Notes: generated from the letters alone by a model not told the origin. A DNA stretch of 42,037 nt from a virus (IMGVR_UViG_3300042691_039155:1-42037); one strand, 5' to 3'; positions 1-42,037 are shown, counted from the first letter of the stretch. Numbers and translations are program-made.

Positions 1-2
1 AC

Positions 3-1124
3 AGATGCGTGCTGATTTCGCCTACTGGTTCGGGAAAAAGTTTGATCATATACGTGTTGGTCCGTTTTCTTCAATCCGTATTAAAATTAGATCGGAAGAT
101 TTTAATTCTGGTGCCAACGGTGGGTCTTGTGAATCAAATGGAATCTGATTTCTATGACTACTCAAGACAAGACAAAACCTGGAGCACAAACAAACACATA
201 CACAAAATATCTGCTGGTGCCGAAAAAGACACAAGAAAGCAGATAGTAGTCTCCACGTGGCAATCCATATACAAGTTGCCCAAGCAATGGTTTGACGATT
301 TTGATGCAATATTTTTTGATGAATGCCACCAAGCCAAGGCAGAATCAATAAACTTTATTGGACAAAAACTCACAAAGGCTTGGTTTCGGATTGGAACCAC
401 AGGCACGTTGCAGCAGACTCAGGCACATCGTCTGAGCATAGAGGGCATTCTTGGACCAGCCGTTCAATTCATTCACACCAAAAACCTGATGAACAAAGGA
501 CTGTTGGCAAAGTTGGCAATAGACTGTATTGCACTAAAATATTCCGATGAAGAAAAACAGTTCATCAAGAAACAAAGATATGCCGATGAGATCAAATGGA
601 TCATAAGTAATTCTAAGCGGAATGAATTCATACAAAAACTGGTCTTCCGAACAAAAGGTAATACACTTGTACTCTTTAACTACGTTGAAGGGCAAGGGAA
701 ACCTCTCTACGAGCTATTCAAAAAAGAAGCGGGAACACGCAAGGTCTATTTTATCTCAGGCAAAACCGAAGCCGACGCCAGAGAATACATTCGCAAGATT
801 GTTGATACCGAAAAAGATGCCATTCTGGTTGCAAGTTACGGCACTACTAGTGCTGGGATCAATATTGTCAACCTTGACAATATTGTATTTGCCTCGCCTA
901 CTAAATCGGTAATTCGACTGCTTCAGAGTATCGGACGTGGACTTCGTGTGTCAGAAAAGAAAAAAACACTCAAAGTATACGACATCGTTGACGATCTTTG
1001 TTGGAAGTCACATAAGAACCATGTGTTCCGACATTTTGAAGAACGATTGAAGATATACAAAAAGGAAAAGTTTGACCATACGGTGCATGTGATGTCGTTC
1101 AAAAACATCTCTGAAGATAAATAA
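3..1124 (+). CDS. uvsW: UvsW-like SF2 DNA/RNA helicase (5' end outside window)
   Basis: Partial gene: the reading frame is open to the left edge and the first visible codons run straight into helicase motif I (LISPTGSGKS). Motif II is DECH in IFFDECHQ, motif III is GTTGT, and motif VI is QSIGRGLR near the C terminus, in the order expected for a superfamily 2 helicase. In T4, UvsW unwinds branched DNA and R-loops and helps switch origin-dependent to recombination-dependent replication. The visible 374 residues hold nearly the whole two-lobe motor; the N-terminal DNA-binding part would be upstream. The stop codon overlaps the late-promoter box of the following gene. Confidence 0.9.
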   Translation, partial: RCVLISPTGSGKSLIIYVLVRFLQSVLKLDRKILILVPTVGLVNQMESDFYDYSRQDKTWSTNKHIHKISAGAEKDTRKQIVVSTWQSIYKLPKQWFDDFDAIFFDECHQAKAESINFIGQKLTKAWFRIGTTGTLQQTQAHRLSIEGILGPAVQFIHTKNLMNKGLLAKLAIDCIALKYSDEEKQFIKKQRYADEIKWIISNSKRNEFIQKLVFRTKGNTLVLFNYVEGQGKPLYELFKKEAGTRKVYFISGKTEADAREYIRKIVDTEKDAILVASYGTTSAGINIVNLDNIVFASPTKSVIRLLQSIGRGLRVSEKKKTLKVYDIVDDLCWKSHKNHVFRHFEERLKIYKKEKFDHTVHVMSFKNISEDK

Positions 1125-1135
1125 TTAAAAGGAGG
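1118..1135 (+). promoter_or_regulatory. Late-type TAAATA box and strong ribosome binding site
   Basis: GATAAATAA overlaps the uvsW stop codon. It is followed by AAGGAGG at 1129-1135, seven bases before the ATG at 1143. The box resembles the T4 late promoter core TATAAATA. If the start site lies about five bases after the box, the mRNA leader would be about 14 bases and contain a full Shine-Dalgarno site. Confidence 0.55.
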
Positions 1136-1142
1136 ACATTAC

Positions 1143-1772
1143 ATGTCCGACGAGTCCGATGATTCTTCAGTGGTAATAAAAGTTGTCAAACTGACAACTG
1201 GTGAAGAAATCGTGGGAATTTTAATAAATGATTCTGGGAAGGAATATGAAATTTCATTTCCTGCCAGAGTCGATGTACATTATGGAAAGGGTCCTGATGG
1301 GATGACTGAATTCGTAAAACTCAGCAACTACGCTGCTTCCGTCATGAACTACACACTAAAGATTCCACATACCGCCACGGTGTTTGTAGGAGAACCAAAT
1401 CAAGATCTAAGAATCATGTACATGACATATTGCGAGTACATGAGAAATGATCCAAAGATGATCATAAGTTCTGCTGGTGAAGATTCATCCATGCAAAAAG
1501 ATCATCAAGGTCTTGAAATGCTGAATGAACTATTCAGCAACTCGGATTTTGTTGAGTTTGTTAATGAACTCATAGAAAATTACGAGGGAACTTGTGTCGA
1601 AGAAGAAGAGGAAGAAGAAGAAACTTTTATAATGGAAGAGCCCGAAGAAAAAGAGATTCAGCCAAAGAAAAAGAAGAAAGTAAAGCCTGAATCAAAGAAA
1701 CTTCCATATAACCCAGAGGCAAATCCAAATACAGCAGAGGGTTGGTCCGACAATCCTAATGATTATATTTAA
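1143..1772 (+). CDS. Sm-like (LSm-type) protein with acidic and lysine-rich tail
   Basis: 209 residues. The N-terminal half (residues about 9-100) begins KVVKLTTGEEIVGIL, the strand-turn-strand pattern of the Sm1 motif, and continues with predicted beta strands. The C-terminal half is charged: a run of glutamates near residues 153-160, then a lysine run (PKKKKKVK), then a polar tail. The same N-terminal pattern recurs in the protein at 34730-35041, so the phage carries two paralogues. Sm-fold proteins such as Hfq usually form rings that bind RNA, but RNA binding here is inferred from the motif only. It is preceded by a late box and AAGGAGG and converges with the next minus-strand gene, overlapping it by four bases. 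Confidence 0.6.
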   Translation: MSDESDDSSVVIKVVKLTTGEEIVGILINDSGKEYEISFPARVDVHYGKGPDGMTEFVKLSNYAASVMNYTLKIPHTATVFVGEPNQDLRIMYMTYCEYMRNDPKMIISSAGEDSSMQKDHQGLEMLNELFSNSDFVEFVNELIENYEGTCVEEEEEEEETFIMEEPEEKEIQPKKKKKVKPESKKLPYNPEANPNTAEGWSDNPNDYI

Positions 1773-2317
1773 ATGTTGTTTAGGTTGGTTGGAGCATCCG
1801 GCTCCATCGTATAGTATGAATATTTAAACACACAAGACGATTTAAGATGTGGAGTGTCGTTTGAATCAGATTGAAATATCAAACCACTTAATTTTATTGG
1901 AATTAGATTCAAAAAAGTTACTGTTAAAATTGGATCGTTGCAAGCAGAATAATTGTTCAATGGAGAAATCAATTGCAATTGTGCAGTATCCCTATGCCAC
2001 TGATCATAAGCAATATTATTGGTAGTTGAATTTTCTATGTTTGATAAATTTCTAATCCAAGAGTAAATGCTTTTCCAGTTTGTCAAATCAGAGTCCACTA
2101 TAAATTCAACAGACAAAGCTTCATATTGAACTGTCATCGAAGGAACTGGAATTGTTGTTCCAAAAATAGTTGGTTGATTTTGATCAGGTAAAGACACACC
2201 AGGTAAATTTGTTTTTGTTACCATTAATTCCAATGGTTTGGTTGTTCTATTAATAAACAACCTAAAATAATTTCCATACAAAAAATTTATGTTGTCTTTA
2301 CATGGTGTTGCTGTCAT
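1769..2317 (-). CDS. Tail-tube-fold virion protein (gp19/gp54 superfamily)
   Basis: 182 residues. The start NYFRLFINR, followed by VTKTNLPGVSLP and later NWKSIYSWIRNL, matches the layout of gp19-type tube proteins (NRF strand, LPG strand, then a helix with conserved Trp). It lies just after gp23, where many T4-like phages place gp3 (tail terminator), so a tube-terminating role is possible. The gene sits behind the gp23 terminator but has its own CATAAATA box five bases before the ATG and no Shine-Dalgarno site. Whether it is gp3-like or another tube paralogue cannot be decided by eye. Confidence 0.5.
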   Translation of the reverse strand: MTATPCKDNINFLYGNYFRLFINRTTKPLELMVTKTNLPGVSLPDQNQPTIFGTTIPVPSMTVQYEALSVEFIVDSDLTNWKSIYSWIRNLSNIENSTTNNIAYDQWHRDTAQLQLISPLNNYSACNDPILTVTFLNLIPIKLSGLIFQSDSNDTPHLKSSCVFKYSYYTMEPDAPTNLNNI

Positions 2318-2322
2318 ACAAA

Positions 2323-2330
2323 TATTTATG
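2323..2330 (-). promoter_or_regulatory. Late promoter box, leaderless spacing
   Basis: CATAAATA on the minus strand, with TTTGT between the box and the ATG at 2317. Five bases is the T4 late promoter box-to-start-site distance, so transcription would begin on the start codon. Confidence 0.5.
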
Positions 2331-2340
2331 GAAAAAAGAA

Positions 2341-2366
2341 AACCCTCCCGATTTCTCGGGAGGGTT
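2341..2366 (-). terminator. Rho-independent terminator after gp23
   Basis: Perfect 11-bp stem AACCCTCCCGA/TCGGGAGGGTT with a GAAA tetraloop on the minus strand, followed on that strand by a T-rich tract (TTCTTTTTT). It begins 25 bases after the gp23 stop and insulates the most abundant late mRNA. Confidence 0.9.
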
Positions 2367-2390
2367 TCGTGTTTAGCGCACGGTTACCTA

Positions 2391-3821
2391 TCAGTAGGCG
2401 AAGGTATTGCCGTGGAGGTTCTTGATCTGAGTCAAGCGGTAGTATTGGTTCAAACCTTGTGTGAGGTTTTCACCGTCTGGTACTGGACCACCGGACGAAG
2501 TGTTAAGAACGTATGGGTTAGCAACTACTCCGTAGCGTGTCTTGAATCCAATTCTTGGTTGGAAAGTGTTTGGATCAACGGCACGGACCATTTGGAGAGG
2601 AACGTATGGGCAGTAGAACAAACCTGCGTCATATGGTGACTCACCCTTATAGCCAGCGCAGAAGAAGTTTACACCGAGTGGTGAATATGGATCGATGTAG
2701 ACACGGATCTTGCCGTTTAGGATACCAGCAAATGTGGATTGGGTATCATCTCCATTGATCTGAGGAGCGATTCCGGGGCTGAGGCTCATGAAGCCAGACA
2801 TGGCTAGAGCAGCAGCTGTATCGCTGTCGCAGATGATGAAGTTTGCCTTACCACGGCGAGTTTCCTTGGCGATTGCGTTGCACTCTCTTTCGATTTGGAA
2901 AGTGAGTCCACGGAATCTTTCAGCAGACCAACGACCGTCTGAGTCGAGGTTTAGATCGTATTCGCCTGTGGCGTTTAGATCGTTTTGCATTGATCCCCTA
3001 CGTGCAACGTAGTAAACTGTTCTTACCAACTCACGGTTGATTTCAGCAAGAATTTCTGTGCTGAGTAGGTTGGCGAGTTCAGCTTCAGCGTCAAGACCGT
3101 GAACGGCCTTGAGATCTTGTGCCAACTCAATCGTGTAATTGCTGGACAGAGCACGTGTACGGGCTTGTACGGCAACACGGTCGATTGAGAAGGCCATCTG
3201 GTTGAATGAACTGTAGAGACCAGTTCCAGATCCGAGACCTTCACCAGAGCTTGTCAACATGCCACGGAAGGCACTGAATTGAGCAGCATTAAGGGTGCGA
3301 ACACGGTTTGGATCCATACCAGCGGGACCGCATGATCCGCAAAGACCGTAACCAGCGGTGAATCCAGCAAAGTTTGCTGGAAGTGTGTATCCTGAACCAC
3401 CGTAGTTTGGTTGTGGCTCTTGGAACATTGCTTCGGCGTATTGCGAAGTATTTCCGTAGTTAAGTCCACCGTAGTTGGCACGCATTGCGAAAATGAGGCC
3501 GGTTGGAGCGGTCATTGGCTGAACGCCGCAGATGTCGTAGGCCATCAAGTTTGGCATTGCACGGCGCACAAGGCTGATGAGGACTGGATCGTAACCAGCG
3601 ACTCCTCCGTTGTTGCTGAAGCTTTGTGGCATTCCGAGGTTGTTAGAGGTCATATCTTCTGTGAGGTGTTGAGCACGCAGAGCTTGCTCTTGGTTCTCTA
3701 GAAGGACGGCTGTGACTTTCTTGCGATAGTCATCTTGGATTTCTGGAAGAGCATCATGAGCGAGAACTGGGCTCCACTTCTCGGTCAAGATGTCGTAAGG
3801 TGTGTTGTCTTGAAAGTTCAT
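2391..3821 (-). CDS. 23: Major capsid protein gp23
   Basis: 476 residues. Strongly T4 gp23-like: LVRRAMPNLMAYDICGVQPM near residues 84-103, SIELAQDLKAVHG-type segment in the middle (here YTIELAQDLKAVHGLDAEAEL), YIDPYSP, GYKGESPYDAG and GFKTRYG near the C terminus. It forms the hexameric shell. T4 gp23 is cleaved by gp21 after Glu65 (FLTE); here the best equivalent is HLTE ending at residue 55. The start has an AGGAG site (3833-3837) and a CTAAATAA late box 28 bases upstream. The gene is visibly richer in G and C at third codon positions than its neighbours, as expected for a very highly expressed gene. Confidence 0.97.
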   Translation of the reverse strand: MNFQDNTPYDILTEKWSPVLAHDALPEIQDDYRKKVTAVLLENQEQALRAQHLTEDMTSNNLGMPQSFSNNGGVAGYDPVLISLVRRAMPNLMAYDICGVQPMTAPTGLIFAMRANYGGLNYGNTSQYAEAMFQEPQPNYGGSGYTLPANFAGFTAGYGLCGSCGPAGMDPNRVRTLNAAQFSAFRGMLTSSGEGLGSGTGLYSSFNQMAFSIDRVAVQARTRALSSNYTIELAQDLKAVHGLDAEAELANLLSTEILAEINRELVRTVYYVARRGSMQNDLNATGEYDLNLDSDGRWSAERFRGLTFQIERECNAIAKETRRGKANFIICDSDTAAALAMSGFMSLSPGIAPQINGDDTQSTFAGILNGKIRVYIDPYSPLGVNFFCAGYKGESPYDAGLFYCPYVPLQMVRAVDPNTFQPRIGFKTRYGVVANPYVLNTSSGGPVPDGENLTQGLNQYYRLTQIKNLHGNTFAY

Positions 3822-3849
3822 TTTGTTAGTATCTCCTGTGAGTTAAAAT

Positions 3850-3855
3850 TATTTA
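3850..3855 (-). promoter_or_regulatory. Late promoter box for gp23
   Basis: CCTAAATAAT on the minus strand, 28 bases before the ATG. The predicted leader of about 23 bases contains AGGAG, so this major late gene is not leaderless. Confidence 0.6.
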
Positions 3856-3868
3856 GGATATTTCCTTT

Positions 3869-4927
3869 TTAGAGTTTCTTGTTAAGTTTGCCGATAACAT
3901 TTGCGTAAGACTCAACCGTGCTGTTTTCGGGCTTCGACACGGCTGAGAATGTCATTTCCTCGTTGATCTGTTGTGGTGTTTGACGAACAGGACGAGAAAT
4001 TGTTTGTGAGTTTGTTAGGTAATTTTGTTTAATTGTTACTAATTTTTCACGATATTCTTCTGGAGAACCAAAAGCAACGTTCTCCATCAAAGATTGCAAT
4101 TTAACTACTTGTGTATCTGCAAGATCCTTTGTCTCTGCAACAAAGATTCCAGCACATTCAGTTAGTGCCATTTCCTTGCGAAGATTGATGTTTTCGTTCA
4201 AAGCCTTATTCAGTGTATCTGAAAGTTCTACATTGTGAGAATAAAGTTCATCTAGAGCATTATACTTCTCGGCTGGAACATCAATATAATGATTCTCAAA
4301 GAGGTTCTTTAGCCCTGTGATGAAGTTTTCTGCAATTTGTGTCTTGATGCCTTGTTCGACTGCAACAGCATTTTCTTGCATCCATTCTTCAACAACGTAA
4401 TCTAGGTAGTCATCAACCTTTTCAACCAAGTTACTGGTTACGTTTTCAAGGTAATTTTTGACACCTTCGTCTAGAGAAACGATTGTCTTTGAAACTTCTG
4501 CATTTACTTTTTCTTGTACTGCTGCTTCAAAGATTGCCTCAAGTTGAGTTACAAGATTAGAATCGGCAACTTCTTCACCAAGAAGTTCAACCAATGCATT
4601 TGTGAACTTAACAGTTGCTTCGCTTGTTTCAACTGGTCCTTCTTCCTCTTCCTCTTCCTCTTCTTCTTCCATTGGTTCTTCTTCTGGTTCTTGTTGAGTT
4701 GGAGCGGGAGCAGACATTGGTGCACCACCCATTGGACCACCCATTCCACCAGCCATAGCGGCCATTGTAGTTGGAACTTGGGCTTTAGCATAATTGTTTG
4801 CAGTTACAACAGGCATTGGTATCATGTTACCACGACCATCTGGTGTGAAAGCCACACCATTTGCTGGCATCATTCCACCTTGTTGCATTTCCATTTGTTC
4901 GTTGATTGTATTTTTTGTTCTTTTCAT
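3869..4927 (-). CDS. 22: Prohead core scaffold protein gp22
   Basis: 352 residues, located between gp21 and gp23 as in T4. The protein is acidic and largely helical, with a Met/Gly/Pro-rich N-terminal third, a run of about ten glutamates near residue 90, and a lysine-ending C terminus (GKLNKKL). Several L/I-X-E sites (INE, LTE) fit the known breakdown of gp22 into small peptides by gp21 during head maturation. It forms the core around which gp23 assembles. A TATAAATA box at 4951-4958 and an AAGGAT site precede the ATG. Identification rests on position, composition and length rather than on a strong motif. Confidence 0.85.
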   Translation of the reverse strand: MKRTKNTINEQMEMQQGGMMPANGVAFTPDGRGNMIPMPVVTANNYAKAQVPTTMAAMAGGMGGPMGGAPMSAPAPTQQEPEEEPMEEEEEEEEEEGPVETSEATVKFTNALVELLGEEVADSNLVTQLEAIFEAAVQEKVNAEVSKTIVSLDEGVKNYLENVTSNLVEKVDDYLDYVVEEWMQENAVAVEQGIKTQIAENFITGLKNLFENHYIDVPAEKYNALDELYSHNVELSDTLNKALNENINLRKEMALTECAGIFVAETKDLADTQVVKLQSLMENVAFGSPEEYREKLVTIKQNYLTNSQTISRPVRQTPQQINEEMTFSAVSKPENSTVESYANVIGKLNKKL

Positions 4928-4949
4928 ATCAATAGATCCTTGATCTTTA

Positions 4950-5729
4950 TTATTTATAAATTCCTAATTGTTTTCCTTTTTGCAAAAATCCACCAGCAGT
5001 TTCTGCAAAATCAGGAGAAGTTGTATAAGATTGTTTTATGGTATTTGTTGCGCTTTCTGCACCAAATCCTTTAAGAGCCAATGTAAGTGGATTTTCACCA
5101 GCCATTGCCAATTTACCCATTCTTGTTGCGGCATATTGACCCATAGGACCCATTCTATTTGAAGAAATCAAACCAGCCAAATCTGGAACATTTTGAGGAT
5201 CTATGGCTTTTGCCGCTGTGGCTTTAATTTGCGCATAAAAATCTTTTAATCCTGGTGGTATTTTTTGATCTAGATTATATGGCTTCAATTCTTCTTCAAA
5301 CGTTTTTATTGGATCTATGCTTGCTCCCAAATATGTTTTTGCTAGGGCAGTTCTGAGTGCTTGTTTTATTGCATATTCTGCAACAGGTCCTAATGTCTCA
5401 ATTCCACCACCGACTGCAGATCCAACTGCTCTAAGAGCATTGCCAACCATTTGCCCACCTACATAATCTCCAGCCTTTCCAGCAAGTTCCCCCGCACCTC
5501 TAGCCACACCACCAAATCCCCCAGCGGTAATTCCTTCTAGTGCTTTTTCAATTTTTTGTGAATAATTCCACCAAGTCATTTGTTGATATGGATCATACCC
5601 AGATGGTGCTGGTGTTGATTCATATTGGGATTTTGTACGTCTATTTACTTGCATACCCATACCAGAACCACTACCTTCAGTTAAAAAGGTAGATATGACA
5701 TTTCTAGTGTATGGATCAAATGTATTCAT
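4950..5729 (-). CDS. Gly/Ala-rich protein of the prohead cluster, with N-terminal gp21-type site
   Basis: 259 residues from the ATG at 5729, which overlaps the gp21 stop (TGATG). Not recognised as a named T4 protein. Near the N terminus FLTEGS (LTE at residues 16-18, then Gly) is a good gp21 cleavage motif, which would leave a short targeting peptide. Residues about 68-125 are rich in Gly/Ala with amphipathic helix character (AGGFGGVARGAGELAG and onward), recalling membrane-active or core proteins. Its place between gp21 and gp22 argues for an internal head or core component. An upstream TTG is less likely as start. Confidence 0.7.
   Translation of the reverse strand: MNTFDPYTRNVISTFLTEGSGSGMGMQVNRRTKSQYESTPAPSGYDPYQQMTWWNYSQKIEKALEGITAGGFGGVARGAGELAGKAGDYVGGQMVGNALRAVGSAVGGGIETLGPVAEYAIKQALRTALAKTYLGASIDPIKTFEEELKPYNLDQKIPPGLKDFYAQIKATAAKAIDPQNVPDLAGLISSNRMGPMGQYAATRMGKLAMAGENPLTLALKGFGAESATNTIKQSYTTSPDFAETAGGFLQKGKQLGIYK
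4951..4958 (-). promoter_or_regulatory. Late promoter box for gp22
   Basis: Exact T4 late consensus TATAAATA on the minus strand, 23 bases before the gp22 ATG, overlapping the end of the upstream gene. It gives gp22 and gp23 a separate boost from the rest of the head operon. Confidence 0.65.
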
Positions 5730-6373
5730 CAAATATCCTTGAAATATCTATCAAAAACTTTTATTATATTTTTTTGTAAGTTTCTTTTTGATGATGTTTG
5801 AATTAATTTTTTTGCTCTGCTCAATTCTCTCTCTTGCCACATTCCACTTTCATAAATCCATTCACGACCTTCCATGATTCCATTTACAAAAGCATTCGGG
5901 GCAGAAGGATCTGCGACAATGTCGATGGCAGCGAGCATGAAGTCCTCTTGAACTTCTTGGTATCCATTCTTTGCCTTTAAAGAACCCATACCACGGGTAG
6001 AAACACCCAATTGAGCACCCTCTTCAATGAGATTCTTTACAATTTTGCCCATTGGAGTATCCATGACCTTTGCTTTGCCATAGATGTTTTTGCCATCTTC
6101 ATAAAGTTCTTTTACAATATGTGAAACACGATCAAGATTCACGGTTGGCCCCGTGGGGTGATTGAGTTCACCTAATGCTCTACCTTTGTTAACATATTCG
6201 TTGATGTAACGAGATGCCTCTTTTGCAAGAATGTTCTTTGGGTAGATTCTTCCATTCTTGTTCTTTACATCAGATTGCATGAATACACCTTCAATGAAGT
6301 AATTTTTGTCTCCATTGCCAACATTTTCTTTTATGTATTTGATGTCTTCTGTTAGTTCCGTGATTAGTTTCAT
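5729..6373 (-). CDS. 21: Prohead maturation protease gp21
   Basis: 214 residues. T4 gp21-type serine protease with herpesvirus-protease fold: the catalytic His is in GELNHP (H72) and the Ser in GVSTRGMGS (S125). Other family landmarks are NGRIYPK near residue 40 and VADPSAPNAFVNG near residue 155. It assembles in the prohead core, cleaves gp22, gp23 and internal proteins after L/I-X-E, and then digests itself. The coding region overlaps the downstream Gly-rich gene by TGATG. The Shine-Dalgarno site is poor, so translation is probably coupled to the upstream genes. Confidence 0.95.
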   Translation of the reverse strand: MKLITELTEDIKYIKENVGNGDKNYFIEGVFMQSDVKNKNGRIYPKNILAKEASRYINEYVNKGRALGELNHPTGPTVNLDRVSHIVKELYEDGKNIYGKAKVMDTPMGKIVKNLIEEGAQLGVSTRGMGSLKAKNGYQEVQEDFMLAAIDIVADPSAPNAFVNGIMEGREWIYESGMWQERELSRAKKLIQTSSKRNLQKNIIKVFDRYFKDI

Positions 6374-6386
6374 TTGTTTTCTTTCT

Positions 6387-6962
6387 TTATGTTGGTTGAT
6401 CTAACCATCTTTTTGGAAGTGGTTGTTGCTCTTCTTTTTGTTTAAACTGCTTCCAGCTTGGTATTTTCATTGGTTTTGGTCTATTTTCTATTGTATTGTT
6501 GCGCCTTCTCCATTGATATTCTCTATCCCATTGCTGCAACAAATCGACCATTTGTTTATAATATTCTTTTAACCATTCCGTCCATTCTTCTCGACTATCA
6601 AAATCTTCCTTTTTTCTGTGATACTGCTTCACAAATTCATCCAAGGTCATACCTTGTTCACCATTAGGACCTCTAGGAATGGGTGGCCCATCACCAGATA
6701 TTGGGGGTCCGGGTGGAAGGCCCAGTGGATCGTCTACCGTCATAGCACTTTCTGGACTAGCTGCAGCACTGACATTAGACGATATCATTGTTGCTTCTTC
6801 AGTTAATTTTTTTTTTAAAAAAGTGTTTTTTGCAATATTTTTATATTCTTCTTTTAATCTATCAGAGACTTTTTGATATAAAGCATTTGCTGTAGAATTT
6901 TTAAATCCAACAGCATTTTCCTCAACAACATTCTTAATCATTACTTTTACTTTATCTTTCAT
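6387..6962 (-). CDS. Small prohead core protein, gp67/gp68-like, proline-rich
   Basis: 191 residues. The N-terminal 55 residues follow the pattern of T4-type small core proteins: a helix with FK, ALYQKVSDRL and KNIAKNTF, then KKLTEE, whose LTE (residues 53-55) is a gp21 site. After it comes a proline-rich linker (LGLPPGPPISGDGPP) and a Trp/Lys/Gln-rich C terminus. It occupies the slot between portal gp20 and gp21 where T4 has genes 67 and 68. It overlaps the upstream gene by four bases. Assignment to gp67 or gp68 is by position and N-terminal pattern; no residue-level certainty. Confidence 0.6.
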   Translation of the reverse strand: MKDKVKVMIKNVVEENAVGFKNSTANALYQKVSDRLKEEYKNIAKNTFLKKKLTEEATMISSNVSAAASPESAMTVDDPLGLPPGPPISGDGPPIPRGPNGEQGMTLDEFVKQYHRKKEDFDSREEWTEWLKEYYKQMVDLLQQWDREYQWRRRNNTIENRPKPMKIPSWKQFKQKEEQQPLPKRWLDQPT

Positions 6963-7384
6963 TGGATTATCCTTTTTGCATTCTCATAAAAATTTAAAGT
7001 GTTCTTAAATTTTGCACTGTTTTCCAAAAGTTCTTTTGCCATGAGTTTTCTGTTTTTTGGATTTAGTGCATTGAACATTGTTTTTAATTTATTTACGTCT
7101 TGTTCTTGAATATTTATGCTAATATTATTTTTTAGTGTTAAAGAAAAATTTGTTTTTGGATTGTAATTTTCAAAAAATTCTATTAATTTTTTAACATCAT
7201 CATTTAATTCAGTTTTTTCTTCTGTAAATAAAATATTTGATGTTGTGGACTTATTTACTTCTTTTAAAGCCTCGTTGAGTTTGAAAGACAATGAGTTGAC
7301 AAGGCTTTTCTTAAAAGCCTCATCATTTTCATATACCAAAGAATTTAAACCACTTTTTAGTATAATTTCGGATAGATCATTCAT
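6959..7384 (-). CDS. Small prohead core protein, gp67/gp68-like
   Basis: 141 residues, lysine- and asparagine-rich. Residues 23-55 (AFKKSLVNSLSFKLNEAL, then ILFTEE) repeat the helix-plus-cleavage-site layout of its downstream neighbour, suggesting the two are distant paralogues. T4 gp67 and gp68 line the prohead core and are cut by gp21. It is translationally coupled on both sides (ATGA overlap with gp20, four-base overlap with the next gene). The identity is inferred from position and the shared N-terminal pattern. Confidence 0.6.
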   Translation of the reverse strand: MNDLSEIILKSGLNSLVYENDEAFKKSLVNSLSFKLNEALKEVNKSTTSNILFTEEKTELNDDVKKLIEFFENYNPKTNFSLTLKNNISINIQEQDVNKLKTMFNALNPKNRKLMAKELLENSAKFKNTLNFYENAKRIIQ

Positions 7385-8955
7385 TGCTGTCCTTCTGCTG
7401 GTGCTCCCTGTTGTGCTGCCATTGCTTGTTGTTGTGCCATTAACATAAGTTGCTCTTGACGCATTCTTTCTCTGTCAATTTCCATCTGCTTTTCAAGTTC
7501 TTTAATTTCATTTTCTGTTTGACGAAGTATCTTGGACTTGATGTATTCAGTGGAAAAATATTTTCCTACGTAAGGCTCTACGATTGAAAGCATCTTAATT
7601 CTCTCTGAAAGAATTTCTGCTTCCTTTAGATCCCAGAAATAGTTATCGGTATTGAAGACAAATTTTATGTCTTTCTTCAATACATTCCAGTCTTCTTCAG
7701 TAATAACTCCCTTGAGTAGCAATTGTACTCTTAGGAAATCCACAAACATTTTGGAAAAGTGATGTCTGAGTCTTTCAATAAATTTGTAGAACTTTACCTC
7801 TTCTCTTGTTATTTCCAGTGAACGACCCATATTGAACCCGGTTTGTTCTGCAACCAAACGACTCAACGGAACATTCAAAGAGTTGTATAATTTCTTTTTG
7901 AAGTAATCTACGTCTTCAATCTGAGACATGGCGTTTCCACCGGGAAGAACCGATATTTGAGTTCCCTGAGATCCTTCACGACGGGGCAACCAGTAATCTT
8001 CAAGAACTGATAGGTGGTTTCTTTCATCACGAATTTCACCTGTGCTTTGGTTGTAGATTATGCGGTTGCGGAATCTACTCATCATGTCACGAAGATACTG
8101 TTCTGCTTTTTGTTTTGGCAACTGGCCCACGTCAACGTAGAATACTCTGCGCTCAGGTGCACGGGCTACACGGTAAACTAGAAGAGCATCTTCTAGTTGT
8201 CTAAGCATGTTAAGCGGTCGGATTGCCTTGTGTAGATACCCAAGAACCCGCTTTGTATTCATGTCAATCAAACCAGATGGAACATAAACAACGCTATCCA
8301 AAGATAATTGTAAACCACCTGGTCCGGTCATCAAGAAAGATTCCTTATCGGAATCGGTGTACATGTAATATTCTTCAATTTCTTTTATAAAACTCACAGA
8401 ACCGCTTTTTGTTCTTTCTTGTTCTTTTTTTACTTTTCTGACTTTTTTAATTTTTAAAGGATCGATTGGAATAATTTCTTTTATTCCATCTATTGGGTTT
8501 TCTTTATCAATCACAATGTTGTAGAACAACCTAGAATCTATGTACCATCTTCTAAAAATTTCATAACCTCGGTGATTAAAATCAAGAAGATGCAATAGGT
8601 TGTCAAACTCACGGTACATCTTTACCTTGATTGAATCTGGAATGGCTAGATTTTTTAAATCTAATTTAACAGGATTTACATCTGTTCCTTTTACTATCGC
8701 TGCATTTACAATTTCTTCAATTGCATTATCTACCTCTGGATAGACTGACATGTTTCGATATTGTATTACCGCACTGCTTTCATCTTTCAGCGTTCCAGTA
8801 TAATCAATGGCGGAACTGAAATAACCACCAGCCTCAACGGTTACTGTTCCGTCATAAGTCTCCGGTGCTGCAATTTTTTTCAATGCAACATCTTGAACTT
8901 CTTGTTTAGTTTTTTCTTTCTTTCCGAATTCAAATCCAAATAATTCGATTTCCAT
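7381..8955 (-). CDS. 20: Portal vertex protein gp20
   Basis: 524 residues, the usual T4 gp20 length. Recognised from the AVIQYRNMSVYPEVDNAIEEIVN segment (around residues 63-85), YIDSRLFYNIVIDKENP, PERRVFYVDVGQLPKQKAEQY and FNMGRSLEITREEVKF. The dodecameric portal sits at the unique head vertex, starts prohead assembly and is the DNA channel for gp17. The C terminus ends in a Gln/Ala/Met-rich tail. It heads the gp20 to gp21 coupled set. No TAAATA box lies in front; a TATAAT-like element occurs about 20 bases upstream, but its role is unclear. Confidence 0.97.
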   Translation of the reverse strand: MEIELFGFEFGKKEKTKQEVQDVALKKIAAPETYDGTVTVEAGGYFSSAIDYTGTLKDESSAVIQYRNMSVYPEVDNAIEEIVNAAIVKGTDVNPVKLDLKNLAIPDSIKVKMYREFDNLLHLLDFNHRGYEIFRRWYIDSRLFYNIVIDKENPIDGIKEIIPIDPLKIKKVRKVKKEQERTKSGSVSFIKEIEEYYMYTDSDKESFLMTGPGGLQLSLDSVVYVPSGLIDMNTKRVLGYLHKAIRPLNMLRQLEDALLVYRVARAPERRVFYVDVGQLPKQKAEQYLRDMMSRFRNRIIYNQSTGEIRDERNHLSVLEDYWLPRREGSQGTQISVLPGGNAMSQIEDVDYFKKKLYNSLNVPLSRLVAEQTGFNMGRSLEITREEVKFYKFIERLRHHFSKMFVDFLRVQLLLKGVITEEDWNVLKKDIKFVFNTDNYFWDLKEAEILSERIKMLSIVEPYVGKYFSTEYIKSKILRQTENEIKELEKQMEIDRERMRQEQLMLMAQQQAMAAQQGAPAEGQQ

Positions 8956-8978
8956 GTTTAATCTCTATTATAGTTATA

Positions 8979-9554
8979 TCACGATTGATTGTTGTTTGTT
9001 GGGGTTCCTACATCGGTTACACCAGGTATTTCAAAATAATCACACACAAAAATTACAGAAAATTTTACCAAAGTATTTGGTGATTCCATGTTAAACGCTA
9101 TTGGCTCAATTGTTTTTGGCCAACAACCCCTCAACACAAATTTTTTGTGATCATTTGGACTCGCTTCACCATTTAAATTTAAATGGCGAATAGTAAAATC
9201 TGTTTTATAATCATTTGTTCCACTCAATACGTAGCTGTTGTTTGTAACGTGATCATTTATCCAATTATGCCATCTAGAAAAAACTTTCCACATATCTCCA
9301 GCACCAACATCATCTAACACAATTACAGACCAAGGTCCGTACTGTTTTTCTCCAGGATAATATGCTTTTCTTCCAAAATACTCATATTGTATTCTTTGTG
9401 AACTAACGCTGGGAATTGTAGTTGTTTGTATATGAAATTTGCTAAATTCTGCATTTCCTGTTGGTTGTGGAATATCACCCTCAACCAAAAATCTATTTGA
9501 CCTAGTTCCACCATTAAAGGCATTTTTAAAGCTAGAAATTGAAATTTGAGCCAT
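8979..9554 (-). CDS. 19: Tail tube protein gp19 (copy 1)
   Basis: 191 residues from the internal Met (MAQISISSFKNAFNGG). This start is chosen because the homologous neighbour begins in the same way and because it lies one base after that gene's stop; a Met 13 codons earlier would overlap it. Features are FNGGTRSNRFLVEG, then a variable loop, GPWSVIVLDD, MWKVFSRWHNWINDHV and a C-terminal VKFSVIFVCDYFE strand. gp19 hexamers stack to form the inner tail tube. A second full-length gp19 gene lies directly upstream, so the tube may be a heteropolymer or one copy may be specialised. Confidence 0.93.
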   Translation of the reverse strand: MAQISISSFKNAFNGGTRSNRFLVEGDIPQPTGNAEFSKFHIQTTTIPSVSSQRIQYEYFGRKAYYPGEKQYGPWSVIVLDDVGAGDMWKVFSRWHNWINDHVTNNSYVLSGTNDYKTDFTIRHLNLNGEASPNDHKKFVLRGCWPKTIEPIAFNMESPNTLVKFSVIFVCDYFEIPGVTDVGTPTNNNQS

Positions 9555-9555
9555 T

Positions 9556-10134
9556 TTATGTCCCCAAACCCTTGGTGATTGTGTAATAATCAAATACCAT
9601 ATTTACAGTAAATTTAACAAAGTTGGCAGATGACATATCTAAATTTACTTGGGTTATTAACTCAGGCCAACAGTTTTGCAAAACAAAAGTTCTAATAGGA
9701 ACATCACCGTTTAGCGGTAACTGGTGTACAGTCCAATTTTTTTGAAAACCTTTGTATGAAAAATTGTCAATCCGTCTAGAACCACCCACTTGGTGGGTTA
9801 CGTGCCCATCTATTCTTTCTTTCCAGTGCTGGAATGTTCTCCACAAATTGTCAGCGTTGTTGTCATCATATATTCCAATAGTCCACGTTGAATAGTTTCT
9901 GTCTCCAGCCAGATTCAGTATTCTACCTCGGTATGGAACTTGTATTGTTCCCAATTCAGCAGAAGGTAAACTTGCCGCATAAATTTTAAATGTTTCATTT
10001 TCATTTGGTTTATGTATCGCATATGTTCCTTGTGGAAATGCATTTGTAAAATCTACCGAAAAACGATTTGGACGTGTACCACCATTGAAGTTTTGTTTAA
10101 AATTTGAAATTGAATTGGGGGTAAGTGCTGACAT
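9556..10134 (-). CDS. 19: Tail tube protein gp19 (copy 2)
   Basis: 192 residues and clearly a paralogue of the next gene downstream: FNGGTRPNRFSVDF, then STWTIGIYDDNNADNLWRTF, HWKERIDGHVTH, VLQNCWPELI and VKFTVNMVFDYY align with it in order. It lies between sheath gp18 (four bases upstream) and copy 1, so all three tail-shaft genes are co-transcribed. The two copies differ enough along their length that the duplication is old. Which copy forms the bulk of the tube cannot be told from sequence. Confidence 0.93.
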   Translation of the reverse strand: MSALTPNSISNFKQNFNGGTRPNRFSVDFTNAFPQGTYAIHKPNENETFKIYAASLPSAELGTIQVPYRGRILNLAGDRNYSTWTIGIYDDNNADNLWRTFQHWKERIDGHVTHQVGGSRRIDNFSYKGFQKNWTVHQLPLNGDVPIRTFVLQNCWPELITQVNLDMSSANFVKFTVNMVFDYYTITKGLGT

Positions 10135-10138
10135 TGTT

Positions 10139-11422
10139 TTATGATAGAGTTGATACGTTTATTACAAATTCATCTGAAGCCAATAGTGGTTTGAATATTA
10201 CTTGTGCATTTATTGTTGCAGAAAAATCTGTATTGTTATCATCGTTACAAGTTACTTGGGTGTATCCTGTATCCAAATATTGACTCAAAGTTTGCATGTA
10301 ATTCAAAATTTGAGCTGTTATTGATGCTCTAGTGTTTCTATCGTTTGTTTTGAAAACAAATCTCAACAAAATATTTCTTACATTTACTTCAATATCTTGT
10401 TTTAATTTGGATGTAGATATTCTTTCACTTGATGTATATGTTATTCCCGCACCAGCCGTTGCTCCAACCAAGTCCAATCCCAAAAAATCTTGATTTGCTG
10501 AAGTTGTGTAGAAATTAACTCTATTTTTTTTGTATACGTTTTTTATAGGATTTGTATAAAGAATTGCCTGTGGAATATCTCCATTCAAAATATATGAATT
10601 TTGATTCCCAGCAATACTAAAATAAAGAGTATTATTGTTTTTTGCACGCACAAAAGAACCAGCTACATCACTTACTGTGGAGATTGAAACTGTATATTCG
10701 CTGTTTGTTTTTAGACTAGAGGTTGGGAATACTCTTTTATTTGTTCCAGCAACACTAAAAATTCTTTCAGAATATGTTGTTCCAGAAACAAATGCAGGGT
10801 TAGTAAACAAAGAATCAAAGTTTATTGCAGTAAATCCTTGCCCATTATTTGATGATGCAAAAATTCCAATAACATTTGGGGCACCTTGAATATAACTAAC
10901 TTCAGCTGCGCTTCCATTTTTGCCTATTAAAACATCAATCGTATTTGTGGTGTTTGTTTCATATGAAACAAACCCAGACGTTGTTCCAGAAAGAATTAAC
11001 GTTCCACCATATGCAAGATATGTAAGAGCATACATAAAATCAATTCCGTTTGTCAGCCCAGATATTTGTGTATCATTTGCTAAGAAAAATCCAAACGTTC
11101 CACCCTCTGATGGTGAATTACTCAACAAACATGATTTTATAGATCCTAGGTTGTTCAAATCGTTTACTAGTTCAGACGGGTTGTTATAAACGATAAAAGA
11201 GTCTGCAGTAGTTCCTTTTATTGGAGATGACAAACTTGTTCTTGAATATATTAACCAACCAAAAAGCCCACCTGGATCGTTGCTGGCGGCATTGTTCACA
11301 CCTGTAAACGTTGGAACTTTGAATGTTGAACCAGCCAACATTGCAGCGTAGAGTGGAATTGTTGGTGTTTCCCGGCTGTAAAAATTTGGAGAAGTAAATG
11401 AATTTAATGAAGGGTTTGCCAT
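10139..11422 (-). CDS. 18: Contractile tail sheath protein gp18
   Basis: 427 residues. It occupies the gp18 slot between gp17 and gp19. The conserved sheath core is seen in the C terminus (IEVNVRNILLRFVFKTNDRN, NYMQTLSQYLDTGYTQVTC, FSATINAQVIFKPL), and the N terminus has the FYSRET segment typical of sheath proteins. It is much shorter than T4 gp18 (659 residues), so the outer protruding domains are probably reduced. It has its own late box at 11439-11444 and an AAGG site, allowing strong expression of sheath and tube. Confidence 0.9.
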   Translation of the reverse strand: MANPSLNSFTSPNFYSRETPTIPLYAAMLAGSTFKVPTFTGVNNAASNDPGGLFGWLIYSRTSLSSPIKGTTADSFIVYNNPSELVNDLNNLGSIKSCLLSNSPSEGGTFGFFLANDTQISGLTNGIDFMYALTYLAYGGTLILSGTTSGFVSYETNTTNTIDVLIGKNGSAAEVSYIQGAPNVIGIFASSNNGQGFTAINFDSLFTNPAFVSGTTYSERIFSVAGTNKRVFPTSSLKTNSEYTVSISTVSDVAGSFVRAKNNNTLYFSIAGNQNSYILNGDIPQAILYTNPIKNVYKKNRVNFYTTSANQDFLGLDLVGATAGAGITYTSSERISTSKLKQDIEVNVRNILLRFVFKTNDRNTRASITAQILNYMQTLSQYLDTGYTQVTCNDDNNTDFSATINAQVIFKPLLASDEFVINVSTLS

Positions 11423-11438
11423 TTTTATACCTTAAAAT

Positions 11439-11444
11439 TATTTA
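11439..11444 (-). promoter_or_regulatory. Late promoter box for gp18
   Basis: TTCTAAATAATTTTAAGG on the minus strand, 16 bases before the ATG. The first bases (CTAAATAATTTTAA) are identical to those in front of gp23. Confidence 0.6.
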
Positions 11445-11451
11445 GAATTTT

Positions 11452-13101
11452 TTACGCTGGATACCAGACAACACCATTTGATGTAAACTTATCATCATCC
11501 GTGTCATCGGCATTCAACATAAACAAGGTATTGTCGTCTTCTGGCTTTTTTGTTTCCTCATAATTCATCTTTGCAGTCTCGATCAAATCTGTATAGTATT
11601 CTTGACGGCATAGCCATGCAAAAAATACCAAAGTCATTACTAAATCATCATGGTGACCGTCTTCGGCTTTAAACGTGTTTGATTTAGAAACGAAAGCCAT
11701 CAATTCGTGAATGATTCTGTCGTCATTTAGTATCATCTTGTCGTGTTCTATTAAATTTTTGAGAATAGCACATCCCAATTTTTTGGTTTGGGTTGTTGTT
11801 CGTATTCCCATTTCACTCTTTCCGTTTGCAAATCCCTGCGAAAGAATTTGTCCTTTTCTTCCCATAACCTTGGTCATTAAAAGATTTTCATAATCCAAAT
11901 CATTGTACAATATTGCAGAAATCTGACCACCAATGTCATTTGTCTCAACCAATACATAGGCATTGTTGTACATCTCTCCAACTTTTTTGATTATGTTTGG
12001 GAATGCAAATGGACTTATGGTGTTGTTTCTAAACGTGGCAACCACTTTGTACATAGCCTCGTTGCCGCTTATTACCGTAAAAGCAGAATAATCTGATCCC
12101 TGTCCTCTTGCAACGTCGGCCATCAAGAAGTAAATTTTGTCTTTATCTGGTTTTTCATATATTCTAAGCCCCTCGGAGTCTTCAGATATAAATTCTTCCG
12201 ATGCAAGAACATTCAACTTGCTTGAAGATATCAACGTATTGGCTGATCCCAAGAAGTTGCATCCGTATTCCTGTTCAAATTGATCAAAACTTGTATTTGC
12301 AATTTGCTCTTCTGCCCATTTGGCATCTCTAAGTTCTGGCTTTCCTGGACTAATTGGTGTTTCTTGCCAACCAACTTCAACCGGCACAAACTTGTTCTTC
12401 AGCTTGTGTCCATCGCTTCTGTTAGCATCTACCCAGAGTTTATGAAAATGGTTTAACCCATTGGGGGTGGAAACTATAATAAGTTTTGTGGTTGTACCAG
12501 CAGAAATGGTTGGATATGTTGCTGTATAAAATTCGTCTGCTACGTGGCTTGGCAAGAATGCATATTCGTCCAACAGGAGGAGGTTGTAGGAGCCACCACG
12601 AATGGCCGTAGAGGACGTGGCATCACAGACGACCCTAGACCCGTTTTCCAGCTTGAAGCTCGTCTTATTCCATTCTACGACCCCCTGTTGAAGGAAATGG
12701 GGTAGGTTCTCATAAGCCAACTGCAGTTTTGAAAACAATTCTTCTTTTGCTGTCTTCAAACGGTTGGCAAGAATTGCCACGTTTACGCTCTGATTGAAGG
12801 TAACGTAATGGCATATGTAGCTCGTTACACAGGTGGATTTACCACACTGGCGGGGCCATTTGGAAATCACAAAACGATTTTTGTGAATTTCATTGATAAA
12901 TTTTTTCTGATAGTTGTAAAGTTTAAAAGGAACAACACCCTTGTCCAGCGTTTTTACTTTTATGTATTTCTCACAAAAATAAACTGGATCATTTGCACAC
13001 TTGAGGTATTCCTCTAATTCTTCCTTGGTATACTGTAGTTCTACTCCGGGAAGTTTTAAATTAGGATTGTTCCGATATCCTTGCTGGTTGTTGTTCATCA
13101 T
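11452..13101 (-). CDS. 17: Terminase large subunit gp17
   Basis: 549 residues. ATPase: Walker A-like WPRQCGKST at residues 82-90, Walker B with acidic pair LLLLDE at 174-179. Nuclease: Asp329 in MADVARGQGSD, Glu386 in VLVETND, and HHDDLV with Asp485/486, matching the RNase H-like catalytic triad region of T4 gp17. It pumps DNA through gp20 and cuts the concatemer. The first of two adjacent ATGs is used in the coordinates; GAGG lies a few bases before it. The start overlaps the end of gp16 by 41 bases. Confidence 0.97.
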   Translation of the reverse strand: MMNNNQQGYRNNPNLKLPGVELQYTKEELEEYLKCANDPVYFCEKYIKVKTLDKGVVPFKLYNYQKKFINEIHKNRFVISKWPRQCGKSTCVTSYICHYVTFNQSVNVAILANRLKTAKEELFSKLQLAYENLPHFLQQGVVEWNKTSFKLENGSRVVCDATSSTAIRGGSYNLLLLDEYAFLPSHVADEFYTATYPTISAGTTTKLIIVSTPNGLNHFHKLWVDANRSDGHKLKNKFVPVEVGWQETPISPGKPELRDAKWAEEQIANTSFDQFEQEYGCNFLGSANTLISSSKLNVLASEEFISEDSEGLRIYEKPDKDKIYFLMADVARGQGSDYSAFTVISGNEAMYKVVATFRNNTISPFAFPNIIKKVGEMYNNAYVLVETNDIGGQISAILYNDLDYENLLMTKVMGRKGQILSQGFANGKSEMGIRTTTQTKKLGCAILKNLIEHDKMILNDDRIIHELMAFVSKSNTFKAEDGHHDDLVMTLVFFAWLCRQEYYTDLIETAKMNYEETKKPEDDNTLFMLNADDTDDDKFTSNGVVWYPA

Positions 13102-13522
13102 TCACTACCTCTGCATCCACAACAGATTTGTCGGTGCTTCTTTCTTTGTTCAATAAATTTTGAAGATCTTTTGTGGAGCCTACGAACACCGAATTGTTTG
13201 TTTGTTTTACTTCTACTTTGGCATTTGTAGTGTCTTTTGCTTTTTTATGTACGTCCAAAACATTATTGTTAAGATCAGCCATGGTTTTTAAAAGAATAGC
13301 TACAACTTCAAATGCTCTGGGGCTGTCTGATTCTGTGGCTACCTTCAATGCACTCTCAAGAGCAATATTCCCGGTTCCGATTAAACCTTTTAAGTTTTCT
13401 TGAACTAATTTATAATCTTTTTGAAAATTTTGAGAATCAAAAGTTCCACCAGCAGTTGATTTTTGCGTTGGAGATTCATTTGGTACGTTAAAAAATGCGG
13501 CTAAATTTTTATTCACGTTCAT
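13061..13522 (-). CDS. 16: Terminase small subunit gp16
   Basis: 153 residues. The central helices (YKLVQENLKGLIGTGNIAL, SDSPRAFEVVAILLKTMADL) match T4-type gp16. It recognises concatemeric DNA and regulates gp17. The polar tail is probably disordered. It overlaps gp15 upstream by four bases (ATGA) and gp17 downstream by 41 bases, keeping terminase subunits coupled. Confidence 0.93.
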   Translation of the reverse strand: MNVNKNLAAFFNVPNESPTQKSTAGGTFDSQNFQKDYKLVQENLKGLIGTGNIALESALKVATESDSPRAFEVVAILLKTMADLNNNVLDVHKKAKDTTNAKVEVKQTNNSVFVGSTKDLQNLLNKERSTDKSVVDAEVVNDEQQPARISEQS

Positions 13523-14184
13523 GGTTCTTCTGCGACAACATCACCAATATTAGTTATCTGAGTTATAGATCTTACTGGTCCATAAATGTAAGATTTTGCC
13601 AAAAAACTAAAAGACGATATGTTTATTCTTCTGCTACTTAGATCACCATCATACTTTTCAGTTATGTTGTTATCCAACATTACAATTGGAATCCTGATGT
13701 TTTGTTGAGCACTATTCAAATCCATTTGTATGATGTGATCTGGATTAAAATATGGTATTATTTGTTCAGCAATTTGAAGGGTGTCGTCTATGTGCCTAGT
13801 ATAGATAAACAAAGAAAATCCAATATTTACTGGAACCTGTTCAAAAATTTGATCAGTTGCACTATTACATTCTCCGTTTGTTTCTGTTCCAGAAGTAATA
13901 GGGAGTGTTTTATTTCTTCTTCTGGATGCATCGGGTTTTATATTTGTCATTATATAACTCAACTTTGGAAGTTGAGTTTCTATTCTTGTTCCATTTGCAA
14001 TGGAGGATGGTTCAAGCAAACGACGAATAAATTTTTCCTGTGGTGCATATGTTATAGGAACACGAATCTTTATTGGTTGTGCTGGTGTATCTGGATTTGC
14101 ATGTTCAACATATATGCTATTAAAAAGTGTTCCAAACCCAACAACCAATTTTCTCAAACTTTCATTGTAAAAATAATCAAACAT
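13519..14184 (-). CDS. 15: Tail terminator / proximal sheath stabiliser gp15
   Basis: 221 residues. The start MFDYFYNESLRKL, KIRVPITYAPQEKFIRRL, then FSLFIYTRHIDDTLQIAEQI and IPYFNP match T4 gp15 motif by motif; T4 gp15 is 272 residues, so the C terminus is shorter. gp15 forms a ring on top of the finished tube and sheath and joins the tail to the neck. It sits between gp13 and gp16; the gp14 gene that lies between 13 and 15 in T4 is absent. Confidence 0.93.
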   Translation of the reverse strand: MFDYFYNESLRKLVVGFGTLFNSIYVEHANPDTPAQPIKIRVPITYAPQEKFIRRLLEPSSIANGTRIETQLPKLSYIMTNIKPDASRRRNKTLPITSGTETNGECNSATDQIFEQVPVNIGFSLFIYTRHIDDTLQIAEQIIPYFNPDHIIQMDLNSAQQNIRIPIVMLDNNITEKYDGDLSSRRINISSFSFLAKSYIYGPVRSITQITNIGDVVAEEP

Positions 14185-14186
14185 TT

Positions 14187-15017
14187 TTATCCTATGAGTG
14201 GGTCTGGAGGAAGTTCTTGTGTCTTGAGTAGGCTCTGTTCAATCTGATTCAATTCATTTACAGCGTCGGCCATGATTGCACCAGCGTTTAGTTGTGCCCC
14301 ACCAGGAAGAGGAACACCAGCAAATTTCATTAAATTTTGTGCCCATTGTTTTTTCAGCAATGCAGTATAATACTTTTTGAACACACGATCATTCCATACT
14401 CTTGAATACTGATTTGGATCTATTTGAACATAGGCTTCAACTAAAAGATAATGACCTTCATTTAGTTTAGAATTTTCAAGTTCAAGGAAAAGCCTTTGAG
14501 TGGTTCTTGAGAATGTGTAGGAACATGGATAATTGAACACATCGTTTACCATCTTTAGATAGCTCATGGATTCCATGTATTGGGCCATCGGTCCAGTAGA
14601 AAGACCACCCTGATTGAAATAAAGACCGAAGAAGTCAAATAATGTTAACTGATATCTCAAGTCAAACATATAATCTCCGGAAATATCGGATGGGCGATAG
14701 ACCTTTGTTATTGTTCTTATATCTTGAGCAACAGGCCAAGGTCCAGTAAGACCTGTGGATGGATCGTATTTGTCCTGTGCACCAACTGCATTTCCAAATT
14801 TAGAGGTGTCAAAGTATCTTTGAGCCAAGTCTTGTCCGGTTACTTGGTATAGATACCATGCTCTTTGATTAAAATCAAAGTGTCTTTCATACATATATTC
14901 CAAGGCTTCATTTAACCTGTCTTCTGCTTGTTCTTGGTCTATGTTAACTTGAATTACAGGTGCACCCAAAGATCTGAAGCAATAGTCAATGAATTCCTGT
15001 TTGGTGGTTGGCTGCAT
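14187..15017 (-). CDS. 13: Neck protein gp13
   Basis: 276 residues. The N terminus FIDYCFRSLGAPVIQVNI followed by a helix and EYMYERHFDF corresponds to T4 gp13 (RRLGAPIINVEL and so on). Later segments include YQLTLFDFFGLYF and HYLLVEAYVQIDP. gp13 forms the neck ring that closes the filled head and receives the tail. A CATAAATA box lies five bases before the ATG and there is no Shine-Dalgarno site. Confidence 0.9.
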   Translation of the reverse strand: MQPTTKQEFIDYCFRSLGAPVIQVNIDQEQAEDRLNEALEYMYERHFDFNQRAWYLYQVTGQDLAQRYFDTSKFGNAVGAQDKYDPSTGLTGPWPVAQDIRTITKVYRPSDISGDYMFDLRYQLTLFDFFGLYFNQGGLSTGPMAQYMESMSYLKMVNDVFNYPCSYTFSRTTQRLFLELENSKLNEGHYLLVEAYVQIDPNQYSRVWNDRVFKKYYTALLKKQWAQNLMKFAGVPLPGGAQLNAGAIMADAVNELNQIEQSLLKTQELPPDPLIG

Positions 15018-15022
15018 AAAAA

Positions 15023-15030
15023 TATTTATG
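15023..15030 (-). promoter_or_regulatory. Late promoter box, leaderless spacing, gp13
   Basis: CATAAATA on the minus strand and TTTTT before the ATG at 15017, exactly five bases. It lies inside the 8-bp gap after the Cys-rich gene and would start a packaging/neck mRNA on the gp13 start codon. Confidence 0.5.
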
Positions 15031-15469
15031 AATTTTTCATCATATTGTTCACACGTTCAAATATCTTTTCTTTTTCAGCATCTACTGAAATTGTAAGATT
15101 GACTAACTTTAAATTTTCAAAATCCATCATTTCTATCTGTTGTTTCCTTTGAATTTCTTCTTTTGGAGAGTTTGGATCATAGTTTGTGAAACCAGGCATT
15201 TTTAACGGACACGTTAATGAAGGATAATCCAATTTTGAGTAAACTTCAGGTTCTCTTTGTAACCAAGTATGTTTATGGTCTCCACATTCACATGCTTTAC
15301 AATAAAAAAATTCAGATTTATTACTTTTTGTGAGATATTTGCATGAAGGTATCTTACCAACACCAAAGCAGGAAACATATCTCAGTTTCTTGGTTTCAAG
15401 ATCAATTTTATTGTTTGTCAATCCCCTTGAGGCAATTGACATGGCCAGAGACATTATTTTGCTGAACAT
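15026..15469 (-). CDS. Cysteine-rich metal-binding-like protein in the neck cluster
   Basis: 147 residues, function not recognised. Cysteines are grouped as CFGVGKIPSC, YCKACECGDHKH and YPSLTCPLKMPGF, a likely zinc-binding region (residues about 34-92). The C terminus is helical. A similar arrangement (CxGxCxC, then MPTLSCP) is found in the protein at 30177-30821. It sits between gp13 and the gpI/gp7-like gene, the place where gp14 might be expected, but the sequence does not resemble gp14. Role in neck or baseplate assembly is only suggested by position. Confidence 0.75.
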   Translation of the reverse strand: MFSKIMSLAMSIASRGLTNNKIDLETKKLRYVSCFGVGKIPSCKYLTKSNKSEFFYCKACECGDHKHTWLQREPEVYSKLDYPSLTCPLKMPGFTNYDPNSPKEEIQRKQQIEMMDFENLKLVNLTISVDAEKEKIFERVNNMMKNS

Positions 15470-15471
15470 TT

Positions 15472-16092
15472 TTACACACTTTCGTATATAATCTTAACAC
15501 CCGCTGGATACACAGATTTATTCAAAAAATCCTTGTATTGATCCGGAACATTTGCTCTCACTATGATAAATCCAGGACTTCCTGTGACCACTTCGCACAA
15601 ATCATACGGCAAACCTATCAATGTAATCAATAGGTATTGAATTGCTTCAGGGGTTCCTTTTTTGCGAAAATAATTTTCTTCGACTTTCAATGAAAATGTT
15701 TTTAAATTTGGCAACAGAGTTTTTAAAGTGTCGTTTGAAAAATCTTGTTCTGGAAAATACAAATCTGCAAGACCAACTAATAGTTTATCTGTTAGTTTGT
15801 GGGGAACGTGTACAGTTTCCCATGGAACCGCAGCACCATATCCTCTTTCAACATCAAAAAGCCAACGTTGGTAACTTTTTACTAATTGAACAATCAAAAC
15901 ATTGTTTGGATCATCCGTTGCTTTTTTCATTATCCATTTTGGGAATAAAGATTGAACGGTTAGTTTATCTCCATACCATCTGGAACCAGCAACATTGAAA
16001 AACTCAGATCCAAGTATTTCCTTGGCTTTAGAGATCATTATCTCTATTTTTTTGTTGAGTTTTACTGGGATTTTGTTAAAAAGTAATATCAT
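15472..16092 (-). CDS. Baseplate wedge protein, P2 gpI / T4 gp7 N-terminal type
   Basis: 206 residues. The section NYFRKKGTPEAIQYLLITLIG (residues about 140-160) is typical of the wedge domain found in P2 gpI and the N-terminal part of T4 gp7: an aromatic helix followed by K-G-T and an amphipathic helix. It directly follows gp6 (four-base overlap), as gpI follows gpJ in P2-type phages, which supports the assignment. T4 gp7 is about 1000 residues, so this is a minimal version. Confidence 0.5.
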   Translation of the reverse strand: MILLFNKIPVKLNKKIEIMISKAKEILGSEFFNVAGSRWYGDKLTVQSLFPKWIMKKATDDPNNVLIVQLVKSYQRWLFDVERGYGAAVPWETVHVPHKLTDKLLVGLADLYFPEQDFSNDTLKTLLPNLKTFSLKVEENYFRKKGTPEAIQYLLITLIGLPYDLCEVVTGSPGFIIVRANVPDQYKDFLNKSVYPAGVKIIYESV

Positions 16093-17159
16093 TGTGAATA
16101 AATTAAGTTAATACCAGCAACTGCTCTTGTTCCAAGATATATCATTAGAGCATCTTGATTACTTTGTGATAATCCATCTACAAATATTTTTATTCGACAT
16201 GGAATTTCATCATTGACCACAGTTATCTTAGTAATATCGTCAGTTCCGCTTATTCCAGATTGAAGGATTGCATTTTCATAGTCAGCCAAAGTAACACAAC
16301 GATTTTCTGCAGATATAGAGAATTGCACCTTAGCTCTAGCCAACTCGACGCTTAGTTCGTTATAACCACCCGATGGATTGTTAAATGTTAACTGAGTTAC
16401 GTTTGATGGCATCGTAATAACAGAACTGTTTCCGGCAGATCCGTTGCTTGTAATTGCACGAACATAAACAGTTTCCGTTCCATCGATGTTCAATGATTCT
16501 GGTAGGTTTGCAGTTACAAGATATCCATTTACCGTGTTCAACACTGTAAAATAGTTTCCCGATTCTCTGTTGAAATCTGTTTTATCAACTCTTTGCCAAA
16601 CTGTTTCTTGTCCTATTGTGTCGGTTGTATACAAAGAAATTGTACGAGGATCAACTGTAAGCGGAACAGTTATGGATTGTGTGTCAAAATCCCAATCGGT
16701 ATATTGGGTTAAATTATCCCCAGAATAAAGAGTTAGCGTTGTTGTGGTTTCTGGAGAAATTTCATTTAAATTAAAGAAAAAGGTAGTTCTGCCGTCCGGT
16801 GTAATGGCCGAAAATGGTGTGTATGCTGCCAAAGTGGTTCCGGAAATTGTAACTGTATTTGTTACTGTTGCTGATTTTTTTGCTTCTAATAGGACCGAAC
16901 CATTTGAGGCAATACCAAAAATAGATTCTAAAAGATTTGCAGTGCTTAAAAATGATTCATGGTAACCAAATTGAGCATATACCCCATTATATGCTGCTCC
17001 AGTTGCCAATATATTGCAAAGCATACTTATGGCGCTTCCTTCGTTATCGTAGTCCAAAGACTTTAAAGTGGGTTCTGAACGAAGAAAAGATTTCAAAGAA
17101 CTAATAATGTCATTGTAGTTCAAAGAAGCCACGTTAAGTTGTCTGAAATCAAGAGTCAT
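16089..17159 (-). CDS. 6: Baseplate wedge protein gp6 (gpJ-like)
   Basis: 356 residues against 660 in T4. The N terminus has the gp6 signature: LNYNDIISSLKSFL, then YDNEGSAISMLCNILA, YNGVYAQFGYHESFL. The C terminus (SAENRCVTLADYENAIL, then a beta-alpha-beta closing domain) is the gpJ-like part that forms the ring in the baseplate. It overlaps gp25 upstream and the gpI-like gene downstream by four bases each, the conserved order W-J-I of simple contractile tails. Confidence 0.9.
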   Translation of the reverse strand: MTLDFRQLNVASLNYNDIISSLKSFLRSEPTLKSLDYDNEGSAISMLCNILATGAAYNGVYAQFGYHESFLSTANLLESIFGIASNGSVLLEAKKSATVTNTVTISGTTLAAYTPFSAITPDGRTTFFFNLNEISPETTTTLTLYSGDNLTQYTDWDFDTQSITVPLTVDPRTISLYTTDTIGQETVWQRVDKTDFNRESGNYFTVLNTVNGYLVTANLPESLNIDGTETVYVRAITSNGSAGNSSVITMPSNVTQLTFNNPSGGYNELSVELARAKVQFSISAENRCVTLADYENAILQSGISGTDDITKITVVNDEIPCRIKIFVDGLSQSNQDALMIYLGTRAVAGINLIYSQ

Positions 17160-17536
17160 ATTATGTCTACCTCAATTTTGCAAGTTGTCGTTGTTTTTTC
17201 AAATTTGTTTCCAGCTGTAAATGTCACATTTAAGATTATTTTTTGATCATCGTGATAAACTATTTTTGTTTTTACTTTGCTTACTTCGGCTATTCCAGCC
17301 TGTATAGCAATTGAAATATCATTTTCTGTTGTAACTTTATATGAAACCGGATCAAAGATAAAAGAATAGTAATCTATTCCCAAACTGGAAGAAGATGGAA
17401 TTTCTCCCTTTTGAAGCCGACATATATTTTCAATTTTTTGAACATATGAATTGATATCGGTAACAAAAGAAATGTCCTTTTTGTTATTTGATGAATCAAT
17501 TTTTAATCCAAGAATATTGAAATCTTTGTTGTACAT
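17156..17536 (-). CDS. 25: Baseplate wedge protein gp25 (gpW / lysozyme-like fold)
   Basis: 126 residues, usual gp25 size. FVTDINSYVQKIENICRLQKGEIPSSSSLGIDYYSF gives the helix, the gp25 loop and the G-x-D-Y motif; the C terminus is a four-strand sheet ending IEVDII. gp25 joins the wedge to the first sheath ring. A CTAAATATT box lies six bases before the ATG. It is followed immediately by gp6. Confidence 0.9.
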   Translation of the reverse strand: MYNKDFNILGLKIDSSNNKKDISFVTDINSYVQKIENICRLQKGEIPSSSSLGIDYYSFIFDPVSYKVTTENDISIAIQAGIAEVSKVKTKIVYHDDQKIILNVTFTAGNKFEKTTTTCKIEVDII

Positions 17537-17542
17537 TCATAA

Positions 17543-17548
17543 TATTTA
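17543..17548 (-). promoter_or_regulatory. Late promoter box, near-leaderless spacing, gp25
   Basis: TTCTAAATATTATGA precedes the ATG; six bases separate TAAATA from the start codon. An ATG two bases after the box is in another frame. Confidence 0.45.
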
Positions 17549-17566
17549 GAAGATTTCAATATGATT

Positions 17567-18379
17567 TTATGGAGTAACCACGTCGTTTTTTCTAATATCA
17601 CATATTTCCAACAATGTTTCGTGTGTGCCAGAATTTGAGGCAGTATGTTTTACAGAAATAACGTAATAATCTTTTGTTAATATTGAAGTACCTACACCAC
17701 CACGTGACATGGATGTCATGTTATCAACCTTTATTTGTACAACATCTCCTGGTTTTATGGTAAAGTCACCAGCCACAACCATTGTTGCCCTTTCACCATA
17801 TTGAATTGAATCCAAAAATTCTTGTCTTTGTGGAGGAACTTCAATTGGTGTATTCCAAAATGTAGCGACATTGAGTCTTAATTTTAAATAGTCTTCGAAT
17901 CGCTGACCAACATCCGGGCAAGTGCAACTAAATGAAGCCATCGGAGAACCCCAAAGACAACCCAACCAAGCGGTTCCTAGCGGTGGTTCTATTGGCAGTT
18001 CGTTTCCATCAAGATCAGACCCACCACCATATGTCATTCCAAGGATTTTTTCACATTCAGTAGATGTTATACCCAACAATAAGTCATAAAATCCAGTGGA
18101 ACCAGATATGCCGGTTGGACCTCTCCAATAGTTTGATGGTCTGTACAGCCCATCAACAAATAATCCTGCACATACCCCCATCGCTTCTCCAATTTGTCTT
18201 ATATTTGGAAAACGCATATAACATTCGTGAATGGAATATGGAGCTTTTGTAACACCTCTTGTTATTTCCCTGTTTGCACAGGTATATGAAGGATGAGATG
18301 ACAGTGGATTGTTGGCCAAATTTATTTCTGTCGCACCAACAGTGATTATTTGATTTGCTTGTGATGTATTTAATCGCAT
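17567..18379 (-). CDS. Baseplate hub protein, C-terminal gp27-like domain
   Basis: 270 residues. The last 60 residues (FTIKPGDVVQIKVDNM, then KDYYVISVKHTASN, THETLLEICDI) look like the closing beta-barrel of hub proteins of the gp27/gpD/Mu gp44 group. The first part is Cys- and Gly-rich (SFSCTCPDVGQRFEDYL in the middle) and not recognised. It starts inside the end of the 793-residue hub-like gene (ATGCGATTAA, ten-base overlap), so the two are coupled and may be one hub split into two chains. Confidence 0.6.
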   Translation of the reverse strand: MRLNTSQANQIITVGATEINLANNPLSSHPSYTCANREITRGVTKAPYSIHECYMRFPNIRQIGEAMGVCAGLFVDGLYRPSNYWRGPTGISGSTGFYDLLLGITSTECEKILGMTYGGGSDLDGNELPIEPPLGTAWLGCLWGSPMASFSCTCPDVGQRFEDYLKLRLNVATFWNTPIEVPPQRQEFLDSIQYGERATMVVAGDFTIKPGDVVQIKVDNMTSMSRGGVGTSILTKDYYVISVKHTASNSGTHETLLEICDIRKNDVVTP

Positions 18380-20751
18380 GGTCCATCCAATATGTTAGCA
18401 GAGTCAAACCAGTAAATAAATTTTCCATCCCAGGCAAACAAAGTTTTTTGATCTGTTATGCCGGATTCTTTTAACAGTTTTACAATTGGTGTTTTGTGCA
18501 TTCTTACAATATGTCTTTTTATAAAGGATGTCATACCAGACATATCCTGATATAAACTTGGATAAGTTATACCCTTTGGATCAACTCTTTCGACATAATC
18601 TTTAATATCATGTGACAAAGCTCTATACTTTATCTTTTCAAAGTTTTCATCTTTTACGCTTTGAGCGTGCCAGCCGGGACTGTAATAACCACCCTTATCA
18701 CCACAATTCCCAGAACCATAGAAGGCAAAACCATACTCATCGCTTAATCTATTTTTATAGTTTGAATTCGATGTTATTCCAGTCAAACTATACCAGTTTG
18801 TTCTTTCACTTATGTTTATGGCCATCAATCCAAGAGTATTGCCACCATTATAATTTGTTATACCAGACCATTCACCATTTGGAATTACGTATGGTGTAAA
18901 AGCCTGCTGCAAACCAGTGATTGGTTGGGTTACTTCAATGTATGGTGGTTCGCCTATATCCAAAACCCAAACTTGATTCTCAAATGCTCTAAAAATGTTT
19001 GCTTCGCTTTGATAATATTCACTTGGAGTTATATCAGGAATGGCATATGGATCATTTATCAACTTTAATTTAGCCCAATAGTATCTGTACTTTAATGCCT
19101 CTCCATTCACACCTCTTTGGTTGTATGGATCAACTTCCGCTTGATATCCAAGGATTGCAGCAAAAAACTCATCTTCCTTTTGTTCCTTAAGGCAGCACAA
19201 AACATATGAAACAAAGTTTTGTCTTTCAATTTCTCTTATTTTTTCAAGTTGTTTGGTTTCACCTTGAGATTCTTTAAATGTGTTGTATCTTATTAGTAAT
19301 ATTTTTTCCAAATGAGTCCAACCATAGTTTTCATCAACTTCATCATTTAAATTTGGATGCAAAGGAGTAAGATCAAATTGATTTTTCCACATTTCTGGAC
19401 AATCAACATATGGCATAACTCCGGTCAAACCCATGAAGGTATTTCCTAGATAATTGCTTTGATATCCAAAATCGTGTCCAATGTGCGTTGTTTGGCTAAC
19501 GTTATCTAGAGGGTTCATTGAATCATAGAATCCCCAGAATCCATTATCCACCATTTCATTTGAACCAGGAGGGATGTCTCTCAACAACCCATCAGATGAT
19601 ACAATTTGATAATCATATTTTTGACCTTCATCTTGAAATTGATATGAAAGTCTTGCAAATGTATTTCCACCAAAAGAAGTATTTCCACTTGTGTTGTTGA
19701 GCACCTTTGGTGTTTTTCTTACGTAAAAATACTTTTTTGACATGAATTGATCAGCTGGATTCGTGATAAACGAATATATTTTTTTAAGTTTTAACGTTTT
19801 TCCATCTATTTCTTGTGTGATAAAATCATTGTCTGAGTCAAAAACACCATATGTGTAATTTAGTTCTTTTTTTATTTCTTGGGCGTAGATGTCTTTTTTT
19901 ATGTCTTGATAAAAATATTTTAAGTTAAATTTTTCATTCCACCCAGTCCAAAACAAAAATCTTGGACAATTTGAATCATATTCGATTTCTAAGTCAGTGT
20001 AATCGACTTCTATTGGCTTATTAGGATCATATTTTTTTGGAACAGCATAAGATGCTATGTATGAAGCATATTGAATAAAATTATCTATTGGAACGCTTGT
20101 TCTATCTTCAATTGTTTCTAAACCTTTATACAAAACCCAATTTTCTGTTTTATCAACAATATTTCTTAAATCTTGGTTAATATTTCTATTTTTTATTTGA
20201 AGAGATTCATCAAATGTGTTCCACGGTGAAGAAGAATCTGCAGTTGCAAGGTGATAATTTACAATAATAGATTTTATTTGTTTATCAAGTAAAGTAATAT
20301 TAGGCTGTTTTTCAAAAATTTGTATTGCAGAAGATTGTTCTGCAAATTTATACACAAGATTGGTAAAATTTATTGCTACAAAATTTTGTTCAGTCTCAGA
20401 AACCGCATTGTTTATGTAACTTGTACTTGTTATTGAACCTACAATCCGTTTTGCAGAAGAGTCGCTACTAGTTGTAAAAATTAATACAGTGTCGATGCCT
20501 CTATTTTTAATTTGTGATATAATATCTGATGTATCTCTTACTATAAGTGTTCCATTTGGATATGCTTCAAAAACACTTTCAACCATTTCAATTTTTTCAA
20601 ATTGACAAAAAACATTCTTGTTTCTATCAAAAAGTCTTATTCCTTTTGTTAAAGAATTACTTGGATTGATAATTCTTCCATCTTCTTTGTCATTTATTAA
20701 AAGAATATCTATTATGGATGAACCAATTGGATTGTCTTTATTTGTGGCCAT
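18370..20751 (-). CDS. Baseplate central hub protein, N-terminal gp27-like domain plus large insertion
   Basis: 793 residues. Residues about 35-150 contain the first hub barrel pattern (CQFEKIEMVESVFEAYPNGTLIVRD, typical of gp27-like proteins). The remainder is Asn/Tyr/Trp-rich with many aromatic motifs and no recognised lysozyme (gp5) signature. T4 gp27 is 391 residues, so about 400 residues are extra. The matching C-terminal barrel appears to be on the next ORF. The gene lies between gp53-like and gp25 in the baseplate operon, five bases after the gp53-like stop. Confidence 0.6.
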   Translation of the reverse strand: MATNKDNPIGSSIIDILLINDKEDGRIINPSNSLTKGIRLFDRNKNVFCQFEKIEMVESVFEAYPNGTLIVRDTSDIISQIKNRGIDTVLIFTTSSDSSAKRIVGSITSTSYINNAVSETEQNFVAINFTNLVYKFAEQSSAIQIFEKQPNITLLDKQIKSIIVNYHLATADSSSPWNTFDESLQIKNRNINQDLRNIVDKTENWVLYKGLETIEDRTSVPIDNFIQYASYIASYAVPKKYDPNKPIEVDYTDLEIEYDSNCPRFLFWTGWNEKFNLKYFYQDIKKDIYAQEIKKELNYTYGVFDSDNDFITQEIDGKTLKLKKIYSFITNPADQFMSKKYFYVRKTPKVLNNTSGNTSFGGNTFARLSYQFQDEGQKYDYQIVSSDGLLRDIPPGSNEMVDNGFWGFYDSMNPLDNVSQTTHIGHDFGYQSNYLGNTFMGLTGVMPYVDCPEMWKNQFDLTPLHPNLNDEVDENYGWTHLEKILLIRYNTFKESQGETKQLEKIREIERQNFVSYVLCCLKEQKEDEFFAAILGYQAEVDPYNQRGVNGEALKYRYYWAKLKLINDPYAIPDITPSEYYQSEANIFRAFENQVWVLDIGEPPYIEVTQPITGLQQAFTPYVIPNGEWSGITNYNGGNTLGLMAINISERTNWYSLTGITSNSNYKNRLSDEYGFAFYGSGNCGDKGGYYSPGWHAQSVKDENFEKIKYRALSHDIKDYVERVDPKGITYPSLYQDMSGMTSFIKRHIVRMHKTPIVKLLKESGITDQKTLFAWDGKFIYWFDSANILDGPCD

Positions 20752-20756
20752 ATGTA

Positions 20757-21602
20757 TTAAACTTTATAATTTTGAATGACTCTGTTAAAAGAAGCATCCC
20801 TTAAAGAACCAATCAGGTAACTCTTTATGGAAGGTATTCTAGTTTCCAGTGTTTGTTGTATACTTATGTTGGTTCCACCAGTTCCAACTGGTTCATATGG
20901 AGACTGTCCACTACCTTTCTTTAGAAGTGGATACTCAGATTTAACCGCAATCAAAGACTCTCCAACATCAAAACTATATTCAATGGTATCAACCACTCCA
21001 AGTTCCTGAGTTATTCCTGAAATTTCAGCAGTTTTGTCGTACCAATTAAATCCAGTTTTTTCTTTAACAATTCCCTTTAGTTGTGGTCCATTGCCGCCAT
21101 ACAAAGGTCCTACTCCCAAAGTAAAACCTTCAACATATTTTATAACAGCCCTTTTTGAGAATGGATTGTAAGAATCAATCAAAGCAAATCCACCATTTAA
21201 ATCAAATTCACCAGTGCTTCCGTATTCCCAAGATGCTCCTGTATTTGTTGTTTGAGGAAATATTAAAGATCCATTTGTAAAAATTGCATCTTGTGCAGGG
21301 TATACTTCTAAACCAATCCCAGTGAATCCAGATATCGTGGATTGCACAACAGAACTGTTTGGTTCCAGCAAATCAAATGGATTTAACTTATTGTTTGCAA
21401 ACAAAAATAACCAAAAAGAATCAACATCCTGATAAACATTTTTTGATGCCTCAATTAACGTATCGACACTGTCTATCGTCAAATCGGTTTTTATGAATCT
21501 TGAATCATCTACCGTATAATAAGAGGTCATGTCCTGAATGACAAAATCACCCAACGTTGTTGGATATGATCTTGTTGAGACGCTGTTAAAATAATTAATC
21601 AT
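20757..21602 (-). CDS. Baseplate wedge protein, gp53-like
   Basis: 281 residues. Residues about 25-80 (DFVIQDMTSYYTV, then VYQDVDSFWLFLFANNKLNPFDL) recall T4 gp53, which has a YWVLLMCNDNYDPYYGW segment in the same context. T4 gp53 is 196 residues; the extra length is a Gly/Ser/Thr-rich beta region. It overlaps the gp48-like gene by four bases. gp53 links neighbouring wedges. The assignment rests on one motif and on position. Confidence 0.5.
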   Translation of the reverse strand: MINYFNSVSTRSYPTTLGDFVIQDMTSYYTVDDSRFIKTDLTIDSVDTLIEASKNVYQDVDSFWLFLFANNKLNPFDLLEPNSSVVQSTISGFTGIGLEVYPAQDAIFTNGSLIFPQTTNTGASWEYGSTGEFDLNGGFALIDSYNPFSKRAVIKYVEGFTLGVGPLYGGNGPQLKGIVKEKTGFNWYDKTAEISGITQELGVVDTIEYSFDVGESLIAVKSEYPLLKKGSGQSPYEPVGTGGTNISIQQTLETRIPSIKSYLIGSLRDASFNRVIQNYKV

Positions 21603-22459
21603 GAGTTTGGGAACTTCTTAGCTGAAATTTCTGATTTGGACAATATCGCATTTTCTTCTGGATCCCATGTTCCAGTTTCAAATTCTTCAAAAGCAATTGA
21701 AAGCAAAGTTATGTTTGAATGGCCACTTGGCAACATGCGAACTACAGGATCAGCCCTATCGTTTTTCTTTACTGTTACGGATGACAGAACACACACCAAT
21801 GGATCTCCAAGCCAATCAGATGTGTAATCTATTTCGCTTGAACCTGGAGTATTTGTATTCGGCAATATTATCATTGACCAAAGATTTTGAGGATATGTCC
21901 TTTCGGGCAATCCATCCGCAACAGTAGGATAAGATGTTTTCTTAAAGGTTCCACATATATTTTCAACTGCCATTGCCTCCGCATAATTTTTTGGAGCAAA
22001 GATGTATTTGAATTCATATCTTTTTCTTGCCTCAGACACCATTGTGAGTTCGGTTATGTTGGAAAACTTTTTAAAAGTTGAAGTTGTTGCATTCTGAAGT
22101 TCTCCAATAAACTTAGCTGAACTGTATTCTCTTCCAGCATCATAATTGCCATTTGGTAATAAAATAGCAGTTTTTCCATCTTTGTCTAGTTTAGCTTTCC
22201 CACCATTATTCATAAAATTTGGAGCAAAGTTTGTTATCGGTGCAATAGGTGTCCAACCTTGTCCAAACTCATGGGCTGCAGCATATCCAACGTCACTTGG
22301 AAGAGGTAGTGTGATGGTATAACCAGAGGAAATGGCTCTGCTTTGTACCGACGTTCGTGTTCGTTCGGTATTCTTAAGCGAATAAGTAGCAACGAAAAAC
22401 TTTAAAAATAAAGGTTGATCGTCTAAGTATTCACCCAATGGATAAATAAGATTGGCCAT
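21599..22459 (-). CDS. Baseplate tail-tube cap protein, gp48-like
   Basis: 286 residues, first gene of the minus-strand block. The C-terminal half follows gp48/gp54: KRYEFKYIFAPKNYAEAMAVENI (polymerisation helix), SMIILPN, LGDPLVCVLSSVTVKKND, MLPSGHSNITLLSIAFEE. In T4, gp48 sits on the hub and gp54 starts the tube. The start has CTAAATATTTTC before the ATG with five-base spacing. It is divergent from gp4, sharing a bidirectional late promoter. Confidence 0.65.
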   Translation of the reverse strand: MANLIYPLGEYLDDQPLFLKFFVATYSLKNTERTRTSVQSRAISSGYTITLPLPSDVGYAAAHEFGQGWTPIAPITNFAPNFMNNGGKAKLDKDGKTAILLPNGNYDAGREYSSAKFIGELQNATTSTFKKFSNITELTMVSEARKRYEFKYIFAPKNYAEAMAVENICGTFKKTSYPTVADGLPERTYPQNLWSMIILPNTNTPGSSEIDYTSDWLGDPLVCVLSSVTVKKNDRADPVVRMLPSGHSNITLLSIAFEEFETGTWDPEENAILSKSEISAKKFPNS

Positions 22460-22464
22460 GAAAA

Positions 22465-22479
22465 TATTTAGCCTAAATA
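22465..22479. promoter_or_regulatory. Bidirectional late promoter between gp48-like and gp4
   Basis: TATTTAGCCTAAATA, an almost perfect inverted repeat. Minus box 22465-22470 lies five bases from the ATG at 22459; plus box 22474-22479 lies six bases from the ATG at 22486. Neither gene has a Shine-Dalgarno site. Confidence 0.55.
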
Positions 22480-22485
22480 TTTCAT

Positions 22486-22911
22486 ATGGCCTACAAAACT
22501 AGATTTAATCCAAAAAATAGATCAAAATATGTGGGTGATTTGTCTAAGATCAACTGTAGATCATTGTGGGAAAGAAATGTTTGCAAATTTTGCGATGAAA
22601 ATCCATCAATAAAAAAATGGACCTTTGAGGAGATTGCAATTCCTTATCTAAGTCCACTTGACCAAAAGATACACAATTATTTTCCAGACTTCTTGATTGA
22701 ATTTGAGCAAAAAGGAAAATTAAACACTTGGATGGTAGAAGTAAAACCCAAAAAACAAACATTCCTAAAAGAAAATGCGTCCAAAAAAGAAAAAATAACT
22801 TGGATCATAAATCAGGCAAAATGGAAAGCCGCACAAAAGTATTGCGAAAAACATGGAATGGAATTCAAATTAATAACAGAAAAAGAAATTTTCAGCAATG
22901 GCAACAACTAA
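22486..22911 (+). CDS. 4: Head completion protein gp4 (nuclease-fold)
   Basis: 141 residues, close to T4 gp4 (150; also called gp50). The N terminus MAYKTRFNPKNRSKYVGD and the following CRSLWERNVCKF match T4 gp4 closely. IHNYFPDFLIEF followed by MVEVKPKKQT gives the PD-(D/E)XK-type catalytic set (PD, then E-V-K), as in TnsA-like endonucleases. gp4 acts on packaged heads before tail joining. It overlaps the next gene by 14 bases. Confidence 0.92.
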   Translation: MAYKTRFNPKNRSKYVGDLSKINCRSLWERNVCKFCDENPSIKKWTFEEIAIPYLSPLDQKIHNYFPDFLIEFEQKGKLNTWMVEVKPKKQTFLKENASKKEKITWIINQAKWKAAQKYCEKHGMEFKLITEKEIFSNGNN

Positions 22912-23491
22912 CTCAATTGAAACAATCAAATCCTATTTTGCTAATCATGGTGGTTTGCAATTAAGCAATCGCTTTACTGTTAATTTCTATAATCTTCCTT
23001 TTCCTGGGTTTGATCAAAATTTAGAAGTCCATGCTCAAGAGGTGGTGTTTCCACCAAGATCTCTTGAAACCGTTGTAGATGGGTTGCAGGGATATGGTTC
23101 TGGTAGATATGTTCCAAGATTTCAAAAAGTGTTGACCAACGGATTGATAATTACATTTCCATTAACAAACGACTCATTCATATTAGATTTGTTTGATAGA
23201 TGGTTTAACTGGTTTTATTCAAGCAATTTTGCAAACAACAGAGTGAATCAAGCAAGAAACTTTGTTCTTCCTTTTTATGATCAGGCTGTTCGAAACACTT
23301 ACATGGACATATCCATCATGGATCCAAACGGATCTCCAAACACTGTTATAAGATTAAAAGAAGTTTTTCCTGCAGAAACACAACCATTTATTCTTTCCAT
23401 GAAAACCGAAAACTCCTACATTAACTATCCTGTTGTTTTTGGTTATAGAGATTATAATTATACAATTTACAATAATACTTACGTTCAATGA
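22898..23491 (+). CDS. Tail tube initiator, gp54/gp19-like
   Basis: 197 residues with tube-fold landmarks: LQLSNRFTVNF at the N terminus, LFDRWFNWFYSSNF in the middle, and YINYPVVFGYRDYNY at the C terminus, each matching a position in gp19. Its distance from the shaft gp19 pair and its position between gp4 and the gp26-like gene favour a baseplate-proximal tube role (gp54-like) rather than a third shaft subunit. It overlaps gp4 upstream and gp26-like downstream (ATGA). Confidence 0.65.
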   Translation: MATTNSIETIKSYFANHGGLQLSNRFTVNFYNLPFPGFDQNLEVHAQEVVFPPRSLETVVDGLQGYGSGRYVPRFQKVLTNGLIITFPLTNDSFILDLFDRWFNWFYSSNFANNRVNQARNFVLPFYDQAVRNTYMDISIMDPNGSPNTVIRLKEVFPAETQPFILSMKTENSYINYPVVFGYRDYNYTIYNNTYVQ

Positions 23492-24147
23492 AAGATTTAA
23501 TTAAAAACATACAGAGTTCTTTACCAACATATGATGTTGTTCTTCCCTTCTCAAAGGAAGAAATTACATTTACTCCATTCAAGGTAAAAGATTCTAAAAA
23601 TCTATCGATCATTCTTCAGGAAGACAATAAAAAACTAGCTCTAAAAGCATTGGTAGATTTATTAAAAAACTGTTGCATAAAAGTAAATCCACTTGAACTA
23701 TGTCTGGCTGATGCTGAGTATCTATTCTTAATGATAAGATCAAAAAGCGTAGAAGAAAATATAAATTTGATTGTTAATAATAACTCAATAAAGATAAACA
23801 TCTATGACATAAAGACAAAAAATGATTATGTAAAAAGTGAAATAACGGTTTCACCTAAATTGTCTTTAAAAATAGAAACTCCAAAATTAAAACACCTTCT
23901 TCAATTAAATGATCTTTCGAAGAAAAACCTTTTGCTTTCAAGTATAAAAGAGATAGTCGTAAACAAAGAAGTTTATGAAGTAGACAAATTTATACCAAAA
24001 GAAATATCAGAATTTTTGGAAAACCTTCCATTAAATGTTCTTTCACAACTAGAAAAAATAGAACATCCAGAATTACAGTTTTCAATAAAAGTAAATGATG
24101 AAGAAAGTGAGGTGTCTGGTTTCCTAAGTTTTTTTATCTTGCGATGA
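23488..24147 (+). CDS. 26: Baseplate hub assembly chaperone, gp26-like (frame 0 product)
   Basis: 219 residues. Residues about 15-90 match the T4 gp26 type: PFSKEEITFTPFKVKDSKNL, helix LALKALVDLLKNC, then LCLADAEYLFLMIRSKS. gp26 and gp51 are non-virion factors for hub assembly, comparable to the tape-measure chaperones G and GT of lambda. The last codons before the stop are AGT TTT TTT ATC, with a T TTT TTT slippery site in phase. A -1 slip would read through into the gp51-like ORF to give a 282-residue fusion. The downstream ORF's ATG overlaps the stop (ATGA). Confidence 0.8.
   Translation: MKDLIKNIQSSLPTYDVVLPFSKEEITFTPFKVKDSKNLSIILQEDNKKLALKALVDLLKNCCIKVNPLELCLADAEYLFLMIRSKSVEENINLIVNNNSIKINIYDIKTKNDYVKSEITVSPKLSLKIETPKLKHLLQLNDLSKKNLLLSSIKEIVVNKEVYEVDKFIPKEISEFLENLPLNVLSQLEKIEHPELQFSIKVNDEESEVSGFLSFFILR
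24109..24114 (+). promoter_or_regulatory. Shine-Dalgarno-like frameshift stimulator (proposed)
   Basis: GAGGTG lies 14 bases before the slippery heptamer, inside the gp26-like gene. In dnaX-type -1 frameshifting an internal Shine-Dalgarno site 10-14 bases upstream stimulates slippage. It is too far from the ATG at 24144 (29 bases) to serve as its ribosome binding site. Confidence 0.5.
24129..24135 (+). other. Programmed -1 frameshift site, T TTT TTT (proposed)
   Basis: Seven T residues in the phase T|TTT|TTT relative to the gp26-like frame, the X XXY YYZ pattern. After slipping, reading continues TAT CTT GCG ATG into the ORF at 24144 with no stop. The site is four codons before the frame-0 stop. 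No convincing downstream stem-loop was found. Confidence 0.65.
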
Positions 24148-24335
24148 AGTTTTTTGATCTAAAAGATTATTACACAACAAATTTTAGTTTGTTAAACCTT
24201 GGAAGCCTAACACTAAACGATTTGGAAGAAATGATGTTTTGGGAAAGAGAAATATATACAAACATTGCTGCCGAGTACAACAAAAAAATGAAAGAAAATT
24301 TAGCTGAAAACGGAATGGGTGGTATGTATGAATAA
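24144..24335 (+). CDS. gp51-like ORF, likely C-terminal part of a frameshift fusion
   Basis: 63 residues if started at its own ATG. NLGSLTLNDLEEMMFWEREIY and the following Lys/Glu-rich helix resemble the short T domain of lambda-like G-T chaperones, with a conserved Trp/Glu motif. Its frame is -1 relative to the gp26-like gene and is open from the slippery site. No Shine-Dalgarno site stands in front of the ATG, so expression either by translational coupling (ATGA) or by frameshifting is expected. It ends in ATGTATGAATAA, overlapping the next gene's start. Confidence 0.7.
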   Translation: MKFFDLKDYYTTNFSLLNLGSLTLNDLEEMMFWEREIYTNIAAEYNKKMKENLAENGMGGMYE

Positions 24336-24942
24336 CAGTCCATTTGGTGGTCCATCTTATCCAAATGTGCCAGGTGGTTATCAATTTGACCAAAAAACAT
24401 CCGTAGATGATATATCAGCACAAACACCGCAGAGATCTTCTGGTATTGACGTAGGTGCTGAAGCAAGAGCAATGGGAGTTGGAAAGCAAACTGGGGTTGG
24501 CACAGATGATGCTCTTGCCAAAATGTTTGGGGCAACAGCCAGCGTAAACTTAATGGATGTTTTGAGTGGAAGAATAAACCTTACTTTAGACAAAAATCTT
24601 CCCGGTTCGGAAATAACAGGAGCAACCGGAACTGCTGCCCCAACACCATCTACAACGCCAAGTGCACCAGTTACACCAGCACCACCAACTCCTGGTATTC
24701 CAGCATCATTGGTGGTAACCTTGAGTGCAGAAATTGCAAAATTAAAAAATGCACTAAAGGGACAGGAAACAGTAAATGAAATGCAAAGAGACCAAATAAA
24801 CATGGCTCAAGATGCAATAAACAAAATATTGATGCAAGACAAAAATAGATTTAGTGAAAGTATGACTGAAACTGTTTCAAGTCAAAACTTTTTCTTTGAT
24901 CTAAGAAAAGCACAGGCATTCTCTGCACCAGAGTGGAGTTAA
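24328..24942 (+). CDS. Unknown virion/hub protein in tape-measure position
   Basis: 204 residues from the ATG at 24328; a GTG at 24319 is a weaker start. Gly/Pro-rich N terminus, a Pro/Thr/Ala-rich linker (residues about 100-130), then a helical C-terminal part (LSAEIAKLKNALKGQETV and so on) that could form a coiled coil, ending APEWS. It directly follows the gp26/gp51 pair, where tailed phages keep the tape measure. At about 1.5 angstrom per residue, 204 residues would span only about 30 nm, so it may instead be a hub component. No named family recognised. Confidence 0.65.
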   Translation: MNNSPFGGPSYPNVPGGYQFDQKTSVDDISAQTPQRSSGIDVGAEARAMGVGKQTGVGTDDALAKMFGATASVNLMDVLSGRINLTLDKNLPGSEITGATGTAAPTPSTTPSAPVTPAPPTPGIPASLVVTLSAEIAKLKNALKGQETVNEMQRDQINMAQDAINKILMQDKNRFSESMTETVSSQNFFFDLRKAQAFSAPEWS

Positions 24943-24949
24943 ATAAAAA

Positions 24950-24967
24950 AAGCCCCTTTCGGGGCTT
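24950..24967. terminator. Bidirectional terminator between the tail-chaperone operon and gp32
   Basis: 7-bp stem AAGCCCC/GGGGCTT with TTTC (GAAA on the minus strand) loop. The minus strand is followed by seven T residues after the stem, giving a strong gp32 terminator; the plus strand has a shorter T tract. Confidence 0.88.
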
Positions 24968-24970
24968 TTC

Positions 24971-25828
24971 TCAGTCGTTCTCCATTTCAGAGAAGTATTT
25001 TAGAGGATCTTTTTCCTCCATACTCTCCGTCACAGACGTTTCCTCCACGTCGTCCTCAATGCTCTTGGACTCGGTGAACTGCGAACGAATGTCATCACCA
25101 ACAGTCTTCTTGAACTTTGCGTTTAGTTCATCAAAGCTCTTGAACTGACTCTTGTCGATGAACGGCTTGAGGGGATACTGCTTCTTCCACAGTTCCTCAA
25201 GCTTCTTGTCGTCACCACCAAACAGTGGTGCCGGGGTGGCAAACTCGCTACGATCATAGTTCACATATCCACCGACATTGCGAATCTTGATCTTGAAGTC
25301 AGCACCCGTCCAGAAGTTGAACGGATCAACCGCAACTTCATCTTGGAACTCAGGATGGGCCAGACCCTGGATCTTCTGAAAGATCTTAGTTCCATACTGA
25401 TAAAGAAAAACCTTGCCCTTGTTCTCGGGATTGGCTGGATCCTCAATCACAAGAATGTTAGAAATGTAAGTCAACTTACGCTTACGGTTTCTAGCAATGT
25501 TCTTGTCATCCTCAATACCACTATTCCACAGTTCCGTGTTGGCTGCACAGATGGGGCACTTCTCACCGATAGTGGTTGGGCAGTTTTCATACAGCCATCC
25601 ACCCTTGCCCTTGAACGTATGGCTGTAAACTGCCACAAACGGGGAGTCCTCTCCCTGTACCTCCGGAAGGAATCGAACAACTGCATAGCCATTGCCAGCC
25701 TTGTCGATTCCCGGCTTCCAGATGCGCTCATCCTTGTAGCTCTCCTTGGAGCTCAACTTCTCAAGCTTCTCCGAAAGTGATGCGATTGAATTCTTACTCT
25801 TCTTTTTAAAATCTGAAAAATTACCCAT
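24971..25828 (-). CDS. 32: Single-stranded DNA-binding protein gp32
   Basis: 285 residues. The N terminus carries the basic LAST-like region (FKKKSKNSIASLSEKLEKL). The zinc site is H70-X12-C83-X7-C91-X2-C94 (SHTFKG to CPIC), the arrangement known from T4 gp32, where spacing is H-X12-C-X9-C-X2-C. VVRFLPEV and FNFWTGADFKIKI belong to the OB fold. The C-terminal 45 residues are acidic, the protein-interaction tail. It coats ssDNA for replication, recombination and repair. It has a near-consensus host-type promoter and a leader hairpin (see separate entries). Codon choice is more GC-rich than in neighbours. Confidence 0.97.
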   Translation of the reverse strand: MGNFSDFKKKSKNSIASLSEKLEKLSSKESYKDERIWKPGIDKAGNGYAVVRFLPEVQGEDSPFVAVYSHTFKGKGGWLYENCPTTIGEKCPICAANTELWNSGIEDDKNIARNRKRKLTYISNILVIEDPANPENKGKVFLYQYGTKIFQKIQGLAHPEFQDEVAVDPFNFWTGADFKIKIRNVGGYVNYDRSEFATPAPLFGGDDKKLEELWKKQYPLKPFIDKSQFKSFDELNAKFKKTVGDDIRSQFTESKSIEDDVEETSVTESMEEKDPLKYFSEMEND

Positions 25829-25837
25829 AATATGTTC

Positions 25838-25854
25838 CCGAGGGTCTACCTCGG
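25838..25854 (-). promoter_or_regulatory. Leader hairpin overlapping the gp32 ribosome binding site
   Basis: CCGAGG-TAGAC-CCTCGG on the minus strand, ten bases before the ATG. The weak Shine-Dalgarno-like GGGAA begins at the end of the 3' arm, so folding could limit ribosome access. T4 gp32 represses its own mRNA through a leader structure; an equivalent role here is inferred. Confidence 0.5.
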
Positions 25855-25870
25855 CCTTTCTTGTTGGTTC

Positions 25871-25899
25871 ATTATACCTTGACTAACAGAGTTAGTCAA
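25871..25899 (-). promoter_or_regulatory. Host-type promoter of gp32, with palindromic operator-like sequence
   Basis: TTGACT (25899-25894), 17-base spacer, TATAAT (25876-25871): near-perfect sigma-70-type promoter. The -35 and most of the spacer (25879-25899) form a perfect inverted repeat with 9-base arms TTGACTAAC/GTTAGTCAA around a 3-base centre. The gp33 stop codon lies inside it. Confidence 0.8.
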
Positions 25900-26125
25900 T
25901 AGGAAGTTTTCTACTTTTATTGCTTTTTATCAAATTAAGATGCTTTGCTTCCATCTCAATTTTTTCAACTAGTGGTTTGGTGAGAAGTTTTCCAGCCGCA
26001 GTTGGATCCAATCCCATCTCATCACTTAATTCTAAAACACATTCCATAAATGAAAGATTAGTAGATTTAACTCTTTCCAATACTTTTGTGGAAAACTTTT
26101 CTTTTGATGATTCGTCAATATACAT
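25892..26125 (-). CDS. 33: Late transcription co-activator gp33
   Basis: 77 residues against 112 in T4. SFMECVLELSDEMGLDP, then LLTKPLVEKIEMEAKHLNLI corresponds to the core of T4 gp33 (EFGMSYLEAT, then IIEKIQSEAIDENLL), and it lies next to gene 32 as in T4. T4 gp33 bridges host RNA polymerase beta flap and the gp45 clamp; its clamp contact is a hydrophobic C terminus (LDFLL). Here the protein ends SRKLPID without that motif. There is no Shine-Dalgarno site; TATAGT lies five bases before the ATG. Confidence 0.75.
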   Translation of the reverse strand: MYIDESSKEKFSTKVLERVKSTNLSFMECVLELSDEMGLDPTAAGKLLTKPLVEKIEMEAKHLNLIKSNKSRKLPID

Positions 26126-26171
26126 GTCTAACTATATCTCACTTCCTATAAAAAGCAATATTTTCACCTTC

Positions 26172-26195
26172 TAAATATTCCTAGAACTATTTATA
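26172..26195. promoter_or_regulatory. Pair of face-to-face late promoter boxes
   Basis: Plus box CTAAATA (26172-26177) is 28 bases before the ATG at 26206, the same distance as for gp23, with AGGA in the leader. Minus box TATAAATA (26195-26188) points to gp33 with a leader of about 57 bases. With five-base spacing the two start points would fall on adjacent bases (26182 and 26183). Confidence 0.5.
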
Positions 26196-26205
26196 GGAAT
26201 CAATA

Positions 26206-27189
26206 ATGGCAGCTGACAACGACAACAACATTATTATCGAAACATCCGGGCTAACTGCAGCAGTCGCTACAGATGTTTCTACCTTCAGCGGTACAACAGC
26301 ACATTTTCAAATTTTTAAACTTGCATATGGAATTTGTGGAACCGCAAGCATTGTAACAAACAACACGCCACTACCAGTTTCATTTACAAGTGGTGTTACA
26401 GCCACTGTAGGTGGTTTAATTACTGTTCAGGGGACCGCTGGTGGATATCCTGTTCCTGTCAGCGGAACAATTATAGCAACTGGTATTACTGGATCACCAG
26501 TTTATGTAAGAACTTTCCCAGGTTATCAAGTTGAAATAACCGGCGGAAGACCATACACCACTTCGGATTCTATTTCTGTATATGGACCAAACGGTGCAAC
26601 AGCAATTGCAGTGAAACTGGTTGGAGCAACTTTCTGGAACATTGGAACTGTAGGTGATGCTCTAAAGGTCGCAATTACTGGTGCAACTTTTGAAGCAACC
26701 ATCGGCACAAACATGGCAGTCTTTGGTGTTTCTGGGGCAACAGCAATTTCAATTGCTACAGTTGGCAATACCCTTGCAATCAACGATACAAACATCAACA
26801 ACGGTCTAACTGCAATTTACGTAAACATCAACAACGTAAGAAGTGATCTTGCTGGAATTTCCAGTGCGTTGGGTACTTTGAATACAAACCTTGGAACACT
26901 TGGAATTTCTGTTCCAGTTGCTCTCAAAACAGGAAGAGTCACTGCAACTTCTTCTGGTGTTTCACAAATGGATACTGCTGGTTTTAGTTGTCAATATGGA
27001 ATACAACTAAAAGCACTTTCATCAAATACAAACGTAGTTTACTTTGGAAATACTTCTGGACTTGCTGGAGCATCTTTTGGATATTCAATTGATCCAGGTG
27101 AATCTTTGTTCTTGAAGTTGAATAATACAAACTTAATTTATGTTTCCAGCGCCAGTGGTAATCAAGTGATTACATATGCAGCATCTTAA
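26206..27189 (+). CDS. Beta-repeat virion protein (possible head fibre or decoration)
   Basis: 327 residues, Thr/Gly/Ala/Val-rich with alternating hydrophobic residues typical of beta structure. Weak internal repeats occur, for example VYGPNGATAIAVKLVG (about residue 124) and VFGVSGATAISIATVG (about residue 167). A helix around 200-235 could trimerise. The last 70 residues (NTNVVYFGNTSG, GESLFLKLNNTNLIYV, VITYAAS) look like a compact tip domain seen in phage fibre-like proteins. No lysine-rich or catalytic motif. It is expressed with the following gene (2-base gap). Assigned as a virion protein from composition only. Confidence 0.65.
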   Translation: MAADNDNNIIIETSGLTAAVATDVSTFSGTTAHFQIFKLAYGICGTASIVTNNTPLPVSFTSGVTATVGGLITVQGTAGGYPVPVSGTIIATGITGSPVYVRTFPGYQVEITGGRPYTTSDSISVYGPNGATAIAVKLVGATFWNIGTVGDALKVAITGATFEATIGTNMAVFGVSGATAISIATVGNTLAINDTNINNGLTAIYVNINNVRSDLAGISSALGTLNTNLGTLGISVPVALKTGRVTATSSGVSQMDTAGFSCQYGIQLKALSSNTNVVYFGNTSGLAGASFGYSIDPGESLFLKLNNTNLIYVSSASGNQVITYAAS

Positions 27190-27191
27190 TC

Positions 27192-28472
27192 ATGTCTTTA
27201 TCAAAGTTTACATTAAATAATGTTCGTTCCCTTAATAACTATGGTCTTCACGTAAGTGGAAATACGATAGATCCAATCTTTGAAAAAGGTTGGTTACAAA
27301 CTAAACCCAATATTTTAATAAATGGTGGAAGTTGTTATATTGATTACTCACACACTTTTAATGTTTCCGATTTAACATACATAAATCATACTTTTAAAAA
27401 ACTTGGAGTTGGGGCAAATTTTTATTTAAAGCCGTCTGAATATTATGATGCAGAAAAAAACATACTAACAAATTTAGGTGGTACTCTTTCAGTAAGTCAG
27501 CTGTTAAATGACAATAGATTAATAGTTACCAACATTGTTTCAGGAATAACCGGGGTTTGTGGATATAATTATTTTATCAAAGAAAACTTTAATTATATTC
27601 CACAATACATTTTTCAAAATACAACACCATTTACTGGTTATTATTTAATAAATTCAATGCCAGATCTTTCAAAGATAACGTTTGAAACGATGGGAATTCT
27701 TGGAGATGATTTTGGATATGAGGAATACATTTCTTTGTCTGCTGGAATTTGCGAAAACTCTGAAAGAATACAAGTTGCTGCATCATCAACTCTAAAAGAC
27801 AAACAAGAAATTTTATATTTTTTGAATGGTGGCACATTTCAAAACATGGGAAACACTTTATGTTCTGTTGATCTTTATTTACGTGGAGATCCAGAACTAT
27901 TGAAAGCTCCAGTAAAATCATCAGTCACGGGAATTTATACTGTGTCTAGTGTAAATTCCGGGGCACTTATATACTGTTTTGAAAATCAAAGTTTAAATCA
28001 AGCAAATTTAAGAAAAGAAAGTTTAGATTCTACTTCTTCATTTGGTGATTTTGTAAATTGTGAAAGTTGCAAAGATTTAATTTATGGTTCCGCAAACACA
28101 ATGACCTTTGCCGACATAGGTGATTTTTTCAATAATTTGATTTTTTTGCAAATTGTTGACGCAACAACAGCATCGGCTTTGTCTGCATCAGTGGGTTCAT
28201 TTTTACTTGGAAGCACGACTGCTGTACGTGTACCAATAACTAATAGCAGAATCATAAAAATAGATTTAAGTCACCCAAGTCTTATTGACTACGATCTTGT
28301 CATATACACAGATCCATCAAGAGAAACACTATTGGGTGGAACTAATTTTATGAAATATGGTGTTGTAGGATACAACAATTCGTATGGAATTGTTAAAAAC
28401 TATGTTTCCAATACAACTTTGTATTGCACACTACAGGGTATATCTACTATCAACTTTACAATCCAGGTATAA
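27192..28472 (+). CDS. Unknown structural-type protein, partner of the beta-repeat protein
   Basis: 426 residues. Mixed beta-rich sequence with many Asn, Ser, Tyr and Thr, no signal peptide, no membrane segment and no catalytic motif recognised. A few cysteines (CGYNYF, CENSERI, NCESCKDL) are scattered. It is directly downstream of the beta-repeat protein and probably translated from the same late mRNA; a virion role (fibre shaft, whisker or collar) is plausible. The gene is followed by a hairpin that terminates the opposing transcript. Confidence 0.6.
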   Translation: MSLSKFTLNNVRSLNNYGLHVSGNTIDPIFEKGWLQTKPNILINGGSCYIDYSHTFNVSDLTYINHTFKKLGVGANFYLKPSEYYDAEKNILTNLGGTLSVSQLLNDNRLIVTNIVSGITGVCGYNYFIKENFNYIPQYIFQNTTPFTGYYLINSMPDLSKITFETMGILGDDFGYEEYISLSAGICENSERIQVAASSTLKDKQEILYFLNGGTFQNMGNTLCSVDLYLRGDPELLKAPVKSSVTGIYTVSSVNSGALIYCFENQSLNQANLRKESLDSTSSFGDFVNCESCKDLIYGSANTMTFADIGDFFNNLIFLQIVDATTASALSASVGSFLLGSTTAVRVPITNSRIIKIDLSHPSLIDYDLVIYTDPSRETLLGGTNFMKYGVVGYNNSYGIVKNYVSNTTLYCTLQGISTINFTIQV

Positions 28473-28475
28473 AAA

Positions 28476-28503
28476 ATCCTTGGTCAATTTCTTGACCAAG
28501 GAT
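28476..28503 (-). terminator. Terminator of the winged-helix gene
   Basis: Perfect 12-bp stem ATCCTTGGTCAA/TTGACCAAGGAT with a GAAA loop on the minus strand, followed there by TTTTTT. The plus strand lacks a T tract after the stem, so it mainly serves the gene at 28536. Confidence 0.85.
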
Positions 28504-28535
28504 CAGAGCAAACACCGACTAACTAACAAATAAAC

Positions 28536-28772
28536 TTAGCGAACCCGATTCTTCACAAGCCGGTAGTAAGAACGTCCGTTGCGAGTGCTGCGAACTACGG
28601 TGTAGTTCATGCCGAAGCGATCAAACGCTTCACGGAGGTCGTGCATAGTTGCACGCATGTTCTGGACACGGAAACGCTTTCGGGCCTCACCTGCGGTGAG
28701 AGTAGTACCAGAACGCATAAAATCAAACACTCTCTGAATCTTTGTCGGACGATCAACTGTAGTAATTTCCAT
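28536..28772 (-). CDS. Small winged-helix DNA-binding regulator
   Basis: 78 residues, basic. KIQRVFDFMRSGTTLTAGEARKRF followed by NMRATMHDLREAFDRFG has the helix-turn-helix pattern of winged-helix proteins, and RSTRNGRSYYRLVKNR would be the wing. Early promoter TTGACA-16-TATATT at 28828-28801 and a good AAAGGAAAG site precede it. The -35 lies inside a palindrome (28817-28829), a likely operator, so autoregulation is a reasonable inference. Similar small HTH proteins are common in T4-like aquatic phages, function unknown. Confidence 0.75.
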   Translation of the reverse strand: MEITTVDRPTKIQRVFDFMRSGTTLTAGEARKRFRVQNMRATMHDLREAFDRFGMNYTVVRSTRNGRSYYRLVKNRVR

Positions 28773-28800
28773 AAACTTTCCTTTCTTAAGAAGTTGATCT

Positions 28801-28829
28801 AATATAGCATCTGTTTCTTGACTGTCAAG
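28801..28829 (-). promoter_or_regulatory. Host-type promoter with palindromic -35 region
   Basis: TTGACA (28828-28823), 16 bases, TATATT (28806-28801). CTTGACAGTCAAG at 28817-28829 is a perfect 13-base palindrome covering the -35. Its TTGAC/GTCAA half-sites are the same as those of the gp32 promoter palindrome. Confidence 0.7.
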
Positions 28830-28837
28830 TAATATGA

Positions 28838-28858
28838 TAAATACTTTGGACTGAGGAG
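28838..28858 (+). promoter_or_regulatory. Late promoter box and ribosome binding site, metallopeptidase gene
   Basis: GATAAATA, then five bases to the predicted start site, then GAGGAG at 28853-28858, six bases before the ATG at 28865. It is divergent from the early promoter of the winged-helix gene. Confidence 0.55.
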
Positions 28859-28864
28859 CCGCCC

Positions 28865-29464
28865 ATGAGTATTATGGACCATCAGTTTGTCAGTCATGTG
28901 AAAAATCATCTGGCACAATACGGTATGCGTCTTGTAATAGGACGTGGAAGATTGCTCAATTGTGGTGGCTATCGTTGTGAAGGATTTTTCAACGATCAAG
29001 AAAAAATGATAAAAATTGCACGTCACAGTGCAAATTTTTTAGAAACTTTGGTGCATGAATATTCACATTTCTTGCAATACATAAACGATTCAAAAATTTA
29101 CAAAAAGTCAGACAAAGCAATTTTGATGGTTGATGAGTGGTTTGCTGGCAAAAATTTTCCAGAAAACGAACTAAGAAGATCTTTTTTCATCATTCGTGCA
29201 ATGGAACGTGACTGCGAAAAGAGAGCTGTTAGATTAATCAAAAAATTTAATCTTCAAATTGATGAAAAACTATACACCAAGCGGGCTCATTGCTACATCT
29301 ACAGTCATTTCCTCATGGAAAAGACCCGCAAGTTCTATGCCTACAAGAAGAGCCCCTACAGGAGTTCAGTTGTGCTCAAGATCATGCCATCATCAATGGC
29401 AGTCCTAAGCCACAAAAGCATTCCACCCAAAGTCTACTCTGTCTTGGAATCGTTTACGATTTGA
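28865..29464 (+). CDS. Putative zinc metallopeptidase (HExxH)
   Basis: 199 residues. Residues 62-70 LVHEYSHFL provide the HExxH zinc motif (H64, E65, H68), preceded by a beta-rich region with KIARHSANFLETLVHE like SprT or minimal gluzincin cores. A possible third ligand lies in the DEWFAG helix about 30 residues later. The C terminus is basic and Tyr-rich. Substrate unknown; SprT-like proteins act on DNA-protein crosslinks, but the similarity is limited to the motif. It ends 31 bases inside the converging minus-strand gene. Confidence 0.65.
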   Translation: MSIMDHQFVSHVKNHLAQYGMRLVIGRGRLLNCGGYRCEGFFNDQEKMIKIARHSANFLETLVHEYSHFLQYINDSKIYKKSDKAILMVDEWFAGKNFPENELRRSFFIIRAMERDCEKRAVRLIKKFNLQIDEKLYTKRAHCYIYSHFLMEKTRKFYAYKKSPYRSSVVLKIMPSSMAVLSHKSIPPKVYSVLESFTI

Positions 29465-29799
29465 GACTTCAAGTATTTGGAAACAAACAATTTAATGCCA
29501 TCATTTGAGTATGGCCACCTGTCTTCTTTTTCCATGAACCCATAGTGAATCAGAGCATCTATGTGCTCGTTCAACATGTTAAGAGTCTGGGAATCAACAT
29601 AGTATTTTTCATTTCCATCCTTGTCTATGTGTGGTTTTTCTGCACTGCTGTGTTCCGCCACAGCAAGATCCGATATCTTGGCAAGGTTTCCAAGAATTTC
29701 AAGGGACTTGGCGCATTGATAAAAAAGATCCTTTTTGACAGGATCTTCTTCTTTGCGAGCCAAGAGACGTACTTCGTACACCAGCTCAGGAATTTTCAT
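29434..29799 (-). CDS. Unknown helical protein
   Basis: 121 residues from the ATG at 29799, chosen for the AAGGAG site nine bases upstream; longer frames to 29862 would run into the preceding gene. N-terminal helix (VYEVRLLARKEEDPVKKDLF), then a helical middle ending in DALIHYGFMEKEDRWPY. No motif recognised. It is the last gene of the minus-strand unit that begins with the giant Cys-rich protein, and it is tail-to-tail with the metallopeptidase gene. Confidence 0.7.
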   Translation of the reverse strand: MKIPELVYEVRLLARKEEDPVKKDLFYQCAKSLEILGNLAKISDLAVAEHSSAEKPHIDKDGNEKYYVDSQTLNMLNEHIDALIHYGFMEKEDRWPYSNDGIKLFVSKYLKSQIVNDSKTE

Positions 29800-29809
29800 G
29801 ATTGTCTCC

Positions 29810-30172
29810 TTACGACAGAGTGAGGAGATACTTGGTCTTCTGTACCAGAGCAAGCATCTCATCCCTTATATTTAACAATGCTGTCTGATCGGATCCAATT
29901 TCTTTTTCAATTTCCTTTTGCAAGTAATCTTCAAATGATTCTATGACTGTATTAATGTTAATTTTGTAACTTCCATTGAGTTGAAGATTTGCGATATTTT
30001 TGATATCATCTTTTCCCTTTGCTCCAATGTATGTTTCAACAAATGTATCAAGAAGGGGATCGAGACCTTCGTAAAGGGCTCCTAGTGCCTTGTGGGCAGC
30101 GTAGGACTGGTTTCCCCAGTGATGGAGTCTTACTTCATTTTGAAAATTCATTATCTTTTGTATGCAGCTCAT
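29810..30172 (-). CDS. Ferritin-like helical protein (DUF5856 type)
   Basis: 120 residues from the ATG at 30172. The region NEVRLHHWGNQSYAAHKALGALYEGLDPLLDTFVE resembles the first helix pair of Dps/ferritin-like folds and the DUF5856 group known from aquatic myoviruses; whether it binds metal is unknown. The start is favoured over a Met seven codons earlier because TAAATA lies exactly five bases before it. The gene is followed at ten bases by the next one. Confidence 0.65.
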   Translation of the reverse strand: MSCIQKIMNFQNEVRLHHWGNQSYAAHKALGALYEGLDPLLDTFVETYIGAKGKDDIKNIANLQLNGSYKININTVIESFEDYLQKEIEKEIGSDQTALLNIRDEMLALVQKTKYLLTLS

Positions 30173-30176
30173 AAAG

Positions 30177-30821
30177 TTATTTATCTTTCTCAAAGAGATT
30201 CTTTACGGAAGTTATAATTCCCTTTACGGAATCTGCAGCATCAGACACATTAAAACCTTCACCCCTTTCAGGACCAAATTTATTTTTTGGACAAGATAGG
30301 GTTGGCATGTAAAGTTTTTGAGACAAGGCTGCTCTTGGATTTCCAACACTGCATCCACACCCACCTTTGCACCAACCAATTGAATCGTTTCCATGCTTTG
30401 ATTCGTTTACCCTGTAAGGACAAGCCATGCAAATGGCTTTTCTTTTTTCAAATATCTCTTCGCTAACCTTTCCTTGGATCAATTGTGATGCTTCGGCTGC
30501 TCCATAAGTCATTGCTTTTTCTGTAAAACTTTTATCTACAATTTTTGATTCTGTTACTTTGAAAGCATTATGTTGTGGTAATTTTTCTCGCATTTGTTTT
30601 ATAAATGGATGCGTAGAATCATTTTTATTTTTTTGAGAATCTATAATCGGATCTCTTTTATCACACCTTTTGCAGTCTGGTAAACTACAATTTATATTTT
30701 TTAAAGAACAAAACGGAAGACAATTTTCTTCCTTTACTGACCAATGTTTACAGTTTACCTTTATATGTGCTTGAGAATTGTTTGTACAAACGTGATATTG
30801 TTGTAAAGTCACATTTCGCAT
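30177..30821 (-). CDS. Cysteine-rich zinc-finger-like protein, partner of the giant Cys-rich protein
   Basis: 214 residues with at least 16 cysteines in two clusters: residues about 12-55 (CTNN, NCKHW, CLPFCSLKN, CSLPDCKRCDK) and about 130-178 (CMACPYR, WCKGGCGCSVGN, MPTLSCPKNKFG). The second cluster is related to the motif in the neck-cluster gene at 15026. The start codon overlaps the stop of the 1168-residue gene (TAATG), so the two products are made together; a role as chaperone, metal-loading factor or partner of that protein is an inference. Confidence 0.75.
   Translation of the reverse strand: MRNVTLQQYHVCTNNSQAHIKVNCKHWSVKEENCLPFCSLKNINCSLPDCKRCDKRDPIIDSQKNKNDSTHPFIKQMREKLPQHNAFKVTESKIVDKSFTEKAMTYGAAEASQLIQGKVSEEIFEKRKAICMACPYRVNESKHGNDSIGWCKGGCGCSVGNPRAALSQKLYMPTLSCPKNKFGPERGEGFNVSDAADSVKGIITSVKNLFEKDK
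30178..30183 (-). promoter_or_regulatory. Late promoter box, leaderless spacing
   Basis: GATAAATA with ACTTT before the ATG at 30172. It overlaps the stop codon and last codons of the upstream Cys-rich gene. There is no Shine-Dalgarno site. Confidence 0.5.
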
Positions 30822-33800
30822 TAATCTAACCCTTTAGCTGTTATTACAATATGAGATCTATCTGTATTTCTGCCAGGATTTGGTTGATATTTTGTTTCCC
30901 ATGGTAACCAACCATCTTCATACTTATCACTAGGAATTTCATATTTTGACAATTTTAGTCTCAAAGAAAGATCTCTATCCCTTGCCCCATTTATACCACA
31001 CATAAGATCACTAAAATTTGTAATTTCGTCGTAACTAAATTTCCACAAATGATTACATGCATTTGCATCATCTGTAAGTATAACACTTCCGTTATTGCAA
31101 GTAGATTTGCTTGCCGTGCAATTTATATCCAACAATTCGACTTCATTTGTTTTTGGTAGATAATTGTCTTTTGTTCTTCTTTGACACAAATATTTTCTCC
31201 AATTGAAGAACATTTCACCAAGTCCTATTCCTAATAAATTTGCCTCACCTCTGCAAAATTTGCATTTCTTTGTTACACTATAACAGTTGCTAGGATCACA
31301 ATAATTAAACGAACAGTTGAGGCTATTTTCACAACAACCAGGTATTAAAGTATGTGGATAACATTGTGGATCACCCAAACCACTTCTTGCTGGAACTGTT
31401 CCTTCTGTTCTAAAATAAATTCTTTCGGAATCCATTCCAAGCCACCAATCAGATTCAGGAATCGGATAGAAACAAGGAAGAATGTCTCCGTCAGCCCACT
31501 TTGGAGAACAAGTGTATAAAGCATCATCTAATTGTCTTCCTTGTGGATACAAAAGAATAGGACCACATCTGTAAAATGGATGTCTTTTGTCTGTTGGATC
31601 AGGACCTGGATCGGCGTTTGTTGGTTTGCAACCCGGTGCACAATCACAACGACATGATGGATTAACAGGTCCACCAGTGCATGGTGGTACTATATTAAGA
31701 CCATTTACTGTTATAAATGGACAACCTCTATTAATTTCATCTTGTGTAATTTCTCTACAATTTGAAAAATCTGGTAAAGCATTTATACAACAAGGACATA
31801 AGTTTGGACCTCCTCCACCACCACTATTAGAATTACCACAGTTTTGACATCCTTCACCAGGTAATTTACATTCGCAGTCTATTTTGCAATAACCAATTAA
31901 CCCCTTTGATGGATAATCTTCAGGCTTTAAATTAAAAGCAGGCCAATCCAATATTTGAAATACATTATATGGTGTTCCTATTGGTGGATCACAGGGACCA
32001 CTCCAATTACAATATGAATCGCCGTAAATATGTGGATAGAATCCAAATGGAACTAAATTTGTTTCTTCATTTAAAGAAGCGGATCTTGCTTGTTGTATAG
32101 AAACATAATTGTTTCGATATCTTTTTCCTGCATTGGGTGATCCAACATGTCCTGCTGGAAATGGTAAGTCTGCTAGTGCTCCACAATATCTTGGTGCATG
32201 TTCTCTATAGATATCATACACAATACCGGGAATTGGTATTGGAGCTCCGTTTGGGTCAACATATACTGCTGGGAATGATCCTGATATTTCAGTATAGTTA
32301 CTAGGACAAGAAAAATTTCCAGCACTAGGCCAAGGACCTAGATCTGAATAAATTAAAGAATTTAAAGGTTCGACTACAGTTTCAAATGGCAGAACATCTG
32401 CTCTTGTTCCAGAATTTATTACTAACTTAATTCCTTCGTTTGCCTCTTCTCCGTTTGGTATTTTGGTTGTGCCTCCTGTAAAATGCTCACAGGGTGTATT
32501 TGGATCATCGGGATCACCGCAAATTTGACAACCAACACCACTGGTTTCAATATCTACTTTCAAAATTATAGGACCTCTTTCCGCAAAAGAAAGTTTGGTT
32601 CCTTTCAAATTGTTCATACAGTGAAGATATGGTGAGGCACAATTTCCACCACACGTTATAGGATCATTATTTTCAAACCCAGGGATTTGATCATCGCATG
32701 CAGATGGTCTAACTCTTGAAAATGTACCACCATCATTTTGAAAATAACCAGATGGACAATCACAACCAATACTTGACAAGAATTTTTCTTCGACCTTTTG
32801 TTCTATATTAAATCTAAATTTAACTTCATTTGGTGTGCCAAGATTAAAGGTTTTTACATAATTTGTAACTTTTACATTCCAGTCTTTGAATACTCTCCAT
32901 ACTTTACCTTGATCCAAATCAGCATGATCTAAAGTAAACAACATTCTCAGAGCATTTGTTGGAGTTTTGTGTAACCAAAGTCCATCTTTTTCTCTTCCAT
33001 TTGACCAAGGAAATCCAGCTGCTTCTAGCGCTTCGATTTCACCTTGATTTGCTTCACAATCCATTCCAAAAGACCACTCACCAAATGATTTGCCTGGTTG
33101 TCCATCGGCATAACAAAAACCAGTTTTAACACCACCACTTATTATTTCTTTAAATTGAGTGGGAACTATAACATGCAAACTCAATTTTTTGTTTTCTTCA
33201 GTTAAAATATCTTCAACATCCCATTCCGGTGTTGTGTACCTGTTTGATGGTTCAATCCAACCAAAAAACTTTAACTTATTTGAATCTTCTAAAACAGTAT
33301 GATTTGAATATGCTTGGCAAATTTGAGGACAATCTTCCCAACCATATGGAGTTCCCTCTTCATCCAATTGATCACACAATTCTTTTTTGCTTAAAAAATC
33401 TTTGTTACAACAACCACTGTCTAAATTAGTGCAATCACTTTCTGAAACCTCACACTGAAGTATATTTTCAAATGGTGTACCTATGACAGATGATGGATTT
33501 GCTTTTGCATCTCTAACTTGTTTAACTGTATAGGGTGAACCATCAATTGGATTGTAGCAATGTTCTACATCATCTCTGTTAATATCAAAAAATCTTTTAA
33601 ATCTGTATGGCCAAGGACCTCTTGGCATTCTTGCAAAATCTTGATCACATGGAAGTGGATCCCCGGTATTTGGATCAACTTGTTCAAAAAATGTATCACA
33701 ACCAGATTGAAATGCCCACATCAAATGGTCCACTGATACATTATAAGACCTTACTGTGTCGGGATGTGGCCTAATATTTCTTGCTGGCCCATTTATTTTT

Positions 33801-34327
33801 GTGTCAATTACTGTGTTCCAACTTGAGCCAACTAATTTCTCAATTTTTAATTTAAACGTTAACTCAAAAAATGACTCTTCTTCATTTTCTATGTTTGTCA
33901 TGTTGATTCCGTTGAACCAACATGGAGTTATATCACCATAAAAAGGCCCCGGTCCCCACACATAGGATTTGCTATTTAAATTTGTGGAAGATGTTCTAAA
34001 ATCGGAAAAAAACTCATCCAAACCTGTTTGTGGATTTAATTCTTCATACAAGCCAGAATCTGGATTGGGAACTCTAGTACAATTTGTGCTAGACACAGTT
34101 CTTAGGCTAGTCATCGGATGACCGATGCTTGGCAATTCAGTTGTTAAAGTTCCTAATGCTCTCCAATTTGGTTGTTTGCATTGCTGAAGAGAACCTTGTG
34201 ATAAAAAATAAGCTGGGTTTTTTCCCCCATTTTGTAAAGTAGTTTCATACCAATCAATGCTGTAGTGTTCGTGGTCACACCAACTACCCAAAACTTCTTT
34301 GTCACAGCAACATTTCTTTTTTGACAT
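30821..34327 (-). CDS. Giant cysteine-rich protein, probably a virion adhesin or fibre
   Basis: 1168 residues with about 63 cysteines by my count. The protein begins MSKKKCCCDKE. Cysteine-dense islands (LCPCC, SCRCDCAPGC, DCECK, KCKFCRG) alternate with beta-rich, Trp/Gly/Pro/Asn-rich stretches. A Gly run (SGGGGGPN) lies near residue 830. No signal peptide, transmembrane segment or catalytic motif was recognised. The size and late promoter suggest a structural, receptor-binding or baseplate-attached protein held by metal ions or disulfides. Not assignable to a known family. The downstream Cys-rich gene overlaps its stop. Confidence 0.75.
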   Translation of the reverse strand: MSKKKCCCDKEVLGSWCDHEHYSIDWYETTLQNGGKNPAYFLSQGSLQQCKQPNWRALGTLTTELPSIGHPMTSLRTVSSTNCTRVPNPDSGLYEELNPQTGLDEFFSDFRTSSTNLNSKSYVWGPGPFYGDITPCWFNGINMTNIENEEESFFELTFKLKIEKLVGSSWNTVIDTKINGPARNIRPHPDTVRSYNVSVDHLMWAFQSGCDTFFEQVDPNTGDPLPCDQDFARMPRGPWPYRFKRFFDINRDDVEHCYNPIDGSPYTVKQVRDAKANPSSVIGTPFENILQCEVSESDCTNLDSGCCNKDFLSKKELCDQLDEEGTPYGWEDCPQICQAYSNHTVLEDSNKLKFFGWIEPSNRYTTPEWDVEDILTEENKKLSLHVIVPTQFKEIISGGVKTGFCYADGQPGKSFGEWSFGMDCEANQGEIEALEAAGFPWSNGREKDGLWLHKTPTNALRMLFTLDHADLDQGKVWRVFKDWNVKVTNYVKTFNLGTPNEVKFRFNIEQKVEEKFLSSIGCDCPSGYFQNDGGTFSRVRPSACDDQIPGFENNDPITCGGNCASPYLHCMNNLKGTKLSFAERGPIILKVDIETSGVGCQICGDPDDPNTPCEHFTGGTTKIPNGEEANEGIKLVINSGTRADVLPFETVVEPLNSLIYSDLGPWPSAGNFSCPSNYTEISGSFPAVYVDPNGAPIPIPGIVYDIYREHAPRYCGALADLPFPAGHVGSPNAGKRYRNNYVSIQQARSASLNEETNLVPFGFYPHIYGDSYCNWSGPCDPPIGTPYNVFQILDWPAFNLKPEDYPSKGLIGYCKIDCECKLPGEGCQNCGNSNSGGGGGPNLCPCCINALPDFSNCREITQDEINRGCPFITVNGLNIVPPCTGGPVNPSCRCDCAPGCKPTNADPGPDPTDKRHPFYRCGPILLYPQGRQLDDALYTCSPKWADGDILPCFYPIPESDWWLGMDSERIYFRTEGTVPARSGLGDPQCYPHTLIPGCCENSLNCSFNYCDPSNCYSVTKKCKFCRGEANLLGIGLGEMFFNWRKYLCQRRTKDNYLPKTNEVELLDINCTASKSTCNNGSVILTDDANACNHLWKFSYDEITNFSDLMCGINGARDRDLSLRLKLSKYEIPSDKYEDGWLPWETKYQPNPGRNTDRSHIVITAKGLD

Positions 34328-34335
34328 ATAATAAC

Positions 34336-34357
34336 CTAGTCTAGACTAGATTATTTA
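34336..34357 (-). promoter_or_regulatory. Late box and palindrome upstream of the giant Cys-rich gene
   Basis: CTCTAAATAAT (box 34357-34352) 24 bases before the ATG, then a perfect 14-base palindrome CTAGTCTAGACTAG at 34336-34349. The predicted start site (34346) falls inside the palindrome. An AGG follows nearer the ATG. Confidence 0.5.
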
Positions 34358-34729
34358 GAGTCGGCTTATACCATCATCGGTTGTATAATAAATTTTGTGG
34401 AATATCTCACTACACCATTTTCCACAGACTTCACACGGCTTTGAATTCCTGAAGTTTCCAAATCTGTTGAACCTGAAATTCAACAATATCAACTTCTCTC
34501 CCCTCAAGCCCTTTGGAATTTTTCTAAATGCATCAAGTTCAGAATGCATCTCTGCAAACTTGTATCCCAAACGAACAGCATCTGGGTGGGTCTTAAAAAT
34601 ATTTTGACCCACCGAGATGACTTTTCGCTTGTAGATTATGAGAGAAATGTGCTTCTTTTGCCGTTCCATAGCCATAGAAAGAGGCTTGGCAACGGGGACA
34701 TAGTTTTCGATAACTTGTTCTATATTCAT
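34355..34729 (-). CDS. Cytidine-deaminase-fold protein
   Basis: 124 residues. The zinc motif is present in both halves: HSELDAF (H62, E64) and SKPCEVCGKW (C99, C102), with a beta strand LILLNFRFN between, as in CMP/dCMP and tRNA deaminases. The catalytic core is compact and lacks the extra domains of phage dCMP deaminase. The N-terminal half has VISVGQNIFKTHP like the first strands of the fold. It directly follows the Sm-like gene and is probably on the same early mRNA. The substrate (nucleotide or nucleic acid) is unknown. Confidence 0.7.
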   Translation of the reverse strand: MNIEQVIENYVPVAKPLSMAMERQKKHISLIIYKRKVISVGQNIFKTHPDAVRLGYKFAEMHSELDAFRKIPKGLRGEKLILLNFRFNRFGNFRNSKPCEVCGKWCSEIFHKIYYTTDDGISRL

Positions 34730-35041
34730 TTACTCACTGGACAACTTCAACGAGGGCGTCTTCGCAGAGCCCTTCGTCGGAGTCACCAGTCCCTTGTTCA
34801 AACTCGCATCATACTGCGACTTGAGCTCTTCAAGAGGCTCGACAGTAAAAGCGACAAAAGACTTAGAAATTTCAACACCCTTTGCGGCCTTGGTATACAT
34901 CATCCAAGGCATCAAACCGATTTGACCTTGACCAACTGGAACTAGGATCGCTGGATCCTTGAGAAGCCATGTAGTCTCTTTCTCTTCAAATCGTGATAAA
35001 ATTTCTTCGCCAGAGTTTAGTCTAAATACTTTTACGTTCAT
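34730..35041 (-). CDS. Sm-like protein, second paralogue
   Basis: 103 residues from the ATG at 35041 (AAAGGA six bases upstream); an upstream codon at 35062 is less likely. MNVKVFRLNSGEEILSRF mirrors KVVKLTTGEEIVGIL of the 1143-1772 protein, and the later VAFTVEPLEELKSQY occupies the place of DLRIMYMTYCEYM. It lacks the acidic and lysine-rich tail. The next gene begins two bases before the end of its stop codon context (TGAGTAAATG), so both are coupled. Function unknown; RNA binding is suggested by the fold only. Confidence 0.65.
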   Translation of the reverse strand: MNVKVFRLNSGEEILSRFEEKETTWLLKDPAILVPVGQGQIGLMPWMMYTKAAKGVEISKSFVAFTVEPLEELKSQYDASLNKGLVTPTKGSAKTPSLKLSSE

Positions 35042-35060
35042 TTGAATCCTTTGTGAAGAC

Positions 35061-35088
35061 ACTATAGTTCCATTTCAAAAGAATACAA
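35061..35088 (-). promoter_or_regulatory. Host-type promoter of the Sm-like/deaminase pair (weak)
   Basis: TTGTAT (35088-35083), 16 bases, TATAGT (35066-35061) on the minus strand, then AAAGGA before the ATG. No TAAATA box is present here, which suggests early expression. Confidence 0.45.
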
Positions 35089-35100
35089 GAATTAAATTCA

Positions 35101-36057
35101 ATGAAAACATTCAAACAATTTTTGTTGCTCCAAGAAACATTGCTTCACCCACCAGAAGGTTTTGAATATGTTTCACCACCACAAAGAAAAAGAAAATCTG
35201 ACGAACCAATTCAACAAACTGAACCAGTTGAACCAAAAAAAGCAGATGGAATGTACACAACTACCGCAAGAGAAGCCTTGACAAGAAGAATTGGTACTCC
35301 AGAAGAAACAAACAAATATATAGAGGATACAAGACAAAGAAGAAAAACTCATCCGTTGCAAAGTTCTTGGATTTTGCCATCTTTGGAGGATGAACATTTA
35401 GATAGACCGATGTACGTAAAGGTTGGTCCAGTAGAAAACCATCCTCTTTCAAGAGCAAGTGGATATTACACCCCACAGGGAAACCAAGAAGGCAATGTTA
35501 TTACAGATGCTAGTGGTTGGGCTACAAAGAATAACCCAATAAACATAAATTCAAACGAATTTATTTCAAAAACATTTCCTTATAATCAAAGTTTACAACA
35601 AATTTCAAGTGAATTGACAACAGGAAAAATTCCAAAAGTCGATAAACCTTTTAGTGATACATTGTGGCACGAAATGCAACACGTTTTACAAAACCCAACA
35701 CATTTAGGAAGAAATACAAGCCAACTTGATGCAAATGCAGGATTTTTGCTAGAGCCAAAAAGCGCTGATCCGATGACACAAAAAAGTCAAAGATATGTAA
35801 CATCTCCAGTGGAGATGGCAGCACACGCAAGCGCTGCAAAAAGTCAGTTTAGACAACAAACTGGTATTAATCTTGGACCAAATATGTCTCAAGAAGAATT
35901 TACAAAGTTTAAAGATTTTATAAAAAGCCTTGAACAAAGTTCAAGCATGAAAACTTTTTATGACATATTGACAAATCCAAAAACGACAAAGGATGCTGAA
36001 GAATTGTTAAGACAGGTTGTACAAAAAACCAAGTCTTCCGATTTTGGATATGCTTGA
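35101..36057 (+). CDS. HExxH metallopeptidase-like protein with capsid-targeting-like N terminus
   Basis: 318 residues. The start MKTFKQFLLLQE closely resembles the capsid targeting sequence of T4 internal proteins (MKTYQEFIAE), and LQE would be a gp21 cut site. A basic/acidic low-complexity linker follows (residues 25-60). TLWHEMQHVLQ gives H190, E191, H194, a zinc metallopeptidase motif, with a conserved Gln as in some toxins and phage proteins. The C terminus (MAAHASAAKS) might supply the third ligand. It is inferred to be packaged in the head and delivered with the DNA. No Shine-Dalgarno site. Confidence 0.65.
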   Translation: MKTFKQFLLLQETLLHPPEGFEYVSPPQRKRKSDEPIQQTEPVEPKKADGMYTTTAREALTRRIGTPEETNKYIEDTRQRRKTHPLQSSWILPSLEDEHLDRPMYVKVGPVENHPLSRASGYYTPQGNQEGNVITDASGWATKNNPININSNEFISKTFPYNQSLQQISSELTTGKIPKVDKPFSDTLWHEMQHVLQNPTHLGRNTSQLDANAGFLLEPKSADPMTQKSQRYVTSPVEMAAHASAAKSQFRQQTGINLGPNMSQEEFTKFKDFIKSLEQSSSMKTFYDILTNPKTTKDAEELLRQVVQKTKSSDFGYA

Positions 36058-36618
36058 TTAAAAAGGAATTACTTCTTCCCTTACATCACAGATCTTGTCT
36101 CTAAACCAAATAGGTTCGTTTCCAGACTTCCATTTGGCAAAGCGAGTCTTCTCGTTGATGTAATATTTACGATATGCAACCACGGTGTTGGGATCCTTGT
36201 ACTGATCTGGCATTGCCTGTGGGAATGTAGTCAATTTGCCTCTTTGAATATTCTTGGGAGGATTGTACAAAGCACCCATGATCATGCTTTCCATGGCATG
36301 GACTTTGCCGTAACGACGGGTGTACTCCTTGCAAAGCGAATACGCATGTTTCCACAGCCACATGTAGTTGTCACGGGTAGTACGAGTCCAGATTGTACAG
36401 GGATGGTTGATCATCGTGCACTTGCAGATGTCATCGTTTCCGTTTGAGTATGACTTGTACTTTCTCTTATCGGATTGAATTGTGACTTCCTTGCCGTCAA
36501 GAACATGGTGTGCGGTAGAAAGCAACTGGCAAGACTCAAGAATCATCTTGACAACATGCTTGTCGCACATCATTTGTGCTGCGGAAGTTGCATCCAAATC
36601 AAGGACGAAAATGTTCAT
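36058..36618 (-). CDS. Conserved phage protein of unknown function
   Basis: 186 residues from the ATG at 36618 (MNIFVLDLDATSAAQMMCDKH), the usual beginning of this family in aquatic phages. Strong conserved-looking motifs: HVVKMILESCQLLSTAHH, NHPCTIWTRTTRDNYMWLW, EYTRRYGKVHAMES, QAMPDQYKD, VAYRKYY and KWKSGNEPIWF. Many His, Cys, Trp and Tyr residues point to an enzyme or nucleic-acid-binding protein, but I know no proven activity. It converges with the metallopeptidase gene without a gap. It has no clear ribosome binding site. Confidence 0.8.
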   Translation of the reverse strand: MNIFVLDLDATSAAQMMCDKHVVKMILESCQLLSTAHHVLDGKEVTIQSDKRKYKSYSNGNDDICKCTMINHPCTIWTRTTRDNYMWLWKHAYSLCKEYTRRYGKVHAMESMIMGALYNPPKNIQRGKLTTFPQAMPDQYKDPNTVVAYRKYYINEKTRFAKWKSGNEPIWFRDKICDVREEVIPF

Positions 36619-36655
36619 GCTGACATGATGACACAAACATATCCAAAGTCAACAA

Positions 36656-36829
36656 TCACTTGGAACTTTCGATTCTCTTGATTGCATCCCGAAGATTCAA
36701 CATTCTTTTTGCAAGTTCTTTTGAAGTCATCTTGTCACGAAGATAATCTTCGTAATTTGAAAGTATGATCTTGGCCTCACGAAAGAGAACGGCATACATG
36801 TGAGGAACATCGTCCTTTTCTTCTGACAT
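36656..36829 (-). CDS. Small helical protein
   Basis: 57 residues, start ATG at 36829, stop at 36656. The sequence begins MSEEKDDVPHMYAVLFREAK and continues as a charged helical hairpin (YEDYLRDKMTSKELAKRM, then LRDAIKRIESSK). A CAATAAATAA box lies six bases before the ATG. No Shine-Dalgarno site. It fills the gap between two larger genes with coding-like sequence. Function unknown. Confidence 0.65.
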   Translation of the reverse strand: MSEEKDDVPHMYAVLFREAKIILSNYEDYLRDKMTSKELAKRMLNLRDAIKRIESSK

Positions 36830-36835
36830 CAATAT

Positions 36836-36841
36836 TATTTA
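36836..36841 (-). promoter_or_regulatory. Late promoter box, near-leaderless spacing
   Basis: CAATAAATAATATTG precedes the ATG at 36829, with six bases between TAAATA and the start codon. The box overlaps the stop of the upstream gene. Confidence 0.45.
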
Positions 36842-37432
36842 TTGCAATTCTGTCGTATCGTCACGGATAAATCTTCTAATATTTTGAATGTACACCGAAG
36901 ACCAATCTTGTTTTGTCAAATCCCAAAGAAGAATTCTTTTTCCTCCAAAGAAGCCAAATGCTTTGTCTCTGGTTTCATATTGACTGGAAGGTACATATGA
37001 TTTTTTGAGAGTCCCAACCAATTGTGCGGCATTTCCATCAACCTTGACGTATTGAATTGTAGTTATTCCACCCAATACTTCCATGAACAATTCCGGACTA
37101 GACAAAAAGTTTGTCTTGAGATATTCATCTTCCGTGATTATTTCTACTTCCATGTCATAATCCGTAAGGGGATTATATATTCTTTCTTCTTTTAACTGTG
37201 GATTGAAACTATAAAAATTTTCTAAAGAACCATATTTTAGTTTTACGAATTCTTCAAAATTTTGATCTTCTCTGGCTATAACTTCGTATTTTTCTTTTTT
37301 CAGTTCAGAAGTCATGTAGTCTTTTGGAACTCCAAGATAAGATCTTGCAGTAAGATCAGAATTCAAAAACACGTTCAGCAAATCCATCTGAAATTCTTCG
37401 GTGTTCTTGAATGCTTCTTTTGGATCAACCAT
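36839..37432 (-). CDS. Unknown protein with C-terminal SH3-like (WYL_2/DUF2693-like) domain
   Basis: 197 residues. The C-terminal 75 residues (TTIQYVKVDGNAAQLVGTL, then RILLWDLTKQDWSSVYIQNIRRF) have the strand order and DG, WDL and W-S-S-V spacing of the small beta-barrel DUF2693/WYL_2 domain of phage proteins. The N-terminal part is helical and acidic, with no motif. It overlaps the upstream 80-residue gene at TGATG. Role unknown; such domains bind nucleic acid or regulatory ligands in related proteins, which is not proven here. Confidence 0.6.
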   Translation of the reverse strand: MVDPKEAFKNTEEFQMDLLNVFLNSDLTARSYLGVPKDYMTSELKKEKYEVIAREDQNFEEFVKLKYGSLENFYSFNPQLKEERIYNPLTDYDMEVEIITEDEYLKTNFLSSPELFMEVLGGITTIQYVKVDGNAAQLVGTLKKSYVPSSQYETRDKAFGFFGGKRILLWDLTKQDWSSVYIQNIRRFIRDDTTELQ

Positions 37433-37674
37433 CAGAATGATATACGGAATAGGTCGTTTTTAATTTCCGCTTCCTTAAATTTTTCTTTTTTAGATATTAA
37501 AATTTCCCAAAATTTAACATAATATTTTGAATGCATTTTCAAAATCACATCATGAAACGGTAACTTTTTGTATTCTTTTATTTTTTGAAAAAGATCTTCA
37601 ATTGATTTTTTTGAAAAATCTTCTTCTTTATCCAATACAATAATCACGTTTTTTAAAGTTTCTTTGGTTTGCAT
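37432..37674 (-). CDS. Unknown small basic protein
   Basis: 80 residues, rich in Lys, Glu, Ile and Phe, probably alpha/beta (VIIVLDKEEDF, then helices ending LFRISF). It overlaps by one base at each end with its neighbours, so the 62-, 80- and 197-residue proteins form a coupled cassette. No family recognised. Confidence 0.65.
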   Translation of the reverse strand: MQTKETLKNVIIVLDKEEDFSKKSIEDLFQKIKEYKKLPFHDVILKMHSKYYVKFWEILISKKEKFKEAEIKNDLFRISF

Positions 37675-37862
37675 CAGTAAAATCTTGGCTGTTGTTGTGG
37701 TTTAAATCCACTTAAAAGTTGGTCTTGAAAATTTTGTTGAACTGGTTTTTGTGGAATAAAATTAATATCTTCTGAAAGATTAGGTTTCATCGTAGCCAAA
37801 GGCGATGGTACATTTTTATAACGCTTATGTAATTCACGAATTGTATCTTCTAATTTTTTCAT
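37674..37862 (-). CDS. Unknown small Gln/Pro-rich protein
   Basis: 62 residues: N-terminal helix (KKLEDTIRELHKRYKNVP), then a disordered Pro/Gln-rich tail ending QQQPRFY. It is the first gene of the cassette and its ATG is five bases after a GATAAATA box, without a Shine-Dalgarno site. Confidence 0.65.
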   Translation of the reverse strand: MKKLEDTIRELHKRYKNVPSPLATMKPNLSEDINFIPQKPVQQNFQDQLLSGFKPQQQPRFY

Positions 37863-37867
37863 GTAAA

Positions 37868-37881
37868 TATTTATCTAAATA
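37868..37881. promoter_or_regulatory. Bidirectional palindromic late promoter
   Basis: TATTTATCTAAATA. Minus box (37873-37868) is five bases from the ATG at 37862; plus box (37876-37881) is five bases from the ATG at 37887. The same 14-mer is repeated at 39788-39801. Confidence 0.6.
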
Positions 37882-37886
37882 ATTTC

Positions 37887-38666
37887 ATGGATTATCTGAC
37901 TAACTACTACAAGAATCTTTGCGAGCAACTTCAAGAAAAAATTGAACTTCTTGAGGCAAAAGCCAAAAAGAAGAAAAAGAAGATGGCAAAAAAGGACTAT
38001 GATAAGGATGGCAAACTAGAAACATCCGAACAAGAATACCTTGGATCAAGAGACAACGCCATCAAGAAGGCAATGCAATCAGAAAGTTTCAACAGACCAT
38101 TTGGAATGAGACCAATGCCAGCAGGCCCGGTTACTTCAGAATATGCGGATTCGGTCACAGATCCACCACCAAACGTGGCTACCATGACCACCGCTCAGGA
38201 GAGAGCCGCAAGAGATCAAGCAAGAGTCAGACCCATTGATACCTTTGGTGGACAATATCCAAGCCCAGAATTTGGTGATTTAGCTCGCTCTGCGGATTCT
38301 GCAAGACGGGCAGCATATCCTCTTGAAGGAAAGTTGAGAGAAGCAGAAATAGAAGCCCAAAGACAACATATGCGAACCACCAAGTACCGTGGCAGACCTG
38401 TAAGCCAGATGAGTCCCGGTAGCAAGGCATATCAGGCTGCTATGAGTGGTTTCAGAACAGGATATCAACCACCAGAAGATCTTGCAGCACAACTTAGAGG
38501 AAGCCAAATTCTTTCAAAATTGTCTCAAAGAATTTTACAAACACATCCACAATATGATCAGTTTGTTCAAGACGAAGAACTTCGTGGGGACATAATCATG
38601 GGCAGAAAAAATTCAGATGGAACCTGGAGACAATCATATCTGAGAGACAGATACACCGGAGATTAA
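37887..38666 (+). CDS. Putative internal head protein, shared N-terminal module (member A)
   Basis: 259 residues. The start MDYLTNYYKNLCEQLQEK is shared with three other proteins in this window. ELLEAK at residues 20-25 gives a gp21-type cut site (L-L-E, then Ala24). Then comes a lysine block (AKKKKKK), an EF-hand-like DYDKDGKLETSEQEY (residues about 38-52, Asp at 1, 3 and 5 of the loop and Glu at 12), and an Arg/Gln/Pro-rich C-terminal part. The function of the mature protein is unknown; head localisation is inferred from the N terminus. Confidence 0.7.
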   Translation: MDYLTNYYKNLCEQLQEKIELLEAKAKKKKKKMAKKDYDKDGKLETSEQEYLGSRDNAIKKAMQSESFNRPFGMRPMPAGPVTSEYADSVTDPPPNVATMTTAQERAARDQARVRPIDTFGGQYPSPEFGDLARSADSARRAAYPLEGKLREAEIEAQRQHMRTTKYRGRPVSQMSPGSKAYQAAMSGFRTGYQPPEDLAAQLRGSQILSKLSQRILQTHPQYDQFVQDEELRGDIIMGRKNSDGTWRQSYLRDRYTGD

Positions 38667-38669
38667 ATA
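38664..38669 (+). promoter_or_regulatory. Late promoter box, leaderless spacing (member B)
   Basis: TAAATA overlaps the TAA stop of member A, with AAATT before the ATG at 38675. Confidence 0.45.
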
Positions 38670-38674
38670 AAATT

Positions 38675-39538
38675 ATGAACTACCTAACAAACTATTACAA
38701 GAATCTTTGTGAGCAACTTCAAGAACAAATTAATCTTCTGGAGGCCAGAATAAATCGCCCAACACACACTGTGCTCGGAGATACCTTCCGAAACGATCAA
38801 GAGATGGATCGCAGAGTCGGACAAAGAATGGATGTCATGTCCGATCTTGATCTTCTTGCCAATTTTGAAGAAGCAGATGAGCCAACAAGAAATGCTGCTA
38901 AAAATGTTTTAAAAGACATGAAAGATACAAATCAAATGGCTGGAAGAGTTGGAACCAATGCAACAACTGGAGATCTTCGTGCAGCCATGGGTGGTTTGAA
39001 GAAACACGCTCAATCATCTTCTTTCCAAACCCAAAGAGGAAAAAGACTTTCAGGAATGGAAGATCGTGGATTTAAATTTACACCAGCAGTAAACGATTGG
39101 GTCGGGGGAAACCGTTATATGGATACCCAAAGAGGTGAAGGATTTGATACCGTTTCCGATATTCTTGGAGACATTGAAGATTATGATACCTCCCGTCCAG
39201 TTACCAGAAAATTCAAAAGAGATGTTGCTTTGGGTCTCGGTCGAGCCATGAACCCAACAGGTGTTAGCAGAATGCAAGTTGACACACAAAATGTGGCAAG
39301 AGCCAATGCCTCAGACCCAAGAGGATATTCAGTAACTCAAGAACCAGTCATGGGAATGAAAGTCGAACCATCAACAGGAAGTCCAAGCGAATTCAATCGT
39401 AGATTGGGTGAACCAGAAGTTGCTGAAAAATTGAAAATGATCGCTCCTTGGATCAACGTAAATGCATCAGAAGTACAAAAAAGATTCCCCAGTTATTATG
39501 AATCAGGAGTTTTGGGAAGATACTGGACAGGACGATAA
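38675..39538 (+). CDS. Putative internal head protein, shared N-terminal module (member B)
   Basis: 287 residues. MNYLTNYYKNLCEQLQEQ and NLLEARINR repeat the module of member A almost exactly through Ala24. The rest of the protein has no resemblance to A: mostly helical, Arg/Met/Gly-rich, with LADFE-like acidic helices and the terminal segment YESGVLGRYWTGR. The module plus the L-L-E/A site suggests packaging into the head and cleavage by gp21. It starts eight bases after member A and ends before a terminator. Confidence 0.7.
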   Translation: MNYLTNYYKNLCEQLQEQINLLEARINRPTHTVLGDTFRNDQEMDRRVGQRMDVMSDLDLLANFEEADEPTRNAAKNVLKDMKDTNQMAGRVGTNATTGDLRAAMGGLKKHAQSSSFQTQRGKRLSGMEDRGFKFTPAVNDWVGGNRYMDTQRGEGFDTVSDILGDIEDYDTSRPVTRKFKRDVALGLGRAMNPTGVSRMQVDTQNVARANASDPRGYSVTQEPVMGMKVEPSTGSPSEFNRRLGEPEVAEKLKMIAPWINVNASEVQKRFPSYYESGVLGRYWTGR

Positions 39539-39553
39539 TAAAAGTGCTCATAG

Positions 39554-39587
39554 AAAAAACCGGACCCCTGAAAAGGTCCGGTTTTTT
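39554..39587. terminator. Bidirectional Rho-independent terminator
   Basis: 13-bp stem AAAAAACCGGACC/GGTCCGGTTTTTT with loop CCTGAAAA. A T tract is present on both strands, serving members A/B (plus) and the small membrane protein gene (minus). Confidence 0.93.
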
Positions 39588-39606
39588 CGTTTTTAAGCAA
39601 AGCCGT

Positions 39607-39771
39607 TTATTTGGCTTCTACGGCCTTCTTGGTGCACTCGCATGCTGGGGCTCCCTTGTGCTTGGGACCCTTCCCAAGGTCAAGGAGGTTGGTTGCGAGG
39701 ACAAACACGCAGAGACCGAAGACAAACCAATGAACATTATCCTTCACGAACTTTGAAAATTTTGTAAGCAT
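39607..39771 (-). CDS. Small single-pass membrane protein
   Basis: 54 residues, ATG at 39771 with AAAGGAAA six bases upstream. The start is MLTKFSKFVKDN; the hydrophobic segment WFVFGLCVFVLATNLL (about residues 15-30) is a likely transmembrane helix; the tail is basic with ACECTKK. Coding is supported by the ribosome binding site, the GATAAATA box and a terminator just after the stop. It could be a holin-like, spanin-like or host-envelope factor, but one helix of this kind is not diagnostic. Confidence 0.75.
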   Translation of the reverse strand: MLTKFSKFVKDNVHWFVFGLCVFVLATNLLDLGKGPKHKGAPACECTKKAVEAK

Positions 39772-39787
39772 AAGTTTCCTTTCACTA

Positions 39788-39801
39788 TATTTATCTAAAT
39801 A
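39788..39801. promoter_or_regulatory. Bidirectional palindromic late promoter (second copy)
   Basis: TATTTATCTAAATA, identical to 37868-37881. The minus box serves 39771 with a 12-base leader carrying AAAGGAAA; the plus box is eight bases from the ATG at 39810. Confidence 0.6.
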
Positions 39802-39809
39802 TTCATGCC

Positions 39810-40103
39810 ATGAAGAGATTTAAAGAATTTTTGGAAGAACAAAAAGTCAAGGTTCCTGGATCGGAAATTGAAGAAGTGGATGTAGTTCCCACTCCACAGG
39901 AATCGGAGCAAAAGAACGAGCAAAATTGGTCAAAGGTAGTGAAAGAGGTCAAGAAGACCGTAAAGGCTCCATCCTATGCGAGCATAAAGAAATTCACACA
40001 GGGTGACAAGGAATCCTCAAGGGGTGCAATCGAACTTGATCTGACTCCAAAGCCAAAGATTGAGGCACCGTTGCCTCAATCTCAGACATCAACTGAAATT
40101 TGA
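39810..40103 (+). CDS. Putative small internal head protein, T4-type targeting N terminus
   Basis: 97 residues. MKRFKEFLEEQ resembles the T4 internal protein leader (MKTYQEFIAE); LEE/Q is a possible cut. The rest is highly charged and probably disordered (Lys, Glu, Val, Pro), with the segment PSYASIKKFTQGDKESS, similar in character to T4 IP proteins, which are small, basic and packaged with DNA. It converges with the next minus-strand gene with one base between stops. Confidence 0.6.
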   Translation: MKRFKEFLEEQKVKVPGSEIEEVDVVPTPQESEQKNEQNWSKVVKEVKKTVKAPSYASIKKFTQGDKESSRGAIELDLTPKPKIEAPLPQSQTSTEI

Positions 40104-40104
40104 T

Positions 40105-41196
40105 TTAAGCCTTTAGTTTGCCTCTGCGAATCAGTTCTGCTTTTGCAGCACGGTATTCGATTGGTTGTTTTTCGTCCGGAATTGCTGGACCGAAAGCGTT
40201 GCTTCTCTTGGCAGTGCGCATCATGTTCTGCAACTCAAGATCGCCGTAGCGTGGCTTGCCTGCCCAGAACTTGGAGAAGTCCTCTCCTTGTTGTGCTGGG
40301 GCGGGGGCTGCTGAATTTGGTGAAAATTCAGGCTTTGGCTTGTTTGGCTTTTGGTAGCCGGGAACAACCGTGTTCTGTGGAATGACGACCTTGGCGGCTG
40401 GTGTGGCAAGAGGAGCCCTGGCAGCGGGAAGAACCTGATTCTGAACAGCATTTCTGTTTGGATCGATGCTGATTTCACCTGGCTTCACTGCTGCCCCGAT
40501 TGCTGGATTTCTTGGTGATGAGACGGAAGTGTTTGTTGGTGCGTACTTGGCAGCGGATGGTGGAACCGCAAACAGAGAGTTTGGAATCCATGCTGGTGGA
40601 GGGGTTGGCGATGACGCTGGGGCTGGTGAGGGAGCAGCGGGAGCTGGCGCTGGGACATTTGCTGCCAGCGAAGCTGCACCAGCGGCCTTCTCTGCTGCAA
40701 CATCTGCCTGATATTGGCCTGTTCCCATGGCTCTCTGCTCAAGGTCTTTTCTTGCTTGTTCAGTATCCTCTGCGGGTTTGACGGCAGAAAGTCTTGAACC
40801 TTCAGGTCCACTCAACGTGGTTGGATTGATTGTGTATTGAGTTGCGGTTCCGGGAACGCTGAAAGCACGGCTGACCATATCTGTTGAAAGTGGGGCTGCT
40901 GCTTGTCTTGCTGGAACTTGACTTTGGGTGGAATTGGAATCAAACTTGCTTTGAAGATAACCGGAACTGTCAACCTGGTAGCTGCCACCAGCCTCTCCAG
41001 ATCTTGCGGCAAACTCCTGTTGGGCATCACCCTTATAATTTTTTCTGGCAGTGGGAGTCCTTGAACTCACTGTATATGTTGATGGATATGCACCAGTCAT
41101 TGCCTCATCGATCATTCTCAATTTGTTTTCTAGTGCAATTACTTTTTCGTATAAATCTTCTGCACGGTTCTTGTAGAATTTTGTTATGTAGTCCAT
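40105..41196 (-). CDS. Putative internal head protein, shared N-terminal module (member C)
   Basis: 363 residues. MDYITKFYKNRAEDLYEK and VIALENKL align with members A and B (MDYLTNYYKN..); ALE/N24 or IDE/A32 could be cut by gp21. The long Ala/Pro/Ser-rich middle (residues about 170-320, for example PAPAPAAPSPAPASSP) must be extended or disordered. The C-terminal 60 residues are more ordered (FWAGKPRYGDLELQNMM). The gene is more GC-rich than its neighbours. TAAATA lies five bases before the ATG at 41196. Confidence 0.7.
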   Translation of the reverse strand: MDYITKFYKNRAEDLYEKVIALENKLRMIDEAMTGAYPSTYTVSSRTPTARKNYKGDAQQEFAARSGEAGGSYQVDSSGYLQSKFDSNSTQSQVPARQAAAPLSTDMVSRAFSVPGTATQYTINPTTLSGPEGSRLSAVKPAEDTEQARKDLEQRAMGTGQYQADVAAEKAAGAASLAANVPAPAPAAPSPAPASSPTPPPAWIPNSLFAVPPSAAKYAPTNTSVSSPRNPAIGAAVKPGEISIDPNRNAVQNQVLPAARAPLATPAAKVVIPQNTVVPGYQKPNKPKPEFSPNSAAPAPAQQGEDFSKFWAGKPRYGDLELQNMMRTAKRSNAFGPAIPDEKQPIEYRAAKAELIRRGKLKA

Positions 41197-41201
41197 GGAA
41201 T

Positions 41202-41207
41202 TATTTA
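41202..41207 (-). promoter_or_regulatory. Late promoter box, leaderless spacing (member C)
   Basis: TTTATAAATAATTCC precedes the ATG at 41196, with five bases between TAAATA and the start codon. Confidence 0.5.
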
Positions 41208-41217
41208 TAAAGTATTT

Positions 41218-41760
41218 TCACTCAAAAGAACTCATAAAACCTGAACCAGAACTTTTTCTGTGACCCAATCCACTTCTTGGGTACAAACTTATACCAGCAT
41301 TTTTTCTTCTTAAATCAACAGAATCATCGTTCGAATATGTTCCAAAAATACCACCTCCAATTTTATTCACATCAATTGATTTTTTCGGAGTTTCTGTACT
41401 TGATTTTTCCGGAGTCGTTGGGTCCCCAATACGAACAACTCTACGACCACCTCGTCCACCAACCATTCGTGATCTTTTAAGAGCCATGTTTCTTGCAGCA
41501 TTTGCTGCCTTCCATTCACGGTAATTTCCATTTTTCCCGGTTCTCAACGGAGGAACCTTTATTGCAAAAGCCTGGTCCTCATCGTAAATGTGTTTAGTAT
41601 CATCAATCCATTTGTCTTCTATACTCTTTGGTTGCTCGGGTTCTTCTATAGATCCATCATCTTCTTCTTCAGAAAATTCATTTAAAATTTGCTGAATAGA
41701 AAGAATTTTTTCTTCCAATTCTTCGCAGAGATTTTTGTAGTAATTGGCGAGGTAGTTCAC
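41218..41760 (-). CDS. Putative internal head protein, shared N-terminal module (member D)
   Basis: 180 residues, GTG start at 41760, fixed by alignment: MNYLANYYKNLCEELEEK matches members A-C. Candidate cut site LNE/F (residues 26-28). The rest is acidic near residues 30-45 and then basic with Arg/Lys/Gly (KRSRMVGGRGGRRVVRIG), which could bind DNA. CATAAATA lies five bases before the GTG. It is transcribed toward member C, whose own box lies just downstream of this gene's stop. Confidence 0.7.
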   Translation of the reverse strand: MNYLANYYKNLCEELEEKILSIQQILNEFSEEEDDGSIEEPEQPKSIEDKWIDDTKHIYDEDQAFAIKVPPLRTGKNGNYREWKAANAARNMALKRSRMVGGRGGRRVVRIGDPTTPEKSSTETPKKSIDVNKIGGGIFGTYSNDDSVDLRRKNAGISLYPRSGLGHRKSSGSGFMSSFE

Positions 41761-41765
41761 AAAAA

Positions 41766-41773
41766 TATTTATG
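41766..41773 (-). promoter_or_regulatory. Late promoter box, leaderless spacing (member D, GTG start)
   Basis: CATAAATA with TTTTT before the GTG at 41760. Confidence 0.45.
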
Positions 41774-41983
41774 ATGAACTTTTTTTGTCATTTTCCGGGC
41801 CAAAAATTTTTTTGAGCATCCCATGTATTTTGAAAAAAGGGGTATAGGGGGGTTGGGTATTTTTACAGAAAATTTAAGAAAATGTAAGGGGGTCGGAGCT
41901 AGCCGCCCGATAACCCTAGCCGGTTATGGGACCCAAATCACTGTTTGGACCGCTGTAGGGGTGGCATTCCCCAAATATTAATT
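41774..41983. other. G-rich, structured non-coding stretch
   Basis: No coding frame is convincing here. It includes a G-rich tract (GGGGTATAGGGGGGTTGGG near 41839-41857), a GC-rich part with potential stems (ATAACC/GGTTAT around 41910-41930; GGGTC/GACCC enclosing it) and GGGGTGGCATTCCCC near 41958. Base composition differs from the flanking phage genes. It could hold a structured RNA or a regulatory/packaging sequence. I see no tRNA cloverleaf. Confidence 0.4.
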
Positions 41984-42037
41984 TTACATTTCTCCCCAGC
42001 CTGCCGAGGCAAGCCAAGCGTTATCGGCGTCCCAGTC
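41984..42037 (-). CDS. Possible 3' end of a gene entering from the right edge
   Basis: A frame open from the window edge ends in TAA at 41984-41986 and encodes DWDADNAWLASAGWGEM, a plausible protein C terminus. It is too short to identify. Confidence 0.35.
   Translation of the reverse strand, partial: DWDADNAWLASAGWGEM

Follow-up and report, generated by a model that had tools for sequence, protein, structure and literature searches.

A short N-terminal module with the consensus M(N/D)YLTNYYKNLSEQLQEKVxxLExxLNE, designated class Y, is very probably a cleavable prohead-targeting leader and the functional equivalent of the T4 capsid targeting sequence (CTS); packaging and cleavage are inferred, without direct evidence of either. 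An earlier note on this DNA had read the arrangement as a capsid targeting sequence fused to varied cargo, and this reading was upheld by the 62 cargo families found behind the module, by a positioned and nearly exclusive cut motif, by cargo starting at the cut site, and by natural swaps with T4-type leaders in three families.

Four proteins with a common start in a T4-like virus

The window, that is, the whole stretch of DNA analyzed (42,037 nucleotides), was a 42 kb IMG/VR fragment of a T4-like myovirus carrying homologues of gp21, gp23 and tail genes. Its gp23 and gp21 were 53% and about 57% identical, respectively, to their marine cyanomyovirus counterparts, and psbA, as a pointer to a cyanobacterial host, was found in none of 15 contigs. 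Candidates for scaffold and core proteins are encoded in the window at 3869-4927, 4950-5732, 6387-6962 and 6959-7384. The features are listed below, with a slash marking the predicted cut site and P1 the residue before it.

37887..37955, +: leader of protein A, class Y, residues 1-23, MDYLTNYYKNLCEQLQEKIELLE/A; profile 52.7 bits, LLE-23
37956..38666, +: cargo of A, K-rich/EF-hand-like insert followed by a helical domain, with homologues in other contigs that follow Y or D leaders (alignment of homologues and AF2)
38675..38743, +: leader of protein B, class Y, residues 1-23, ...INLLE/A; profile 52.8 bits
38744..39538, +: cargo of B, INRPTHT...; family common to L057, L139, L023 and L007 (alignment)
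41104..41196, -: leader of protein C, class Y, residues 1-31, ...KLRMIDE/A; profile 38.1 bits, IDE-31
40105..41103, -: cargo of C, Pro/Ala-rich; C-terminal ~50 residues similar to the N-terminal cargo of L037/L133/L011 proteins
41677..41760, -: leader of protein D, class Y, GTG start, residues 1-28, ...QQILNE/F; profile 33.9 bits, LNE-28
41218..41676, -: cargo of D, acidic then basic; singleton in cargo clustering
35101..36057, +: protein with a T4-type leader, MKTFKQFLLLQE/T, and an HExxH stretch (WHEMQH, WHEMQHVLQ); possible metallopeptidase cargo
39810..40103, +: protein with a T4-type leader, MKRFKEFLEE/Q, P1 = 10 like T4 IPIII
5729..6373, -: gp21-type prohead protease, Peptidase_S77, proposed processing enzyme (Pfam 2.2e-40; PHROG head maturation protease 9e-80)
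2391..3821, -: gp23-type major capsid protein (53% identity to cyanomyovirus gp23)
37876..37881, +: late-promoter-like TAAATA, ending 5 nt before the ATG of A

The four open reading frames reported earlier were recovered at 37887-38666 (A, +), 38675-39538 (B, +), 41196-40105 (C, -) and 41760-41218 (D, -), with the correction that the start codon of D is GTG. Their common start, M(D/N)Y(L/I)xxxYKNxxExLxEK, was confirmed at the DNA level, where the pattern RTGRAYTAYHTN7TWYTAYAARAAY occurred exactly four times in the window and was expected zero times from 100 shuffles. When the full proteins were compared pairwise by BLASTP, the alignments ran from residue 1 only as far as about residue 27-56 (E 4e-11 to 3e-4), and for the four as a set the similarity ends at residue ~35. 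The claimed divergence beyond the module also held, since no significant pair remained among A-D after the first 31 residues were cut off (best E 0.015, A vs C). Full-length homology being absent, an origin of A-D by gene duplication was rejected.

The boundary proposed for A and B, LLE-23/A, was found in both, and the LNE proposed for D was placed at LNE-28/F. Two boundaries had been offered for C; IDE-31/A fits the gp21 motif [LI]xE and 'ALE' does not. The description of A and B as unrelated was only partly sustained: they have no direct similarity, but a homologue (L057:3736+) fuses the K-rich/EF-hand-like segment of A to the cargo of B, so the cargo itself is mosaic. No homologue of the D cargo was found among the module proteins by BLASTP cargo clustering, nothing significant was obtained for A-D against Pfam and PHROGs, and tblastn of protein A against INPHARED gave no informative match.

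The class Y leader and its predicted cut site

A degenerate pattern of the first ten codons was scanned over IMG/VR, and about 15 short chance ORFs were dropped on length and profile score. Matches were present in 109 IMG/VR stretches, many of which had two to five copies; the translated ORFs began MNYLTNYYKNLSEQLQEKVNHLExxLNEA, and their remainders differed. A profile search for the module in T4-like phages had been proposed in the earlier note; run here with a profile of 24 columns, it yielded 163 non-redundant class Y proteins in IMG/VR contigs, two to seven of them in each of five large contigs. Their cargo fell into 62 families by BLASTP clustering, a level at which deeper searches may merge some, and the suggestion that the tag is reused on new genes was thus substantiated. 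The distribution of the cargo was patchy between related contigs. As had also been claimed, the leader does not resemble those of T4 ipI, ipII and ipIII; the consensus Y leader gave no informative tblastn match among INPHARED isolates.

The motif [LI]xE with P1 at residues 21-40 was present in 159 of the 163 proteins and in 60 of the 62 families (1000 shuffles: mean 23.6 families, maximum 35). Its density at P1 21-40 was 1.16, against 0.08 per 21 residues in the remainder of the same proteins, and as a control it occurred at 22-40 in 20% of other ORFs from the same contigs. The position of the site varied (23, 24, 27, 28, 31), the P1' residue was most often Ala, and early and late sites were nearly mutually exclusive (counts 2, 39 and 13, 8; P = 1.8e-6, one protein per family). 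The module of A-D holds further [LI]xE sites, LCE-13 and LQE/LEE-17, of which C has only LYE-17; hence the motif by itself is not unique to the boundary. In addition, the amphipathic Leu/Glu-rich helix partly favors it, the joint frequency being 0.33 against 0.24 expected at position 23 and 0.36 against 0.28 at position 28. Propeptides with more than one cleavage site are known from T4 (gp23 and gp22) and from giant phages (PMC5694885).

The boundary was also examined with homologous cargo standing behind leaders of unequal length, in which homology started at P1' in each protein. Examples are LLE/AGLKKA (P1 23) against LSE/AGLKKALKTG (P1 28) and LNE/GGLKKALKTE, LQE/DAPASTFSGTGQ (P1 31) against LNE/DAPASTFSGTGQ (P1 28), and ILE/ARLNS against INE/ARLKS. 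Of 11 chosen shifted pairs, nine scored higher in register than at any other of the 17 offsets, and the remaining two did not fit. It is supported by these sequence comparisons that the class Y leader ends at a predicted gp21 [LI]xE site, for which the motif is met and cleavage is inferred.

Furthermore, a Peptidase_S77 of the gp21 family was encoded in 16 of 74 module-bearing records and in 15 of the 21 records of at least 50 kb, as well as in the window. Of 157 class Y genes, 88 had a TAAATA whose end lay exactly 5 nt ahead of the start codon, against 86 of 1178 control ORFs; by inference, this placement is consistent with late expression. If TAAATA were a T4-type late promoter, class Y mRNAs would be nearly leaderless.

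Exchange of leaders on the same cargo

T4-type leader ORFs (MK[KSTR]FK[QE][FY][LI]xE-like; MKxFKxFLxE) were found in the same contigs, 49 of them distinct, a few of which came from isolate records fetched alongside. P1 was residue 10 in 45 of the 49, which the search itself did not demand, and the class matches the start of T4 ipII/ipIII, MKTYQEFIAE/A. Y and T4-type leaders occurred together at 27 loci. Three cargo families stood behind both leaders: GLKKAL (L011:6346-), LDPxFLE (L066:1995-, L087:1906-) and KALLxxxAKMDADxAAR (L028:10662+ vs L077:2621+). The T4-type junctions on this cargo were MKSFIQYLQE/SGLKKALDTGD, MKKFKDYIKE/Q...LDPDFLE and MQSFKQFLLNE/AP...KALLAQMAKMDADKA, and the local alignments of full-length sequences opened at P3 of L-x-E in both proteins of every T4-type/Y pair tested. 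These alignments of predicted proteins demonstrated that Y and T4-IPIII-like leaders interchange naturally on the same cargo, exactly at the predicted cut site. Functional equivalence, in which either leader type would serve the same cargo, is met as far as comparison of sequences can establish it, and no packaging assay was involved.

A third leader, class D (M..F.DHLxFSNN[IL]xDNAxxLK...LxE), was found in about 12 copies (for example L082:4517-, L076:305-, L066:1535-, L107:11386+ and L064:3867-). Behind it stands cargo that class Y leaders also carry, that of window protein A included; the D/Y swap boundaries were not clean in full-length alignment. A cargo-only search of viral contigs for more swaps gave eight loci, mostly on contigs already in the set. 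In one protein of 434 residues (L025:1631-), the Y leader at the N terminus was accompanied by another, Y-like one in the interior (YYNNLSKQLQERINYLQHILNE/ENSRTVYTAGG), and the cargo of this protein was found directly behind the leader of a class D protein of L086. A short C-terminal ending (HVTPSHY, VTPQQY, TGSQQY) was common to Y and T4-type proteins (L053:3525-, L022:274+, L073:2695-, L019:41+ and others) and is perhaps a second signal.

The cargo of class Y was mostly unannotated and hydrophilic (GRAVY -0.96), with much low-complexity sequence. The only named matches of note were EF-hand-like segments, one DUF7178 and a peptidase/endolysin-like C terminus in L089:1256+, and no known anti-defense family was matched in Pfam or PHROGs. 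A further protein, L079:736+, combined a Y leader with an HExxH stretch similar to that of the window protein at 35101-36057. AF2 predicted for A a long helix and, at cargo residues 140-220, a helical domain (pLDDT about 90), but no known fold was recognized, and the model had no match below E 0.001 in PDB or BFVD. For B, a helix at 3-26 followed by low-confidence coil was predicted (mean pLDDT 47).

The nearest virion evidence for the class Y leader is indirect and comes from the cyanophage NMNAT, whose leader is T4-type and not Y. S-SCSM1, a marine cyanophage for which a mass-spectrometric virion proteome exists (PMC9602691), has two ORFs with a T4-type leader; the NMNAT (ORF91) was detected in virions and ORF30 was not. 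The NMNAT-like proteins of P-SSM2 (PSSM2_194), S-SM2 (SSM2_161) and RN05-S have the same T4-IPIII-like start, MKSFxQFLxE. ORF92 of S-SCSM1, also detected in virions, shares the segment DPVGKEDxDxDNDG with a Y-like protein of G016. In the open-access literature, with subscription papers and preprints outside the scope, no account was found of Y or D leaders, nor of the cyanophage NMNAT start as a CTS.

Proposed mechanism, alternatives and known systems

Late in infection, the leader would fold into an amphipathic helix, by which the protein docks on the scaffold core within the prohead. At maturation, the gp21-type protease would cut behind the [LI]-x-E glutamate at residue 23-34, a position derived from comparison, the cleavage itself being inferred, and it may cut the leader further at LCE-13 and LQE-17. 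The freed cargo would remain alongside the DNA in the head until its ejection into the next host, as inferred from the T4 internal proteins, and fusion of the leader to further genes would provide the phages with new payloads. An effector function of the cargo and its delivery with the DNA are both inferred. With less assurance, we somewhat favor the wider proposal of a T4-like lineage with an open payload system, in which at least three interchangeable leaders (Y, T4-type and D) load and release dozens of effectors, far above the few internal proteins of T4.

Copying of DNA could have spread the shared start, either as a hot spot of recombination or as a duplicated 5' end of the gene that comprises the late promoter and the first codons, in which case the leader protein would have no function. 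The conserved TAAATA that many copies have 5 nt ahead of the start would suit such copying, as would the leader DNA of A and B, identical at 60 of 72 positions but at only 24 of 72 just after. Yet codons at identical residues of the Y leader differ in 42% of cases, against 52% expected at saturation, which indicates selection on the protein, the peptide and not the DNA being conserved. The 156 distinct leader proteins, moreover, have a mean identity of 57%, and DNA copying leaves unexplained the replacement of the leader by unrelated ones with the same L-x-E end; we consider it scarcely credible. The module might instead be a helix, uncut by gp21, that docks on some other structure of the virion or host (tail, baseplate, membrane), with [LI]xE a by-product of a Leu/Glu-rich amphipathic helix. 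Its hydrophobic residues at 4, 7/8, 11, 15, 19, 22 and 26 do follow a helical period, and the helices predicted in A and B agree with this. However, a mere helix accounts neither for the near exclusion between early and late sites, nor for cargo that begins exactly at P1' behind leaders of different length, nor for a T4-type CTS taking the place of the Y leader at that very point, and this explanation appears quite improbable, though not to the same degree.

A more serious alternative, still unlikely, is that the leader targets proteins to the prohead and is removed by gp21, the cargo then serving head assembly as scaffold or core components and not as delivered payload. Targeting and cleavage are common to this alternative and the preferred explanation, and only what becomes of the cargo sets them apart, so that the confidences placed in the two overlap. 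The low-complexity, hydrophilic and unannotated character of much of the cargo is compatible with core components, and the core proteins of T4 are gp21 substrates too. Against this, the 62 cargo families, unrelated to one another and unevenly distributed among related contigs, are more like T4 internal proteins than a conserved core, and so is the enzyme-like cargo (peptidase/endolysin-like in L089, HExxH in L079 and in the window at 35101). The reading as a cleavable prohead-targeting leader with delivered cargo is the one retained here.

With the leader as a search key, one could list from sequence what the heads of many uncultured T4-like phages are predicted to contain, which yields dozens of candidates for injected proteins, their functions unknown. 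The question of how one prohead core recognizes two or more unrelated address tags also becomes testable, and a second tag becomes available for putting proteins into phage heads. In addition, the T4-type start of NMNAT suggests why a NAD-making enzyme occurs in cyanophage particles.

In T4, ten residues are enough for targeting, prohead cleavage follows, and the internal proteins have only the leader in common (PMC9026906, PMC12373910). The CTS of IPI, IPII and IPIII, like class Y, is a short N-terminal leader on unrelated proteins that ends at a gp21 [LI]xE site (PMC9026906, PMC12373910), and class Y phages, like T4, encode an S77 protease and have the T4-type leader in the same contigs, swapping with Y on the same cargo. 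In contrast to the ten-residue MKTYQEFIAE, the Y leader has 23-34 residues with the consensus YYKN...LQE and many more cargo families. The inner head propeptides of phiKZ and SPN3US likewise involve a gp21-related prohead protease and several cleavage sites, but they are mostly 80-127 residues long (20 in SPN3US gp45), with other protease motifs (PMC5694885), and no sequence shared with the Y leader was seen, although without a profile test. The cyanophage NMNAT/cytidyltransferase (T4-GC190) is a virion enzyme detected by mass spectrometry with the start MKSFLQFLKE/A (PMC9602691, PMC3037559), and its PHROG profile also holds the DPVGKEDxDxDNDG segment present in some Y-leader proteins; it differs from class Y in its T4-type leader. 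The leader system is a variant within the known kind represented by the T4 CTS and internal proteins.
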